Part shown: one piece after another, positions 1 through 64,000 of the stretch
Layout of the letters: each line of letters opens with the position of its first letter
Position numbering within the stretch: the first letter of the stretch is position 1
Program-made: the position numbers and the translations under genes
NCBI RefSeq assembly: GCF_001563225.1
Contig: NZ_CP014206.1
Coordinates: forward strand, 1,178,001 to 1,242,000
Source of the DNA: Pseudodesulfovibrio indicus
GTDB taxonomy: Bacteria > Desulfobacterota > Desulfovibrionia > Desulfovibrionales > Desulfovibrionaceae
DNA length: 64,000 nucleotides
Direction of reading: 5' to 3'
Notes under the pieces: model-generated
Databases searched by the model: none
Seen by the model: only the letters and a program-made list of their open reading frames with translations
What the model was told of the DNA's origin: nothing

Positions 1-293
1 TGCAGGATCAGCTCGTTCTCCTCGGCCAGGAAGAGGACGTCCCCGACCACCGAAGTCAGCGCGTTGTCGATGGCCGCCACCTGGAGGTCCAGGGAGTGGA
101 CCTCCAGGGACATCAGCTCCTGGACGTAGGAGCGCATGTCCATGCGGTACAGGACGGCCGCGCCTCCGCCCAGCAGGAAGATGACGACCAGGAAGAGCAG
201 CATGAACAGGTTCATGGCCTTCCGGATGACCTTCTGGTTTTCCCTCTGGACGTTGGCCGAGGGGAACGCTGCTTCCATTTCTTGCGCGGTCAT
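1..293 (-). CDS. Membrane sensor protein, N-terminal part only
   Basis: The gene runs off the left edge, so only about 97 N-terminal residues are visible. A start ATG at 293 opens a short cytoplasmic N-terminus rich in charged residues, followed by one hydrophobic membrane segment (about residues 29-48, rich in L, F, V and G). An extracytoplasmic stretch with alternating hydrophobic and acidic residues then begins (LEVHSLDLQVAAIDNAL, VVGDVLFLAEENELIL). This layout is typical of the input domain of a Cache-type histidine kinase, diguanylate cyclase or chemoreceptor. The output domain lies outside the window, so the class cannot be decided. Confidence 0.55.
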   Translation of the reverse strand, partial: MTAQEMEAAFPSANVQRENQKVIRKAMNLFMLLFLVVIFLLGGGAAVLYRMDMRSYVQELMSLEVHSLDLQVAAIDNALTSVVGDVLFLAEENELIL

Positions 294-612
294 GGGCTTG
301 CTCGCTCGTCGGAGTCGGCTATGGCGCAGGGCGCTCGATTTGTTATCTGTATTGCAAATCATCCAAACGAACACAAATGTCAATGCTTCCATGGGTGAAC
401 AGTTGCGGTGTGCGTTTCGGGTTATTTAGGCAAAACAGTTGTTTGACTATTGACTTGTGTTTCAAAAACAGGTTTTTAGGTCTACCGTAGGCCGGGTGCG
501 CCGTTCACGGTTGGAATTGCGCCGTTCAATGAAAACGTGTATCCATCCGGGACGAATCTATGCCATTCACGGCCAACATGGAGCCTGCGGTGCTCCGCCA
601 AGGAGGGATATC
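294..612. other. Divergent intergenic region
   Basis: This 319-bp gap separates the sensor gene (leftward) from the CBS-ACT gene (rightward) and must hold promoters for both. It is clearly more AT-rich than the surrounding genes from about 340 to 480. TTGACA/TTGACT-like hexamers occur (TTGACT at 442 and again just after, on +), but no convincing -10 partner at good spacing was found. I see no RNA gene or strong hairpin in it. Confidence 0.4.
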
Positions 613-1269
613 ATGTACGTCGGACTGAAAATGCTTCGTGACTTCGTCACCGTCACCCCCCAGACCCTGGTCAAGGATGCTCAGAAGCAGCTTGACGACA
701 GCAAGCTGTGGATGTTGCTGGTGGTGGACGACACGGGCAAATTGGTCGGCTATGTCCGCAAGGAGGACATCATGGCCGCCCTGCCGAGCATCATGACTTC
801 CCTGGAAAAGCACGAGATCAACTACCTCATGAGCAAACTCACGGTGGAGAAAATCTACCGCACCGACATCAAGACCGTGGCCCCGGAGACCGAGATCGAG
901 GGCGCCGCGGACATGATGTTCGAGATGAACCTGGCCGGACTGGCCGTGGTCGGCGCCGAGGGCGAGCTCATCGGGTACATCAACCGCAGCGTCATGCTCG
1001 ACGTGCTTGCCGAGGAGATGGGCTACCGCGAGGGCGGCAGCCGCCTGACCCTGGAGGTCGAGGACCGTTCCGGCGTTCTCTACGAGGTCGCGGGGGTCAT
1101 CGCCAACATGAAGATATCCATCATCTCCACCGGCACCTTCTTCTTTAACGGACGCAGGATAGTGGTCGTCCGCATAGATACCGAAGACCCGTCCACGGTC
1201 GCCACGGCGCTCAAGGACAGGGGTTACAAACTGGTCGCCCCCGAAGATTTCGAAGGGGAGTGGACCTAA
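613..1269 (+). CDS. CBS-pair plus ACT domain protein
   Basis: This is a 218-residue soluble protein. The first ~130 residues form a tandem CBS pair (LLVVDDTGKLVGYVRKEDI and a second copy around AGLAVVGAEGELIGYINR), which usually binds adenine nucleotides. From about residue 143 an ACT domain follows (LTLEVEDRSGVLYEVAGVI), the usual amino-acid-binding regulatory fold. I chose ATG 613 because a strong Shine-Dalgarno AGGAGGG at 601-607 sits 5 nt upstream; a longer in-frame opening from 457 lacks such a site. It lies directly before the Liv-type transporter operon, so it may sense the imported amino acid or the energy state. The role is inferred; the domains are well supported. Confidence 0.85.
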   Translation: MYVGLKMLRDFVTVTPQTLVKDAQKQLDDSKLWMLLVVDDTGKLVGYVRKEDIMAALPSIMTSLEKHEINYLMSKLTVEKIYRTDIKTVAPETEIEGAADMMFEMNLAGLAVVGAEGELIGYINRSVMLDVLAEEMGYREGGSRLTLEVEDRSGVLYEVAGVIANMKISIISTGTFFFNGRRIVVVRIDTEDPSTVATALKDRGYKLVAPEDFEGEWT

Positions 1270-1382
1270 GAGTCCGTCCGGCCATCCGGCAGCATATGGA
1301 CCCGGCGGTGTTTCGACATTCACCGACGGGCCGTGCAAACGTCGTCTGAGACGGCGGGCTTCAAGACCATAATGGAACGATT

Positions 1383-2180
1383 ATGGCCTATCTTGACGTC
1401 AGCGACGTAACGCTCACTTTCAAGGGCATCGCCGCTCTCCTGGGCGTGTCCTTCTCCGTGGAGCAGGGGACCATCGCGTCCCTCATCGGTCCCAACGGGG
1501 CCGGCAAGACCTCCATGCTCAACTGCATCAGCGGCCGCTACATGCCCGACGGTGGCGCGCGCGGACCGTGTTCCATCTCGCTGGACGGTGAAAACCTGCT
1601 CTCCCTGCCCGCGCACAAGCGCACGGAGCTGGGGCTTTCGCGCACCTTCCAGAACATCGCCCTGTTCAAGGGCCTCTCCGTACTCGACAACCTGATGGTC
1701 GGGCGGCACAGCCAGATCAACTACGGGTTGCTCTCCTCCATCCTCTATTTCGGCCGGACCCTGCGCACCGAGCGCAAACACCGCCGCCGGGTGGAGGACG
1801 TGATCGACTTCCTGAACCTCTCGCCCTACCGGCACCAGCACGCCGGGCGACTACCCTACGGGGTGCAGAAACGGGTGGAGCTGGGCCGCGCCCTGGCGGC
1901 GGAGCCCAAGCTCATCCTGCTGGACGAGCCCATGGCCGGCATGAACCTCGAGGAAACCGAGGACATGGCCCGATATATCCTGGACATAGCCGAGGAATGG
2001 GGCGTCACCGTCCTGTTGGTCGAGCACGACATGGGGGTCGTCATGGACATCTCCGACAAGGTCGTGGTCATCGATTTCGGGTCCAAGATCGCCGAGGGCA
2101 CGCCCGAAGAGGTGCAGGCGGACAAGGACGTCATCGCCGCCTACCTGGGCACCGAGGACGCCGCGTTCATGGGGAGATAG
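1383..2180 (+). CDS. livG: Liv-type ABC transporter ATP-binding protein LivG
   Basis: A 265-residue ATPase of the branched-chain amino-acid (HAAT) transporter family. Walker A GPNGAGKT sits near residues 37-44, Q-loop TFQNIALF near residue 90, the degenerate LivG signature (YGVQKRVELGRAL) near 160, and Walker B LILLDEP with the following switch His in VEHDMGVV. It is the first gene of a + strand cluster that also holds two permeases, a binding lipoprotein and a second ATPase (livF). LivG with LivF would power uptake through LivH/LivM at the inner membrane. An acyl-CoA synthetase is interposed between livG and livH, pointing to a carboxylic-acid substrate such as an amino acid or aromatic acid. 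Confidence 0.93.
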   Translation: MAYLDVSDVTLTFKGIAALLGVSFSVEQGTIASLIGPNGAGKTSMLNCISGRYMPDGGARGPCSISLDGENLLSLPAHKRTELGLSRTFQNIALFKGLSVLDNLMVGRHSQINYGLLSSILYFGRTLRTERKHRRRVEDVIDFLNLSPYRHQHAGRLPYGVQKRVELGRALAAEPKLILLDEPMAGMNLEETEDMARYILDIAEEWGVTVLLVEHDMGVVMDISDKVVVIDFGSKIAEGTPEEVQADKDVIAAYLGTEDAAFMGR

Positions 2181-2298
2181 GTCCCGCCGCGCCGGCCCGA
2201 AAGGGGGCGCGGCGCGAACAGGAGGCAGGCCCGGGCCTGCCCCGGGACCCGATACACGGATGCACCGGCCCCGCGCCGGACAAGGAGAAGGAACGTTC

Positions 2299-4212
2299 AT
2301 GGCCAAACCATATATGACCACGCTGCCCAGGCTGCTGGCGCGGCAGGCCGAGGAGAGACCCCGCAAGACCGCCCTGCGCGAAAAGGAGTGGGGCGTCTGG
2401 CAGCCCGTATCCTGGCAGGAATCCCTGCGCATCACCGCCGAATTCGCCTGCGGCCTGGAAGCTCTCGGCCTGGGGCGCGGGGACATCGTCATCCTCATCG
2501 GCAACAACCGCCCGGAATGGATCTGGGCCGAGCTGGCCATCCAGGGGCTGGGCGGCATGGCCCTGGGCCTGTACCAGGACTCTCCGGCCGAGGAGATCGA
2601 GTACGTCTTCGCCCTGTCCGAGTGCCGGTTGGTGGTGGCCGAGGACCAGGAGCAGGTGGACAAGATGCTCTCCTTCCGGGGCAACCTGCCGAACCTCGCG
2701 CACATCGTCTACCACGACCCCAAGGGGCTGAAGGCCTACGAGGGCTCGGTCCGCGGGCTGTGCAGCTTCAACTCGGTGCGCCGCCTGGGCCGCGAGAAGT
2801 GCAAGGACTGCGTGGACCGGTTCCGCGAACTGTCGCGCAAGGTCAAGCCGGACGACCCGTGCCTCATCGCCACCACCTCCGGGACCACGGGCCGCCCCAA
2901 GCTGGCCGTGCTGTCCCACCGGAACCTGCTGTCCATGGCCCACAACCTGGGCAAGTACGACCCCAAGTCGGCGGGCGACGAGTTCGTCTCCTTCCTGCCG
3001 CTGGCCTGGATGGGCGAGCAGATGATGGCCGTGGCCTCGGCCCTGCTCTTCGGGTTCTGCGTCAACTTCCCGGAGGAGCCGGACACGGCCACCGCCGACT
3101 CCCGCGAGATCGGCCCGCACTTCATCTTCTCCCCGCCGCGCGTGTACGAGTCCATCGCCGCCAAGGTGGCGGGGGACATCATGGAGACCACCCCGTTCAA
3201 GCGGTTTCTGTACAACCTCTGCCTGCCCGTTGGGTACGAGTACGTGGACACCGTGTTCGCGGGCCGGACCCCGTCCGCCTGGCTGAAGCTCAAGTATTTC
3301 CTGGCCGACCAGGGGCTGTTCCGCGCCCTGCGCGACCGGCTGGGGTTCTCGCGCATGCGCAGCGCCACCACCGGCGGCGCGGCGCTCGGCCCGGACATCT
3401 TCCGGTTCTTCCACGCCATCGGGGTGCGCCTGAAGCAGATCTACGGCCAGACCGAGATCGCGGGCATCTCCTGCATCCACAAGGAGGGCGAGGTGGACTT
3501 CACCTCCGTGGGCGCGCCCATCCCGGAGACCGAGGTCAGGATCACCGAGGAGGGCGAGATCGTCTCCCGGTCGCCCGCCGTGTTCCTGGGCTACTACCGC
3601 AACGAGGAGGCCACCCGCGAGACCCTGACCGAAGACGGCTGGCTGCTCTCGGGCGACGCGGGCTACTTCGACGAGAACGGGCGGCTGGTGGTCATCGACC
3701 GCCTCAAGGACGTCATGCACCTCAAGGACGGCACCCGGTTCTCGCCCCAGTTTCTGGAGAACAAGGTCAAGTTCTCGCCGTTTCTGCGCGAGTCCGTGGT
3801 CCTGGGCGACGGGCGCGATTATACGGCGGCCATCCTGTGCATCGACATGGCCATTGTGGGCCACTGGGCCGAGTCGCGGATGATCACCTACACGACCTAC
3901 CAGGACCTGGCCGCCAAGGACGAGGTCTACGCGCTCGTCCGCGAGGAGGTGGCCAAGACCAATGCGAGCCTGCCCGAGGAGACGCGCATCAAGCGGTTCT
4001 GCCTGCTCTACAAGGAGCTGGACCCGGACGACGGCGAGCTGACCCGCACGCGCAAGGTCCGGCGCAAGACCATCAACGAACGCTACGGCGCGCTCATCGA
4101 GGCGCTCTACACGGACGCCTGCGCGCTGAATCTTCAGACCGAGATAACCTATCAGGACGGCCGGGTGCGGCAGATGTGCGGCGATATTCGCATCGAGGAC
4201 ATGGAGGGCTAA
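2299..4212 (+). CDS. Long-chain-type acyl-CoA synthetase (AMP-forming)
   Basis: A 637-residue adenylate-forming ligase. The P-loop TTSGTTGRPK lies near residue 193, the A5 motif YGQTE near 382, and the hinge region with GDAGYFDENGRLVVIDRLKD near 450-470. Length and motif spacing match FadD15/FAA-type long-chain acyl-CoA synthetases. It would couple ATP cleavage to formation of an acyl- or aryl-CoA. ATG 2299 is favoured over an upstream in-frame ATG because AAGGAGAAGGA ends 6 nt before it. The stop overlaps the livH start (TAATG), implying translational coupling. Such ligases inside Liv clusters are common in Desulfovibrionaceae and Geobacter relatives; the substrate is not evident from the sequence. 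Confidence 0.88.
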   Translation: MAKPYMTTLPRLLARQAEERPRKTALREKEWGVWQPVSWQESLRITAEFACGLEALGLGRGDIVILIGNNRPEWIWAELAIQGLGGMALGLYQDSPAEEIEYVFALSECRLVVAEDQEQVDKMLSFRGNLPNLAHIVYHDPKGLKAYEGSVRGLCSFNSVRRLGREKCKDCVDRFRELSRKVKPDDPCLIATTSGTTGRPKLAVLSHRNLLSMAHNLGKYDPKSAGDEFVSFLPLAWMGEQMMAVASALLFGFCVNFPEEPDTATADSREIGPHFIFSPPRVYESIAAKVAGDIMETTPFKRFLYNLCLPVGYEYVDTVFAGRTPSAWLKLKYFLADQGLFRALRDRLGFSRMRSATTGGAALGPDIFRFFHAIGVRLKQIYGQTEIAGISCIHKEGEVDFTSVGAPIPETEVRITEEGEIVSRSPAVFLGYYRNEEATRETLTEDGWLLSGDAGYFDENGRLVVIDRLKDVMHLKDGTRFSPQFLENKVKFSPFLRESVVLGDGRDYTAAILCIDMAIVGHWAESRMITYTTYQDLAAKDEVYALVREEVAKTNASLPEETRIKRFCLLYKELDPDDGELTRTRKVRRKTINERYGALIEALYTDACALNLQTEITYQDGRVRQMCGDIRIEDMEG

Positions 4213-5099
4213 TGGAATACTACCTGCAACTCATCGTCAACGGCCTGGTGGTCGGCTCCATCTATTCCCTGGTGGCGCTCGGCTTCGTGGTCATCTACAA
4301 GGCCACCAAGGTGGTCAACTTCGCCCAGGGCGAGCTGGTCATGGTCGGGGCGTACGTCTGCTTCGCCCTGACGGTCCAGTTCAACATCCCGTTCATCTGG
4401 GCGTTCCTGCTCACCCTGGCCTTCTCGGTGCTGCTCGGGCTGGCCATCGAGCGCATGGTGCTCCGGCCGCTCATCGGCGAGGAGCACATCTCGGTGATCA
4501 TGGTCACCGTGGGCATGAGCTCGGTGCTCAAATCCCTGGTGCAGCTCTTCTGGGGCACGCAGATCAAGGTCTATCCGCAGGTCCTGCCCACCGAGCCGGT
4601 GGTCATCGCCGGGCTGCCCGTGGCCCCGGTGTACATCGCGGCCTTCATCCTCTCGGCGGTGCTCTTCGCCATCTTCTCGGTCTTCTTCAAGTATTCGCGC
4701 ACCGGCATCGCCATGCGGGCCACGGCCTTCGACCAGCAGGCCGCGCAGTCCATGGGCATCGGCATCAAGAACATCTTCGCCATGAGCTGGTGCATCGCCT
4801 GCATCGTGTCCGCCGTGGGCGGCGTGATCCTGGGCAACATCAACGGCATCAACTCGCACATCGGGCATCTGGGGCTGAAGGTCTTTCCGGCGGTCATCCT
4901 CGGCGGGCTGGATTCCCTGCTCGGCGCGGCGCTGGGCGGGCTGATCATCGGCGTGCTGGAGAACGTCTGCGACGGCGCGGCCCGCCAGTTCCTGGGGCTC
5001 GGCGGCTTCCGCGAGGTGGCGGCGTTCATCGTCCTGGTGGTCATCCTGATGATCAAGCCATACGGTCTGTTCGGGACCAAAGAGATCGAGAGGGTCTAG
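4212..5099 (+). CDS. livH: Liv-type ABC transporter permease LivH
   Basis: A 295-residue integral membrane protein with about eight hydrophobic segments. The N-terminus (LQLIVNGLVVGSIYSLVALGF) and the downstream VVNFAQGELVMVGAY are classic LivH signatures, and the C-terminal part carries the GGLDSLLGAALGG transporter loop that docks on the ATPase. The start codon shares one base with the stop of the acyl-CoA synthetase, and livM begins 2 nt after its stop, so these genes form one translational unit. Confidence 0.93.
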   Translation: MEYYLQLIVNGLVVGSIYSLVALGFVVIYKATKVVNFAQGELVMVGAYVCFALTVQFNIPFIWAFLLTLAFSVLLGLAIERMVLRPLIGEEHISVIMVTVGMSSVLKSLVQLFWGTQIKVYPQVLPTEPVVIAGLPVAPVYIAAFILSAVLFAIFSVFFKYSRTGIAMRATAFDQQAAQSMGIGIKNIFAMSWCIACIVSAVGGVILGNINGINSHIGHLGLKVFPAVILGGLDSLLGAALGGLIIGVLENVCDGAARQFLGLGGFREVAAFIVLVVILMIKPYGLFGTKEIERV

Positions 5100-5101
5100 C
5101 C

Positions 5102-6148
5102 ATGCAGGGCAAATGCGGTCTCTTCTTCACCACCTACGAGGGCGAAGCTCAGGTCTTCCAGTCCGGGTTCCAGAAGCTCGTGATCGGGCTGTTCCTGGTC
5201 CTGCTCTGCGTCGCGCCCCTGATCCTGAACACGCACCAGACCTCGATCATGAACCTGATCTTCATCTCGGTCATCGGCGCGGTCTCCCTGAACCTCCTGA
5301 CCGGCGTGTGCGGCCAGATATCCCTCGGCCACGGCGCGTTCATCGGCGTGGGGGCCTATGCCGCCGGCCAGTGCTCCCTCCACGGCGTGCCGTTTCCCCT
5401 GGCCATCCTCACCGGCGGGCTGATCACGGCCATGGTGGGCATGGTCTTCGGCGTGCCGTCGCTTCGGCTCAAGGGCATCTACCTGGCCATCGCCACCCTG
5501 GCCGCCCAGCTGGTGCTGGAATACGTGTTCCTGCACGGCGGGGCGCTCACCGGCGGCTCCAACGGCCTGCTCCTCGACCCGCCCTCGCTGCTCGGTTTCT
5601 CCTTTGATTCCGAGGGGCGCATGTACTTCCTGCTGCTGTTCTTCGCGGCGGCCTCCCTGCTGATGGTCACCAACATCATGCGGTCCAAGTACGGGCGGGC
5701 CTTCGTGTCCATCCGCGACTTCTACCTGTCCGCCGAGATCGTGGGCGTGAACCTGTTCTGGTACAAGCTCATCGCGTTCGGCGTCAGCTCGTTCCTGGCG
5801 GGCGTGGCGGGCGGCCTGTGGGGCCACTACACCGGCTACATCTCGGCAGAGCAGTTCAACATCGGGCTGTCCATCTCCTACCTTGCCATGATCATCATCG
5901 GCGGGCTGGGCTCGGTGCTCGGCTCGGTCTTCGGCGCGGTGTTCATCGTCCTCCTGCCCGAGGTGCTCAACGCGCTGGCCAACACCCTGTCCGCGTTCCT
6001 GCCGGACATCTCCCAGTACATCGTGGCCCTGCGCGAGGGCGTGTTCGGCCTGGTGCTGATCCTGTTCCTGATCTTCGAGCCGGAAGGGCTGGCCCACCGC
6101 TGGCGGCTGGTCAAGGCGTACTGGAAACTCTATCCCTTCGCCCACTAG
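5102..6148 (+). CDS. livM: Liv-type ABC transporter permease LivM
   Basis: A 348-residue permease, the partner of LivH in the inner membrane. It begins with a ~20-residue cytoplasmic lead, then about nine membrane segments. Family hallmarks include LTGVCGQISLGHGAFIGVGA near residue 65 and the ATPase-docking loop IIGGLGSVLGSVFGA near residue 265. An ATG at 5102 follows livH with a 2-nt gap. Downstream, a short GC-rich inverted repeat (CCCGCG/CGCGGG near 6170-6185) precedes the binding-protein gene and may tune differential expression. Confidence 0.92.
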   Translation: MQGKCGLFFTTYEGEAQVFQSGFQKLVIGLFLVLLCVAPLILNTHQTSIMNLIFISVIGAVSLNLLTGVCGQISLGHGAFIGVGAYAAGQCSLHGVPFPLAILTGGLITAMVGMVFGVPSLRLKGIYLAIATLAAQLVLEYVFLHGGALTGGSNGLLLDPPSLLGFSFDSEGRMYFLLLFFAAASLLMVTNIMRSKYGRAFVSIRDFYLSAEIVGVNLFWYKLIAFGVSSFLAGVAGGLWGHYTGYISAEQFNIGLSISYLAMIIIGGLGSVLGSVFGAVFIVLLPEVLNALANTLSAFLPDISQYIVALREGVFGLVLILFLIFEPEGLAHRWRLVKAYWKLYPFAH

Positions 6149-6250
6149 GGCGGGGCTGCGGCGGCAATCCCGCGAACGCGCGGGTGAACATATCAAACGA
6201 CGCCTCGAAGGTATGGGGGCGCGTCAACCTCAAACCCTTAGGAGTTCGAA

Positions 6251-7465
6251 ATGAGGGTTGGTACAATCATAACCGCGACCTGCGTCCTGCTTCTTGCCGG
6301 GCTGATGCTTTTCGGTTGCGGAGGCGAGGACCAGAAACCGGCTGCAACCACCAAGAAGGAAGCGACCCCCATCCGGGTCGGCGGGCTCATCGACCTCTCC
6401 GGTCCGACCTCGTCCGTGGGCGTGCCCTACGCCGAGGGCCTCAAGGGCGGAGCCAAGTACATCAACGAGCAGGGCGGCATAGACGGCCGCATGGTCGAAT
6501 TCGACCTCCAGGATACGGCCTACAACGTGCAGCAGGGCCTCTCGCTGTACAAGAAGATGGTCAACACCGACCACGTGGTCTGCATCCAGGGGTTCGGCTC
6601 GGCCGTGACCGAGGCCCTGGTCCGCACCCTGGCCAAGGACATGATCCCCAACCTGTCCGCGTCCTATTCGGCGCACCTGACCGACCCCAAGGTGGCCCCC
6701 TACAACTTCTTCATCGCCGCGGACTACACCACCCAGATGCGCGCCGCGCTCAAGTACTTCCGCGACAACTGGAAGGAAGAGCGCGCCCCCAGGCTGGCCC
6801 TGGTCTACCCCGACCATCCCTACGGCCTGGCGCCCATCGCGGGCGGCAAGGAATACGCCGCCGAAATCGGCTTCGAGATCGTGGGCGAGGCCAACGTGGC
6901 CCTGAACGCCATCGACGCCACCACCGAGCTGCTGCCCCTCAAGGAAAAGAACCCCGACTTCTGCTGGGTCGGCGGCACCACCCCGTCCACGTCCGTCATC
7001 CTCAAGTCGGCCAAGAACATCGGCATGGACACCGTGTTCTTCACCAACATCTGGGGCACGGACGAGACCCTGCCCAAGCTGGCGGGCAGCGACGCGGACG
7101 GCTCCTACTCCAACCAGGCCGCCGCGGTCTACGGCCAGGACGTGCCCGGCATGAAGGTCATCATGGAGCTCACCGGCAACGAGCCGCAGATGACCCACTA
7201 CACGCGCGGCTTCGTGTCCATGCTCGTCATGGCCGAAGGCATGAAGCGGGCGCTGGCCAACGGCGAACTGACCGGCGAGTCCCTCAAGACTTCCCTGGAG
7301 ACCCTGCGCGACTTCGATCCCATGGGGCTGGCCCCGCTCATCTCCTACTTCCCGGATGACCACCGCCCGAACATGGCCGTGTTCCTCTACACCATCCGGG
7401 ACGGCAAACTGACCTTCGTCAAGGAACAGATCCTCGAACGCCGCGCCGAATGGCTGGGGCACTAA
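6251..7465 (+). CDS. Liv-type substrate-binding lipoprotein
   Basis: A 404-residue periplasmic binding protein. The first 24 residues form a lipoprotein signal peptide ending in the lipobox LMLFGC, so the mature protein should be lipid-anchored. After a lysine/threonine linker the Peripla_BP_6 fold starts (IRVGGLIDLSGPTSSVGVPYAEG) and continues through QDTAYNVQQG and KNPDFCWVGGTTPS. ATG 6251 follows TTAGGAG. It supplies substrate recognition for LivHMGF. Being a lipoprotein rather than freely soluble is unusual for E. coli LivJ/K but common in this lineage. A strong hairpin terminator follows at 7481-7510. Confidence 0.9.
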   Translation: MRVGTIITATCVLLLAGLMLFGCGGEDQKPAATTKKEATPIRVGGLIDLSGPTSSVGVPYAEGLKGGAKYINEQGGIDGRMVEFDLQDTAYNVQQGLSLYKKMVNTDHVVCIQGFGSAVTEALVRTLAKDMIPNLSASYSAHLTDPKVAPYNFFIAADYTTQMRAALKYFRDNWKEERAPRLALVYPDHPYGLAPIAGGKEYAAEIGFEIVGEANVALNAIDATTELLPLKEKNPDFCWVGGTTPSTSVILKSAKNIGMDTVFFTNIWGTDETLPKLAGSDADGSYSNQAAAVYGQDVPGMKVIMELTGNEPQMTHYTRGFVSMLVMAEGMKRALANGELTGESLKTSLETLRDFDPMGLAPLISYFPDDHRPNMAVFLYTIRDGKLTFVKEQILERRAEWLGH

Positions 7466-7480
7466 AGTTGAAAGCGAACC

Positions 7481-7510
7481 GGGGGAAACCTCTTGGAAGA
7501 GGTTTCCCCC
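7481..7510 (+). terminator. Hairpin after the Liv binding-protein gene
   Basis: A perfect 14-bp stem (GGGGGAAACCTCTT / AAGAGGTTTCCCCC) with a 2-nt loop lies 15 nt after the stop codon. It is followed by CCGGACCCCCTTCC and AACTTTTT. The whole 7481-7532 segment is a diverged reverse complement of the hairpin leader at 7684-7742, so the two form an inverted pair around a ~150-bp spacer. Confidence 0.65.
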
Positions 7511-7683
7511 GGACCCCCTTCCAGAACTTTTTGGCGCCACGCCGCCAGGGAAGGGGCGGGTTGAGAGAATGAGAGAGGGCGGCGTGGAGGTGCGGGCGCG
7601 AGGTTATGGTTTTCAGTTCAAAACCTGCCTTTCGCCGCCTACGTCAACGACGATTCCGCACGGCGTCGCTGCGGCGCGACATG

Positions 7684-7739
7684 AAGTTTTGGAGGGTCCA
7701 GGGAACCTTTTTCAAAAGGTTCCCTGGCCGCCGGAGGCA
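7684..7739 (+). repeat. 56-bp hairpin leader repeat carrying a ribosome binding site (copy 1)
   Basis: The 56 bases 7684-7739 are identical to 59481-59536 before gltX. The core is a 14-bp stem (CCAGGGAACCTTTT / AAAAGGTTCCCTGG, 2-nt loop) followed by GGCCGCCGGAGGCA. The CCGGAGG part sits at Shine-Dalgarno distance from the GTG of livF, so the repeat supplies the ribosome binding site. A diverged third copy precedes the PaaK-like gene at 8845-8911. Confidence 0.85.
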
Positions 7740-7742
7740 AGC

Positions 7743-8543
7743 GTGAACGAGATATTGCGAGTCGAGAATCTGGAAGTGGTCTACAACGACGTGGTGCTGG
7801 TCCTGAAGGGGTTGTCCCTGGCCTGCCCGGAGGGTCGGATCACGGCGTTGCTGGGGGCCAACGGGGCGGGCAAGTCCACGACGTTGAAGGCCATTTCCGG
7901 CCTGTTGCAGTGCGAGGACGGCGAGGTCACGGACGGCGCGGTGGTCTATCGCGGCGAGCCGATCCAGGGGTTGGTGCCGGAGAGGATCGTGCGCAAGGGC
8001 ATCTTCCAGGTCATGGAGGGCCGCCGCATCTTCGAGGATCTGACCGTGGAGGAGAACCTGCGCTGCGGCGCGTTCACCCGTCCGCGCGGCGAGATGGCCG
8101 ACTCCCTGGCCCTGGTCTACGAGTATTTTCCGCGCCTCAAGGAACGGCGCAAGCAGCTGGCGGGCTACATGTCCGGCGGCGAGCAGCAGATGTGCGCCAT
8201 CGGCAGGGCGGTCATGGCCAAGCCGAGGCTGCTCCTGCTCGACGAACCGTCCCTGGGGCTGGCTCCGCTGCTGGTGGAGGAGATCTTCGACATCATCAAG
8301 CGGTTCAACCAGAAGGAGGGCGTGACCATCCTGCTGGTGGAGCAGAACGCCCGCGCAGCCCTGTCCGTGGCCGAGACCGCCTACATCATGGAGAACGGCC
8401 GCGTGGTCATGGACGGCTCGGCCAGGGAGCTGCTCGACAACCCCGACGTCCAGGAGTTCTACCTGGGCATGGGCAATGCGGGCGACAAAAAAAGCTATAG
8501 GGATGTTAAGCATTATCGGCGCAGGAAACGCTGGCTTGGGTAA
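7743..8543 (+). CDS. livF: Liv-type ABC transporter ATP-binding protein LivF
   Basis: A 266-residue ATPase, the second nucleotide-binding subunit of the Liv system. Walker A GANGAGKST lies near residue 37, signature MSGGEQQM near 144, Walker B LLLLDEPSLGLAP near 163, and the switch region ILLVEQNARAAL near 197. I start it at GTG 7743 because CCGGAGG of the upstream repeat is well placed; a longer opening from 7569 would translate the repeat itself. The last ~25 residues (after GMGN) are basic and longer than the usual LivF end, perhaps read-through into downstream repeat sequence. Confidence 0.9.
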   Translation: MNEILRVENLEVVYNDVVLVLKGLSLACPEGRITALLGANGAGKSTTLKAISGLLQCEDGEVTDGAVVYRGEPIQGLVPERIVRKGIFQVMEGRRIFEDLTVEENLRCGAFTRPRGEMADSLALVYEYFPRLKERRKQLAGYMSGGEQQMCAIGRAVMAKPRLLLLDEPSLGLAPLLVEEIFDIIKRFNQKEGVTILLVEQNARAALSVAETAYIMENGRVVMDGSARELLDNPDVQEFYLGMGNAGDKKSYRDVKHYRRRKRWLG

Positions 8544-8928
8544 ATAGCGGCGGCTTCCGATAGCGGGCCGCCTGCACATTTTTCGCCGGGGGCTTTCATC
8601 CTCACGTAGACGGCTACGCTGCGGTGAAAGCCCCCGGCGAGAAAATGCACATTCGACCCACTCTCGAAAACCTCTGTGCGGTTACGGTGCTGGGCGCGGG
8701 GCCGCTTTGCTGCCGCGCCTATAGGGGGCGTGCGTGGGCGAAGATATTTGGGGGCATGGTGGTGGCGAGAAACGGGTTTCTGTCGTACCGTGGCATGGCA
8801 TATTTTTACTGGAGGCCCTCCGCCGGAGGCGGAGCGATATAAAGTTTAGGAAGGGGGTTCCAAGGGGGAGAACCCTTTTCAAAGGGTTTCCCCCTTGGCC
8901 GCCGGAGGCATCCCTGGAGGCATCATCC
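8544..8928. other. Structured gap between livF and the PaaK-like gene
   Basis: No credible gene here. After the livF stop comes GGCGGCTTCCGATAGCGG, also seen after the stop of the response regulator gene at 51594-51611 and in weaker form after gltX. A long imperfect inverted repeat follows: 8573-8598 pairs with 8625-8650 (15 perfect bp at the inner end, CGCCGGGGGCTTTCA), with a 26-nt loop that contains its own GTAG/CTAC stem. The rest is G-rich with no clear signal until the leader repeat at 8845. Confidence 0.6.
8845..8911 (+). repeat. Diverged hairpin leader repeat before the PaaK-like gene (copy 3)
   Basis: AAGTTTAGGAAGGGGGTTCC leads into an imperfect ~19-bp stem (CCAAGGGGGA..CCCTTT / AAAGGG..CCCCCTTGG) and then GGCCGCCGGAGGCAT, the same layout as 7684-7739 and 59481-59536. 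A second CCTGGAGGCATC at 8913-8924 is the better-placed ribosome binding site for the ATG at 8929. Confidence 0.7.
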
Positions 8929-10167
8929 ATGTACTACACCGAGTATGAGACCGAGCCGCGCGAGAAGCGGATGAAGCGCAAGTGGAAGGGCGTGAAGGAC
9001 GTGCTCTTGGCGGCGGAGCGGGCGTCGGGCGAGTTTCGGGCGCGGCTGGACGGGATGGGCGCGTGCGCCAAGGATTTCAAGGACTGGGACGACTACGGGA
9101 AGATTCCGCCGCTGCGCAAGCGGGACATCATCGAGTGGCAGCGGGAGCACGGCATCGGCTGGTTCCTGGACTGCAAGCCCGGCGAGCTGAAACGCATTTA
9201 TCAGTCGCCCGGCCCGATCTTTGATCCCGAGGGGCGCGAGCCGGACTACTGGGCGTGGTCCGAGGGGTTTTTCGCCGCCGGGTTCCGGCCCGGCGACCTG
9301 GCGCAGATGACCTTTTCCTACCACATGACCCCGGCCGGGCTGATGCTGGAGGAGCCGCTTCGGAACATCGGCTGCGCGGTGATCCCGGCGGGTCCGGGCA
9401 ACACCGAGAAGCAGATCGAGTTTTTGACCGGGCTTCCGGTCACGGCGTTCGTGGGCATGACCAGCTATTTGAAGGTCATCGGCGAGAAGGCCATTGCGTT
9501 GGGGCTGGACCCGCGCGCGGATTTTCATCTGGAGAAGGCGTACGTGGCGGCGGAACCGCTGCCGGAGTCCCTGCGCGCCGAGGTGGAGGAGCTGTTCGGC
9601 ATCACCGTGCGCCAGGGGTACGGCACGGCGGACGTGGGCTGCATCGCCTACGAGTGCCGGGAGCTGGGCGGCATGCACCTGTCCAATTACCGGCACGTGG
9701 AGATATGCGACCCGGCCACCGGGCTGCCGCTGCCCGACGGCGAGGTGGGCGAGGTGGTGGTCACCCCGTTTTTCACCGACTATCCGCTGGTGCGGCTGGC
9801 CACGGGCGACCTGTCGTCCATCGATATCTCGGTCTGCGGCTGCGGCCGCACGGCCAGAAAGCTTACCGGATGGAAAGGGCGGGCCGACGACACGGCCAAG
9901 GTCAAGGGGCAGTTCATCTATCCGGGCCAGGCGGGCGCGGTTTTCGCCAAATACGGGTGCATTTCCGGCTGGCAGATTCTCGTAAAGCATGTTAAGGGCA
10001 GGGACGTTCTCGTGGTTTTGGCCGAAACGGCGGAACCTTTCGATACGGAAACCTTCATTGCCGACTTCCAGGCAGTGATGAAATTGAAACCAGTCGTCGA
10101 GACCTGCGCACCCGGCACCCTGCCGTGCGATGCGCCCCGGCTCGTCGATAGCAGGACTTTCGATTAA
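8929..10167 (+). CDS. PaaK-like phenylacetate-CoA ligase family protein
   Basis: A 412-residue member of the AMP-forming PaaK family. Supporting motifs are YGTADVGCIAYEC (A5 region, near residue 225), RLATGDLSSI (near 289) and GRADDTAKVKGQFIYPGQ (near 318), followed by a C-terminal AMP-binding_C2-type fold. The usual P-loop (SGTTGxPT) is not present: the equivalent place near residue 90 reads YQSPGPIFDPEG. This variant seems typical of a subfamily seen near Liv operons, so the enzyme may use ATP differently or be non-catalytic. Its position at the end of the liv cluster suggests aryl/acyl-acid activation coupled to uptake; this is inference. ATG 8929 follows GGAGGCATC. Confidence 0.75.
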   Translation: MYYTEYETEPREKRMKRKWKGVKDVLLAAERASGEFRARLDGMGACAKDFKDWDDYGKIPPLRKRDIIEWQREHGIGWFLDCKPGELKRIYQSPGPIFDPEGREPDYWAWSEGFFAAGFRPGDLAQMTFSYHMTPAGLMLEEPLRNIGCAVIPAGPGNTEKQIEFLTGLPVTAFVGMTSYLKVIGEKAIALGLDPRADFHLEKAYVAAEPLPESLRAEVEELFGITVRQGYGTADVGCIAYECRELGGMHLSNYRHVEICDPATGLPLPDGEVGEVVVTPFFTDYPLVRLATGDLSSIDISVCGCGRTARKLTGWKGRADDTAKVKGQFIYPGQAGAVFAKYGCISGWQILVKHVKGRDVLVVLAETAEPFDTETFIADFQAVMKLKPVVETCAPGTLPCDAPRLVDSRTFD

Positions 10168-10206
10168 CCCGGCTGTCAGGGCCGGGATTGCGGTCCTAAT
10201 CGAAGT

Positions 10207-10236
10207 GGGCGGTGCCATGCGAGCACCGCCCTTTTT
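10207..10236 (+). terminator. Rho-independent terminator of the liv cluster
   Basis: GGGCGGTGC pairs with GCACCGCCC around a 7-nt loop and is followed by TTTTT. It lies 40 nt after the PaaK-like stop codon. Confidence 0.85.
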
Positions 10237-10574
10237 GGTTTCCGGCAATGTCGGGTGCGGCTTGCGATAGCGGCGCATCAGCACCACTCTCCCAAGCCTG
10301 ATGTCGGCGGGCGTCGGTCATCCGGCCACGTCGCCGGTCCGTTGCACCTGCCTCTGGGCGACAAGAACCGCTGTTTGGGGCTTCGCCCCAAAGGCGCTCC
10401 ATGGGATTTGCATTTGGAAAGGGACCGGAGAAATCCGAGTCCATTTTTTATTTTGAAAGTCCTCGATCTCGCTGCCCCGCTTGCCTTTAAAAGGCAGCAG
10501 CCCGCAGGGCGACCCTGCCCATTATGTGGACGGGAGATGGGCTAGCTGGGGAGACGGCGTCAGCCGCAAGGCGC
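10237..10574. other. Gap with a solo hairpin related to the composite repeat
   Basis: No gene is supported. TTTGGGGC-TTC-GCCCCAAA at 10374-10392 followed by GGCGCTCCATGGG matches the GGGGC hairpin module of the large composite repeats (for example near 15765-15790), so this may be a remnant. The remaining sequence has no recognised signal. Confidence 0.45.
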
Positions 10575-10627
10575 AAAAAAGGCCCGGGACCGAAGCGTAT
10601 CTCAATACGCGAGGGTCCGGGCCTTTT
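10575..10627 (-). terminator. Terminator of the Cys-type HesB-like gene
   Basis: Read on the - strand, a long stem (AAGGCCCGGACCC... / ...GGTCCCGGGCCTT with an inner ATACG / CGTAT stem) runs into TTTTTT (AAAAAA at 10575-10580 on +). It is almost identical to the terminator at 11282-11335 of the neighbouring paralogue. Confidence 0.85.
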
Positions 10628-10660
10628 GCAGCAACGCCGCGGATGGCGTCGTATCCCCAG

Positions 10661-10999
10661 CTAGCAGCCGCAGCCGCCGGAGCCGGCGGAACCGCAGGAA
10701 CCGGAAGAGGAGCAGCCGCAGCCGCCGCCACCGACCTGGTTCTCGGAATCGACGGTGAAGCCGTAGGCGGTCATGTCGATGGCGACCGCACCGGTGGCCT
10801 CGGCCAGCTCGGCGTCGATCAGGAAGGTGAAGTCGCCCTGCTGGACGGATTTATCGTTATCGCGGACTTCGTCCAGGGCCAGGGCCAGGCGGGGACCGGC
10901 GCAACCGCCGTCCGCCAGATGCACCCGGATGGGCTGTACGTCCTTGTCCGCAAAATATTTGGTCAGTTCATTCTGGGCCGATTCGGTGACTGTGATCAT
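10661..10999 (-). CDS. IscA/HesB-like protein, cysteine form
   Basis: A 112-residue A-type Fe-S carrier/HesB-like protein. It begins ITVTESAQNEL, has the family segment PIRVHLADGGCAGPRLALALDE with Cys33, and ends in a Gly/Ser/Cys-rich tail (GSCGSAGSGGCGC). ATG 10999 is chosen over ATG 11005 because AGGAG (11007-11011) is 7 nt away from the former and only 1 nt from the latter. It aligns without gaps through the first 33 residues with the upstream paralogue at 11356-11697, which has UGA where this gene has UGC. A plausible promoter lies at 11032-11059. Its probable role is Fe-S or selenium/sulfur-linked metal handling in the cytoplasm. Confidence 0.85.
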   Translation of the reverse strand: MITVTESAQNELTKYFADKDVQPIRVHLADGGCAGPRLALALDEVRDNDKSVQQGDFTFLIDAELAEATGAVAIDMTAYGFTVDSENQVGGGGCGCSSSGSCGSAGSGGCGC

Positions 11000-11031
11000 A
11001 TTCATACTCCTGAATGGTTTCGTGTCCCAAG

Positions 11032-11059
11032 ACAATAAGTTTCATCTATCCGATGTAAA
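11032..11059 (-). promoter_or_regulatory. Possible promoter of the Cys-type HesB-like gene
   Basis: On the - strand TTTACA (11054-11059) and TATTGT (11032-11037) are separated by 16 nt, about 20 nt upstream of the AGGAG site. Spacing and position fit a sigma-70 type promoter; the hexamers are only moderate matches. Confidence 0.4.
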
Positions 11060-11281
11060 GAGAAAAATGATCGATAGCCCCGAGAGTTGCCCCTAACCAG
11101 CCGACATAACGAGCTTAAAAAATGCGATCGGTTCCCGTTTGCCCGGCTGGCCAGGCTCCCCCATTACCTTACAATAGGGCGGAGCCGCGCCGGGGGAAGG
11201 TGTCGGCTGCACGGAGAAGCCTCAAGTCAGCGCAGAGGGGCGGGTGGGAGGTCGGCGGGTGGGAAGGGGGGTACAAGGCGC

Positions 11282-11335
11282 AAAAAAGGCCCGGGACCGA
11301 AGCGTATCTTCATACGCAAGGGTCCGGGCCTTTTT
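11282..11335 (-). terminator. Terminator of the Sec-type HesB-like gene
   Basis: Same stem and T-run as the element at 10575-10627, with only a few loop changes (TTCAT vs TCAAT). The near identity shows that gene plus terminator was duplicated as a unit, or that the terminators are kept alike by gene conversion. Confidence 0.85.
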
Positions 11336-11355
11336 GCAATGCAGCGTGTCGGTCG

Positions 11356-11697
11356 CTAGCAGCCGCAGCCGCCGGAACCGGCGGAACCGCAGGAACCAGC
11401 CGAGGAGCAGCTGCAGCTTTCGCCGCCGCTCACCGGGTTCTCGGATTCCACCACGAAACCGTAGTAGGTCATATCGACTTTGACGTTGCCGACCTGTGCG
11501 GCCAGCTCCTTGTCGATCAGGAAAGTGAAACCGGCGGTCTCGAACACTTCATCCTTATCGTTAGGCTCATCCAGAGCCAGGGTCAGGCGCGGGCCTGCTC
11601 AGCCGCCCGCCGCGAGATACACGCGGATGGGGGACGCTTCCTTGTCCTGGAAATACCCTTCAAGCTGCTTCTGGGCAGCCTCGGTGACTTCGAACAT
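11356..11697 (-). CDS. IscA/HesB-like selenoprotein (UGA at codon 33 read as Sec)
   Basis: Read through one TGA, this is a 113-residue HesB-like protein: MFEVTEAAQKQLEG at the N-terminus, LAAGG-U-AGPRLTLALDE around residue 33, and the same Cys-rich tail as its neighbour. The TGA (11601-11599) is in frame and falls exactly on Cys33 of the paralogue. GGAGG lies 8 nt before ATG 11697, so translation clearly starts upstream of the UGA. A short hairpin at 11564-11578 (GGCUC-UGGAU-GAGCC) starts 20 nt after the UGA, at bacterial SECIS distance, with a G in the second loop position. HesB-like selenoproteins are an established family in deltaproteobacteria. An annotation pipeline would probably call only a truncated ORF from 11547. 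Confidence 0.87.
11564..11578 (-). promoter_or_regulatory. Candidate SECIS hairpin
   Basis: GGCTC-TGGAT-GAGCC forms a 5-bp stem with a 5-nt loop inside the coding region; its loop begins 25 nt downstream of the UGA. A second hairpin (CAGGC-CCGC-GCCTG) lies between the UGA and this stem. The corresponding stretch of the Cys paralogue (GGCCCTGGACGAAGTCC) cannot form it. Confidence 0.55.
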
Positions 11698-11862
11698 GTA
11701 TAATGCCTCCTAATTGTGGTCGGGAATTGAAGAGGTAAGATCAATAGTACCCTTTGTCAAATCGAAAGTTGCGACGGCCTGCGGGCGGAAGTTGACCCCC
11801 CTTGGGGGATGGGCTAATTTCCAAAGTTCCTTCAACCGTTAACGCCACGAGCGAGGCTTGGG

Positions 11863-12408
11863 ATGATGAAAGACTGCGGCACCATTTTGTCCGACAAGGA
11901 GATGAGCCGAACCCTGGAGCGGCTGGCCGTCGAGGTCTACGAACGGCGGGGCGACGACGCCTCACTCGCCATCCTGGGCATCCAGCGGCGCGGCGCGGAC
12001 CTGGCCGAGCGGCTGAAGAAGCTCCTGGACGAGCGGATGGGGCGCAAGATTCCCCTCGGGAAGCTCGACATCAATCTGTACCGCGACGACTGGACCACCA
12101 ACCTGGAGCTGGCCCCGACCATCAACTGTTCGGAGATCGGTTTCGACGTGGACGGGGCGTCCATCGTGCTGGTGGACGACGTGCTCTACTCGGGCCGGAC
12201 CGTGCGCGCGGCCCTGGAGGCGATCCTGGACTACGGGCGGCCCCGGCGCGTGGAGCTGCTGGTCCTGGTGGACCGGGGCCATCGCGAGCTGCCCATCCAG
12301 GCGGACTACGTGGGCAAGCGGCTCGACACCATGGGCGACGAGCACGTCAACGTGCTGGTCACCGAGCGCGACGGCGAGGATCGCGTCTGCCTGGTCCGGG
12401 GCGAGTAG
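11863..12408 (+). CDS. pyrR: Bifunctional PyrR: pyr regulator / uracil phosphoribosyltransferase
   Basis: A 181-residue type I phosphoribosyltransferase. The PRPP-binding loop VLVDDVLYSGRTVRAAL lies near residues 100-115, with an upstream GIQRRGADLAERL substrate loop near 44 and a C-terminal DRGHRELPIQADYVGK block, all diagnostic of PyrR. It would convert uracil plus PRPP to UMP and, in many bacteria, bind pyr mRNA. GAGG at 11853-11856 precedes ATG 11863. The next gene begins 2 nt after its stop, so it heads a three-gene operon with a kinase and a YkgJ protein. No pyr genes or obvious PyrR-binding loop are nearby. Confidence 0.9.
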   Translation: MMKDCGTILSDKEMSRTLERLAVEVYERRGDDASLAILGIQRRGADLAERLKKLLDERMGRKIPLGKLDINLYRDDWTTNLELAPTINCSEIGFDVDGASIVLVDDVLYSGRTVRAALEAILDYGRPRRVELLVLVDRGHRELPIQADYVGKRLDTMGDEHVNVLVTERDGEDRVCLVRGE

Positions 12409-12410
12409 GC

Positions 12411-12947
12411 ATGGTCTTCAACCGCATCGAGCGCGACAAGGTTTTGCAGCCGTGCATCACCCTGGTGGGCATGGCGGGCGCGGGCAAGTCCACCCTGGGC
12501 GGGCTGCTGGCCGCGCGGCTGGACTGGGGCCAACTGGACACCGACCGGTACATGGAATCCTACTACGGCCTGACCCTGCAAGGGATCATGGACAGCTACG
12601 GACTGGACGACTTTCTGCGCATCGAGGAGGAGCTGGTTTCCGGCCTGAACCTGACCCGCACGGTGATTTCCACCGGCGGCTCGGTCATCTACGGCGAACG
12701 CGCCGTGGCCCGGCTCAAGGAGCTCGGCCCTGTCGTGCTGCTCGACATCGACGAACCCACCTTCCTTGAGCGGGTGGGCAGCGGCGAGAACCGGGGGTTG
12801 GCCATCGGCCCCGGCAAGACCATGGTCGACCTTTACAACGAGCGGCTCCCGTTGTACCGCAAGGCGGCCGACCTCACGGTCCGCACCGACCGGCTGACCC
12901 CGGAAGCGTGCGTGGAGCGCATCCTCAACCACATCGACATTCAATGA
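12411..12947 (+). CDS. Shikimate kinase-family protein
   Basis: A 178-residue P-loop kinase. Walker A GMAGAGKST lies near residues 20-28, LDTDRYMES near 43 corresponds to the shikimate-binding DTD, the segment DDFLRIEEELV to the FR-E motif, STGGSVIYG near 87 to the GGG loop (here GGS), and YNERLPLYRKAAD to the LID-distal R-x-P-x-Y. These support an AroK/AroL fold. The replacement of GGG by GGS and the unusual middle region leave the substrate open; shikimate-kinase-like enzymes in Desulfovibrio have, as I recall, been linked to homoserine phosphorylation, but I cannot verify that here. Its stop overlaps the next start (ATGA). Confidence 0.7.
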   Translation: MVFNRIERDKVLQPCITLVGMAGAGKSTLGGLLAARLDWGQLDTDRYMESYYGLTLQGIMDSYGLDDFLRIEEELVSGLNLTRTVISTGGSVIYGERAVARLKELGPVVLLDIDEPTFLERVGSGENRGLAIGPGKTMVDLYNERLPLYRKAADLTVRTDRLTPEACVERILNHIDIQ

Positions 12948-13546
12948 ACAAGCTGACCCCCAAGGCCGCCTTCCGCAAGCTGGCCGCCATATACGACAAG
13001 ATGGTCGCCCGCTACGACGAGGTGGCCCAGCCCATCGGCATGAGCTGCGAAGGGTGCACGGACAACTGCTGCCTGTCCTTTTTCCAGCACCACACCTACG
13101 TGGAGTGGGCGTACATGTGGGAGGGGCTGAACAAGCTCCCCGCCGACCGCCTCGAAACGATCCGGGAAAAGGCGCGCGAGTACGTGGACCAGGCCCAGGC
13201 GGCCCTGGCGCGCGGCGAGCGCCCGCACCTCATGTGCCCGCTGAACATCGACGAGAAGCAGGGCGTCTGCGGCCTGTACGAGCATCGGCTGATGATCTGC
13301 CGCATGCACGGCGTGCCCAACATGCTCATCCGCAACACGGGCCAGGAGATTCGCTTCCCCGGTTGCTACCGTTGCCAGGAGCTGACCGAGGGAATGGACC
13401 CGGTGCCCACCGTGGACCGCACCCCGCTCTATCGCGACCTGGTCATGCTGGAGATGCAGTTCGTGGGCAAGAACCTGCGCATGCTGCCCAAGGTGGACCA
13501 CACCATCGCCGAGATGATCGTGCTCGGACCGCCGAGATTGAAATAG
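12944..13546 (+). CDS. YkgJ-family cysteine cluster protein
   Basis: A 200-residue protein with the CxxCxxxCC cluster typical of the family (SCEGCTDNCCLSF, near residues 30-43) and later conserved cysteines (MCPLNID, GVCGLYEHRLMICRMHG, GCYRC). These probably bind zinc or an Fe-S cluster. Start ATG 12944 overlaps the kinase stop by 4 nt, giving translational coupling; a longer opening from 12908 lies inside the kinase gene. A strong terminator follows at 13561-13599. The biochemical role is unknown. Confidence 0.82.
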   Translation: MNKLTPKAAFRKLAAIYDKMVARYDEVAQPIGMSCEGCTDNCCLSFFQHHTYVEWAYMWEGLNKLPADRLETIREKAREYVDQAQAALARGERPHLMCPLNIDEKQGVCGLYEHRLMICRMHGVPNMLIRNTGQEIRFPGCYRCQELTEGMDPVPTVDRTPLYRDLVMLEMQFVGKNLRMLPKVDHTIAEMIVLGPPRLK

Positions 13547-13560
13547 CGGTCTTCAGGCAC

Positions 13561-13599
13561 GAAAAAGGGCGCCGGGAATACTCCCGGCGCCCTTTTTCG
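13561..13599 (+). terminator. Terminator of the pyrR operon
   Basis: GAAAAAGGGCGCCGGGA and TCCCGGCGCCCTTTTTC form a nearly perfect stem around a short loop with T-runs on both strands, so it could terminate transcription in both directions. Confidence 0.88.
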
Positions 13600-13641
13600 C
13601 GGGCTGTGGATTTTTTGCCTGTGGGGGCGTATGGGGGAGCC

Positions 13642-13893
13642 ATGAGAAAATCGATTGTCTGCTGCCTGCTCCTGCTGTCGCTGGCCGTCGGGGCGGCGGC
13701 CGGGGAGCGGATTGTCTCAACGCCCGCGCCGCTGACCGTGGCCCAGGCGGAGTATCACGGCAACCGCAATTCACACATATTCCACCAGGCGGGGTGCAGG
13801 CACTACAACTGCAAGAACTGCACGGTGGTTTTCGCGACCCGTCAGGCCGCGCTCAAGGCCGGGTTCCGGCCCTGCAAGATCTGCAAGCCGTAG
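13642..13893 (+). CDS. Small secreted protein with Ada-type zinc-binding motif
   Basis: An 83-residue protein. A signal peptide of about 20 residues (basic MRKS, then a leucine-rich core ending AAAG) suggests export. The mature part ends in YHGNRNSHIFHQAGCRHY, then CKNC and a final CKIC, i.e. four cysteines spaced as in the Ada metal-binding domain, here standing alone. Similar Cys4 modules occur at the ends of secreted nuclease-like proteins. GGGGGAGC precedes ATG 13642. No partner gene is evident. Role unknown; zinc binding is inferred from the motif. Confidence 0.72.
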   Translation: MRKSIVCCLLLLSLAVGAAAGERIVSTPAPLTVAQAEYHGNRNSHIFHQAGCRHYNCKNCTVVFATRQAALKAGFRPCKICKP

Positions 13894-13894
13894 G

Positions 13895-14251
13895 CTAGAC
13901 CGACAGCGGGAAGCCCGCCTTGGCAAAGGTGAACTGGCCCGCCTGGAGCAGGGCGATCTCGTTTTGGCGGGCGGATATCTGGAGGTACTTCTCCTCGTCG
14001 GGCAGGGCGGAGTTCCAGATGTGGGCGATCTCGGCGCGGACCGTGTTGATGCGCTGCTCCAGCCGGTCCAGGGTGAAGGTCCCGTTCTTGATCGGCTCGA
14101 TGGCCGCCTCGCGGAAGGCCTTGATCGCCTCCTTGGAAATCTCCACCAGGTCGCCCGCCGGGCCGACGATGGATTCGTGCGCCGGGTCCTCCGGGAGCAG
14201 CTCGTAGACGCCGCTCCCCTGTATCTGGGTGGTGTCCAGTTCGATGTACAT
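13895..14251 (-). CDS. Hypothetical protein
   Basis: A 118-residue soluble protein with no family that I recognise. It is acidic, with a central helical stretch (EISKEAIKAFREAAIEPIKNGTFTLDRLEQRINTV is the region around residues 38-72) and no signal peptide or membrane segment. GGAGGAAGGTC immediately upstream of ATG 14251 is a strong ribosome binding site, which supports it being real. It is convergent with the small zinc protein gene, whose stop lies 2 nt away. Confidence 0.65.
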   Translation of the reverse strand: MYIELDTTQIQGSGVYELLPEDPAHESIVGPAGDLVEISKEAIKAFREAAIEPIKNGTFTLDRLEQRINTVRAEIAHIWNSALPDEEKYLQISARQNEIALLQAGQFTFAKAGFPLSV

Positions 14252-14434
14252 GACCTTCCTCCGTGCTGGTCGCGTACCCCTCTTATCGGCCCTTCTTTAG
14301 AAAACTTGATGTTCCTCCGTTGACCCGGCGCACGCCCTGCGCTATCCGGTCTCCATGCGCTCCTGACCTTGCCATACGGCTCTCGGCCCGCTGCCGGAAA
14401 CGGCGGCCCCTTGTCCCTTTCAACGGAGCGAATC

Positions 14435-15268
14435 ATGAACAATAGAATAGTCGATATGCCGGGCGTGGCCCCGGAACCCGCCGCCCTGTGGGACGGCGTG
14501 CACAAGATCCCCTGGAACGATCCCGCGTTCAGCGCGCGCATCCTCAATGAACACCTCAGCCAGGAGCACGACCTGGCCAGCCGGTCCCTGCCCTTTGTCC
14601 GGGCCCAGGCGGACTGGATCGCCCGCCGCTTCCCCTGCCCGGCCCCCGCCGTGCTCGACCTCGGCTGCGGGCCCGGTCTCTACGCCCGGCAGCTGGCGGC
14701 CCGCTGCCGCCGCTACGTCGGGCTGGACTTCGGCCCCGCATCCATCGACTACGCCCGGCGCGAGGTCGGCCTGCCCGGCTGCGAGTTCAGGCTGGCGGAC
14801 GTGACCGAGGCCGATTTCGGCCAAGGATTCGACCTGGCCATGATGGTCTATGGCGAATTCAACGTCTTTTCGCCGCACCAGGCGCGGGGGCTGCTCGCCA
14901 AGTGTTTCCATGCGTTGAACCCCGGCGGGGTGCTGTTGCTGGAGTTGCAACGCCCCGAGGCGGTCCGGGCCGTCGGGCAGGGGGGTGCCACCCAGACCCG
15001 CGCTGAAGAGGGCGGGCTGTTTGCGGACGAGGGGTATGTCTGTCTGACCGAGAACTTCTGGTATGAGGAGGAGGGGGTCGCGTTGCAGCGGTTCCATGTC
15101 CGGCTGGAAAGGGGGGGGACGGTGGTGTACCGGTCCACCACCAAGGCGTGGGAGGAGGCGGAGGTCAAGCGGCTTTTGGCCGAGGCCGGATTTGAAGCCC
15201 CCGAGTGGTGCGGGGATTGGCCCCAGCCGGGGGATTCGATGTGGTTGGTTGCGGTTGTGAAAGGTTGA
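14435..15268 (+). CDS. Class I SAM-dependent methyltransferase
   Basis: A 277-residue protein with motif I VLDLGCGPGLYARQLA near residues 71-86, followed by the acidic end of beta2 (VGLDFGP) and post-I/motif II segments (CEFRLADVTEADFG, MMVYGEFNVFSP, LNPGGVLLLELQ). The substrate is not evident. ATG 14435 follows CGGAGCG; an upstream in-frame ATG at 14369 has no such site. The last ~60 codons are G/T-rich compared with the rest of the gene. A terminator follows, then a large composite repeat. Confidence 0.82.
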   Translation: MNNRIVDMPGVAPEPAALWDGVHKIPWNDPAFSARILNEHLSQEHDLASRSLPFVRAQADWIARRFPCPAPAVLDLGCGPGLYARQLAARCRRYVGLDFGPASIDYARREVGLPGCEFRLADVTEADFGQGFDLAMMVYGEFNVFSPHQARGLLAKCFHALNPGGVLLLELQRPEAVRAVGQGGATQTRAEEGGLFADEGYVCLTENFWYEEEGVALQRFHVRLERGGTVVYRSTTKAWEEAEVKRLLAEAGFEAPEWCGDWPQPGDSMWLVAVVKG

Positions 15269-15273
15269 GATGG

Positions 15274-15305
15274 AAGGCCCCCGGGGATGGGGGCCTTCTT
15301 TTTTT
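15274..15305 (+). terminator. Terminator of the methyltransferase gene
   Basis: AAGGCCCCC pairs with GGGGGCCTT around a 6-nt loop and is followed by CTTTTTTT. The composite repeat begins immediately after it. Confidence 0.87.
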
Positions 15306-16262
15306 GTGAAGAGTACGAGTAAGAGGAAGAGGAGAGCCGTCGCTGGCGCTCCTCCCTGTTTTTTTGGAGCCCTCCCGGCGGGGTTCTTTCTTTTTCCAAA
15401 GCAAAAAAGAAAGAACCAAAGAAAAGTGCTTTGGGGGGGCATCCCCGCCCACAGTTTGGTCGCTGAGAATCCGATCCGCTCGGGGCGGCTCCATCTGATG
15501 AAAAGTAAAGTGCGAGTCTCCACGGAAACGCCCCTTTTATGGAATACCGAGGGACCTCGTGAGCGGAGCCGCCGCCCCTTCGCGGTCGGCTTCTAGGCGT
15601 CCAGAACAGGGCTCGCTCCCTGCCGCTTGACGGTACGAAGGGCGAAGGAAGAGGGTCCTTCGGACGAGACTTCGGGGTAGGAGAGCCACTGTTTGAGGCT
15701 GCGCCTCAAAGGTGTTCCATGGGAGGGCCTTCGTAAGACATGCGGAGTATGAAAGCCGCTGTTGGGGCTGCGCCCCAAGGCGCTCCAGGGTGCGATGGGC
15801 GGAGGTTTGGAGATGACGGCTGTTTGAGGCTGCGCCTCAAAGGCGCGAGAGGGAATGGTTTGGAGTTGAATCGACCAGGGTGCGTTCCACCTCTTTTGCC
15901 GTCCCTCTCAAGCGCGGACGTCTTTACCGCGCTCCTCCCTCTTCCGCCATCCCTCCCACGCTCGGGCAATCCCGGCCCGGAGAGCGGTCATTCGGAAACC
16001 GGGGCCTAGAGCCTGTTTCAAGCGCCGAAGCGCAGCCCGACTGAGTCTGCCTCGGCAGACATGCCGTCAGGGCAGCGGGAGGCGCTTACAGGCTCTTGGC
16101 CACTGTTTTCGCGCAGCCGCACCGCAAGCGCACTTTTTGCTTACTTTTTGGGGCGCCAGCCAAAAAGTAAGGCGCTGTAAAAGCGCAAAACGGTCTATCT
16201 CAACAGGAAAAACCCCAGACGCGGACGCGCGGACGTCTTTACCGCGCTCCCCCCTCCCCAAT
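15306..16262 (+). repeat. Composite repeat R1 (head plus one tail unit)
   Basis: A non-coding mosaic of inverted repeats. Head (to about 15950): GGTTCTTTCTTTTT / AAAAAGAAAGAACC stem, a GAGCCGCC..GGCGGCTC-like block, then TTTGAGGC-TGC-GCCTCAAA, TTGGGGC-TGC-GCCCCAA and a second TTTGAGGC hairpin. Tail (about 15960-16260): GTCTGCC-TC-GGCAGAC and CTTACTTTTTGG / CCAAAAAGTAAG stems and AGCGCC..GGCGCT. The same order occurs in R2, R3 and R4. Reading frames inside it change from copy to copy and carry no ribosome binding site, so I call no gene here. Confidence 0.9.
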
Positions 16263-16335
16263 ACCGATCGCAACCGCCCTCATCCGCAAGGCTCAAGCCT
16301 CCTCCCTGGCTGGAGGCCCGGAGGCTGCTTTTCCT

Positions 16336-17400
16336 CTAGCTGCTTTCCGAGACGCCTGCGGAGGCGAAAGTGGCCATGTTGTTATAGATATTGGCGGCGG
16401 CTCGGACGAGGAAGAGGGCGCAGGCGGAGCCGGTGCCTTCGCCGAGGCGGAAGCCGAGGTGCAGGTACGGGTTGAGGCCCATGGCCTTGACCGCCTGGGC
16501 GTGGCCGGGTTCGGCGGAGCCGTGGGAGATGACGCAGTAGTCCTTGACCGCCGGGGCGATCTTCCAGGCGCTGAGGTAGGCGGCGGTGGAGATGAAACCG
16601 TCCACGCAGACGAGCTGGCGGTTCTTGGCCCCGCCGAGGATCAACCCCGCCAGGGCGGCTATTTCCAGGCCGCCGAGGGCTGCGAGGATGGACACGGGGT
16701 CGCCGGAGTCGATGGCCGGCTTGTTCGCTTCCAGGCCGCGCCGGATAACGGCGGTCTTGGCCGGGAGGCTGGCCGCGGGCAGTCCCGCGCCGGGGCCGGT
16801 CAGGGCCGCCGGGTCCAGGCCGAGGAACGCGGAGTAGAGCGCCGTGGACGGGGTGGTGTTGGAGATGCCCATGTCGCCCGTGGCCAGCACGCGCACGCCG
16901 TCCGCATGGGCTCGGTCGGCCAGGGACACGCCGAGAAGCAGCGCCTCGATGCACTGCTCGCGGGTCATGGCCGGGCCGTTGGCCAGGTTGGCCGTGCCGG
17001 GCGCGACCTTGGCCCGGATAAGGGCGGGATGCTCGTCAAAGGGACCGCCGCAGCAACCCGCGTCCACCACGAACAGTTGAGCGCTCACGGTCTGTGCCAG
17101 GACGTTGATGCCCGCCCCGCCGTTCAGGAAGTTCAGGACCATCTGGCGCGTGACCTCCTGGGGGTAGGGGCTGACGCCCTCCTCGTTCACCCCGTGGTCG
17201 CCCGCGATTGTGTAGATGCGCATGGGATCGGGCTGGGGCGCGCCGCCCTGCACCAGGAACAGTTGCAGGGCCAGCTCCTCCAGCCTGCCGAGGCTGCCGA
17301 TGGGCTTGGTCAGATTGTCGAGATGGGCCTGGCCCTCGGCCTCGGGGGTGCGGTCAACAGGCGATATGGAGGCGAGAACCTCTTCGAGTCGTGTTTCCAT
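16336..17400 (-). CDS. cobT: Nicotinate-nucleotide-dimethylbenzimidazole phosphoribosyltransferase CobT
   Basis: A 354-residue enzyme of lower-ligand activation in cobalamin synthesis. It transfers the phosphoribosyl group of nicotinate mononucleotide to the lower-ligand base. Diagnostic blocks include LTKPIGSLGRLEELA near residue 30, AGDHGVNEEGVSPYPQEVT near 67-85, FLNGGAGINVLA near 92, GDMGISNTTPS near 170 and the C-terminal LGFRLGEGTGSA with the catalytic Glu. No other cob gene or cobalamin riboswitch is visible in the flanks. The gene is divergent from the WcbI-like gene, and both are bracketed by inverted composite repeats. Confidence 0.93.
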   Translation of the reverse strand: METRLEEVLASISPVDRTPEAEGQAHLDNLTKPIGSLGRLEELALQLFLVQGGAPQPDPMRIYTIAGDHGVNEEGVSPYPQEVTRQMVLNFLNGGAGINVLAQTVSAQLFVVDAGCCGGPFDEHPALIRAKVAPGTANLANGPAMTREQCIEALLLGVSLADRAHADGVRVLATGDMGISNTTPSTALYSAFLGLDPAALTGPGAGLPAASLPAKTAVIRRGLEANKPAIDSGDPVSILAALGGLEIAALAGLILGGAKNRQLVCVDGFISTAAYLSAWKIAPAVKDYCVISHGSAEPGHAQAVKAMGLNPYLHLGFRLGEGTGSACALFLVRAAANIYNNMATFASAGVSESS

Positions 17401-17534
17401 GTCGGATTCCTTGGTGATTGTTTGGTCCGGGTGAAATACCCCTTCGGGACACGCCTGTAAACCGGCAAGAATGGTTGCCGGGTTGGACTTTCCGTGCTAT
17501 CCATCTGGAAAATCAACCAATTCGCAGGACCGGA

Positions 17535-18374
17535 ATGATCATGGAAAGGGAACTTTGCATCGTCCACGCCAATTGCCAGGGCGAGCCGCTCATCGACCGG
17601 CTGAACCTGTGCCCGGATTTCGCCGCGCGCTTTGAATGCCGGTTGTTCACCAACTACGTGCGCGAGCCGATCCCGGACGCGGATCTGGCCCGCTGTTCCC
17701 TGTTCCTGTACCAGTACCTCGGCCCGCAATGGAACGAACTGGCGTCCGAATCGCTGCTCGGCAAGTTGCCGCAAACCGCCCGTTCCCTGTGCATCCCGAA
17801 CATGTTCTTCAAGGGGTATTGGCCCACTTGGTCGGGCAAGGCCGGGTTCGACTACCGGTGCGAACTGCTCGACGGGTACATAGACCGGGGATTGTCCGAG
17901 GACGAGGCGATTCTGCTCTACCTGCGCACCGACCTCGCGGCAAAGTACGACCTGGACGCCCTGCTTCGCGAGACCCTGCGGTTGGAGCGCGAACGCGAAG
18001 CCCGCACCCCGATCAAGTACATGGATTTCATGGAGGAGCGGCTCGGCACCGAGCGGTTGTTCAACACCGTCAACCATCCCGGCCCGCGCCTCATAAACCA
18101 CGCGGCCAGTGCCATCTTGCGCGAGCTCGGCCTGCCCGAACCCGATGCCGCCGCTCTCGCCGTCCTGGGCGACCCGTTCCCGGAGTTCGAACAGCCCATC
18201 CACCCATCGGTGGCCGCCCACTTCGGCTGGGCCTTTGCCGGGCCGCAGACCGAATACCAAATCTACGGCCGCAAACTGACCTTCGCCCGCTACGCCGCCA
18301 ACTACGTCCTTGCCCGCAAAGCGGGCGTCACCGACTTCATCGGTTTTCTCCAAGGCGCGGACATCAAGATTTAA
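17535..18374 (+). CDS. WcbI-like polysaccharide biosynthesis protein
   Basis: A 279-residue protein. The N-terminus ELCIVHANCQGEPL followed by LFTNYVREPI resembles WcbI-type putative acetyltransferases of capsule loci, whose nucleophile region is xNCQ. Further conserved-looking features are IPNMFFKGYWPTW near residue 83 and HPGPRLINHAA near 180. There is no signal peptide. ATG 17535 lies 5 nt after AGGA; ATG 17541 is an alternative. No polysaccharide cluster surrounds it. A second WcbI-like gene with an NCQ N-terminus lies at 54513-55690. Confidence 0.65.
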   Translation: MIMERELCIVHANCQGEPLIDRLNLCPDFAARFECRLFTNYVREPIPDADLARCSLFLYQYLGPQWNELASESLLGKLPQTARSLCIPNMFFKGYWPTWSGKAGFDYRCELLDGYIDRGLSEDEAILLYLRTDLAAKYDLDALLRETLRLEREREARTPIKYMDFMEERLGTERLFNTVNHPGPRLINHAASAILRELGLPEPDAAALAVLGDPFPEFEQPIHPSVAAHFGWAFAGPQTEYQIYGRKLTFARYAANYVLARKAGVTDFIGFLQGADIKI

Positions 18375-18414
18375 GGGGGCTTCCGGGACTCCGGGCCTCC
18401 AGCCGTAGGGGGGA

Positions 18415-20256
18415 GCTTGAGCCTTGCGGATGAGGAGGGAGAAGCGCGGCAATGTCGTCCGCGCGTCCGCGTCTGGGGTTTTGCCTGTTGAGATAGACCG
18501 TTTTGCGCTTTTACAGCGCCTTACTTTTTGGCTTGCGCCCCAAAAAGTAAGCAAAAAGTGCGCTTGCGGTGCGGCGGCGCGGAAACAGTGGCCAAGAGCC
18601 TGTAAGCGCCTTTCGCTGCCCTGACGGCATGTCTGCCGAGGCAGACTCAGTCGGGCTGCGCTTCGGCGCTTGAAACAGGCTCTAGGCCCCGGTTTCCGAA
18701 TGACCGCTCTTCGGACGAGGACCGTCCGAGCGTGGGAGGAATGGCGGAAGAGGAGGGTTGCGGGGAGGTTGGGGATTTGGCGGGAGTGTGTACGGATTTC
18801 TTTTTATGGATGAGGGGAAGAGGAAAAAGCGCGGTGGGTTTGGGCCGCGCGTCCGCGACTGGGGTTTTGCCTGTTGCGGGAGACCGTTTTGCGCTTTTAC
18901 AGCGCCTTACTTTTTGGCTTGCGCCCCAAAAAGTAAGCAAAAAGTGCGCTTGCGGTGCGGCTGCGCGGAAACAGTGGCCAAGAGCCTGTAAGCGCCTTTC
19001 GCTGCCCTGACGGCATGTCTGCCGGGGCAGACTCAGTCGGGCTGCGCTTCGGCGCTTGAAACAGGCTCTAGGCCCCGGTTTCCGAATGACCGCTCTCCGG
19101 GCCGGGATTGTCCGAGCGTGGGTGGGATGGAGGAAGAGGTGGTTTGCGGGGAGGGTGAGGATTTGGCGGGAGAGTGTACGGATTTCTTTTTATGGATGAG
19201 AGGAGGAGCGCGGTGGGTTTGGGCCGCGCGTCCGCGACTGGGGTTTTGCCTGTTGCGGGAGACCGTTTTGCGCTTTTACAGCGCCTTACTTTTTGGCTTG
19301 CGCCCCAAAAAGTAAGCAAAAAGTGCGCTGCGGTGCGGCGGCGCGGAAACAGTGGCCAAGAGCCTGTAAGCGCCTTTCGCTGCCCTGACGGCATTGTCTG
19401 CCGAGGCAGACTCAGTCGGGCTCCGCTTCGGCGCTTGAAACAGGCTCTAGGCCCCGGTTTCCGAATGACCGCTCTCCGGGCCGGGATTGTCCGAGCGTGG
19501 GCAGGTGTGGGGAAGAGGAGGGTTGCGGGGAGGTTGGGGATTTGGCGGAAGAAGGAGGAGCGCGGTAAAGACGTCCGCGCATGAGAGGGACGGCAAAAGA
19601 GGTGGAACGCACCCTGGCCGATTCAACTCCAAACCATTCCCTCTCGCGCCTTTGAGGCGCAGCCTCAAACAGCCGTCACCCCATCGCCTTGTCCATCGCA
19701 CCCCGGAGCGCCTTGTGGCAAAGCCCCAACAGCGGCTCTCCATCAACCACGCCCCGTCCAACGGACCTCCCCTGGAGCGCCTTGGGGCGCAGCCCCAACA
19801 GCGGCTTTCATACCCCGCCGCTCCGACCGAAGGCCCTCCCATGGAACGTCTTTGAGGCGCAGCCTCAAACAGTGGCTCTCCTACCCCGAAGTCCCGTTCA
19901 AAGGCCCTCTTCCTTCGCACGGCGTTCCGTCAGGACGCAGAGAGCGAGCCCTGTTCTGGACGCCTAGAAGCCGACCGCGAAGGGGCGGCGGCTCCGCTCA
20001 CGAGGTCCCTCGGTATTCCATAAATGGGGCGTTCCCGTGGAGGCTCGCACTTTACTTTTCATCAGATGGAGCCGTCCCGAGCGGATCGGATTCTCAGCGG
20101 CCAAACTGTGGGCGAGGATGACCCCCCAAAGCATTTTTCTTTGGTTCTTTCTTTTTTGCTTTGGAAAAAGAAAGAACCCCGCCGGGAGGGCTCCAAAAAA
20201 ACAGGGAGGAGCGCCAGCGACGGCTCTCCTCCCCTCTTCTTCCTCTTCTCTTCCTC
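18415..20256 (-). repeat. Composite repeat R2 (head plus three tail units, inverted)
   Basis: Same element as R1 but on the - strand: three tail units spaced about 380-386 bp (the CTAGGCCCC mark recurs near 18682, 19068 and 19447), then the head at about 19565-20256. A 21-bp block at 18415-18435 is the exact reverse complement of 16278-16298 beside R1, so R1 and R2 form a long inverted pair around cobT and the WcbI-like gene. Frames within it are inconsistent between units. Confidence 0.9.
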
Positions 20257-20282
20257 TTCTCTCTCTCTCTCTCTCTCTCTTT
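20257..20282. repeat. CT dinucleotide tract
   Basis: A run of CT repeats, about eleven units, between the head of R2 and a T-rich stretch. Such a tract is prone to slippage in replication and in sequencing. Confidence 0.8.
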
Positions 20283-20302
20283 TTTCTTTCTTCACAGCCC
20301 CC

Positions 20303-20346
20303 AAAAAAAGAGTAGGCCGGTCAGCTTCACGCTGACCGGCCTACTC
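20303..20346 (-). terminator. Terminator of the small gene at 20364-20561
   Basis: A 16-bp perfect stem (GAGTAGGCCGGTCAGC and its complement) with a 5-nt loop is followed on the - strand by TTTTTTT. It is the border between the gene and composite repeat R2. Confidence 0.9.
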
Positions 20347-20363
20347 TTCTTGCGGGGGCCGCA

Positions 20364-20561
20364 CTACGCGTCACCCAAGTCCGTGGACACAGCCTGAACC
20401 ACATCGCCCCTGGCGTTGTACGTCCCGGTAGCTTCCACCTTGACCAGTTCACGGGCCATTTCAGGATTTTCCAGCACCTCGCGCTGGAGGCGGACCTTTC
20501 GGATCGACTTGATCTGATCGGCTAAATTCGAGCCTTGTGCTTCAAAACCAGCAACTTCCAT
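20364..20561 (-). CDS. Small hypothetical protein
   Basis: A 65-residue protein of unknown family, hydrophilic and predicted helical (SIRKVRLQREVLENPEMARE near residues 19-38), ending TYNARGDVVQAVSTDLGDA. ATG 20561 has GGAGGT 8 nt upstream and the gene has its own terminator, which argues that it is expressed; the longer opening from 20699 has no such site. It might be a small regulatory or partner protein, but nothing in the sequence says which. Confidence 0.6.
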   Translation of the reverse strand: MEVAGFEAQGSNLADQIKSIRKVRLQREVLENPEMARELVKVEATGTYNARGDVVQAVSTDLGDA

Positions 20562-20736
20562 GATTCGTACCTCCTTGCATGGAGTGGCAAACACGTTTCT
20601 TGCTGACTTTATCGGCAAATATTTGGAAACCTTTAGGCCGGGTACCCCGGCGCGCGGGTAACGGTCACCCATCAGTCTGATTTTGCTGATTTTTTTCATA
20701 TAAAGTTTTCTCTAGAAATGCGCAAAGACGATGGTG

Positions 20737-21669
20737 CTACCGGGCTTCGCGGGCATAGACCTCGTCGAGGATCGCCTTGCCGCCCGCTTCCAGAACCTTG
20801 CCAGCCAGAACCATGCCCACGTCCCAGGCGTTGTCCACGTGGCCTTCGGCCATCATGCGGATGGGACGGGAGCCGTCCACATCGGCCACAAACCCGGTCA
20901 GCCGGACCATGTCGCCCTCGATCACGGACCAGGCCGCGATGGGTACCTGGCAGCCGCCGTCCAGGCCGGTCAGGAAGCCGCGTTCGGCCAGGACCTGGTG
21001 CTTGGTGGCGGGGTGGTCCAGAAACGCGATCATCTCGCGCAGCTCGGTGTCGTCGATGCGGTATTCGATGCCGAGCGCGCCCTGGGCCACGGCGGGCAGG
21101 AAGTCGGGCGGGCAGAGGATCTCCTGTTTGGGCGCGGACAGGCCGAGGCGCTTGAGCCCGGCGGTGGCCAGGATGATGGCGTCGAACTCGCCGTCGAGCA
21201 ATTTCTGCACGCGGGTGCCGACGTTGCCGCGCAGGGATTCGATCTTCAGGTCCGGCCGCAGGGCCATGATCTGGGACTGGCGGCGCAGGCTGGAGGTGCC
21301 GACCACCGCACCCCGGGGCAGGTCCTTGAGACCGTCGTACTTGACCGAGCACAGGGTGTCGGTGTGCGCTTCGCGCTCCGGGATGATGCCCACTTCCAGC
21401 CCCTCGGGCAGCTCGGTGGGCACGTCCTTCATGGAGTGGACCGCCAGCTGGGCGCGGCCGTCCAGCAGCGCCTCCTCGATCTCCTTGACGAAGAGCCCCT
21501 TGCCGCCGACCTTGGCCAGCGGAACGTCCAGGATCTTGTCGCCCTTGGTCTTGATCTTGAGCAGGTCCACGGAAAGGCCGGGGTGCTCGGCTTCGAGCCG
21601 GTCCTTGATGTGGTTGGCCTGCCACAGGGCCAGGGCCGAGCCTCGGGTGGCGATGGTGAGCTTTTTCAT
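20737..21669 (-). CDS. hemC: Hydroxymethylbilane synthase (porphobilinogen deaminase)
   Basis: A 310-residue enzyme that polymerises four porphobilinogens to hydroxymethylbilane in tetrapyrrole synthesis. The N-terminus [12 protein letters not shown], the block [36 protein letters not shown] near residues 60-82, [10 protein letters not shown] near 125 and [16 protein letters not shown] near 230 (Cys that carries the dipyrromethane cofactor) are all present. I start at ATG 21669, whose N-terminus matches the family; a longer opening to 21741 overlaps the FmdB-like gene. It lies 31 nt downstream of that gene and is probably cotranscribed. Confidence 0.94.
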
Positions 21670-21700
21670 ATCGGTTCGTACCTTGGTCTTTCGGGGAATA

Positions 21701-21949
21701 TTAGTGGCAGCTGGAGCAGTTGCCGCCGGAGCAGCCCGCACAGCCGGAAGAAGGCGCGCTGGGCGCGGCCGGGCCGGAATCGCCCCCGGCGTCGGGGGAG
21801 AACCCGCCGACCTTGGAGCGCACGGCGCTCATCAGCTTGCCGGTCTTGGCGGACTGGCATTTGGGGCAGGGAGGACATTCGTCGCGGTCAAAGACCAGTT
21901 CCTCGAATTCGTGGCCGCAGTCGTCGCATTTGTATTCGAATATGGGCAT
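21701..21949 (-). CDS. FmdB-type zinc ribbon protein
   Basis: An 82-residue protein. The FmdB/CxxC zinc ribbon is at the N-terminus: [18 protein letters not shown] with a second CPKC pair near residue 29. The C-terminus is rich in Gly, Ser and Cys ([13 protein letters not shown]), similar in style to the tails of the HesB-like proteins in this window. Such proteins are thought to be regulatory but remain poorly defined. A second copy of the family lies at 46259-46462. Confidence 0.82.
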
Positions 21950-22171
21950 CGTATCGCTCCAGAACGGTTGATCCGTGCCGGGTCGCCCCGGCAGAGGGTT
22001 TGCATAGCTGAAAAGGGCTGGGCTGGCAATGGCGCGGCCCGGCATCAAGGTAATGCCTGGGCCGCGCATGTCCACCCCTTGCCGCCGGAAAACAATCCTT
22101 TACACTCCGCCGAACGGATGGGAAAGTATGCAGGCCGGGCTCCTGCCCGGAAAACCCAAGGACGGATCTCA

Positions 22172-23131
22172 ATGGGCGACGACTTCTTTGCGCTGCATCT
22201 CGACACCCCGGACGCCGGGGCGCGGACCCCCCGGCCGTCGGGCTGGGCCTACATGGCGGACGGCGTGGTCCGCTGCGCCTTTTCCTCCAACCGGTCGGTG
22301 AAGATGGGCATGGGCGTCAACACGCGCACCCACGACAGCCGGGCCTTCTGGTTCCTGGAGCAGACCGGCATGGAGTCGTTCTCCGCCCGGCTGCTGGGCG
22401 ACCGCCACCTGCCCAAGGGCGACGCCCGCCCGGTCTCCGTGGCCGAGCTGACCGTGGAGTTCACCCCGGAGCTGGCCTATTACGAGGAGATGGTCATCCC
22501 GGCCATGCAGGCCAAGGGCGGCCGCGACACTGCGGCGGTCCTGGACCTGAACGCGATAACCGGCCTGTTCGGGCTGGGGCTGGTCTACGTCAGCCGCAAC
22601 GAGACCGATCGCGCCGGGAAGCTGTTTGCGGAGATGGCCGGGGTCCGGACCGATTTCGAGGGGCGCAACCAGTTCCTGTTCAACGACTTCGGCATCGCCC
22701 TGCGCAAAAGCGGCCAGTTCGAGGCGTCCATCGCCTTCTTCACCCGCGCCCTGGACTTCGCCCGGGACGACGAGAACCTCTTCTACAACCTGGCCCGCGC
22801 CCACTACGAGAATGACGACTGGACCCGGTGCATGGACTACCTGGTCCGGTCCAACGCCTGCAACCCGGACCTCAAGGTCGCCGGGGACCTGCTTCGGCTG
22901 ATGATCGGGCTGGACGAGGACGACCGGCTGCTTCGGCGGTTCGGCAAGCCGCCCGTGCCGCCTGCCGTGGCCATGCGTGCCAGGGAGCTCTTGGCCGCGG
23001 GGTCCGGCCGGGTGGAGCTGGACGAAAGCCCCATCGGGACGTCCGTGGAAGCGGGCCGCGCCCGCTCCGGCGGCGTGCGCCGCGACCGCATTGGGCGCGT
23101 GGACCTCAAGCCCCACGGCCGCAGGGACTAG
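22172..23131 (+). CDS. Tetratricopeptide-repeat protein
   Basis: A 319-residue soluble protein. The N-terminal ~110 residues have no family that I recognise (GWAYMADGVVRCAFSSN, then FWFLEQTGMESF). From about residue 125 onward the sequence is helical with TPR-like repeats (FLFNDFGIALRKSGQFEASIAFFTRAL, then LFYNLARAHYENDDW). The C-terminus is basic and low in complexity. ATG 22172 follows AAGGA. It is a paralogue of the next gene (shared FLFN-FGI-LRK and YNLARA-Y segments), so the pair arose by tandem duplication. No partner is evident. Confidence 0.75.
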   Translation: MGDDFFALHLDTPDAGARTPRPSGWAYMADGVVRCAFSSNRSVKMGMGVNTRTHDSRAFWFLEQTGMESFSARLLGDRHLPKGDARPVSVAELTVEFTPELAYYEEMVIPAMQAKGGRDTAAVLDLNAITGLFGLGLVYVSRNETDRAGKLFAEMAGVRTDFEGRNQFLFNDFGIALRKSGQFEASIAFFTRALDFARDDENLFYNLARAHYENDDWTRCMDYLVRSNACNPDLKVAGDLLRLMIGLDEDDRLLRRFGKPPVPPAVAMRARELLAAGSGRVELDESPIGTSVEAGRARSGGVRRDRIGRVDLKPHGRRD

Positions 23132-23388
23132 TCTCCTAAAATCCGCCTTATCCGCTTTCCCCCGCTAAAGGGTTCCGCGCTCCGGTCCGATAAGAATCGG
23201 GACAACGGGGTGGAATGGTCGCCCGGAAACGGGTTTCATCCATTGCATTGCGCCAGGCGAGAGCGGGATTCGCCGGCACGGCGCAGGGACAATCGGTCCG
23301 GTCCGTTCGCACACGTTCCGGTCCGCGTCGGGGAAAGGCGCGGTCGGGACGGACGGACCGGGACGCGAGGTTCCTGCCGAGGTGACCC

Positions 23389-24360
23389 ATGAGCATCGAT
23401 CCGCACGTTTCCCTGGACGGCCGCCTGAACAGCCGCCCCGAACGCGGGTGCAGCGGCCCCCTGTGCTGCATCTTCTCCACCGCCAAATCCAGGAACCCCG
23501 GCCGGGGGACCACCCTGCGCGGCCACGGTCGCGTGCACTTCTGGCTCGTCCGCCAGCTGGGCGAGGACCGCTACGCCGTGCGCGGCGTGGACGGCGACTA
23601 CCTGCCCTTCGGCGACGAGAGCCACATCTCCGCCGAGGAGTTGCTGCGCCATTACACCCCGGAGGTGGCGGTCTTCGAGGAGCGGCTGCTGCCGTCGGCC
23701 AAGCGGCGCAATTACCGGCTGGTGGCCGCCCACCGGGAGTCGGGCGTCAAGCGCCAGCTCCTGGCCATGGACGAAACGAACATGCGCGGCCTGTTCGAGC
23801 TGGGCATGGAGTACATCCTGGCCGGGCGGTCGGCCAAGGGGCGGAATCTGATCAGCGAGCTGCTCCGGGTGCGCGCCCCGTTTCCGGGCAAGAACCAGTT
23901 CCTGTTCAACGAGTTCGGCATCAACCTGCGCAAGATCGGCTACCCCGAGGGGGCGGTGATCTGCTACCGCAGGGCGCTCAAGTACACGGACCTGGACGAC
24001 CATCTGCACTACAACCTGGCCCGCGCCTTCTACGACCAGGGGCAGTGGTGGGATTGCATGAACCACCTGGCCCGCTGCTTCGAGTTGAACCCGGCGCTGC
24101 CGCTGGCGCGCGATCTGGTGGTGCTGGTCGCGGCGTTGGCCGGGAATCCGGCCCTGCGCCGGAAGTACGGGAAACCGCCGGTCCCCGACGGGGTGGCCGG
24201 ACGGGCCGACGCCCTGTGCGAGTCGGTGTTTACCGTGGATGAAGGGCGGCGGAAGCGGGTTGAGGAGAGGAATCTCTTGGCGGAGGAGCGGGAGGCCGGG
24301 CAGCCAAAGCCCGGCGATACCGGGCTTTGGCTGCCGGGGAGGGATGCGGTGGGGTTGTGA
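23389..24360 (+). CDS. Tetratricopeptide-repeat protein, paralogue of the upstream gene
   Basis: A 323-residue protein. The C-terminal two thirds match the upstream gene in order: an ELGMEYILAGRSAKGRNLISEL helix pair, FLFNEFGINLRKIGYPEGAVICYRRAL, then HYNLARAFYDQGQWWDCMNHL. The N-terminal part differs (GRVHFWLVRQLGEDRYAVRGVDGDYLPFG). ATG 23389 follows GAGGTG. The 257-bp gap before it has no recognised feature beyond GC-rich inverted words. The last codons become G-rich near the downstream terminator. Confidence 0.73.
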   Translation: MSIDPHVSLDGRLNSRPERGCSGPLCCIFSTAKSRNPGRGTTLRGHGRVHFWLVRQLGEDRYAVRGVDGDYLPFGDESHISAEELLRHYTPEVAVFEERLLPSAKRRNYRLVAAHRESGVKRQLLAMDETNMRGLFELGMEYILAGRSAKGRNLISELLRVRAPFPGKNQFLFNEFGINLRKIGYPEGAVICYRRALKYTDLDDHLHYNLARAFYDQGQWWDCMNHLARCFELNPALPLARDLVVLVAALAGNPALRRKYGKPPVPDGVAGRADALCESVFTVDEGRRKRVEERNLLAEEREAGQPKPGDTGLWLPGRDAVGL

Positions 24361-24387
24361 TTGGTGGTCTTTTTAAGGGGGGAGACG

Positions 24388-24424
24388 AAAAAAAAGGCCG
24401 CAGCGGAGTTCCGTTGCGGCCTTT
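24388..24424 (-). terminator. Terminator of lon (shared with the TPR gene)
   Basis: AAAGGCCGCAACGGA-like and TCCGCTGCGGCCTTT arms form a stem with a 3-nt loop; on the - strand it runs into TTTTTTTT. The convergent TPR gene may also use it. Confidence 0.88.
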
Positions 24425-24441
24425 GGGTGTTTGTTTCGGGA

Positions 24442-26964
<2,523 letters not shown>

Positions 26965-27143
26965 ATGAATATCCTCTGATTTGTGTGCAAACAGATGGTG
27001 TTACCCAAGATATGTCGTTAATCCGCGTTGGCAAGTATATTATTAATGTAAAATCGAGAATCTTCGCGAGGCGCGAACGGGAGCGCGAAAGGATCGTGAA
27101 ATGAATGCGCCGGGCGCAGGAGGACGACGGGGGCGGGGGAGCG

Positions 27144-27416
27144 TCAGCGGCGGACGTCGAAGGACGGGAAGGGACCGTCCACGGGTTCGCGGCGGGACTC
27201 CACCGCGTTGACCCTGGCCAGGGGCGGGCCGTCCCAGAGGCGCTGCTCGAACCGGTCGAGCTGCTCTTCGGTGCCGCGCGCCAGGGCTTCCACGGACCCG
27301 TCGGGCAGGTTGCGCACCCAGCCGGAGACGCCGATCTCGCGGGCCGTCTCGCGGGTCCAGGAGCGGAACCAGACCCCCTGGACCTTTCCCCGGACGATGG
27401 CCGTCAGTTCGAACAT
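27144..27416 (-). CDS. Acylphosphatase
   Basis: A 90-residue single-domain enzyme that hydrolyses acyl phosphates. The signature VRGKVQGVWFRSW (residues 8-20, with the catalytic Arg) and GWVRNLPDGSVEAL (residues 32-45, with the catalytic Asn) are intact, and the length is normal. Its ATG overlaps the stop of radC by one base (TGATG), so it is translationally coupled to it at the end of the lptE-holA-radC run. Confidence 0.93.
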   Translation of the reverse strand: MFELTAIVRGKVQGVWFRSWTRETAREIGVSGWVRNLPDGSVEALARGTEEQLDRFEQRLWDGPPLARVNAVESRREPVDGPFPSFDVRR

Positions 27417-28105
27417 CAGAGCCTCCCGAATTCGCGGAAGCTGTAGAAGTCGTGGTCCGTGACGATCAGGTGGTCGCGGACCTCGATGTCCAGCGCGCCG
27501 CAGGCGTCCGCGACCTTGTCCGTGAGCCGGATGTCCGCCTCGGACGGGTCGCTGCCGCCGCCGGGATGGTTGTGGACCAGGATGACGTAGGTGGCGTCGA
27601 GGCGCAGGGCCGCGGCCGCGATTTCGCGCGGGAAGATGGCGGTGGCGTTGGTCGTGCCCCGGCTCATCTGCTCCCAGGCGATGATCCGGTTCTTGGTGTC
27701 CAGGAATACGGCCCAGAATTCCTCGATGTCCTTGTGCCCCAGCCGGGCCATGGCCGCGCGGGCCACGTCCTGGGGGCCGGTGACGGCCTGGCCGCGCCGC
27801 GCCGGGGCCTCGCCCAGCCGGGCGTGGAGCTCCTGCAGGAGCGCCCACTGCGCCTTGGTCGCCTCGCCCAGCCCCTTGATCCCGTCCAGCTGGGCGGGCT
27901 GCGCCAGGACCGCTTCCTTGAGGGAGCCGAACCGCTCGATCAACGCCTTGGCCAGCGGCTTGGTGTCGCGCCGGGGCAGGGTCAGGGCCAGGAGCAGCTC
28001 CAGAATTTCATAGTCCGCCAGCCCACGCGCGTTCTCCATGAGCCGCGCCTTGAGCCGCTGGCGGTGTCCGGCGTAGTGGGGCGTTTCCTTGGGCTTGTCG
28101 GGCAT
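27416..28105 (-). CDS. radC: RadC-family JAMM-domain protein
   Basis: A 229-residue protein. The N-terminal half is a helix-hairpin-helix region (DYEILELLLALTLPRRDTKPLA, GIKGLGEATKAQ); the C-terminal half is the MPN/JAMM metalloprotease-like domain with HNHPGGGSDPSEAD (metal-binding His-x-His...Asp) and an upstream catalytic-type Glu region. RadC was once linked to DNA repair, but its true function is uncertain. It lies 3 nt downstream of holA, in a run that is tightly packed on the - strand. Confidence 0.92.
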   Translation of the reverse strand: MPDKPKETPHYAGHRQRLKARLMENARGLADYEILELLLALTLPRRDTKPLAKALIERFGSLKEAVLAQPAQLDGIKGLGEATKAQWALLQELHARLGEAPARRGQAVTGPQDVARAAMARLGHKDIEEFWAVFLDTKNRIIAWEQMSRGTTNATAIFPREIAAAALRLDATYVILVHNHPGGGSDPSEADIRLTDKVADACGALDIEVRDHLIVTDHDFYSFREFGRL

Positions 28106-28108
28106 GGG

Positions 28109-29098
28109 CTACCGCCGGGGCTGCGGTTTGGCCTGGAACAGGTCGATCAGCCCGGCCATGAGCATGTCCAGGGCCTCCTCGTACTTGCGCTCGCCGGTCT
28201 TGAGGGAGAGCTCGGCCTCCATGGCCAGGTCGATCATCCGGGCCACGCCCGGCGCGCCCAGCCGTTTGGCCAGCGGGGCCTTCTTCTGGAGCATGTACGG
28301 GTTGCCCGCCGGATTCTCGCCGTGGGCCAGCATCCAGTACATGCGCGCCTGGCTGGCCAGGAAGCCGATCAGGTTGAAGAGCATCTGGTCCTTGGCGGAC
28401 TTGGAGTGGTCGTCGATGACCCGTTTCCAGACCGAGGCCTCGGCGCCCGGCTTGCCCAGGGCGTCCATGAGGTCGAAGAACGGCATTTCGCCGGTCCGGG
28501 CCACCAGGGAGACGTGCTCCTTTCTGACCACGCGCTCGTCGCCCGCGGCCAGCTCGATCTTGTCCAGCTCCAGCCGCGCGGCCACGGCGTCGGTAGGCAG
28601 GGCCATGGTCAGGGCCTGGCCCGCGCCCGGCTCGAAGGTCAGTCCGGCCTTGGCCGCCCAGCCCTTGACGAAGTCGGTCAGCGACCGTTGGTCCAGGCCG
28701 GGCGATTCCCATATCCACCCTTCCTTCTTGGCCTTCTTGAACAGGGAGCGGCGGGACAGGGCCGGAGGGATCGGGGCCTTCTTGCCCTTCCATTCGCCCT
28801 CCAGGCAGAAGATCGGGTAGATGTCGCCGCCCAACCCCTTGACCGAGGCGTCGAGCTTGTCCCAGTGGTCCGCCTTCAGGGAGTGGGCGCGGCGCACCAC
28901 CAGCGCCTTGGGCTGGGGGAACAGCGACTTGATGGTCAGGTCGGTCCAGAACCCCTGAGGCAGGGGCTCGTCATCGTCGCCCCAGAACGGCTTGGTCTCC
29001 CAGCCGGACTGGCCGGACGCCTTCAGCCGCTCGGCCACCTGGGTTTTGATGAGCTGCGGGTCCGGGCAGACCAGAAAGAGGTATTTGGGCCGGTTCAC
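28109..29098 (-). CDS. holA: DNA polymerase III subunit delta
   Basis: A 329-residue clamp-loader subunit. It starts with RPKYLFLVCPDPQLIKTQV, the usual delta N-terminus in which the first strand is followed by the helix that opens the sliding clamp. The central part and the C-terminal collar (LFNLIGFLASQARMYWML, RMIDLAMEAELSLKTGE) also fit HolA. The start is GTG (29098-29096), 12 nt after the lptE stop. Sequence divergence from E. coli HolA is high, but the position directly after lptE is the usual one. Confidence 0.85.
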   Translation of the reverse strand: MNRPKYLFLVCPDPQLIKTQVAERLKASGQSGWETKPFWGDDDEPLPQGFWTDLTIKSLFPQPKALVVRRAHSLKADHWDKLDASVKGLGGDIYPIFCLEGEWKGKKAPIPPALSRRSLFKKAKKEGWIWESPGLDQRSLTDFVKGWAAKAGLTFEPGAGQALTMALPTDAVAARLELDKIELAAGDERVVRKEHVSLVARTGEMPFFDLMDALGKPGAEASVWKRVIDDHSKSAKDQMLFNLIGFLASQARMYWMLAHGENPAGNPYMLQKKAPLAKRLGAPGVARMIDLAMEAELSLKTGERKYEEALDMLMAGLIDLFQAKPQPRR

Positions 29099-29110
29099 GA
29101 TGGCTCCCGC

Positions 29111-29608
29111 CTAGTAGTCCTGGGACATGCGGTCGGCCAGGCGCTGGATGCCCTGCCGCGTGACTTCCATGTCCGCCTGGGCGCCGTTGCCCGCGGTGTA
29201 GGGCCAGGTCTGGCTGATCAGCCCGGAGTTCCAGAGCACGGACTCGTCCGTGGCGGATCGGATCACGGCGCGAAAATCGAAGATCGCTTCGGTCAGCAGG
29301 GTCTGCTCGTCCTTGCCCTCGACCGCCGTGGGCCGGTAGTAGCGCTCGATGTCGATGGTGATCAGGGCGTCGGCATCGTCCCTGACGTCCGCCCAGGTGA
29401 TGGTCCCGCGCTTGTTCAGCTCGTCGCGCAGGAGCTTGCGCAGGCGCGGCTCCAGCCAGGCCAGGGTGGTCGGGTTCTTGATCTCGTTCACGGCCAGGAC
29501 GCGGTACTGCGGCGGCAGCACCGAGCCGCTTCCTTCGCCGAAGGAGTAGCCGGAGCAGCCCGCCAGGGCGAGCAGCAGGAACAGGGCGATATGTCGAAGC
29601 GCGGCCAT
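29111..29608 (-). CDS. lptE: LPS-assembly lipoprotein LptE
   Basis: A 165-residue outer-membrane lipoprotein. A signal peptide ends in the lipobox LALAGC (Cys18), followed by GYSFGEGSGSVLPPQYRVLAVNEIKN, which is typical of LptE-type proteins (Pfam LptE). It would sit inside the LptD barrel and assist LPS insertion. In relatives, as I recall, leuS lies directly upstream; here a + strand isochorismatase-like gene and composite repeat R3 separate the two. Confidence 0.85.
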   Translation of the reverse strand: MAALRHIALFLLLALAGCSGYSFGEGSGSVLPPQYRVLAVNEIKNPTTLAWLEPRLRKLLRDELNKRGTITWADVRDDADALITIDIERYYRPTAVEGKDEQTLLTEAIFDFRAVIRSATDESVLWNSGLISQTWPYTAGNGAQADMEVTRQGIQRLADRMSQDY

Positions 29609-29760
29609 TATTTTCTCCAGGGATTCAGTGATTCGCGAATGGTAAAGGGAATTGCGCCAAAGGTCCAGAGGTGACGGGGTTCGGCGGGGAAGCGGCCTCT
29701 TGACATGGTCGGGCCTGCCGGGAAAGATGCGCTTTCACTTCCTCAATCCAAGGAGTTCCC

Positions 29761-30290
29761 ATGTCCGCTTCTGTCCTGGTTGTCGTCGATGTCCAGAACG
29801 TCATGTTCGAAACCCCCGGCGAGTTCCCGTTCGAGGGCGAGCGCGTCCTCGAGACCATTGCCGCCTTGATTGCGTCGGCCCGAGAGGCGGGCGTGCCCGT
29901 CCACTATGTTCAGCACACCACCCGCGAAGAGGGCAGCTGTTGCGAGGCCGGGACCCGCAACTGGGAGATCCATTCGTCAATCGCCCCGAAGCCCGGGGAT
30001 ACCGTTTCCCGGAAGTATTCCTATGACGCCTTCTGGGATACCGGGTTGGAGGAGACGTTGCGGGGGTTGGGGGCCGGGAGGCTTGTTTTTTGCGGGTTGC
30101 AGACGGAATTTTGCGTGGATACGACCGTGCGGAGCGCGTTGGCGCACGGGTTTGAGTCGGTTTTGGTCGGGGATGCGCATACCACGTTTGATACTGAGGT
30201 TTTGAGGGGGAGCAGATAGTGGCGCATCACAATATGACTTTGGGGGGGAGGTTTTGTGAGATTGTGATGGCTGGTGATGTTGAATTTTAA
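29761..30290 (+). pseudogene. Isochorismatase-family cysteine hydrolase, frame broken near the end
   Basis: The open frame (29761-30219) encodes 152 residues with the family layout: Asp in LVVVDVQN near residue 9, Lys in SRKYSYDAF, and the catalytic Cys in TEFCVDTT near 119. It ends in TEVLRGSR, short of the usual length. Adding one G to the G5 run at 30206-30210 gives LRGEQIVAHHN and a continued frame to TAA at 30288-30290, matching the family's C-terminal helix. This is either a real mutation or a missed base. The last 200 bp are strongly G/T-rich. It is oriented against leuS and lptE. Confidence 0.8.
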
Positions 30291-30308
30291 AAAGGATTTT
30301 TGTTTTTT

Positions 30309-30350
30309 GAAGAAGGGTGCGGTCCGGTGAGGGGCGCACCCTTCTTTTTT
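30309..30350 (+). terminator. Terminator after the isochorismatase-like gene
   Basis: AGAAGGGTGCG and CGCACCCTTCT form an 11-bp stem with a G-rich loop, followed by TTTTTT. Composite repeat R3 begins right after. Confidence 0.85.
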
Positions 30351-30360
30351 GATTGTGTGA

Positions 30361-31780
30361 TGAGGAGAGGAGAGGAGAGCCGTCGCTGGCGCTCCTCCGT
30401 GTTTTTTTGGAGCCCTCCCGGCGGGGTTCTTTCTTTTTCGGGCGAAAAGAAAGAACCAAAGAAACGCCGGGGGGGGGACATCCCCGCCCGGAGTTTGGCC
30501 GCTGAGAATCCGATCCGCTCGGGGCGGCTCCATCCGATCAAAAGTAAAGTGCGAGTCTCCACGGAAACACCCCTTTTATGGAATACCGAGGAGCCACGGG
30601 AGCGGAGCCGCCGCCCCTTCGCGGTCGGCTTCTAGGCGTCCAGAACAGGGCTCGCTGCGTGCTGCTTGGCGGTACGAAGGGCGAAGGAAGAGGGGCCTTC
30701 GAACGGGACTTCGGGGTAGGAGAGCCACTGTTTGAGGCTGCGCCTCAAAGGTGTTCCATGGGAGGGCCTTCGGTCGGAGCGGCGGGGTATGAAAGCCGCT
30801 GTTGGGGCTGCGCCCCAAGGCGCTCCAGGGTGCGATGGACGGAGGTTTAGGGTTGACGGCTGTTTGAGGCTGCGCCTCAAAGGCGCGAGAGGGATGGTCT
30901 GGAGTTGAATCGGCCAGGGCGTGTTTCACCTCTTTTGTCGTCTCTTTCATGCGCGGATATCATTACCGCGCTCCTCCCTCTTCCTCTCATCCATAAAAAG
31001 GAATCCGTGCACTCTCCCCCGCCAAGCTCCCAACCTCCCCGCACCCCGCCTCTTCCACACGCCCTCCCACGCTCGGACAATCCCGGCCCGGAGAGCGGTC
31101 ATTCGGAAACCGGGGCCTAGAGCCTGTTTCAAGCGCCGAAGCGGAGCCCGACTGAGTCTGCCTCGGCAGACATGCCGTCAGGGCAGCGGGAGGCGCTTAC
31201 AGGCTCTTGGCCACTGTTTTCGCGCCACCGCACCGCAAGCGCACTTTTTGCTTACTTTTTGGGGCGCAAGCCAAAAAGTAAGGCGCTGTAAAAGCGCAAA
31301 ACGGCTTCTCGCAACAGGGATACATCAGACGCGAACGCGCGGCCCAAACCAACCGCGCTCCTCCCTCTCCCTCTCATCCATAAAAAGAAAACCGTACACT
31401 CTCCCGCCAAATCCCCTACCTCCCAGCGCCCCGCCTCTTCCGCCATCCCTCCCACGCTCGGACAATCCCGGCCCGGAGAGCGGTCATTCGGAAACCGGGG
31501 CCTAGAGCCTGTTTCAAGCGCCGAAGCGGAGCCCGACTGAGTCTGCCTCGGCAGACATGCCGTCAGGGCAGCGGGAGGCGCTTACAGGCTCTTGGCCACT
31601 GTTTTCGCGCCACCGCACCGCAAGCGCACTTTTTGCTTACTTTTTGGGGCGCCAGCCAAAAAGTAAGGCGCTGTAAAAGCGCAAAACGGCTTCTCGCAAC
31701 AGGGGTACATCAGACGCGGACGCGCGGACGTCTTTACCGCGCTCCTCCCTCTTCCTTCCGCTCTCTTCCCTCTTCCCATT
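30361..31780 (+). repeat. Composite repeat R3 (head plus two tail units)
   Basis: Same order of modules as R1: head at 30361-30990, then two tail units whose CCTAGAGCC mark lies at about 31117 and 31502 (385 bp apart). The TTTGAGGC-TGC-GCCTCAAA and TTGGGGC-TGC-GCCCCAA hairpins and the CTTACTTTTTGG stem are conserved. It lies between the convergent isochorismatase-like gene and leuS. No coding potential consistent between copies. Confidence 0.9.
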
Positions 31781-31790
31781 CCCCAAATGA

Positions 31791-31823
31791 AAAAGGCCGG
31801 GAGGTTCACCCTCCCGGCCTTTT
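31791..31823 (-). terminator. Terminator of the ribBA-ribH-nusB-leuS run
   Basis: AAAAGGCCGGGAGG and CCTCCCGGCCTTTT flank a 5-nt loop; on the - strand it lies 20 nt after the leuS stop and ends in a T-run. Confidence 0.88.
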
Positions 31824-31842
31824 GAATTCGATGCGTACCCGC

Positions 31843-34344
31843 CTAACCAACCACTATGTTGACCAGCTTGTTGGGAATGACGATGACCTTGCGGACGGTC
31901 TTGCCCTCGGTGAACTTCTGGACGTTCTCCAGTTCCAGGGCGAGCTTTTCGACCTCGGCCTGGGGGGCGTTGTTCGGGGCCTCGAACTTGCCGCGCACCT
32001 TGCCGTTGACCTGGACGACCATGGTCACCTCGTCCAGCACCAGTGCCTTCTCGTCGTAAGTGGGCCAGGACTGGGTGGTCAGGTGGGCCGTGTGGCCGAG
32101 CGCCGCCCACAACTCCTCGCAGATGTGCGGAGCCACCGGGGAGAGCAGGGTCACGGCCGTGGCGATGGCCGAGGACAGGGCCGCAGGCTCGGTCTCCTTG
32201 AGCTCGTCCTTGACCTGGTACAGTTCGTTGACCAGCTCCATGATGGCCGCGATGACCGTGTTGAACTGGAATTCGTTCTCGATGTCGCGGGTGGCGCGGC
32301 GGATGGTGTCGTGCTCCTTGAAGCGCAGGGACTTGGCCGCTTCGCTGCCGGGGGTCTGGTGCGCCGCAGGGGTCAGGGGCGTGAGCACGTCCTCCAGCTC
32401 CTCAACCAGCCGCCACAGCCGGGACAGGAAACGGTACGCGCCGTCGATGCCCTGGTCGGACCACTCCAGCTCCTTGACCGGCGGGGAGGCGAAGAGGATG
32501 AACAGTCTGGTAGCGTCCGCGCCGTACCGGTTGATCATGGCGTTGGGGTCGACCACGTTGCCCTTGGACTTGGACATCTTGCCGCCGTCCTTGAGGACCA
32601 TGCCCTGGGTCAGCAGGTTGGCGAACGGCTCGGCGTTCTTGACGTAGCCGCAGTCGCGCAGGGCCTTGGTAAAGAACCGGGAGTAGAGCAGGTGCAGGAT
32701 GGCGTGCTCGATGCCGCCGATGTACTGGTCCACGTTCATCCAGTAGTCCAGGTGCTCGGCGCCCAGCGGCTCGGCCTCGTTGCGCGGGTCGCAGTAGCGC
32801 ATGTAGTACCAGGAGGACTCGAAGAAGGTGTCGAAGGTGTCGGTCTCGCGCCGTGCGGGCTTGCCGCACTTGGGGCAGTCGCAGTTGACGAACGACTCCA
32901 TGGTCGGCAGCGGGGACTTGCCGTCCTTGCGCACCTGGGCGTCCTCGGGCAGCAGCACGGGCAGCTGGTCCTCGGGGACCGGGACCACGCCGCACTCCTT
33001 GCAGTAGATGACCGGGATGGGCGCGCCCCAGAACCGCTGGCGGGACACGTTCCAGTCGCGCAGCCGGTAGTTGACCGCCATCTTGCCCTTGCCGGACTTG
33101 TCCAGGTGCTCGACGATCGCCTTCTTGGCGTCCTCGTTGGGCATTCCGTCGAATTCGCCGGAGTGGATCAGGAAGCCGGGGGCGGTGTACGCCTCGGTCA
33201 GGGAGCCGGCGTCGAGCTTCTCGCCCTTGTCGTGCAGCTCGGGCGGGTTGATGACCGCCTGCTTGGGCAGGTCGTACTTGGTGGCGAACTCGAAGTCGCG
33301 CTGGTCGTGGGCCGGAACGGCCATGACCGCGCCGGTGCCGTAACCCATGAGCACGAAGTTGGCCACGAAAATGGGGATGTCCTTGCCGGTCACCGGGTTG
33401 ACGCAGTACTTGCCGGTGAAGATGCCTTCCTTCTCCAGGTCGTCGGCCCCGCGCTTGATGCGGTCCATGTTCCGGATGTTGGTCACGAAGGCTTCGATCT
33501 CGGCCTTGTTCGGGGCGTCGGCAATGAGCCGCTCCACGATGGGATGCTCGGCGGCCACGGACATGAAGGTCGCGCCGTACAAGGTGTCGGGCCTCGTGGT
33601 GAAGACGTCGATGGTCTCGTCCATATCCTTGACCTGGAACGTCAGTTCCGCGCCGTAGGATTTGCCGATCCAGTTGCGCTGCATGGTCAGCACGCGCTCG
33701 GGCCAGCCGCCCTCAAGGGTTTCGAGGTCGTTCAGCAGCTCGTCCGCGTAGTCGGTGATGCGCAGGAACCACTGCTCCATGTCCTTCTGCTCCACCTCGG
33801 AGTCGCAGCGCCAGCACAGCCCTTCCTCCACCTGCTCGTTGGCGAGCACGGTGTTGCAGGTGGGGCACCAGTTCTGCGGGGAGTCCTTGCGGTAGGCCAG
33901 TCCCTTTTCCAGGAACTTGAGAAAGAATTTCTGCTCCCACTTGTAGTATTCCGGGCGGCAGGTGGCCAGCTCGCGCCGCCAGTCGTAGGAGTAGCCCAGC
34001 CGCTTGAGCTGGGCGCGCATCTCGGCGATGTTCTGGTAGGTCCAGTCCGCCGGATGGGTCTCGTTCTTGATGGCCGCGTTTTCGGCGGGCAGGCCGAAGG
34101 CGTCCCAGCCCATGGGGTGCAGCACGTTGAAGCCCTGCATGGTCTTGAACCGCGCCACCACGTCGCCGATGGAGTAGTTGCGCACGTGGCCCATGTGGAT
34201 CTTCCCGGACGGATAGGGGAACATCTCCAGGACGTAGTACTTGGGCTTGGACGGGTCGGTTTCAACCTGGAAGCAGCCGGATTCCTTCCAGATATCCTGC
34301 CACTTCAGCTCGATTTCCTCGGGAGAATATTTGCCTAATGCCAT
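31843..34344 (-). CDS. leuS: Leucyl-tRNA synthetase
   Basis: An 833-residue class I synthetase. The HIGH-type motif is [15 protein letters not shown] near residues 43-57 and the KMSKS motif is [10 protein letters not shown] near 585. The editing (CP1) domain holds [12 protein letters not shown] near 250, and zinc-type cysteines occur in [14 protein letters not shown]. Length is normal. It lies downstream of nusB in the same direction. The absence of lptE directly after it, with a repeat instead, is unusual for this lineage. Confidence 0.96.
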
Positions 34345-34479
34345 GTCGATGTTTCCTATTGGGTCGTTTCGGCCCCGCTGGGCGGCCTGGAGCGGCCTGT
34401 CCGCGGGCGTCTGTCCGGGCCGATCGCCGGGCGCGCCGAACCCCGCCGGGAGCCGTATCCGGCTCGCGGCCCGTCAGTT

Positions 34480-34923
34480 CTATTTTATGGTCTTGGCCAC
34501 GCCGTCCAGGATGCCGTTCACGAAGGACCGGGACTTGTCGTCGCCAAAGGTCTTGGACAGCTCGATGGCCTCGTTGATGGCCGCCTTGACCGGGATGTCG
34601 GTGAACAGCATCTCGTACAGCGAGAGGCGCAGGATGGACAGCTCCACGATGGCGATGCGTTCGATCTTCCAGTGCTGGGAGTGTTCCTCGATGGCCTTGT
34701 CGATGTCGTGCAGGTTGACGTTCACGCCCATGACCAGGTCGCGTGCGAAGGTTCGCGCGGTCTCGGACTCCTGTTCCATCACCATGGGGTTGATGTCGAA
34801 CATGGTGTCAAGGTCCATGGGATTTTCCTTGTCCAGGAAATGGGTCGAGTAGAGCACCTGAAAGGCCAGGGTGCGTCCCACCCGGCGTATGCCGGGCCTG
34901 TTGCCCTTCTTTTTCGGCTGCAT
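34480..34923 (-). CDS. nusB: Transcription antitermination factor NusB
   Basis: A 147-residue all-helical protein that with NusE (S10) promotes antitermination on rRNA operons. The N-terminal RRVGRTLAFQVLYS and the C-terminal IERIAIVELSILRLSLYEMLF, then INEAIELSKTFGDDKSRSFVNGILDG are textbook NusB. It begins 2 nt after the ribH stop, in the usual ribH-nusB coupling. A 135-bp gap separates it from leuS. Confidence 0.95.
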   Translation of the reverse strand: MQPKKKGNRPGIRRVGRTLAFQVLYSTHFLDKENPMDLDTMFDINPMVMEQESETARTFARDLVMGVNVNLHDIDKAIEEHSQHWKIERIAIVELSILRLSLYEMLFTDIPVKAAINEAIELSKTFGDDKSRSFVNGILDGVAKTIK

Positions 34924-34925
34924 TC

Positions 34926-35393
34926 CTAGAGCTGCTCCAGGACCCGCACGGTCTCAAGCAGGGCGGACGCGGCTTCCACGCCCTTGTTGCCCGCCTTGGA
35001 ACCGGCCCGTTCGATGGCCTGGTCCAGGGAGTCGCAGGTGAGCAGGCCGAAGCCCATGGGCACGCCGGACTCCATGGAGGCCTGGGCAATGCCCTTGGCG
35101 CACTCGTTGCACACGTAGTCGAAGTGCGGGGTGGCGCCGCGAATGACCGCGCCGAGCACGACAATGCCGTGGTAGGAGCCGGACCGGGCCAGCTTCTGGG
35201 CGGCGATGGGCAGCTCGAAGGCGCCGGGTAGGCGGACCAGGGTCAGGTCGTCCTTGGAAGCGCCGTGGCGCACCAGGTAGTCCACGGCCCCGGAGATGAG
35301 GCGATCGACGATGAAGTCGTTGAACCGGGCGGCCACGATGGCGAATTTCAGTCCCTTGGCGTCCAGTTGCCCTTCGATGGTCTTCACGGACAT
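34926..35393 (-). CDS. ribH: 6,7-dimethyl-8-ribityllumazine synthase
   Basis: A 155-residue subunit of lumazine synthase. Diagnostic segments are [21 protein letters not shown] near residue 16, [17 protein letters not shown] near 54 and [17 protein letters not shown] near 81 (His in the active site), with [23 protein letters not shown] near the end. It condenses the RibBA product dihydroxybutanone phosphate with the RibD product to give the lumazine, which RibE dismutates to riboflavin. Confidence 0.96.
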
Positions 35394-35469
35394 GTTGTTC
35401 TCCCTACTGTATGAAATATATAGCGGTGTAATATGTTACGAGTTCAAGAAAAGTCAACTCGCGCGCGGG

Positions 35470-36681
35470 CTACTTCCCGTCCACCTTGAGCAGGTGGTGC
35501 ATCTTGTCGCGCTTGGTCTTGAGGTAGCGCTCGTTCAGCTCGCAGGAACCGACCTCGATGGGCACGCGCTCCACGACCTCCAGTCCGTAGCCCTCCAGGC
35601 CGACCATCTTCTTGGGATTGTTGGTCATGAGCCGCATCTTGGTCACGCCGAGCGCCACCAGGATCTGGGCCCCGGTGCCGTATTCGCGCAGGTCCGGCGG
35701 GAAGCCGAGCTTGACGTTGGCCTCGACGGTGTCGAGCCCCTGGTCCTGCAGGTGGTAGGCCTTGATCTTGTTGCCCAGGCCGATGCCCCGGCCTTCCTGG
35801 CGCATGTAGACCAGCACGCCCTTGCCCTCGTTGCGGATCATGCACATGGCGTCGGCCAGCTGGGGGCCGCAGTCGCAGCGCAGGGAGCCGAACACGTCGC
35901 CGGTCAGGCACTCGGAATGGACCCGGACCAGGGTCGGCTCGTCGGGATGGATGTCGCCCATGTACAGGGCGATGTGCGTTTTGCCGTCGGCCTCGGAGTG
36001 GAAGGCGGCGGACTCGAAGTTGCCCCAGCGGGTGGGCAGGTGCGCCTCGGCCACCTTGGTCACGGACTTGCCGTCGAACTTCATGCGGTAGGCGATGAGG
36101 TCGGCCACGGAGCAGATCTTCAGCCCGTGCTTCTTGGCGTATTTTTCGAGGTCGGGCATGCGGGCCATGGAGCCGTCCTCGTTCATGATCTCGCAGATCA
36201 CCGCGGCGGGCTTGAACCCGGCCAGGCGGGCGATGTCGCTGCCGCCCTCGGTCTGGCCGGCGCGCACCAGCACGCCGCCGTCCTTGGCACGCAGGGGGAA
36301 GATGTGGCCCGGAGTGACGATCGCTTCCGGCCCGGCCCCGTCGGCCACGGCGGCCAGCACGGTGGTCGCCCGGTCCTTGGCGGAGATGCCGGTGGTCACG
36401 CCCTCGCGCGCTTCGATGGAAACCGTGAAATTGGTGCCGAAGCCCGACTCGTTCTTCTTGGCCATCAGCTCCAGGCCGAGCGCGTCCGCCATCTCGTTGG
36501 ACATGGGCAGGCAGATGAGCCCGCGGCCGTGGGTGGCCATGAAGTTGATCAGTTCCGGCGTGACCGCCTCGGCGGCGCAGACCAGATCGCCTTCGTTCTC
36601 GCGGTCCTCGTCATCCACCATGATGACCATTTTGCCCTGGCGGATATCCTCAATGGCTTCTTCGATCTTGCAAAGGGACAT
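35470..36681 (-). CDS. ribBA: Bifunctional DHBP synthase / GTP cyclohydrolase II
   Basis: A 403-residue fusion. The N-terminal half is RibB ([17 protein letters not shown] near residue 22, [21 protein letters not shown] near 125); the C-terminal half is RibA with the zinc site [15 protein letters not shown] near 255 and RQEGRGIGL near 290. It supplies both starting branches of riboflavin synthesis. ATG 36681 has GAGGAAG just upstream; an opening to 36756 has no site. No FMN riboswitch motif could be recognised in the 230-bp upstream gap. Confidence 0.95.
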
Positions 36682-36913
36682 GCTGTCTTCCTCGATGATG
36701 TTGTACCCGAAAAACGCGGGAAAACCCGCTTCCGACGCCATTCGGCGGGGAACCAATGTACTTAGCGCAAATGGCCTCGCTGGGAAAGGGGAAAATTCCC
36801 CGTCGAAAGCGTATTTAAATCAGATAGTTGTGTAATGACATGCAGGGGGGCGGCCCGGCGTCGTCCCCGCCGTGCCCAAAGAATAAGCATCCATCAAAGG
36901 ATGGCAACCGGGA

Positions 36914-37736
36914 TCAGACCAGGGGCAGCTGGCGTTCGTGTTCGGCCACGTGCATCAGGGTCTGATTGCGGCCGTTTTCCTTGGCCCGGTGCAGGGCGTG
37001 GTCCGCGGCCAGCACCAAGGCGTCGCGCAGCCCACCCTTGCCCGGGACCACGGACTTCAGGTCGGCCACGCCGCAGGACACGGTCACCTTGACCTCCGGC
37101 CCCTCCAGGCTGATGTCGTTGACCTCCACCACCATGCGCAGCTTCTCCGCGGCCTGGACCGTTTTTTCGGCGCCGGATTCCGGGATGATGATCACGAACT
37201 CCTCGCCGCCGTAGCGGGCCACGATGTCCGAGGTCCGGATGTTGGCCGACAGCAGCCGGGCCACCTCGGCCAGGGCCAGGTCGCCCAGGGGATGGCCGAA
37301 GGTGTCGTTGACCTGTCGGAAGTGGTCGATGTCCACCATGATCAGGGACAGCTCGTTGCCGTAGCGCCGGGCGCGGTCCACTTCTTCGTCCAGCCGGTCG
37401 AAGAACCAGCGGCGGTTGGGCAGGCCGGTCAGGTCGTCGTGGGTGGTCAGGGTGGCTATCTTGTCGTTGGCCGTTTCCAGCAGCCGCATGAGCCGGCTGG
37501 CCGCCGCCACGGAGATGGCCAGCACCACCAGGGAGGCCCCGAGCAGGGCGATCACGGTTAGGGTGCGGTCGTCGAACAGCGCGGCGGGGAGCAGGGCGAG
37601 GACGATCACGGCCACGGACAGGCCAGCGCGGCGGGGGGGGGGGGGCGAGGACGATCACGGCCACGGACAGGCCGGACTGGATCAGGAACGCCCGCCATGC
37701 CTGGCGGCGGAGAGTTCCTTTGGTGGTCTGGGTCAT
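36914..37736 (-). pseudogene. Membrane diguanylate cyclase, frame broken by a 49-bp duplication
   Basis: Two frames together encode one protein. The N-terminal part (MTQTTKGTLRRQAWRAFLIQ, then SGLSVAVIVLA) reads from 37736; the rest (LLPAALFDDRTLTVIALLG, two membrane segments, then GGDEF) reads from 37615. Between them 37594-37624 is repeated at 37643-37673 with a G-run in between, adding 49 bp. Removing that restores one frame of about 257 residues. The cyclase domain has HDDLTGLPNRRWF, the active-site loop YGGEEF and an RTSD inhibitory site five residues before it, so the enzyme should make c-di-GMP with product inhibition. The insertion may be an assembly error. Confidence 0.8.
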
Positions 37737-37789
37737 GGACGACTTCCCCTTTGATCTGGTGGAGCTGGCGTATTGTACGCGGATCGGGA

Positions 37790-37840
37790 AAAAAGAAAAG
37801 TGGGCGCGGGACCCCCATCGCTCGGGGTGTCCCGCGCCCG
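37790..37840 (-). terminator. Terminator of the glycosyltransferase gene
   Basis: GGGCGCGGGACACCCC and GGGGGTCCCGCGCCC form a long stem read on the - strand, followed by ACTTTTCTTTTTTCCC. It lies 10 nt after the stop of the gene at 37851. Confidence 0.85.
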
Positions 37841-37850
37841 CTCGGGCGGA

Positions 37851-38585
37851 TCAGGCCAGGACCGGGCCGGTCCGAGCGCCGAGTACGGCGGGAGGCGCAA
37901 GAGGCGCGCCGCGCCGTGCTATCAGGCCGTCCAGGAACGCCCGTTGGCGCGAGGACAGGGCCGAGGAGTCCAGGCTCCTGCCCGCGTCGTGGATGCCGAC
38001 CACCTCTTCCAGGAGCGTCACGCTGCGTGCGCTGCGGTGCCAGTCCCGCATGTTCAGGAATGCGGAACCCGGTTCTCCGTGGTGACGCCAGCCGCCGCAG
38101 CGGTCCATGACCAGGCTTCGCGACAGGCACAGGCAGAGCAGGTCCAGGTTGTCCGGCCGGAAGAGCGGGGTGCGCTCGAACTCCGGCAGCAGGGGCTGGC
38201 CCAGGGTCAGCTGGGTGTCGATGCGCCCGATGACCATTTCGGCGTCGAAGTGACGGCGGTACAGGTCCAGGGCGTTGGGCTTGAGCACGTTGTCGTCGTC
38301 CAGGAAGACGATTTTATCGCCGCCCGCGAGTTTGAGGAGCGTGTCGCGGACGCCGTTGCCCCGGTTGTGGTCGCGGGGCAGGCTGAAGGTCCGGACCGGG
38401 TAGGCGCATTCGGGTGCGCACCCCCTGGTCCCGTCGAAACCGATGAGAATTTCCACCTGTCGCCTCTCCAGCCCGGCGAAACGGGCCGCGCGCTCGACGG
38501 AGTCCACCGCGTTGCGGAGCGCGTTCGGCCGATTGCCGGTCGAAGGGGTGACGATGGAAAACAGAATATCGCCGTCCATGGCCAT
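37851..38585 (-). CDS. Family 2-type glycosyltransferase
   Basis: A 244-residue GT-A fold protein. The N-terminus FSIVTPSTGNRPNALRNAVDS and the metal/sugar-nucleotide motif IVFLDDDNVLKPNAL (near residue 90) match GT2 enzymes. There is no membrane segment. ATG 38585 follows GGGAGGGAGAC. It stands alone between a diguanylate cyclase gene and composite repeat R4, and no sugar-nucleotide genes are near, so the substrate is unknown. Confidence 0.72.
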   Translation of the reverse strand: MAMDGDILFSIVTPSTGNRPNALRNAVDSVERAARFAGLERRQVEILIGFDGTRGCAPECAYPVRTFSLPRDHNRGNGVRDTLLKLAGGDKIVFLDDDNVLKPNALDLYRRHFDAEMVIGRIDTQLTLGQPLLPEFERTPLFRPDNLDLLCLCLSRSLVMDRCGGWRHHGEPGSAFLNMRDWHRSARSVTLLEEVVGIHDAGRSLDSSALSSRQRAFLDGLIARRGAPLAPPAVLGARTGPVLA

Positions 38586-38744
38586 ATTGGTGTCTCCCTC
38601 CCGCATCCGTGCGGGGTTGGTGGGGCGGGTGGCCCTGATGATCGTCGGTGGGGTGGCCGGGAGGGACCCGGCGTGTCCTTTTGATGTATCGGTGTTTGGG
38701 GGGATTTGTTTAGGGGGAGTAATGGGGTTTATTTGTTTTTTGGG

Positions 38745-40918
38745 AGAAGAGAAGAGGAAGAAAGAGCCGTCGCTGTCGCTCCTCCAAGTTTTTTTGGAGC
38801 CCTCCCGGCGGGGTTCTTTCTTTTCCGGGCGAAAAAGAAAGAACCAAAGAAACGCCGGGGGGGTAGCCCTCCGCCCGAGTTTGGCCGCTGAGAATCCGAT
38901 CCGCTCGGGGCGGCTCCATCCGATCAAAAGTAAAGTGCGAGTCTCCACGGGAACGCCCCTTTTATGTGGGACCTCCGGGCCACGAAAGCGGAGCCGCCGC
39001 CCCTTCGCGGTCGGCTTCTAGGCGTCCAGAACAGGGCTCGCTGCGTGCTGCCTGACGGTACGAAGGGCGAATGAAGAGGGGCCTTCGAACGGGACTTCGG
39101 GGTAGGAGAGCCACTGTTTGAGGCTGCGCCTCAAAGGTGTTCCATGGGAGGGCCGTTGGGCGGGGGTTGGGTGATGAGAGCCGCTGTTGGGGCTGCGCCC
39201 CAAGGCGCTCCAGGGGTGCTAAGGGCGGAGGTTTGGGGGTGACGGCTTTTTGAGGCTGCGCCTCAAAGGCGCGAGAGGGGATGGTTTGGAGTTGAATCGG
39301 CCAGGGCGTGTTCCACCTCTTTTGCCGTCCCTCTCATGCGCGGAGATCATTACCGCGCTACTCCCTCTTCCTCTCATCCACAAAAAGAAATCCGTACACT
39401 CTCCCGCCAAATTCTCGGCCTCCCGCACTCCACCTCTTCCGCACGCCCCTTCACGCTCGGACAATCCCGGCCCGGAGAGCGGTCATTCGGAAACCGGGGC
39501 CTAGAGCCTGTTTCAAGCGCCGAAGCGAAGCCCGACTGAGTCTGCCTCGGCAGACATGCCGTCAGGGCAGCGAAAGGCGCTTACAGGCTCTTGGCCACTG
39601 TTTTCGCGCCGCCGCACAGCAAGCGCACTTTTTGCTTACTTTTTGGGGCGCAAGCCAAAAAGTAAGGCGCTGTAAGAGCGCAAAACGGTCTATCTCAACA
39701 GGAAAAACCCCAGACGCGGACGCGCGGACGTCATTACCGCGCTTCTCCCTCTTCCTCTCATCCATAAAAAGGAATCCGCACTCACTCCCGCCAAACCCAC
39801 AACCTCCCTGCGCTCCGCCTCTTCCACACGCCCTCCCACGCTCGGACAGTCCCGGCCCGAAGAGCGGTCGTTCGGAAACCGGGGCCTAGAGCCTGTTTCA
39901 AGCGCCGAAGCGCAGCCCGACTGAGTCTGCCTCGGCAGACAATGCCGTCAGGGCAGCGAAAGGCGCTTACAGGCTCTTGGGCACTGTTTCCGCGCCGCCG
40001 CACCGCAAGCGCACTTTTTGCTTACTTTTTGGGGCGCCAGCCAAAAAGTAAGGCGCTGTAAGAGCGCAAAACGACTTCTCGCGACAGGGGTACATCAGAC
40101 GCGGACGCGCGGGAGCCACCACCGCGCTTCTCCCTCTTCCTCTCATCCATAAAAAAATCCGTACACTCTCCCGCCAAATCCTCGGCCTCCCCGCAAACCG
40201 CCTCTTCCGCCATCCCTCCCACGCTCGGACAGTTCCGGCCCGGAGAGCGGTCATTCGGAAACCGGGGCCTAGAGCCTGTCTCAAGCGCCGAAGCGGAGCC
40301 CGACTGAGTCTGCCTCGGCAGACATGCCGTCAGGGCAGCGAAAGGCGCTTACAGGCTCTTGGCCACTGTTTCCGCGCAGCCGCACCGCAGCGCACTTTTT
40401 GCTTACTTTTTGGGGCGCCAGCCAAAAAGTAAGGCGCTGTAAGAGCGCAAAACGGTCTCCCGCAACAGATAAAACCCCAGACGCGGACGCGCGGACATCA
40501 TTACCGCGCTCCTCCCTCTTCCCATGCACTAGGAAAAGGATTCCGCACACTCCACACGCCAAAATCCGCAGCCTCCCCGCGCCCCGCCTCTTCCACCATC
40601 CCTCCCAAGCTCGGACAATCCCGGCCCGAAGAGCGGTCATTCGGAAACCGGGGCCTAGAGCCTGTCTCAAGCGCCGAAGCGGAGCCCGACTGAGTCTGCC
40701 CCGGCAGACATGCCGTCAGGGCAGCGAAAGGCGCTTACAGGCTCTTGGCCACTGTTTTCGCGCCCCCGCACCGCAAGCGCACTTTTTGCTTACTTTTTGG
40801 GGCGCAAGCCAAAAAGTAAGGCGCTGTAAGAGCGCAAAACGGTCTCTCGCGACAGGCAAAACTCCAGACGCGGACGCGCGGACGACTCTTCCGCGCTCCT
40901 CCCTCTCCTTCCCTTCGC
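38745..40918 (+). repeat. Composite repeat R4 (head plus four tail units)
   Basis: The longest copy. Head at about 38745-39380, then four tail units; the CTAGAGCC mark recurs at about 39501, 39886, 40269 and 40655, i.e. every 383-386 bp. Each unit has GTCTGCC-TC-GGCAGAC, the CTTACTTTTTGG / CCAAAAAGTAAG stem and GCGCT..AGCGC. Units differ by point changes and small indels, so they are not recent exact duplicates. It lies between the 5' side of the glycosyltransferase gene and the 3' end of the DUF5684-type gene. Confidence 0.92.
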
Positions 40919-40942
40919 CCCTAAGGGCACCCCCACCAACCG

Positions 40943-41269
40943 CTATGCGGCGTAGGGCTGGAAACGGCTGCCGCCGAATCCCAGGATGGGATAGAAAAAA
41001 AAGGGCAGGAAATACAGGCCCACGGCGAAGATGCCGGGCTGGCCGAAGCGGCGGGCTATGGCCAGGGAAAGCAGGGCAAAGAGGATCAGGTTGACCAGCG
41101 GGATGAAGTACCCGATGAACCAGTACCACTCCTTGCCGCCGATGCGGTTGAGCACCCACAGGTTGTAGAACGGGATCAGCGAGGCCCAGCCGTATTCGCC
41201 GGCCTTGTCGAACACTTTCCACATGCCGACGATGACGGCGATCAGGATGATGAGATTGATGATGGTCAT
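40943..41269 (-). CDS. DUF5684-type small membrane protein
   Basis: A 108-residue protein with four hydrophobic segments. KAGEYGWASLIPFYNLWVL near residues 22-40 and KEWYWFIGYFIPLVNLILF near 46-64 are characteristic of the DUF5684 / signal-peptidase-associated family, in which these residues recur. Function unknown; inner-membrane location. The ATG at 41269 is preceded by GAGGA. Its 3' end abuts composite repeat R4, and ribE lies upstream on the same strand. Confidence 0.78.
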   Translation of the reverse strand: MTIINLIILIAVIVGMWKVFDKAGEYGWASLIPFYNLWVLNRIGGKEWYWFIGYFIPLVNLILFALLSLAIARRFGQPGIFAVGLYFLPFFFYPILGFGGSRFQPYAA

Positions 41270-41342
41270 GCGGTCCTCCTCGCGGACAGGGGTGATGGTA
41301 TTCCGGTATCCGCGCGGGGAGATTTCGTCAAGCGGGCGAAAA

Positions 41343-41368
41343 TAAAGGCGCGTCCTTCCGGGCGCGCC
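41343..41368 (-). terminator. Probable terminator of ribE
   Basis: AGGCGCG and CGCGCCT flank a ~10-nt loop 22 nt after the ribE stop; on the - strand it is followed by TTATTTT. Moderate strength. Confidence 0.6.
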
Positions 41369-41390
41369 TGAGTGGTCGTGCTTGGGGGGG

Positions 41391-42050
41391 CTAGAAGCCG
41401 TGTTCGCGCAGGTAGTCCATGGTGATGCCGGAGCCGGACTTGGCGTCCGCGCTGCCCGCGGTCCAGGGCTGGACCATGCGCTCCACGTACTTGCCGATGA
41501 TGTCGGTCTCCATGTTCACCCGGGTCCCGGGGGTCCAGCCGGAGATGGTGGTCACCTTCTGGGTCTCGGGGATGATGTTCACCTCCAGCCAGGTGGGGGC
41601 GCAGGCGTTGACCGTCAGGCTGATGCCGTCCAGGGCCACGGACCCTTTGGGGATGACGTAGCGTCCGTCCGCCGCGTCGAAAGACAGTCGGTAGACCTTG
41701 GATTCACCCGCGGGGCGCACCTCGGCCACCTCGGCCAGACAGTCCACGTGGCCGGACACGATGTGTCCGCCGAAGCGGTCGCCCATGGCCATGGCCCGTT
41801 CCAGGTTGACCTTGCCGCCCACGCGCAGCCCCCCCAGGCTGGTCACGGACAGGGTCTCGCGGCTGGCGTAGCAGGTGAACCAGTTGTCCCCGAAGGTTTC
41901 CACGGTCAGGCACACGCCGTTCACGGCGATGGACTCGCCGAGTTCGATGTCTGGCAGGTCGAAGAGCGCCTTGATGCGGAACCGCGTCTCATTGCCCCTG
42001 GTGTCGGCCGCCTCGATGCGGCCCATGCCCATGATCAGTCCGGTGAACAT
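41391..42050 (-). CDS. ribE: Riboflavin synthase alpha subunit
   Basis: A 219-residue protein made of two similar lumazine-binding halves. The first starts MFTGLIMGMGRIEA and holds GESIAVNGVCLTVE near residue 38 and GGHIVSGHVDCLAEV near 94; the second repeats the pattern with KGSVALDGISLTVNAC near 134. It dismutates lumazine to riboflavin and the pyrimidine intermediate. It is cut off from ribD by two solute-binding-protein genes and from ribBA by five kb of unrelated sequence. Confidence 0.95.
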   Translation of the reverse strand: MFTGLIMGMGRIEAADTRGNETRFRIKALFDLPDIELGESIAVNGVCLTVETFGDNWFTCYASRETLSVTSLGGLRVGGKVNLERAMAMGDRFGGHIVSGHVDCLAEVAEVRPAGESKVYRLSFDAADGRYVIPKGSVALDGISLTVNACAPTWLEVNIIPETQKVTTISGWTPGTRVNMETDIIGKYVERMVQPWTAGSADAKSGSGITMDYLREHGF

Positions 42051-42119
42051 AGAAGAATCCTCGTTTCAGAGATTGGATGGCCCGTTGTAGCAGCCGGGAG
42101 GCCGGGTGTAAATCAGGGG

Positions 42120-42920
42120 TCAGTTCAGGTAGTCGTCCAGGATCTGCCGGAAACGGCTCCGCTTCCTGGCCCGGTCGAGGGCTTCCTGGAATTGCTTGAC
42201 GACCACTTCGCAGACGTCCTTGTTGAAGGCGAAGTAGACCGGGGTCTCGCGCAGGACGTACACGGTCTCGAAGTCGTCGACGGTCAGCCCGGAGCGGGCC
42301 GCGATCTTGTCCCAGGAGAGTTCCTCGTAGGCGACCATATCCAGCCGGTTGTTCATCAGCTTGTCGATGTTCTGGCGCATGTCGGCCACGGGCTGGATGC
42401 TGGCGATGGTCTGGTAGGCTGTCAGCAGGGTGTCGGAGACGTCGCCGCGCAGGGTCCCCACGGTCATCCCCCTGAGATCGTCCAGGGAGTCGAGCCGGAT
42501 GGCGCGGTCCTTGCGGGCGATGAGCACGAACCGGACGGCCATGATCGGCCCGACCCAGTGGAACAACCGCTCGCGTTCCGGGGTGCGGGCCATGCTGAAG
42601 AGCACGGTTCCCTTCTCGAAGCGGACCCGCTCGTACCCCCTGGCCCAGGGCAGGACTTCCACGGGTTTCGGAGGCATGCCCAGCTCCTCCCATACCATTC
42701 GCAGCAGCTCGTAGGAAACGCCTTTCAGGTCGCCGTTCTCGGTGTAGTTGAAGGGGTAGTATTCCTCGGTCAGGTAGGTCAGCCCGGGCAGGGGCTCGGC
42801 CAGTGCGGGCCGGGCGGACGGGGCCAGGAGCAGCACGAAAAGCGTCAGCGCGGCCAGGGCGAGCCCGGGCGAGTGCCGGTGCGTCGCCTTGAGGGCGGAA
42901 ACGGGGAAGTGGCTGACCAT
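42120..42920 (-). CDS. Periplasmic solute-binding protein (SBP_bac_3 type)
   Basis: A 266-residue exported protein. A signal peptide runs to about residue 41 (LALAALTLFVLLLAPSARPA, then LAEP). The mature part has LTEEYYPFNYTENGDLKGVSYELLRMVWEELG, the usual binding-pocket start of family 3 solute-binding domains, and an RFEKGTVLFSMARTPERE segment. No permease or ATPase gene is adjacent, so it may act as a stand-alone sensor or with a distant transporter. It is a paralogue of the next gene. Confidence 0.82.
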   Translation of the reverse strand: MVSHFPVSALKATHRHSPGLALAALTLFVLLLAPSARPALAEPLPGLTYLTEEYYPFNYTENGDLKGVSYELLRMVWEELGMPPKPVEVLPWARGYERVRFEKGTVLFSMARTPERERLFHWVGPIMAVRFVLIARKDRAIRLDSLDDLRGMTVGTLRGDVSDTLLTAYQTIASIQPVADMRQNIDKLMNNRLDMVAYEELSWDKIAARSGLTVDDFETVYVLRETPVYFAFNKDVCEVVVKQFQEALDRARKRSRFRQILDDYLN

Positions 42921-42961
42921 GGGACGACCCTTAGCAGGAGGCTTTCCGGCTGTTAAAAACG

Positions 42962-43711
42962 TCAGATTCCATAATAGTTGAGCAGATTCTTGTATTCCGG
43001 GCTTCTTCTGACCCCGTCCAGGGCCTCCTGAAAACGCCGGATGAGCTCCGGCGAGGTCTCTTTGTTGAAGGCGTAGAACAGGGAGTCCCGGCTCAGGACC
43101 CAGAGTTCGGTGATGTCGGAGAACGGGCGGCCCATGTCCCTGAGGGTGGCCCTGAGGCGGAAGCGGTCGGTGGTCAGGGCTTCGATGCGGCCGGAGTCCA
43201 TCATCTTCAGCGCGTTTTCGAGTTTGGAGGCGATCATCACCGGAATGCCCGCCCGTTCGAGCTTGATGGTTGCGGCCGCATCACGCAACCCGGCGATCCG
43301 GTACGTGGCGAGGTCTTTGAGGGATTCGGCCCGGAGAGCCCGGGCGCGCAGGGCGTAGACCGCGAGTTCGCCCTCGATGATGGGGCCGACCCACCTGAAT
43401 TGCGTTTCGCGCTCGGCGGTTCGGTAGGTGGAGAAAATAACGGCGTGTTTTTCTTCCCGGAGCGTGTAGTACGCCCGGACCCAGGGCACGATCCTGATGG
43501 GCTGTGCCTTCTCGCCCATCCGCTGCCACATGAGCCTGAGCACGTCCACGGCCAGCCCGGTCGCTTCGCCGTTCACGGCGAAGCTCAACGGCGGCAGGTC
43601 CTCGGTCAGGTAGACGAGGTCCTCCATTCGGCCGGTTTCGTGCGCAAGACAAGGGGCGGCCATCAACAGGCTGCACAGGAAAAAAAGGCAGTTGAAAAAG
43701 AAAATCCCCAT
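42962..43711 (-). CDS. Periplasmic solute-binding protein, paralogue
   Basis: A 249-residue protein with a phenylalanine/leucine-rich signal peptide (to about residue 24, ending CLAH). LVYLTEDLPPLSFAVNGEATGLAVDVLRLMWQRMG and VIFSTYRTAERETQFRWVGPI align with the neighbouring gene at 42120-42920, as do the C-terminal YAFNKE and RRFQEALDGVRRS. The pair thus arose by tandem duplication and then diverged. No transporter genes are next to it. Confidence 0.8.
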   Translation of the reverse strand: MGIFFFNCLFFLCSLLMAAPCLAHETGRMEDLVYLTEDLPPLSFAVNGEATGLAVDVLRLMWQRMGEKAQPIRIVPWVRAYYTLREEKHAVIFSTYRTAERETQFRWVGPIIEGELAVYALRARALRAESLKDLATYRIAGLRDAAATIKLERAGIPVMIASKLENALKMMDSGRIEALTTDRFRLRATLRDMGRPFSDITELWVLSRDSLFYAFNKETSPELIRRFQEALDGVRRSPEYKNLLNYYGI

Positions 43712-43766
43712 TCAAAAACAATAGCTAATACCGGCCCAATAGGCAAGAGCGGCGCGGGGCGGAGGG

Positions 43767-44861
43767 TTATCGGGGGCGCAGGGTCAGCATGACGTCGTCG
43801 CCGGACAGCTCGACATCCACCAGCCGCAGGTTCACGGCCTCGGCCATGGGGATGTGGCCGCGCCCGGAGTAGGCCGAGGGCGCGGAGGCGTCGCCCAGTA
43901 TGCGAGGGGCCGCGAAATGGACCACTTCGTCGGCCAGCCCCTGGTTCAGGAGGGCCAGGGCGAACCGTCCGCCGCCTTCGCACAGGGTGTAGTGGCAGCC
44001 GCGCTCGTAGCGCAGCCGCTCGAACCCGCAGGGCAGGGCCAGCGCTCCGGGATTGCCGGGCAGGGGCCAGACCGAGGTGCCCCGGCTGCGCAGCGCGTCG
44101 GCCCGGGGCGAGACCGCGGCCTCGCGGGTGGTCATGAAGATGGCCCGCTCGGGGCGCTCCCGGAGCAGGGTGAACCGCGCCGGGTCCTCGGGCAGCCGCG
44201 AAGTGACGATCACGCCCAGGGGCTGCTCGAAGTCGTCGGGCAGTCCCTGCTTGCGGCAGGTCAGGCTGGGGTTGTCGGCATAGAAGGTGTTGCCGCCCAC
44301 GACCACCGCGTCGACCTTTGAGCGCAGGTCGTGGACCCGGGCGAAGGACTCCGGGCAGGAGACCGGCTCGGGCCTGCGCGCCGAGGACGCGATCTTGCCG
44401 TCCAGGGTGGCGGCCATTTTGAGGATGTTGAAGGGCGAATGGGAGTTCTGCCAGAGCAGGAAATCGGCGATCAGGTCCCGGCAGCGCTGTTCGAGGACGC
44501 CCGTCTCCACTTCGATGCCGTGTTCGCGCAGGGTCTCGACGCCTCCCGCGGCCACCGGGTTGGGGTCGCGGGCGCCGACCACCACCCGGGCCACGCCGGC
44601 CTCGATGAGGGCCTCGGTGCAGGGCGGGGTCTTGCCGTGGTGGTTGCACGGCTCCAGGGTGACGAACATGGTCAGGCCGCTCGGGTCCACGCCTTTGGCC
44701 CTGGCGTCGGCCAGGCACTCGCGCTCGGCGTGGGGCTTGCCGTAGCGGGTGTGCCAGCCCGAGGCGACCACCCGGTCGCCGGAGACCAGGACCGCGCCCA
44801 CGCAGGGGTTCGGGGCCGTGGCGCCACGACCCCGCAGGGCCAGCTCCACGGCCAGCCCCAT
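43767..44861 (-). CDS. ribD: Bifunctional deaminase/reductase RibD
   Basis: A 364-residue fusion. The N-terminal deaminase has the zinc site HAERE and [14 protein letters not shown] near residues 45-75 after [12 protein letters not shown]; the C-terminal reductase begins at [16 protein letters not shown] near 150 with [19 protein letters not shown] following. It carries out the second and third steps of riboflavin synthesis. ATG 44861 has GAGGA 4 nt upstream and lies 10 nt after the stop of the dCMP deaminase gene. Confidence 0.94.
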
Positions 44862-44871
44862 GTATTCCTCG

Positions 44872-45330
44872 CTAGCTGAAGTCGCCTTCCATAAAGACAT
44901 AATTGACCCCGGCTTCCTGGAGCATTTCTTCCGACAGCGCGTCGGGATAGTTTTCGGCGAAATAGATGTTCTCGACGTTGCAGTTGATGAGCATCTTGGT
45001 GCACAGGATGCAGGGTTTGGTGGTGCAGTAGATGTCGCACCCCTTGAGGTCCAGCCCATGGGTGGCGGCCTGGATGATGACGTTCTGCTCGGCGTGCAGC
45101 CCCCGGCACAGCTCGTGGCGCTCTCCTGAGGGAATGCCGAGCTTGTCGCGGATGCAGCCGACCTCTTCGCAGTGGGCGATGTTGGTCGGCACGCCGTTGT
45201 ATCCGGTGGCCAGGATGCGCTTGTCGCGGACCGCGATGGCCCCCACGGCTCTGCGGGTGCAGGTGGAGCGCTGGGCCACGAGGTGGGCGATGCGCATGAA
45301 GTAGTCGGGCCAGGGCATTCTGTTGGGCAT
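44872..45330 (-). CDS. Deoxycytidylate (dCMP) deaminase, ComEB type
   Basis: A 152-residue zinc enzyme that converts dCMP to dUMP. It shows [19 protein letters not shown] near residue 22, the zinc-binding His/Glu in [10 protein letters not shown] near 77 and the Cys pair in [20 protein letters not shown] near 104. GAGGAAC precedes ATG 45330. Its place next to ribD is conserved in Desulfovibrio, as far as I recall, although it has no role in flavin synthesis. Confidence 0.93.
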
Positions 45331-45416
45331 GATGTTCCTCGTTCGGTCGGAGGTCGGGGCCGGTTCGGTCCACCTATCACTTCTTGCCCCGAAAGGAAAC
45401 GGGGTCGGAGGCGGGT

Positions 45417-46211
45417 TTATTTCCAGTCCCGGACACCGTAGCGCTTGAGGATGGCCTCGAGCCTGCCGCTCCTGCGGAGCGCGTCCATGCCCCTTGAAAG
45501 CATCCGCGCGTATTCGCCGGACCGGGGCTTGCCGGGCGCAAAGGCGATGTAGACCGGCTCTCCCTCTTCGGGGGAACCGGCGTACCGGATCTCGTCGGTA
45601 ATATTCAGCCGGAGCGTCTCGCTTTCCAGGGCGGACCGCTCGGCCACCACGGCGTCGATGCGCCCCTCGCGCAGCTTGCAGAGGTTGTAGACCAGCGGGG
45701 AGATGCCGCCTACTTCGTCCACCTTCAGGACCTTTTCGGCGATCATGGCGTCGATTTCCCTGCCGTAGGAGTAACCGCGTGCCGTGCCGAAGATCCGCGT
45801 CCCGAGCGAATCCCGGTCGGAGTAGGTCCAGTCGGAATCCTTCAGGGTATAGAAGCCGATCCGGGCCATGCCGCTCTCGTTGTCCGGAAAGATGAAGCCG
45901 GGCGCGTCGTCCCTGAGCGCGCCGACGACCCCGTCCACGCCGCCGTTGCGCGCCTCGTCCACGGCCCGTTTCCACGGCATGACCACATATTCCACGGTGT
46001 GGCCGCTTTCCTCGAACACGGCGCTGGCTATGTCGATCATGAAACCGGGCAGGTCCGCCTCGGGGGCGCAGTTGAACGGACACCAGGCGTCGGCGGCCAG
46101 GATCAACCGTTCGGCCAGAACCCGGTTCGGGAAGACGGCCGTCAGGGCCCAGGCGAGCAGGACGGTCGCGAGCAGGGCGGGGCTGGGATGGGGAATTCGG
46201 CAAGTGGACAT
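45417..46211 (-). CDS. Periplasmic solute-binding protein (SBP_bac_3 type), third copy
   Basis: A 264-residue exported protein with a signal peptide to about residue 33 (ending RVLAE). The mature part starts [26 protein letters not shown] and has [21 protein letters not shown] and [19 protein letters not shown] segments typical of family 3 binding proteins. It is less similar to the two at 42120-43711 than they are to each other. The start is uncertain: ATG 46211 lacks a good Shine-Dalgarno, and a longer frame extends to 46442. No permease nearby. Confidence 0.78.
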
Positions 46212-46258
46212 GGCGGTCGGCGGAACCGCCCCGGACCGGGGCGGGAAAATCAGACGCC

Positions 46259-46462
46259 TCACCCCCCGCCCGAGCCGCAGCTCAGATTCTTCAGGACCTC
46301 GGGGTCGGGGCCGCTTCCCTGGACCCGGGAGGCGCACGCACTCATGAGCTTCTCGGTCTGCATCGACCCGCACCTGGGGCAGGGAGGGACGGCGTCGCGG
46401 GAAAAGACGAGTTCCTCGAACTCGTTCCCGCAATCCTTGCAACCGAACTCATAGATTGGCAT
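46259..46462 (-). CDS. FmdB-type zinc ribbon protein, second copy
   Basis: A 67-residue protein: [23 protein letters not shown] and [16 protein letters not shown] give the paired CxxC zinc ribbon. It is close in sequence to the FmdB-type protein at 21701-21949 but has a shorter glycine-rich tail. It is divergent from the zraP-like gene and shares the upstream regulatory region with it. Function unknown. Confidence 0.8.
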
Positions 46463-46541
46463 TGTGCAATCTCCCGCAACCCATTGGCGTAACCGCTAGC
46501 GAGTTTTTTCTTTCGGAGCGGGGGATGTCAAGGGTTTTTCC

Positions 46542-46589
46542 TTGCACGTTGCACAAAATATGTGCAAAATGTGTGCATAAGACTGCACA
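46542..46589 (+). promoter_or_regulatory. Inverted-repeat operators upstream of the zraP-like gene
   Basis: Two inverted repeats of one word: TTGCACA-N5-TGTGCAA (46549-46567, perfect) and TGTGCA-N6-TGCACA (46572-46589, perfect), with a further TTGCAC half site at 46542-46547. They lie about 65-110 bp upstream of the -24 element, where an activator of sigma-54 polymerase would bind. The adjacent NtrC-type regulator is the obvious candidate. Confidence 0.65.
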
Positions 46590-46653
46590 TTCGACGCGCG
46601 GACGGGATGTGGCGAACTGGGTAAATTGTCATTTATTACGAAGTGTTGTCTGT

Positions 46654-46671
46654 TTGGCATGGCGTATGCTT
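46654..46671 (+). promoter_or_regulatory. Sigma-54 promoter of the zraP-like gene
   Basis: TTGGCATGGCGTATGCTT has the invariant GG (46656-46657) and GC (46668-46669) exactly 10 nt apart, as in the -24/-12 consensus. It lies about 75 bp before the ATG at 46745, and the downstream operon encodes its own sigma-54 activator. Confidence 0.75.
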
Positions 46672-46744
46672 TAGAAGGGCAGAAGGACGCACACTCCCTT
46701 CTTCCTGATTGCATGAACGACAACCCTTTTAGGAGGCAACCCAA

Positions 46745-47278
46745 ATGACGAAGAAGAACGTTTCCATCGCGGCGCTGGCAGCTGTCCTGGTTATGAGCAT
46801 GGCCGCTTTCGCCGTGGCCGGCCCCGGTTACGGGCGCGGTTTCGGCGGTGCTTGCGGCGGTCCCGGCTACGGCCAGGGCAACGGCTATGCCCAGCTGACC
46901 CCGGAGAAGCAGGCCGAAGTGCAGGCCGTGTACGACAAGTTCGAGCCCCAGTTCGACCAGCTGCGCGAGCAGATGTGGACCAAGCACAGCACCCTGCAGG
47001 CCCTGGTCAACGGCGGCAAGGCCGACGAGAAGACCATCGGCGGCCTGGTTTCCGACATTTCCAAGCTGCGCACCCAGATGTGGGACCTGCGCCAGACCAT
47101 GTCCGATGAGCTGGTCAAGGTTTCCGGCATCGCCGGTTTCGGCCAGGGTCCGCGCTTCGGTCGCGGCGACTGCCCCGGCTACGGCGGCGGCCAGGGGTTC
47201 GGCATGGGGCGCGGCCAGGGCCGCGGCATGGGCTACGGTCCCGGCATGGGATACGGCCCCGGTTCCATGATGAACTAG
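46745..47278 (+). CDS. ZraP-like periplasmic metal-responsive chaperone
   Basis: A 177-residue exported protein. The signal peptide runs to about residue 26 (ending AVAG). A Gly/Tyr-rich segment follows, then a helical hairpin of the LTXXQ/ZraP type (LTPEKQAEVQAVYDKFEPQFDQLREQMW, KTIGGLVSDISKLRTQMWDLR), and a Gly/Met-rich C-terminus (GMGRGQGRGMGYGPGMGYGPG). Family members bind zinc and act as stress chaperones and as negative modulators of the sensor kinase. AGGAGG precedes ATG 46745. It heads a module with a DUF4405 protein, a kinase and a sigma-54 regulator. Gene name assigned by analogy. Confidence 0.82.
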   Translation: MTKKNVSIAALAAVLVMSMAAFAVAGPGYGRGFGGACGGPGYGQGNGYAQLTPEKQAEVQAVYDKFEPQFDQLREQMWTKHSTLQALVNGGKADEKTIGGLVSDISKLRTQMWDLRQTMSDELVKVSGIAGFGQGPRFGRGDCPGYGGGQGFGMGRGQGRGMGYGPGMGYGPGSMMN

Positions 47279-47444
47279 CGGCGAGCGACGATTTTTCCGA
47301 TTAACACGGAAAACAGGATATTGCGGGACAGGCGGCGTGGTGCCGCCTGCCCCGCAAAATGCATATTCAACCGCAGCAAGCGGCGGACGCAACGAAGCGG
47401 GAATGGCGGCTTCGCTTCATCACAATCCGTGAGGAGGATCACCG
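47279..47444. other. Spacer with hairpin between the zraP-like gene and the DUF4405 gene
   Basis: A strong hairpin at about 47321-47353 (GCGGG.CAGGCGGC / GCCGCCTG.CCCGC, 5-nt loop) lacks a T-run. It may give partial termination or protect the abundant zraP-like message. GTGAGGAGG lies before the ATG at 47445. Confidence 0.5.
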
Positions 47445-48263
47445 ATGTTTCGCAAGATCACATCCCTGACCGCGTTTCTCTCGTTCATCGTCACGCTTTT
47501 CACCAGCGTCATCCTGTACATCGTACCGGAGGGGCGCGTTGCCTATTGGGCCGACTGGCATCTGCTCGGCCTGACCAAATCCCAGTGGGGCGACACCCAC
47601 ATCACCGTTGGCGTCCTGTTCATCGTGGCCCTGCTGCTGCACATCTGGCTCAACTGGAAGCCGCTCATGGCCTACATGAAGAACAGGGCCCGCGAGATGG
47701 TCGTCATGACCGCGCCCATGATCGTCAGCTTCGTGCTGACCTTCGTGGTCTTCGCCGGAACCCTGGCCGGGCTGCCGCCCATGCGCCAGATCCTCGATTT
47801 CAGCGCCTCCATCAAGGACGCCGCCACCGAGACCTACGGCAATCCGCCCTACGGCCACGCCGAGACCAGCCCGCTCAAGAAGTTCTGCGGCTTCCTCGGC
47901 CTGGACGTGAACAAGGCGCTCGAAGCCCTGCGCGCCGCCGGGTACGATCCCTCCATCAACGAGAACACCCTGGTCATGGACATCGCCCGCTCCAAGGGCG
48001 TCAGCCCGCAGCAGGTCTATGACGTGATCCGGGGCGGACAGGGCGCGGACCCGTTCTCCATGATGCCCCCGCAGCCGCCCGAAGGGACCGGCAAGATGAC
48101 CATCGCCACCGTGTGCAAGACCTACGGCCTGGACATGGCCGAGGTCCTGGCCCGCCTGGAGGCCAAGGGCGTCACGGCGGACGCCGGGAGCACCTTCAAG
48201 GAGCTCGCGGAGACGAGCGGCGTGTCGCCCAAGGAACTCTATCTCTACGTAAGGGGCGAATAG
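47445..48263 (+). CDS. DUF4405-type membrane protein with two C-terminal repeats
   Basis: A 272-residue protein. The N-terminal ~110 residues hold three membrane helices with spaced His residues (DTHITVGVLFIVALLLHIWLNW is part), the DUF4405 pattern that resembles diheme cytochrome b membrane cores. The soluble C-terminal part contains two tandem ~50-residue repeats: FCGFLGLDVNKALEALRAAG...ARSKGVSPQQVYDVIRG and VCKTYGLDMAEVLARLEAKG...AETSGVSPKELYLYVRG. The function is unknown. The kinase gene starts 5 nt after the stop, so this protein probably works with the sensor, perhaps in redox or envelope sensing (inference). Confidence 0.78.
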   Translation: MFRKITSLTAFLSFIVTLFTSVILYIVPEGRVAYWADWHLLGLTKSQWGDTHITVGVLFIVALLLHIWLNWKPLMAYMKNRAREMVVMTAPMIVSFVLTFVVFAGTLAGLPPMRQILDFSASIKDAATETYGNPPYGHAETSPLKKFCGFLGLDVNKALEALRAAGYDPSINENTLVMDIARSKGVSPQQVYDVIRGGQGADPFSMMPPQPPEGTGKMTIATVCKTYGLDMAEVLARLEAKGVTADAGSTFKELAETSGVSPKELYLYVRGE

Positions 48264-48267
48264 CCGC

Positions 48268-50109
48268 ATGGATGTCGTCCACCCGGAAGGAAGGGAGAAG
48301 GGTCCCCTGGTCGCCCTGGTCCTGGCGCTCATCGTGCTGGGGCTGGGGAGCCTCTATCTGACCTGGCAGTCCATTGCGCAGCAGCGCAAGATTGTCGAGG
48401 ATCACATGATCATGACCGGCAACTCCATCCTGCGCGGCGTGGACAACAATATCTTCCGCATCGCCCGGACCCTGCGCATGGGCAACCAGTCCGCGCCCCT
48501 GTTCCGGACCATGACCGAAGAGCTGTTCACCGAGCTGGCCAAGTCCGAGGACATCGAGTTCGTGACCCTGTTCGACCGGTCCGGCCAGCCCCTGGTGACC
48601 TCGGTCAAGGAGGGCATGCATCCCATCTTCCAGCTGCCGGAGGCCGTGGCCGAGGACATCGAGCCGGGCCGCGCGTGGCACGTCATGGCCGAGGTCGGCA
48701 AGACCAGCGTCCTGCTCTCCGGGTTGCAGGTCCGTTCCGGCATCGCCGCGCTCCTCGGCCTGGAAGAGCCCGGCGGAGAGCACGGGGGCGGCCATGGCCA
48801 GCGCCGGGGGATGGGACCTGGCATGGGACCCGGCATGGGACCGGGCATGATGTTCGACGACTCCCGCTCCTCGGTCTACCTGGTGGTGGGCCTGAACGCC
48901 GAAAAGCACATGCGCCAGTTCCGCCAGTACCGGCAGGCCGCCACTTACCAGACCGGGTACGTGTTCCTGGCCGCCGTGGTGCTCTGGTCCCTGGCCTTCG
49001 CCTACCTGCGCAGGCGCGGTGCGAGTCGCAAACTGGTCCGGCTGGAGCGGTTCCAGAACAAGCTTCTGGACAACATGCCCGACGGCCTGGTGACCCTGGC
49101 CGAGGACGGCGAGATCCTGGCCGCCAACCGCTCGGCGCGGGAGCTTCTGGCCCCGGACGAGGAGGACGGCAGCGCTTCCCGGAACCCGCCCGAGATCGTG
49201 GGCGCCAACTGGCACGACTTCGACTTCGGCCGACGGACCGCCGAGAACAACCCCTCCGGCCCGGTGGAATGGGAACAGTTCGACTACCAGGACCGCAGCC
49301 TGGAGATTCTTTCCCTGCCCTTCCAGGAGCACGACGAGGACGAGGCCTCGGAGTCCCGGCAGTTGCTGGTGCTCATCCGCGACCGCACCCACATCCGCTC
49401 CCTGGAGGAGGACCTGAACGAGGCCAAGCGGCTGGCCGCCATCGGCTCCCTGGCCGCGGGCGTGGCCCACGAGGTGCGCAATCCGCTCTCCTCCCTGCGC
49501 GGCTTTGCCCAGCTCTTCGCCACCAAGCTCAAGGGCCAGGCCCCGCTGGACCAGTACGCCGCGGCCATGGTCCAGGAGGCGGACCGCCTCAACCGCGTGG
49601 TCACGGACCTGCTCTACCTGGCGCGTCCCCGCCAGCTGGACCCGTCCCCCATCGACCTGGCCAAGGTCGGCGACTCGCTCAGGCAGCTCATGCGTTTTGA
49701 TTTCGAGGACAAGCAGATCGAGCCGGAGTTCGACTTCGGGGCCGAGCCGGTCTACGCCGACCCGGACGCCCTGCGCCAGGTGCTGCTCAACCTCATCTCC
49801 AACAGTCTGGACGCCATCCAGGGGTGCGCCGACTGCGACAAGCCCGGCCACATCCGGTTGACCTCCAGCCAGGGACACAAAGGGGTCTGGATCATCGTGG
49901 CCGACGACGGTCCGGGCATGGACCCCGAGATCCGGGACGAGGTGTTCAAGCCCTTCGTCACCGGCAAGAAGACCGGCACCGGGCTGGGGCTGGCCATCGT
50001 CCAGAACATCATGCGCGCCCACAAGGGCCGCGTGCTGATCGAATCCGAACCGGGCAAGGGGACCGAGATGAAGCTCTTCTTCCCGGATCACGTCGCCGAA
50101 GGCGACTAA
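48268..50109 (+). CDS. ZraS/NtrB-type sensor histidine kinase
   Basis: A 613-residue membrane kinase. One membrane helix near residues 14-34, a periplasmic domain to about 230 with a Gly/His/Met-rich insertion (GGEHGGGHGQ and repeated GMGP) near 172-195, a second helix, then a PAS domain (LLDNMPDGLVTLAEDGEILAANR near 267). The kinase core has GVAHEVRNPL with His401, N-box LLNLISNSLDAI, G1 DDGPGMDP and G2 GTGLGLAI. It would phosphorylate the regulator encoded 9 nt downstream. The insertion resembles the tail of the ZraP-like protein, which hints that both bind the same ligand. Confidence 0.92.
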   Translation: MDVVHPEGREKGPLVALVLALIVLGLGSLYLTWQSIAQQRKIVEDHMIMTGNSILRGVDNNIFRIARTLRMGNQSAPLFRTMTEELFTELAKSEDIEFVTLFDRSGQPLVTSVKEGMHPIFQLPEAVAEDIEPGRAWHVMAEVGKTSVLLSGLQVRSGIAALLGLEEPGGEHGGGHGQRRGMGPGMGPGMGPGMMFDDSRSSVYLVVGLNAEKHMRQFRQYRQAATYQTGYVFLAAVVLWSLAFAYLRRRGASRKLVRLERFQNKLLDNMPDGLVTLAEDGEILAANRSARELLAPDEEDGSASRNPPEIVGANWHDFDFGRRTAENNPSGPVEWEQFDYQDRSLEILSLPFQEHDEDEASESRQLLVLIRDRTHIRSLEEDLNEAKRLAAIGSLAAGVAHEVRNPLSSLRGFAQLFATKLKGQAPLDQYAAAMVQEADRLNRVVTDLLYLARPRQLDPSPIDLAKVGDSLRQLMRFDFEDKQIEPEFDFGAEPVYADPDALRQVLLNLISNSLDAIQGCADCDKPGHIRLTSSQGHKGVWIIVADDGPGMDPEIRDEVFKPFVTGKKTGTGLGLAIVQNIMRAHKGRVLIESEPGKGTEMKLFFPDHVAEGD

Positions 50110-50118
50110 GGAACAGAT

Positions 50119-51592
50119 ATGACCGAAGAACGCATTGCACTCATTGTCGATGACGAGCCGGGCCACCGGATGATGGTCCGCGCCGTGCTGGAGGACGACG
50201 GCTGGACCGTGCTGGAAGCCGAGTCCGGCGAGCGCGCCCTGACCGTGCTGGCCGAGGAGGCCGAGTCCGACACCTATCCCGACGTGGCCATGGTGGACAT
50301 GAAGATGCCCGGCATGGACGGCATGCAGCTGCTCAAGGAATTGCAGGTCCGGCGGCCCTCCATGCCCGTGGTCCTGCTGACCGCTTTCGGCTCGGTCGGC
50401 TCCGCCGTGGACGCCATGAAGCGCGGGGTTTTCGACTATCTGACCAAGCCCGCGGACAACGACGAGCTCACCGCCGTGCTGGGCAAGGCGTATGAATACC
50501 ACAAGCTTTTGGAAGAAAACGCCCGGCTGCGCGCCGAGGTGGGCAGCGAGCCGGACTTCATCGGCGGCAGTCCCGGCATCGAGCGGGTGCGCGACCTCAT
50601 CGCCCAGGCCGGGCCCACCGAGGCCACGGTGCTCATCCTGGGGCAAAGCGGCACCGGCAAGGAGCTGGTGGCCGAGGGGCTGCACCGCGCCAGCCAGCGG
50701 GCGGACAAGCCGCTGATCAAGGTCAACTGCGCGGCCCTGCCCGACGACCTGCTGGAGTCCGAGCTCTTCGGCTACGAGAAGGGCGCTTTCACCGGCGCGG
50801 TCAAGGACAAGCCGGGCCGGTTCCAGCTGGCCGACGGCGGCACCCTGTTCCTGGACGAGATCGGCGAAATGCCCGGCGCGCTCCAGGCCAAGCTGCTGCG
50901 CGCCCTCCAGGAAAAGACCATCGAGCCGCTCGGTTCGGTGCGCACGCTCCAGGTGGACACCCGGATCATCGCGGCCACCACCCCCCCAGACCACCAACCC
51001 CGCGCGCCGCCCCCCGCGGCGGGGGGGGGGGGCCCCCGCCGCAAAAAAAATCATCGCGGCCACCAACCGCAACCTCAAGCGCGAGGTGGAGGCGGGGCGG
51101 TTCCGCGAGGACCTCTATTACCGGCTGGCCGTGCTCGAAATCCGCATCCCGCCGCTGTGCGAGCGCAAGGAGGACCTGCCGTTGCTGGTCAGCTTCCTGC
51201 TGCGCAGGCTGGGCAACAAGAACAACAAGATCATCCGCACCGTGACCCCGGCCTTCCTCGACGCCCTGTCCGGCTACGACTGGCCCGGCAACGTCCGCGA
51301 GCTGGAGAACGTCCTGGAGCGCGCCCTGATCCTGTCGCGTTCCGACGCCCTCGGCCCGGACCTCCTGCCGCCCCAGATCACCGGCGCGCGCGAGAACGTC
51401 ATCGACATGCAGCTCCCCGCATCCGGCCGCATGGCCCCCTCACCGGCCAACCTCGAAGAGGCCGAAAAGCAGGCCATCATCCAGGCCCTTGAGGAGAACG
51501 GCAGCCACCGGGAACGGACGGCGGAAGCCCTGGGCATCAGTCGGCGCACCCTCCAGTACAAACTCAAGAAGTACGGATTGACGAGGCGGTAG
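50119..51592 (+). pseudogene. ZraR/NtrC-type sigma-54 response regulator, frame broken by an 85-bp insertion
   Basis: The sequence encodes a receiver (Asp60 in [11 protein letters not shown]), a sigma-54 AAA+ domain ([16 protein letters not shown] near residue 220, FLDEIGEMP) and a Fis-type DNA-binding end (GSHRERTAEALGISRRTLQYKLKKYGL). The frame is lost at 50981 inside the AAA+ domain and resumes at 51066. ATCATCGCGGCCACCA occurs at 50965-50980 and again at 51050-51065 with a C/G-run and A-run between. Deleting 85 bp restores [16 protein letters not shown], which is the family consensus. I think that this is a gap-closure or slippage artefact and that the true gene is intact, but the given sequence is broken. 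Confidence 0.85.
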
Positions 51593-51749
51593 GCGGCTTC
51601 CGATAGCGGTCTTTCCGCAACGCCCCGAAGGGGTGAGCCCCAGGACGGGGCGAATCAAAGCCTAGTGCGAGCGCGGGGGAAGAGCCGCTGCCGGGTGCAT
51701 CGCCACCCGAATCGCTCCATTCAGGAGAGAAATACGAACCCCGCCCAAC

Positions 51750-52220
51750 GTTCCTCTTCCGGAGCGCCTTGGGGCGCAGCCCCAACAGCGGCTTTCACAC
51801 CCCGCCACTCCGTCCGAAACTCCTCTTCTGGAACGCCTTTGAGGCGCAGCCTCAAACAGTGGCTCTCCTACCCCGAAGTCCCGTCCGAAGGCCCCTCTTC
51901 CTTCGCTCTTCGTACCGTTAAGCGGCAGGGAGCGAGCCCTGTTCTGGACGCCTAGAAGCCGACCGCGAAGGGGCGGCGGCTCCGCTTCCGTGACCCGGAG
52001 GTATTCCATATAAGGGGCGCTCTCGTGGAGACTGTCCCTATACTTTTGATCAGATGGAGCCGCCCCGAGCGGATCGGATTCTTGGCGGCCAAACTCGGGC
52101 GGGGCCGCCCCCCAAAGCATTTTTCTTTGGTTCTTTCTTTTTTGCTTTGGAAAAAGAAAGAACCCCGCCGGGAGGGCTGTTAAAACTTGGAGGAGCGCCA
52201 GCGACGGCTCTCCCACAACC
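51750..52220 (-). repeat. Composite repeat R5 (head only, inverted)
   Basis: Head modules only, on the - strand: TTGGGGC-TGC-GCCCCAA, TTTGAGGC-TGC-GCCTCAAA, the GGCTTCTAGGCGTCC block, and the GGTTCTTTCTTTTT stem near 52125-52165. No ~385-bp tail unit is present. Its end at about 52220 is fused directly to the first orphan rhs segment. Upstream (51594-51611) the word GGCGGCTTCCGATAGCGG follows the regulator stop, as after livF. Confidence 0.88.
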
Positions 52221-52898
52221 AGTTCGGCTCCCCGTACCAGGTTGTGGGTAAGCACGACAACGTGATAAAGGAAATCGTGTACGACCCGTTCGGCGGGATC
52301 ATCGAGGACACAAACCCGGGCTTCCGCATCCCCCTCGGCTTCGCGGGCGGCCTGCACGACCGGGACCTGGGTTTCGTCCGCTTCGGCTGGCGCGACTACG
52401 ACGTCAAAACCGGCAGATTGACCGCGCCTGATCCCATCGGGGATCGGGGCGGTGACCCGGGCTGGTACGGCTACTGCTTGGATGATCCGGTAAACGGGGT
52501 AGACCCGGCGGGGTTGGAAGGCTCGTCGCCAGTGCCAGGAGTTGAGTTTGATAAAAATGGAATTCCAACCAACGAACTAGGTCTGGAGCCTCCGGATTTT
52601 ATGCTAGACCCCGTAATGGATTGGCTACCGGCTATCCCCGTTGGCAAAGCTGTAAAAAAAAGTCGGAGCGGCCAGTCGCAGAGCTTATCAGACAGGCAGA
52701 GAATTCAATGTCGGTAAAAATGTCCGAGTAGCCCCGTTTGGCAACAGGACAGATCACCCCTTGGGGAAATATCCTCACTATCACCGACGGGGAAAGCTCA
52801 ATCCCGCCACAGGGGAACCCGTCAAGGGGCAAGGCAAGAAGCAGCATCGTCCCGCAGAAAGCAAAGAGGGTGACACCTCCTTCTGGGATCGTTTCTAA
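52213..52898 (+). pseudogene. Orphan Rhs core fragment with toxin tip 1 (frameshift at A8)
   Basis: The frame carries the end of an Rhs core (EIVYDPFGGIIEDTNPGF, GFVRFGWRDYDVKTGR, DPIGDRGGDPGWYGY, PVNGVDPAGL) and then a variable tip. No start codon or upstream Rhs barrel is present, so it is a displaced 3' cassette. After DPAGL the frame shifts within the A8 run at 52654-52661; with seven A it continues as VGAASRAYQTGREFNVGKNV, then APFGNRTDHPLGKYPHYHRRG, and ends SFWDRF* at 52898. PHYHRR-type ends recur, as I recall, in many Rhs toxins and look nuclease-like. Recognition of the core is firm; toxin activity is inferred. Confidence 0.8.
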
Positions 52899-52953
52899 CT
52901 GTGCGATAATGAGAGGAGGGGGACCCCCCCCTTTTTTTTGCAACGGAGAATAT

Positions 52954-53346
52954 ATGCTAATGAAAGTTACATTTCCTGTTTTCATCTTTGAGGGGCAGGA
53001 CCTCAGCGTTTTCCTGACGGCTAAAGACTTATCTGATTATATTGAATGGTATGATGTTGAAGATGGCATCTTCAGAGGATTCGATTTCACCGGTCGCCAC
53101 CTGGGGCTTTTGGTTGACGAGAACAAGGACGTCCAATGCAAAATCCTGGAAGGGGAAAATGGGAACGATGAGCTTATGAGAAGAGTCCGAACTCTTCTGC
53201 GAGACTCTACTCCTCCGATTGGAATCAGCGACAATGAAAACGCAACAAAGGCGGTTGCAGTGGGATTGTTCGTGGAACGTAGCCGAACCGCTCCGACCGT
53301 CATCCAATGGCTGAAAAGTTGCCTCGGACAGTGCCGTCGCCGGTAG
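52954..53346 (+). CDS. Candidate immunity protein for Rhs tip 1
   Basis: A 130-residue protein: MLMKVTFPVFIFEGQDLSVF, YIEWYDVEDGIFRGFDFTGRH, then KAVAVGLFVERSRTAP. No family is certain. It is soluble and lower in GC than the Rhs cores on both sides, as expected for an imported immunity gene. CGGAG lies 5 nt before ATG 52954. It follows the tip by ~55 bp that include a C7/T9 run. The C-terminal ~20 residues may be read into junction sequence. By position it should neutralise the tip 1 toxin. Confidence 0.6.
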   Translation: MLMKVTFPVFIFEGQDLSVFLTAKDLSDYIEWYDVEDGIFRGFDFTGRHLGLLVDENKDVQCKILEGENGNDELMRRVRTLLRDSTPPIGISDNENATKAVAVGLFVERSRTAPTVIQWLKSCLGQCRRR

Positions 53347-53393
53347 TGAGGTTGTGATTCCTTCAGAATTTGTACTCCCCCGGTCGCCGGGGG

Positions 53394-53908
53394 TGCCCCA
53401 ACCCGGCCTTCCGCATCCCGCTCGGCTTCGCGGGCGGCCTGCACGACCGGATTTGGGTTTCGTCCGCTTCGGCTGGAGAGATTACGACGTCAAGACCGGC
53501 AGATGGACCGCGCCTGATCCCATAGGGGACCGGGGCGGTGACCCGGACTGGTACGGCTACTGCTTGGATGACCCGGTAAACGGGGTGGACCCGGCGGGGT
53601 TGTTTGACTCGAATAGCCCCTTAGGACGAATATTAGAAAAGGGTTTTGACAGGTCCATGCAAATGGCCGGTGGAGGAGCTGTCGCCGGAACTGTAGGTGG
53701 GCTGGGATTTGGTACTGTCCCCGGAGCTGTTGCTGGAGGGCTGATCGGCTTTCCCGTGGGAATGCTGGAAGGCACCATCAAAGAAGGCTGGGCTAAATAC
53801 AAAAAGACAAAAGAAGATCCCCGAAATGACGCTGTTGAAAAATCTCTCGACGGGAAAGAAGAGGTTTTCGACAAAGGGAAAAGGTATGATTGGAAAAACT
53901 TCAGATGA
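53394..53908 (+). pseudogene. Orphan Rhs core fragment with tip 2
   Basis: The core segment begins at about 53398 (FRIPLGFAGGLHDR), has a one-base deletion after GGLHDR compared with cassette 1 (CGGATTTGGG for CGGGATTTGGG), then continues as LGFVRFGWRDYDVKTGRW and PVNGVDPAGL. Tip 2 has a long glycine/alanine-rich hydrophobic region (MAGGGAVAGTVGGLGFG, PGAVAGGLIGFPVGML) and a charged end (KKTKEDPRNDAVEK). No toxin family is recognised. The hydrophobic part suggests membrane activity or a linker whose effector part is short or lost. Confidence 0.75.
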
Positions 53909-54197
53909 TACAAATGCAATAAAGTGTGATATATGCGGTTGTTCATTGCAAATTATTAATCGAAGAAAATGGGGTGTATGGACTCTTTCCGTTGCGGTGT
54001 TGATGGCAATTGTTGCCGTGCTAGACATGCTCATTGACACCGATAATATAAACCTCTTTGGATTTGATTGGATATCGGCAGCTATATTCACGGCTCTTGG
54101 CATCTGGATTCTTCGAGGGGAGAAATATCTTCTTCGCTGTAAAAAATGCAAAATTAGCAAACTCACCAATACACCTCCAAGATGTGCTCGTGGCTAA
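53886..54197 (+). CDS. Candidate immunity protein for Rhs tip 2, two membrane helices
   Basis: A 103-residue protein. It starts near the end of tip 2 and overlaps it by 23 bp. The N-terminus has CDICGC and the C-terminus CKKC, which together could form a zinc ribbon, with two hydrophobic helices between them (WGVWTLSVAVLMAIVAVLDML and FDWISAAIFTALGIWIL). It is AT-rich compared with the surrounding genes. A membrane-embedded immunity protein would fit a membrane-acting toxin. No family assignment. Confidence 0.58.
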   Translation: MIGKTSDDTNAIKCDICGCSLQIINRRKWGVWTLSVAVLMAIVAVLDMLIDTDNINLFGFDWISAAIFTALGIWILRGEKYLLRCKKCKISKLTNTPPRCARG

Positions 54198-54300
54198 ATA
54201 GATTGCTTGTCTGAAATAGTGAGCCATACCCAATATGGAGCTGGGTATGGCTCATCAGCACTTTCTGAAATTATTCAATCGCTCTACTGAACGGGTTTCC

Positions 54301-54487
54301 TTCAACGTGATAAAGGAAATCGTGTACGACCCGTTCGGCGGGATCATCGAGGACACCAACCCGGCCTTCCGCATCCCGCTCGGCTTCGCGGGCGGCCTGC
54401 ACGACCGGATTTGGGTTTCGTCCGCTTCGGCTGGCGCGACTACGACGTCAAGACCGGCAGATGGACCGCGCCTGATCCCATAGGGGA
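54301..54487 (+). pseudogene. Third orphan Rhs core fragment, truncated
   Basis: The 187 bp repeat the cassette 1/2 core (NVIKEIVYDPFGGIIEDTNP, FRIPLGFAGGLHDR) and share with cassette 2 the same missing base after GGLHDR. The match stops after DPIGEKGG, without a DPAGL motif or a tip, about 25 bp before the stop codon of the convergent WcbI-like gene. It marks the right edge of the rhs array. Confidence 0.82.
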
Positions 54488-54512
54488 GAAAGGCGGCGGT
54501 CCCACGCCCCGG

Positions 54513-55690
54513 CTAACTCAACGCATGCGCCCTGATCTCGTCGAGGCGGGCGAGGTAGTTGGCCTGGTAGAGGGGGCCGTTGCCGAGGAAGGCCTGGGCG
54601 GCGGGCCGGTGGTTGTCGCAGAACTGGGCCATGAGCGGGTTCTTGAAGATGCGCCCGTAGTTGCGGATCATGTGCAGGGTGTTGTGGCACACGGGCATGA
54701 ACTCCCCGGCGGCGGCCAGCAGGCGGGTGTAATCCTGCCGGAGGTCCAGGAAGAACGCGCCCACGGCCTCGGCCCACGGGTAGTTGTCGCGGGTGGCGAA
54801 GCGGTCGATCATGGTCTCCTCGTCCATGACGGCGGGTCGCCAGGGGCGGCTCCACTCCGGGGGCACGGCCTCGTTTTCCGAATACTCGACGCGCCCGGTT
54901 TCCAGGAAGGCGGCGATCTTGTCCGCGAGCCTGGCCCACAGGGAGCCGACGTGTTCCAGGTCGCGGCCGGCGTGCAGCCCGGTGACGCGGCCGCCGGACT
55001 CCTCCAGCCGGATCTTGAGGAACGGGCAGTGCGGCTCGATGCACCGGTCGGACTCGGACCAGGCTCCGGCGAAGACCCGGTCCGCATCCAGCACGCGCAC
55101 GCCGAGTTCGTGCTCCCAAATTTTGAAATGGCTGGGCGCCTCGCGGCTCAGGCCGGACCAGCCGTTGAGGTATGAATATGGGTCCGGGCCGAAGGCCGGG
55201 TGGTGCGAGAGCCGTGAGGCGACGAGGATCGGGACCTTCGGGAACCGCTTGCGGAGCACGGCCAGGAACCGGCCGTACCGCTGCAGGTAGGTGGCCGGGT
55301 TGGGGCGCAGCCCGGTGCACTCGGCCTGGACGCGTTGGGCCAGGTCGGGCCGGGCGGCCAGGGCGGCATGGTCCAGGTAGAAGGCGAACCCGTCGCGGTT
55401 GTGGACCAGCAGCGGCGTGTTCTCGTGGAACAGGTTGAGGACCAGGAGCCGGGGCGGCTCGTCCGAGGGGGCGATGATCTCGAACTGGTTGAAGGGCGTC
55501 CTGCCGTGGAACCAGTCCTCGGCGTCGGCTCCGGCGAGCAGCTCGCGGAGCGCGTCCGGCACCGTCCCCCCGGCGCTGGGATAGGTCAGGGGGAGGCGAG
55601 CACGCGGTAGGCGGCCGGGTGGCCCAGCCCGGCCACGGCGCGGCTCAGGAAATCCATTTGACAGTTGCCCAGAAAGTACAGCATTTTCAT
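54513..55690 (-). pseudogene. WcbI-like protein, frame broken at a G5/C5 run
   Basis: The start MKMLYFLGNCQMDFLSRAV (from 55690) carries the WcbI-type NCQ motif, but this frame stops at 55586. The long remainder (54513-55562) is in another frame. Adding one C in the run at 55589-55593 (+ strand G5) joins them as LASPLTYPSAGGTVPDALRELL and gives a protein of about 392 residues with NRDGFAFYLDHAALAARPD, PILVASRLSHHPAF and a helical C-terminus. This may be a sequencing slip or a true mutation. It belongs to the same family as 17535-18374 only at the N-terminus as far as I can see. Confidence 0.68.
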
Positions 55691-55750
55691 TCCAGTGTAT
55701 TCGTTTTCGTCACCGCATCCATACGCCAAGGACAACCGTGGGGGCAAGTC

Positions 55751-56380
55751 GTGGTCAAGCTGACCGTCGAGACCTTCATCCTCGGTCCCCAGGAGACCAA
55801 CTGCTACCTTCTCAGCCGGGAGGGGCGGGCGGTCGTGGTGGACGCCGGGATCGAGCCGAAGCGGCTCGTCGAGCGCATCTCGGCCCTGGGGCTCACGCTG
55901 GAAGCGGTCTACCTGACCCACTTTCACATGGACCATATCGGCGGGGTCAAGGAACTCCTTGAGGTCCATCCCGCGCCGGTCTTCGCCAGCGCCGGGGACG
56001 AGTTCCTGCGGGAGCTGTCCTTCGAGGCGGGCGGCAACCGGGAGTTCGCGCCGTTCATCGATTTTCCGTACACCGCCATCGGCCCGGGCAAGCGCACGGT
56101 CCTGGGCCAGCCCATGCTCGTCCTGGACACGCCGGGACATACGCCGGGCAGCCTGTCCTACTTCTTCCCGGCGGCCGGGTGCGTGTTCACCGGCGACCTG
56201 ATCTTCATGATCGCGGTGGGGCGCACGGATCTGCCGCGCGGCAGCTCGTCCGACCTGCTCGGGTCCGTCCGCTCGCGGATATTCGGCCTGCCCGGAGAGA
56301 CCCGCATCTATTCGGGCCACGGCCCCATGACCACGGTGTGCCACGAACAGGCGAACAACCCGCATTTTATTTTTTCCTGA
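55751..56380 (+). CDS. MBL-fold metallohydrolase (glyoxalase II-like)
   Basis: A 209-residue enzyme. The metal motif THFHMDHIGG lies near residues 55-64, with further ligands in DTPGHTPGSLSYFF near 119, FTGDLIFMIAVGRTD near 148 and YSGHGPMTT near 193. The layout matches single-domain GloB-like hydrolases of thioesters. GTG 55751 is the likely start since homology begins there; GGGGGC lies before it. It is divergent from the WcbI-like gene. Confidence 0.87.
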   Translation: MVKLTVETFILGPQETNCYLLSREGRAVVVDAGIEPKRLVERISALGLTLEAVYLTHFHMDHIGGVKELLEVHPAPVFASAGDEFLRELSFEAGGNREFAPFIDFPYTAIGPGKRTVLGQPMLVLDTPGHTPGSLSYFFPAAGCVFTGDLIFMIAVGRTDLPRGSSSDLLGSVRSRIFGLPGETRIYSGHGPMTTVCHEQANNPHFIFS

Positions 56381-56502
56381 GTTCGCGAACTCGAAAACCG
56401 TTCGGGGGTTGATCCCGTCGGCGGGAAAGCGCATATTGTACGCGGTGCTGCGGGGATTGCGTCCGGCAGCGGAGAGGTTTTCCCATAACAAAGGATCGTC
56501 CC

Positions 56503-57753
56503 GTGCTCAGAAAAATCACCGGCCTTGCCCTGGCCCTGCTGCTGTCCCTGCTGTTCACCGCCGCCGCTTTCGCCGCCGACGAGGAAAAGAAGGCGTCGGA
56601 ATGGGGAACCGTCACCGGCCAGGCCCGGCTCTATTACTTCACCCAGCGGAACAAGACCACGGGAGACGATTTCGACAACATCAAGGAGTCCTTCGCCCTG
56701 GGCGGCTGGCTCAAATACGAGACCCCGTGGCTGATGGATCATTTCGGCGGCGGCGCGGCCCTGTACGGGACCATGCCGATCTCCGGGGAGCTGAACCAGC
56801 GGAAGCAGGGCGGCACCGGGCTGCTCGACCCCGCGAACAACGAGGGCTTCGCGGTCCTGGGCGAGGCGTACCTCAAGGCGCGCTATTCCGAGACCGAGGC
56901 GCGGGTCTGGCGGCAGCGGCTGGAGACCCCGTTCATCAACAGCAACGACAGCCGGATGCTGCCGCAGTCCTATGAGGCCTACGGGTTCAAATCCTCGGAC
57001 ATCGACACCGTGCAGGCCAGCCTGTACTGGGTGGACAAGGAAAAGGCGCGGGACTCCGAGGTCTTCGAGCCCATGACCAAAATGGCCGGGCTGGACGGCA
57101 CCGACGGCGGCGTGCTCATGGCCGGCGTGGACTGGACCCCGGTGGACGACTACCCGACCCGGTTCTGGAACTACTACGCCCCGGACCTGGACAACACCTT
57201 CTTCACCGAGTTGAAGTATCTGTTCGGCGATCCCCAGGGCGTGGCCTACGAGCTGCTCTTCCAGGGCGTGGACCAGCGCAGCGTGGGCGAGCAGCGCGCG
57301 GGCAACTACTCCACCGGCGAGGCCGGGCTGATGGGCACGCTCAAGTACGCCGGGATATCCCTGAACGTGGGCGGGTCCATCGTGGACGACTCCTACGGCA
57401 TCCGCAATTCCTGGGGCAACTACCCGTTCTTCAACAACCTGATGAGCTACGCCTTCAACCGGGCGGGCGAAAAGACGCTGCTCCTCGGCGTGGGGTACGA
57501 CTTCTCCCGCGTGGGGTTCAAGGGGTTCAAGGCCGACGTCAAGGCCGGGTTCGGCGACACCCCGGACTCGGGCCGCAACGCGTCCCCGGACCGCAACGAG
57601 TACGACCTGAACACGTATTACGATTTCGACGGCGAACTGAAGGGGCTGAGCCTGCTCGGCCGGTTCTCCTACCAGGATGCGGACGGGGACCTGGGCGGCA
57701 AGGACGGTTTCCAGGTCCGGCTGCGGTTGCAGTATAATTTCCAGCTGCTATAG
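56503..57753 (+). CDS. OprD-like outer-membrane porin
   Basis: A 416-residue exported protein. A signal peptide ends at about residue 24 (TAAAFAAD). The mature protein has alternating beta-strand patterns, WGTVTGQARLYYFTQRNK near the start, the RQRLETPFINSNDSRMLPQSYEAYGF block near 145-170 typical of OprD/Opr-family porins, and ends in a strand with terminal aromatic/hydrophobic residues (LRLQYNFQLL). The start is GTG 56503. It should form a specific channel for small organic anions or peptides; the substrate is unknown. Confidence 0.83.
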   Translation: MLRKITGLALALLLSLLFTAAAFAADEEKKASEWGTVTGQARLYYFTQRNKTTGDDFDNIKESFALGGWLKYETPWLMDHFGGGAALYGTMPISGELNQRKQGGTGLLDPANNEGFAVLGEAYLKARYSETEARVWRQRLETPFINSNDSRMLPQSYEAYGFKSSDIDTVQASLYWVDKEKARDSEVFEPMTKMAGLDGTDGGVLMAGVDWTPVDDYPTRFWNYYAPDLDNTFFTELKYLFGDPQGVAYELLFQGVDQRSVGEQRAGNYSTGEAGLMGTLKYAGISLNVGGSIVDDSYGIRNSWGNYPFFNNLMSYAFNRAGEKTLLLGVGYDFSRVGFKGFKADVKAGFGDTPDSGRNASPDRNEYDLNTYYDFDGELKGLSLLGRFSYQDADGDLGGKDGFQVRLRLQYNFQLL

Positions 57754-57859
57754 ACGGCGTCGATGTTTGACCGCGGTTTTCAAAAAACAACTTTTTATTC
57801 ATCGTTTTTTATTTTAGCCTTGTTTTCGGCTTGCTTCCATAATCTTTAAGGATCTACAG

Positions 57860-58927
57860 ATGGCAGTTGAAAACGTTTCTCCCACAAACGGGGCCGAATA
57901 CAGCCCTGAAACGCTTGAAGCCGCGAAAAAACTGCTGACCAAGCGGTTCAAATACATCAGCAAACCCGACGACGCCCTGAAGCGGCTGGCCCGGCTCGGC
58001 GCGCGCCGGGTGGCCGTGGACATGACCCGGCACCCGGAGCGGTACGCGCTCATGGAGAGCGTGTCGCCCCTGCCCGACATCCAGCCCCTGGACCCGCTGG
58101 ACATCCTGCGCCACGACCACCAGCTTCCGGCCCTGCCCCAGGTGTTCCTGGAGCTGCAGCAGGCCATCGGCTCCCGGTCCACCTCGGCCGACGACCTGGC
58201 CTCGATCATCAGCCAGGACCCCGGCCTGACCGCGTTTCTCCTGCGCATGGTCAACTCCGCCTTCTACTCCCTGCCCATGCAGATCGACACCATCTCGCGG
58301 GCCGTGACCGTGGTCGGCGTGAACCAGCTCTCCACCCTGGCCGTGGGCACCTCGGTCATGTCCCTGTTCAAGGACGTGCCCGCCGACATCATCGACATGG
58401 AGCAATTCTGGAAACACTCGGTCTGCTGCGGGCTGATCGCGCGCAGGCTGTGCCGCATCACCGGCAAGGGGGACCCGGAGCGGGCCTTCGTCTCGGGCCT
58501 GCTGCACGACATCGGCCAGCTCATCCTGCTCCAGACCGAGTCGGAACGGGCCGTGGCCGTCCACGCCCATGCCCGCGCCAAGGACGTGCTCCTGTTCGCC
58601 GAGGAGAAGGCGCTGCTCGGCTTCGACCACGCCACCCTTGGCGGCATGCTGCTGCGCAAATGGAATTTCCCCTACGTTCTGGTCTCGGCGGTGCTGGAAC
58701 ACCATCACCCCAAGCCCGCGAACAAGGAAGCCGAGCCGTTCCTGGTCCACTGCGCCGAGACCATCGCCACCGGTCTGGGCGTCGGGTCCAGCGGCGAATA
58801 CTTCGTGCAGCCGCCCAACCGTACCGTCTGGGACGCCATGGGGCTGACCCCGGAGCGGCTGGACGAGATGGTCGAGGACCTGGACGAGGAACTGGAAGAG
58901 GCGTTCGGCATCCTCATAAAGCCCTGA
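57860..58927 (+). CDS. HDOD domain protein
   Basis: A 355-residue cytoplasmic protein. After a ~90-residue N-terminus, the HDOD domain starts at [15 protein letters not shown] and continues through [29 protein letters not shown] and [19 protein letters not shown]. The part with [14 protein letters not shown] keeps an HD pair, and EHHHP is also present. HDOD proteins act in signalling, often with c-di-GMP or chemotaxis systems. The gap upstream (57754-57859) is AT-rich and holds the likely promoter. Confidence 0.88.
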
Positions 58928-59036
58928 CCCTTTCCCGGATCAACCCGGACCGGCCGGACCGACGCGCTTTGGTTTGACAACGCGCGGTCCAGGCCGTAGT
59001 GGTTCCGTCCGAAACCGCAACACGGAGGCATGTCCC

Positions 59037-59264
59037 ATGCTCGATAAAGTGCAAGCCGTGCTGGACAAGGTCCGGCCCATGCTGCAGGCCGACGGCGGCG
59101 ACGTGGAACTGGTGGAGGTCACCGACACCGGCATCGTCAAGGTCCGCCTGACCGGGGCCTGCAAAGGCTGTCCCATGTCCCAGATGACGCTACGAAACGG
59201 CATCGAACGGATCATTCTCAAGGAAATCCCCGAAGTGAAGGGCGTCGAGGCCGTTCAGGAATAA
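59037..59264 (+). CDS. NifU-like Fe-S scaffold domain protein
   Basis: A 75-residue protein equal to the C-terminal NifU/NfuA domain: [17 protein letters not shown] and the cluster-binding [13 protein letters not shown] with the CxxC pair at residues 42-45. It delivers Fe-S clusters to target proteins. GGAGG at 59025-59029 precedes ATG 59037. A 25-bp hairpin follows at 59285-59336 and then gltX. Confidence 0.92.
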
Positions 59265-59284
59265 GGCACGCGCCTCCGGCGGCC

Positions 59285-59336
59285 GGGGGAAGGGGGAAGG
59301 GAACCTTTTGCAAAAGGTTCCCTTCCCCCTTCCCCC
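59285..59336 (+). terminator. 25-bp perfect hairpin after the NifU-like gene
   Basis: A 25-bp perfect stem (arms 59285-59309 and 59312-59336, beginning GGGGGAAGGGGGAAGGG) with a 2-nt loop GC. The following CCGGACCCCC..CCAAAACTCTTT is the reverse complement style of the leader repeat at 59481-59536, so the two form an inverted pair around ~110 bp. No U-run follows directly; it may act as a terminator or as a processing site. Confidence 0.65.
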
Positions 59337-59480
59337 GGACCCCCATCCCCCAACCCTCCAAAACTCTTTGGGTCGCTGCGCGAGGGCTGGCGGAAAGCGG
59401 GAGGTCGCCGATGGGGATAGTTGAAATTTCGTTTAAGGTAGTACCCGCCGCGCCCGCACGACCCGCGAAGCGGCGCTAAA

Positions 59481-59536
59481 AAGTTTTGGAGGGTCCAGGG
59501 AACCTTTTTCAAAAGGTTCCCTGGCCGCCGGAGGCA
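59481..59536 (+). repeat. 56-bp hairpin leader repeat carrying a ribosome binding site (copy 2)
   Basis: Identical over 56 nt to 7684-7739. The 14-bp stem (59495-59524) is followed by GGCCGCCGGAGGCA, in which GGAGG is the ribosome binding site of gltX (ATG 59543). Confidence 0.88.
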
Positions 59537-59542
59537 TCCTAC

Positions 59543-60940
59543 ATGACCAAGATCGTTTCCCGTTTCGCGCCGAGCCCGACCGGGTTCCTGCATATCGGCG
59601 GTGCGCGCACCGCGCTGTTTTCCTGGCTGCTGGCCCGCGCCGCGGGCGGCGAGTTCCGTCTGCGCATCGAGGACACGGACCGCGAGCGGTCCACCCAGGA
59701 GGCCACGGACGCCATCATCGATTCCATGCGTTGGCTGGGGCTCGAGCATGACGGCGAGATCGTGTTTCAGTCCGAGCGTTCCGACCGCCACAACGAGGTC
59801 ATAGACCAGCTCATCGCGTCCGGCCACGCCTACTACTGCCAGTGCTCCAAGGAAGACGTGGACGCCATGCGCGAGAAGGCCATGAAGGAAGGGCGCAAGC
59901 CCAAGTACGACGGGACCTGCCGCGAAAAGGGGCTGACCTCCGGCGTGGTCCGGCTCAAGGCTCCCGTGGAGGGCGCCACCGGGTACAAGGATATGGTCAA
60001 GGGGTTCATCTCCGTGGAGAACACCGAGATGGACGACATGATCCTGCGGCGCACGGACGGCACCCCGACCTACAACCTGGCCGTGGTGGTGGACGACCAC
60101 GACATGGGCGTGACCCACGTGCTGCGCGGCGACGACCACGTGAACAACACCCCGCGCCAGATCCTGATCTACCGCGCCCTGGGCTGGGACGTGCCGGAGT
60201 TCGGCCACGTGCCCATGATCCTCGGCCCGGACAAGAAGAAGCTTTCCAAGCGCCACGGCGCGCTGTCGGTCATGGAGTACGAGAAGATGGGCTACCTGCC
60301 CGAGGCCGTGACCAACTACCTGGCGCGGCTCGGCTGGTCCCACGGTGACCAGGAGCTGTTCACCATGGAAGAGATGGTCGCCCTGTTCTCCACGGACAAC
60401 CTCGGCAACTCGCCGTCGGTCTTCGACCTGACCAAGTTCGAATGGGTCAACGGCCAGTACATGCAGAAGGCCGACCCGGACCGTCTGGCCGGACTGCTCT
60501 GCGATTTCCTGGCCCGCGAGGTGGGCGAGGAGGAGGCCGGGAACGTGTCCCGCGCCGACTTCGCCAAGATCGCGCCCCTGCTCCAGCCCAGGGCCAAGTC
60601 CGTGCTGGACATGCTGGAGCAGTCCCGCCCGTTCATCGTGGACGCCGCATTCCTGCCCTATGACGAGGCGGCGGTGAAGAAATTCCTGACCGCCGAGACC
60701 AAGCCGCTGCTGGAGGAGATCGCGGACCGCATGGACGCGCTCCCCGAGTTCACGGAAGCCTCCCTGGAGGAGCTGCACAAGCAGTTCATCGAGGAGAAGG
60801 ACATCAAGTTCAAGGCCATCGCCCAGCCCATCCGCGTGGCCATCATGGGCAAGACCCAGTCCCCCGGCCTGTTCGAGACCATGGTCGTGCTCGGCAAGGC
60901 CCAGACCATAGCGCGCATCCGGCGCGCGCTGGAGCTGTAG
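59543..60940 (+). CDS. gltX: Glutamyl-tRNA synthetase
   Basis: A 465-residue class I synthetase. The HIGH-type motif is PSPTGFLHIGGART at residues 10-23, and the KMSKS-type motif is KKLSKRHGA near 234. FRLRIEDTDRERS near 42 and LRGDDHVNNTPRQILIY near 195 are also family marks. The length is normal. ATG 59543 follows the leader repeat's GGAGG; a frame extending to 59486 would translate the repeat. Confidence 0.96.
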   Translation: MTKIVSRFAPSPTGFLHIGGARTALFSWLLARAAGGEFRLRIEDTDRERSTQEATDAIIDSMRWLGLEHDGEIVFQSERSDRHNEVIDQLIASGHAYYCQCSKEDVDAMREKAMKEGRKPKYDGTCREKGLTSGVVRLKAPVEGATGYKDMVKGFISVENTEMDDMILRRTDGTPTYNLAVVVDDHDMGVTHVLRGDDHVNNTPRQILIYRALGWDVPEFGHVPMILGPDKKKLSKRHGALSVMEYEKMGYLPEAVTNYLARLGWSHGDQELFTMEEMVALFSTDNLGNSPSVFDLTKFEWVNGQYMQKADPDRLAGLLCDFLAREVGEEEAGNVSRADFAKIAPLLQPRAKSVLDMLEQSRPFIVDAAFLPYDEAAVKKFLTAETKPLLEEIADRMDALPEFTEASLEELHKQFIEEKDIKFKAIAQPIRVAIMGKTQSPGLFETMVVLGKAQTIARIRRALEL

Positions 60941-60976
60941 CGGCTGCGGAGAGCGGGCCGCCTGCAAAAGTGAAGA

Positions 60977-61009
60977 AAAGCCCCCGCCGGTGCGTCCGGC
61001 GGGGGCTTT
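60977..61009 (+). terminator. Terminator of gltX, probably two-way
   Basis: AAAGCCCCCGCCGG and CCGGCGGGGGCTTT flank a 5-nt loop. A/T runs lie on both sides, so it can serve gltX (+) and the convergent SHOCT gene (-). Confidence 0.82.
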
Positions 61010-61041
61010 GTCTTGGGGAGAGGAGTGCTTTTCTATGTCCA

Positions 61042-61323
61042 CTAGCTGCGTTGCAACTCATCCTTCATGCGCTTGTACGTCGGCTCGTCGATCTCGCCGG
61101 CGGCGTAGCGCCGTTTGAGGACTTCCTCGGGCGTGCCCGGACCTGAAGAGGTGGCGGGTTTGCGGAACAGGCGCGCCGTGAAATAGATGATCAGTCCTAT
61201 GACCAGGAGCTGGAAGATCCCCCCGAAATGGAAGGGCATTCCGCCAGCCCAGTTCCCATAGCCTCCGCCGTGCCACAGGCCCGGCCCGGAGCACCAGTTC
61301 CCGAATGACGTCAAAAATTCCAT
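61042..61323 (-). CDS. SHOCT-domain small membrane protein
   Basis: A 93-residue protein. The N-terminus is Gly/Trp-rich (WCSGPGLWHGGGYGNWAGG), then one membrane helix (FQLLVIGLIIYFTARLF), then a C-terminal SHOCT motif (TPEEVLKRRYAAGEIDEPTYKRMKDEL), a short helical hairpin usually found at the ends of membrane or oligomeric proteins. GGAGGCAAC precedes ATG 61323. Function unknown. Confidence 0.83.
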   Translation of the reverse strand: MEFLTSFGNWCSGPGLWHGGGYGNWAGGMPFHFGGIFQLLVIGLIIYFTARLFRKPATSSGPGTPEEVLKRRYAAGEIDEPTYKRMKDELQRS

Positions 61324-61518
61324 GTTGCCTCCACAGTAGGTTTGCCTGGAAGAAAGCATGGACCGTGCCAAACGGCAGGCTTAATGATTTCAGCTGGTTG
61401 GGCTTTGCCGAGGCCGCACGCGATGTGCACGTGTGCAGAATTTGCACTGGCGGAGATACGGGTTTCTGCACAAGGCGAGCGGGGCGGCGGGGCAGGGGGC
61501 GCGCCGGACAATGGGCGC

Positions 61519-61551
61519 AAAAAAGCTGCCGCCGATCATCTCGGCGGCAGC
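61519..61551 (-). terminator. Terminator of rpmB
   Basis: GCTGCCGCCGA and TCGGCGGCAGC form an 11-bp perfect stem with a 5-nt loop; on the - strand TTTTTT follows. Confidence 0.9.
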
Positions 61552-61579
61552 AGTGCTCGAAAGCGGAAAAGCGCGAAGC

Positions 61580-61792
61580 CTATTCGGGCTTCTTGGAGAC
61601 GACGGGCTTGTTGACCGCGCCGTTGCGGATGCAGCGGGTGCAGGCCTTGATGCTCACGACCTGGCCGGACTCCAGCTGGTGGCGGACCTTCTGCAGGTTC
61701 GGCATGAAGCGGCGCTTGGTTTTGATGTGAGAGTGGCTGACGTTGTTGCCGGTCTGGGGACCCTTTCCACAAATATCGCAAACCTGGGACAT
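61580..61792 (-). CDS. rpmB: 50S ribosomal protein L28
   Basis: A 70-residue ribosomal protein. [25 protein letters not shown] and [12 protein letters not shown] are typical of L28, and the CxxC pairs indicate the zinc-binding (C+) form. It is single and divergent from the DUF177-rpmF-plsX operon. GGAGGTCGCA lies upstream of ATG 61792. Confidence 0.95.
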
Positions 61793-62000
61793 TGCGACCT
61801 CCTATGTATTCAAATGAAATACTTTGTTTTTCTTTGTTGTTCGCCGTAGGATGATGGTAGCTTCCCCATGCGGCGGGAGAGAATCCTTACCGAGCCTCGC
61901 AGCAAATGGCAAGGGTTTTTTTCTTGACAGGAGAAAATGATACCATATAGGAAGCACCGGTTGCCCGGCGGAGGAGCCGTGCCGAATCCGGAGAATACCC

Positions 62001-62519
62001 ATGTTTGAATTTTGGCTGCCGATCAGTGATATCGCCGCGGAGGGCAAGACGTTCGTCTTCGACGACCAGGCGCTCTGGCGTGAGGCGTGGCGTGAATTCA
62101 AGCTGGAGGTCCGGCCGGCCCGCGACTTGGTGGCCGAGTACACCGTTCAGCCCCAGGGCGACGAGGGCGCACTGGTGCGCGGCACCCTCAAGGGCGCCGT
62201 GCAGCTGCCCTGCGACCGCTGCGCCGAATCCTTCGAGCACGCCATCGACGTCGACTTCGACGCCTATGAGCAGCTGCCTGACGGCGAGGACGACGGCGAG
62301 CCGCGCATGCGTCTGGAGAACGGCCAGCTTCAGCTGGACATGGGCGCCATCCTCTGGGAGGAATTCGCCCTGGCCCTGCCGTTCAAGCCGCTGTGTTCCG
62401 AGGACTGCCAGGGCGTCTGCCCCGGCTGCGGCGCGGACCTCAATTCCGGCGAATGCACCTGCAAGCGGGATGAGGGCGACGAAAGGCTTGCGGTTTTCCG
62501 CGACTTGAAGATAAAGTAA
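62001..62519 (+). CDS. DUF177 (YceD) family protein
   Basis: A 172-residue protein. LPCDRCAESFEHAIDVDFDAYEQ near residues 73-95 and the C-terminal LCSEDCQGVCPGCGADLNSGECTC give the conserved Cys pairs of YceD/DUF177. The gene always, as far as I know, sits before rpmF, and in other bacteria and plastids the family is linked to 23S rRNA handling. The spacing to rpmF is 72 nt. Confidence 0.92.
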   Translation: MFEFWLPISDIAAEGKTFVFDDQALWREAWREFKLEVRPARDLVAEYTVQPQGDEGALVRGTLKGAVQLPCDRCAESFEHAIDVDFDAYEQLPDGEDDGEPRMRLENGQLQLDMGAILWEEFALALPFKPLCSEDCQGVCPGCGADLNSGECTCKRDEGDERLAVFRDLKIK

Positions 62520-62591
62520 CGCCCCCTGCCCGGGAGCCCGATGGTTGCCAGGCGGGTCGACGTAAAAAGTACACAATAAGAGGTATGCATC

Positions 62592-62771
62592 ATGGCTGTC
62601 CCTAAGAAGAAAACTTCCAAGTCCCGTAAGGGCATGCGCCGTTCCCACGATCACGTCGCAACCCCCAACGTCGTTTACTGCGAGTGCGGTGAGCCGAACC
62701 TTCCCCATCGCGCCTGCGCCGTCTGCGGCTCCTACAAGGGCCGTCAGGTCGTCAGCGGAGACGATGCCTAA
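62592..62771 (+). CDS. rpmF: 50S ribosomal protein L32
   Basis: A 59-residue protein: MAVPKKKTSKSRKGMRRSHD at the start is the universal L32 N-terminus, and CECGEPNLPHRACAVCGSYKGR provides the zinc-binding Cys set. Its stop codon overlaps the plsX start by 8 nt (plsX ATG at 62764), so the two genes are translationally coupled. Confidence 0.95.
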   Translation: MAVPKKKTSKSRKGMRRSHDHVATPNVVYCECGEPNLPHRACAVCGSYKGRQVVSGDDA

Positions 62772-63813
62772 CACCGGCGAAATTCAGGCGCCACGGATCG
62801 CCGTGGACGCCATGGGGGGAGATTTCGGCCCCCGGATCGTCGTACCCGCAGCGGTGGATGCCGCTCGCGAGGGCATTTCCATTGTCCTCGTGGGCGACGA
62901 ACAGCGGGTCAAGGCAGAGCTTGACAAACTCGACACCCAAGGGCTGGACATCGAAATCGTCCACGCCTCGCAGGTGGTCGAGATGGACGACAAACCCGCC
63001 GACGCCTTGCGCCGCAAAAAGGACTCCTCCATCCAGGTGGCTTGCCGCCTGGTCAAGGAAGGGGGGGCTCACGGCGTGGTCTCGGCCGGCAACTCCGGCG
63101 CTTCCGTGGCCTGCGGCATGTTCGTGCTCGGCCGGATTCCCGGCGTGCAGCGCCCGGCCCTGGCCGGCATCCTGCCCACGGAGAAGAATCCCGTGGTGCT
63201 CATCGACGTGGGCGCCAACGTGGACTCAAAGCCGCAGCACCTGCTCCAGTTCGGCCTCATGGCCGACGTCCTGGCCCGGCACGTCCTCGGCGTGCAGGAC
63301 CCGTCCGTGGGCATCCTGTCCATCGGCGAGGAGGAGGGCAAGGGCAACGCGGCCGTGCGCGAGGCGTTCGACCTGCTCAAACGCTCCCAGCTCCGCTTCA
63401 TCGGCAACGTCGAGGGCCGCGACATCTTCACCGGAGAGGTGGACATCGTGGTCTGCGACGGGTTTGTGGGCAACGTGGCCCTCAAGCTGTCCGAGGGGCT
63501 GGCCCGCTCCCTGAGCCGCATCCTCAAGGACGAGCTCAAGTCGAGCTGGCTGTCCATGCTCGGCACGCTGCTCTCCTTCGGCGCCTTCAAGCGCTTCAAG
63601 AAGATCGTGGACTACGCCGAATACGGCGGAGCGCCGCTGCTCGGCCTGCGCGACATCGTCATCGTGGCCCACGGCAAGTCCAACGAACTGGCCATGACCA
63701 ACTGCATCCGCATGGCCGCCACCAGCGTCCGCAACAACGTCCACGGCCACCTGGCCGAAGGGCTTGCCGCGCACAAGGACCTGGCCGCCAAACCCGACAG
63801 GAACGCTGCCTGA
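62764..63813 (+). CDS. plsX: Phosphate acyltransferase PlsX
   Basis: A 349-residue peripheral membrane enzyme that makes acyl-phosphate from acyl-ACP for phospholipid synthesis. RIAVDAMGGDFGPRIVVPAAV at the N-terminus, VSAGNSGASVACGM near residue 117 and VVCDGFVGNVALKLSEG near 230 are diagnostic. GGAG at 62757-62760 and the overlap with rpmF fix the start at ATG 62764. Confidence 0.96.
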   Translation: MPNTGEIQAPRIAVDAMGGDFGPRIVVPAAVDAAREGISIVLVGDEQRVKAELDKLDTQGLDIEIVHASQVVEMDDKPADALRRKKDSSIQVACRLVKEGGAHGVVSAGNSGASVACGMFVLGRIPGVQRPALAGILPTEKNPVVLIDVGANVDSKPQHLLQFGLMADVLARHVLGVQDPSVGILSIGEEEGKGNAAVREAFDLLKRSQLRFIGNVEGRDIFTGEVDIVVCDGFVGNVALKLSEGLARSLSRILKDELKSSWLSMLGTLLSFGAFKRFKKIVDYAEYGGAPLLGLRDIVIVAHGKSNELAMTNCIRMAATSVRNNVHGHLAEGLAAHKDLAAKPDRNAA

Positions 63814-63890
63814 CGCAGCCCCGACGCGGGGCGTGTGCAATTCCTTGCGCAGCTTGACCGCGCCTTTCCATTGGCATAGAGACCCAATCC

Positions 63891-64000
63891 ATGACCAATT
63901 TCATCCTTCGCGGCTTTGGCCTGTACGCGCCTGAAAAGGTGATGACCAACGCCGATCTCGAGAAAATCGTCGATACCAACGACGAGTGGATCACCACCCG
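63891..64000 (+). CDS. fabH: 3-oxoacyl-ACP synthase III (FabH), N-terminal part
   Basis: The gene is cut by the right edge; about 36 residues are visible: [22 protein letters not shown], then [14 protein letters not shown], which is the well-conserved FabH start ending in the W-I-x-x-R motif. It follows plsX by 77 nt, the usual order. It would start fatty-acid elongation from acetyl-CoA and malonyl-ACP. Confidence 0.92.

Follow-up and report, generated by a model that had tools for sequence, protein, structure and literature searches.

Two adjacent HesB-like genes differ at codon 33

Why selenium is spent where cysteine seems an adequate substitute is an old open question. It arises in compact form in a 64,000-nucleotide stretch of the Pseudodesulfovibrio indicus genome (the window, whose numbering is used below), where two neighbouring HesB-like genes on one strand carry UGA in one gene and UGC in the other at the same codon. 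How did such a pair arise, and what does the cell gain from both forms? The genome carrying the pair is 3.97 Mb in one contig, and the features of the locus are as follows.

10566..10627, minus strand: intrinsic-terminator-like hairpin of hesB-Cys, identical to that of hesB-Sec at 58 of 62 positions
10661..10999, minus strand: hesB-Cys, the paralogue with UGC at codon 33; 112.5 bits against NF038090
10901..10903, minus strand: UGC, codon 33 of hesB-Cys
11033..11059, minus strand: promoter-like sequence of hesB-Cys, TTTACA ... TTATTG, similar only in near relatives
11273..11334, minus strand: intrinsic-terminator-like hairpin of hesB-Sec
11356..11697, minus strand: hesB-Sec, IscA/HesB family; 113 codons before the stop, codon 33 being UGA (Sec)
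11564..11578, minus strand: SECIS-type hairpin GGCUC-UGGAU-GAGCC, with its stem beginning 20 nt past the UGA and its loop 25 nt past it
11599..11601, minus strand: in-frame UGA, codon 33 of hesB-Sec and the sole in-frame UGA of that ORF
11706..11711, minus strand: Shine-Dalgarno sequence AGGAGG of hesB-Sec
11733..11761, minus strand: sigma70-type promoter-like sequence of hesB-Sec, TTGACA ... TTACCT
11863..12408, plus strand: pyrR, the divergent neighbour, used as marker of the same locus in relatives

hesB-Cys lies downstream of hesB-Sec across a gap of 356 nt, and a second in-frame ATG of hesB-Cys is present at 11003-11005. The original prediction described an alignment of the paralogues through the N-terminal 33 residues; the paralogy stood but the limit did not, as the translations align over their full length with 65% identity. 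It was right that UGA and UGC occupy exactly codon 33 of the two genes, and the strong ribosome-binding site that it placed before the UGA gene is real. The C-terminal end of hesB-Sec comprises a CxC and then a Cys-rich Gly/Ser/Cys tail, a layout repeated in hesB-Cys. Beyond pyrR, positions 12408-12947 hold a gene above the cut-off of NF040667 (hom_kin_desulfo, homoserine kinase of the shikimate-kinase type), with 232.9 bits.

Both proteins pass the cut-off of 85 bits for NCBIfam NF038090 (IscA_HesB_Se), a known family with selenoproteins among its members (hesB-Sec scoring 122 bits), as well as the PF01521 gathering score of 26.3 (35.3 and 40.7 bits). Their scores of 43.7 and 42.1 bits do not reach the TIGR01911 HesB_rel_seleno cut-off (66.35 bits), so they are not members of that model, and at 19.6–29.1 bits they do not reach the IscA, ErpA and SufA equivalog cut-offs (117–150.6). 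A solved-structure profile search with the Sec protein first in the profile returned four distinct chains at E ≤ 0.01, and the GG-U/C motif containing residue 33 aligned with the GGC/GC motif of AQ_1857, HI1723 and YfhF, solved chains that we take to be A-type carriers. With IscA, ErpA and SufA the pair shares PF01521, a Sec33 aligned to the first motif Cys and a CxC near the end, but it lies far below their equivalog cut-offs, has the extra Gly/Ser/Cys tail and replaces Cys by Sec.

Decoding of the UGA codon

The original prediction of a natural Sec/Cys pair named absence of selA, selB, selC and selD as evidence against it. A genome search identified selB (396 bits), tRNA-Sec (81), selA (618) and selD (328), each over its curated score. 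A tRNA scan of the window found none, and tRNA-Sec sits elsewhere in the genome; Rfam at gathering thresholds gave no match in the window. The selD gene of this genome (G000:C1:420357-421286, locus L050 in our numbering) has one in-frame UGA of its own and is therefore itself a selenoprotein gene. Downstream of the UGA of hesB-Sec, dN was below dS in all seven comparisons made.

The window hairpin by itself is only fairly convincing: a 46-nt fold gave z = -2.35, with 3 of 200 shuffles as good, and a 65-nt fold was no better than shuffles (z = 0.16). The hairpin script applied the distance rule for bacterial SECIS elements together with a G within the first two loop bases. Under this rule, a hairpin with the same loop position and size was the best found in 100 of 100 distinct Sec copies, whereas among 78 distinct Cys copies one had a hairpin there, 49 had none that fitted the rule and 28 had one elsewhere. 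The hairpin that the original prediction saw at bacterial SECIS distance, and described as lacking in the Cys gene, is real. When synonymous codons were randomised with the protein kept, an equally good hairpin arose in 2.5% of draws for Sec copies, compared with 74% for Cys copies, where every draw was scored as good if the copy had no hairpin. In 25 Cys copies the six residues spanning the hairpin are shared with some Sec copy; because the stem is kept in only 1 of these 25, its loss does not follow from the protein alone. At the third position of the Ala codon GCU, a U-A pair is retained in 100/100 Sec copies, while a standard pair is seen there in 8/78 Cys copies and a C is present in 48/78. 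Covariation among Sec copies is slight and consists of a few changes from C-G to U-A and from G-C to A-U.

In the standard code UGA is a stop, which would make hesB-Sec a pseudogene. We regard that reading as extremely improbable and reject it, given the full Sec machinery, the purifying selection (dN below dS) past the UGA, the hairpin in every Sec copy and the presence of a UGA copy in all 36 genus genomes described below. The same evidence, together with the stop-free copy in each of those 36 genomes, strongly supports the natural Sec/Cys pair that had been proposed.

Distribution of the pair

Related genomes were named as a place to look for the pair, and it recurs there: each of the 36 genus genomes searched (36/36) has a single UGA copy accompanied by one or more stop-free copies. 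The stop-free copy is above the family cut-off in 35 of them and weak in G128. In 33 of the 36 the two copies share contig and strand, the stop-free one being downstream (26 within 1 kb of each other and 7 at 1–3 kb); in G164, G199 and G205 they are on different contigs.

In the host's bacterial family, 181 of 199 genomes possess the NF038090-type family. We collected 97 loci, nearly all from that bacterial family, of which 81 have both forms, 11 have Sec alone and 5 have Cys alone; these counts describe an uneven sample, drawn from the best-scoring matches or from matches to two short patterns (one of which reads Cys codons only), in which several loci represent one genome entered from two collections and five of the "Sec alone" loci have their Cys copy past a catalase gene. 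A phylum search matched 124 of 247 genomes, 114 of them outside the host's bacterial family. Among the matches listed, which stop short of the weakest ones and cover 109 out-of-family genomes, 84 have UGA copies only, 10 stop-free copies only and 15 both, with both copies adjacent in 5.

Gene order at the pyrR locus

A divergent pyrR gene stands beside the copies in 87 of the 97 loci; the 10 in which it was not found include the window's own locus, which lay outside that BLAST set yet has pyrR. Of the 87, 48 are ordered pyrR-Sec-Cys and 17 more have this order plus a third copy; pyrR-Cys-Sec accounts for 13 and pyrR-Sec for 9. The reversed order, with Cys nearest pyrR, occurs in three lineages, namely g9 (including a Fundidesulfovibrio record), g10 and g41. 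Among the few neighbours examined, none was seen to be shared other than pyrR and, in five genomes, a catalase gene, and a Pfam search of 10 neighbour ORFs of relatives gave no family for 5 of them. This catalase gene separates the Sec copy from the Cys copy in the genus genomes G202, G203, G185, G104 and G215 (L083:3609-5060, L083 being the contig of G202, and also loci L153-L156 and L158), the match in G185 being split over two frames.

Origin of the Cys copies

The 228 matches corresponded to 192 distinct rows. Nine rows from a third paralogue, with Glu, Ala or Asp as residue 33, and five degenerate rows (four Cys, one Leu) were then removed. The remaining 178 served for the largest tree and for counting SECIS hairpins; neither these rows nor the per-locus counts include L002, which duplicates L001, or L120, a weak Rudaea match. 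All trees were built from 86 columns of the core, with the tail excluded, and many of their forks are unresolved.

Neither the Sec nor the Cys copies form one clade in the core trees. A 145-row tree required 11 changes of form, 3 of them forced by starred branches, and an AU test against a single clade gave p = 0.0007. A more careful tree of 57 rows, hand-chosen from the 178 so as to represent 25 loci from different lineages, with 7 Sec rows added as outgroup, required 9–12 changes (5–95% range), 6 of them forced; here one Cys clade had an AU p of 6.65e-80, and one origin appeared in 0% of 200 bootstraps. A division into one Sec clade and one Cys clade is rejected by both tests. In the 178-row tree, for which 33 rows from elsewhere in the phylum served as root, parsimony needed 15 changes if the root was Sec and 18 if it was Cys, with 7 changes forced; it needed 18 if only Sec-to-Cys steps were allowed and 31 if only Cys-to-Sec steps were.

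We read these results as pointing to a Sec ancestor that acquired Cys partners repeatedly, with Sec/Cys pairs re-made by duplication or gene conversion. Sec ancestry is suggested because parsimony favours a Sec root and 84 of the 109 listed out-of-family genomes are UGA-only, and the re-making of pairs because a single Cys origin is rejected by the AU tests and the order is reversed in three lineages. Gene conversion between neighbours could nevertheless mimic repeated duplication.

Conversion has probably acted in the present genome. The two genes are identical at 168 of 252 nt in the core but at 44 of 48 nt at the ends of the ORFs, a gapless comparison for which a codon alignment gives 32/57, spoiled by gaps. 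Since this tail and the terminators (58/62) are far closer than the core and the terminator pattern occurs just twice in the whole genome, both times at this pair, the shared 3′ ends likely stem from conversion. A dispersed terminator repeat as their source is rejected, the pattern having two sites genome-wide. Among near relatives, L064, L065, L071, L077 and L079 have a Cys copy with a different tail, and in L072 both copies have the Sec-type tail.

The same process might explain the whole pattern: one ancient pair in which conversion, and not repeated duplication, homogenises the copies of each lineage while selection holds codon 33 and the SECIS element. The constancy of the pyrR locus (87/97 loci) agrees with this, as do the near-identical tail and terminator beside a diverged core and the confinement of the terminator pattern to this pair. 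Against it, Cys stands nearest pyrR in 13 of the 87 pyrR loci, in three lineages, an arrangement that conversion of the core alone would produce only if it also moved the Sec codon and SECIS element; moreover, the Cys core of this genome clusters with the other Cys copies of its genus and not with its neighbouring Sec copy. We lean against a single ancient pair, while considering it a serious possibility.

A probable A-type carrier role

A PF01521 search of this genome at E ≤ 1 gave two matches, hesB-Sec and hesB-Cys. Across the 36 genus genomes, 37 of 40 matches were the known copies, the other three (in G202, G203 and G216) being below the cut-off; the model is not very sensitive here, with no match at E ≤ 0.01 in 7 of the 36 pair-bearing genomes. 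A canonical IscA is expected to score far higher against PF01521. A NifU/IscU-type scaffold gene was found in the genome. Because no other A-type protein was found there, the pair is likely to fill the role of the cell's A-type carrier.

The explanation that we favour overall, and hold to be probable, is that the locus consists of a Sec gene and a derived Cys gene for A-type carrier-like proteins, separately transcribed, with the Cys gene as a conditional backup. Two separately transcribed genes would thus yield A-type (IscA/HesB) carrier-like proteins. Codon 33 of hesB-Sec would be read as Sec in vivo by SelB and tRNA-Sec via the hairpin within the coding sequence, so that Sec33 stands where the A-type motif has its first conserved Cys; together with the C-terminal CxC and the Cys-rich tail, it would probably bind iron or an Fe-S cluster and pass it on. 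hesB-Cys would derive from a Sec gene, the likeliest route being tandem duplication followed by 3′-end gene conversion; it lacks a SECIS element and would be transcribed from its own promoter-like sequence. The Sec form would be conserved and steadily expressed, and the Cys form would serve as a conditional backup when Sec synthesis fails or the selenol is a liability, at low selenium or under oxidation.

Beyond this genome, selection in the host's family may demand both a Sec and a Cys form of the sole A-type carrier, the pair having been rebuilt several times at the pyrR locus from a Sec ancestor, such that the one-residue choice marks a functional split and is not neutral. We consider this broader proposal nearly as probable as its opposite; if true, the split could be, for example, between anaerobic growth and oxidised or selenium-poor growth.

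Division of labour between the two forms

The two forms differ in rate. Over 28 disjoint locus pairs the mean distance was 0.165 for Cys and 0.083 for Sec copies; the Cys distance was larger in 22 pairs, equal in 3 and smaller in 3 (p = 0.0004). Cys copies evolve faster, and the Sec copy is more conserved. The upstream regions also differ. An exact TTGACA occurs within 120 nt upstream of 30/30 Sec genes of the genus but of only 1/23 Cys genes (70/100 and 19/76 in the whole set), and it is followed by CTTACCT in 28 of the 30 genus Sec genes. No selenium-responsive or other regulator site was found upstream of the copies. The palindrome GTAATNATTAC occurs upstream of Cys genes in 7 of 76 regions (3.15 expected) and upstream of Sec genes in 6 of 100 (6.05 expected); this enrichment is weak, and the palindrome was rejected as an operator of Cys genes. 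Palindromes resembling GTAATNATTAC were seen between the -35- and -10-like boxes of Cys copies in L056, L062, L074, L075, L076 and L081.

What condition would call for the Cys form? In line with the original suggestion of differing selenium supply, the Cys gene might be repressed at adequate selenium and induced at scarcity, like the Sec/Cys isogenes of Methanococcus, for which a transcriptional switch to Cys isogenes via HrsM is described (PMC11097638). The separate and different promoter-like sequences of hesB-Sec and hesB-Cys are compatible with such a switch, but the Cys upstream regions of the genus have no operator in common and nothing was found linking the locus to selenium control, which leaves this possible but doubtful. 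Oxidation could instead be the cue, with Sec33 serving strictly anaerobic growth and Cys33 serving on exposure to oxygen. A catalase gene between the two genes in five genus genomes points that way, and an earlier survey gives HesB-like proteins as one of two example families linking Sec forms to anaerobic conditions (PMC1794560). This is nevertheless the unlikely one of our readings of the cue, as the catalase gene is limited to 5 of 36 genus genomes, similar ones at that, and the 356-nt gap in the window has no such gene. With the intervening catalase, an oxidation-related division of labour fits no less well than one based on selenium supply. Either condition would be compatible with the conditional backup that we favour.

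Relation to known systems

HesB-like selenoproteins are already known from earlier work (PMC1914089, PMC1794560, PMC13188914, PMC9312934, PMC1088965), including DVU_1382 of Desulfovibrio vulgaris, a TGA-containing gene of the HesB family (PMC1914089). A HesB-like selenoprotein of Methanococcus maripaludis was found by mutagenesis and 75Se labelling, its function being described as unclear, and an unpublished remark of the authors adds that the disruption mutant still fixes nitrogen (PMC11097638). As such a mutant exists and fixes nitrogen, the protein may be of modest importance. The present Sec protein resembles both in family, in Sec at the first conserved Cys and in small size, but here, as far as those texts go, the difference is a Cys paralogue in tandem and a pair conserved in relatives. 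The Sec protein itself is known; the recurrent tandem Sec/Cys pair was not found in the passages and listings covered by the literature search.

The HrsM-controlled isogenes of M. maripaludis likewise combine, within one genome, Sec and Cys versions of the same protein; those are methanogenesis enzymes with a known repressor, whereas here the protein is Fe-S carrier-like and no regulator was found (PMC11097638). The closest evolutionary parallel that we met is the independent duplication of SPS2 in animals (PMC4561486). In metazoan SPS1/SPS2, too, independent duplications of a Sec gene gave a non-Sec partner, but that partner has neither Sec nor Cys, whereas here it has Cys, is in tandem and is bacterial. 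A 2006 survey of 25 families counted 15 Sec-to-Cys events in all and 2 in HesB-like proteins (PMC1794560); the 6 forced changes of form in the 57-row tree add Sec-to-Cys changes within one bacterial family. Because both forms occur together, the Cys form has more than one origin, SECIS element and UGA are strictly linked and no other A-type carrier over the Pfam cut-off was found in the 36 genus genomes, these dozens of genomes with both forms in one background amount to a replicated natural experiment on the use of Sec.

Variant copies

Several loci carry further variants of the family. In the Solidesulfovibrio-type genomes of L036, L038-L043, L045, L047, L107, L109 and L113, the pair is directly followed by another HesB-like ORF, the third in the row, in which Glu, Ala or Asp replaces Cys33 (FLSF...GPRL) and which scores 46–56 bits. 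The one examined (L038:2044-2394) had no Pfam family, and, judged by its sequence, it is possibly a carrier without the first ligand. Within the genus, L054, L058, L063, L076 and L080 have degenerate copies next to either the Sec gene alone or the whole pair; one of them has Leu as its active-site residue, and they look like decaying duplicates. The Cys copies of L092, L093, L095-L100, L102, L103, L110 and L112 (Humidesulfovibrio, Desulfocurvus and others) have a GGCCGP(K/R) motif with two adjacent Cys and one residue fewer ahead, and L108 has GSCCGPK.
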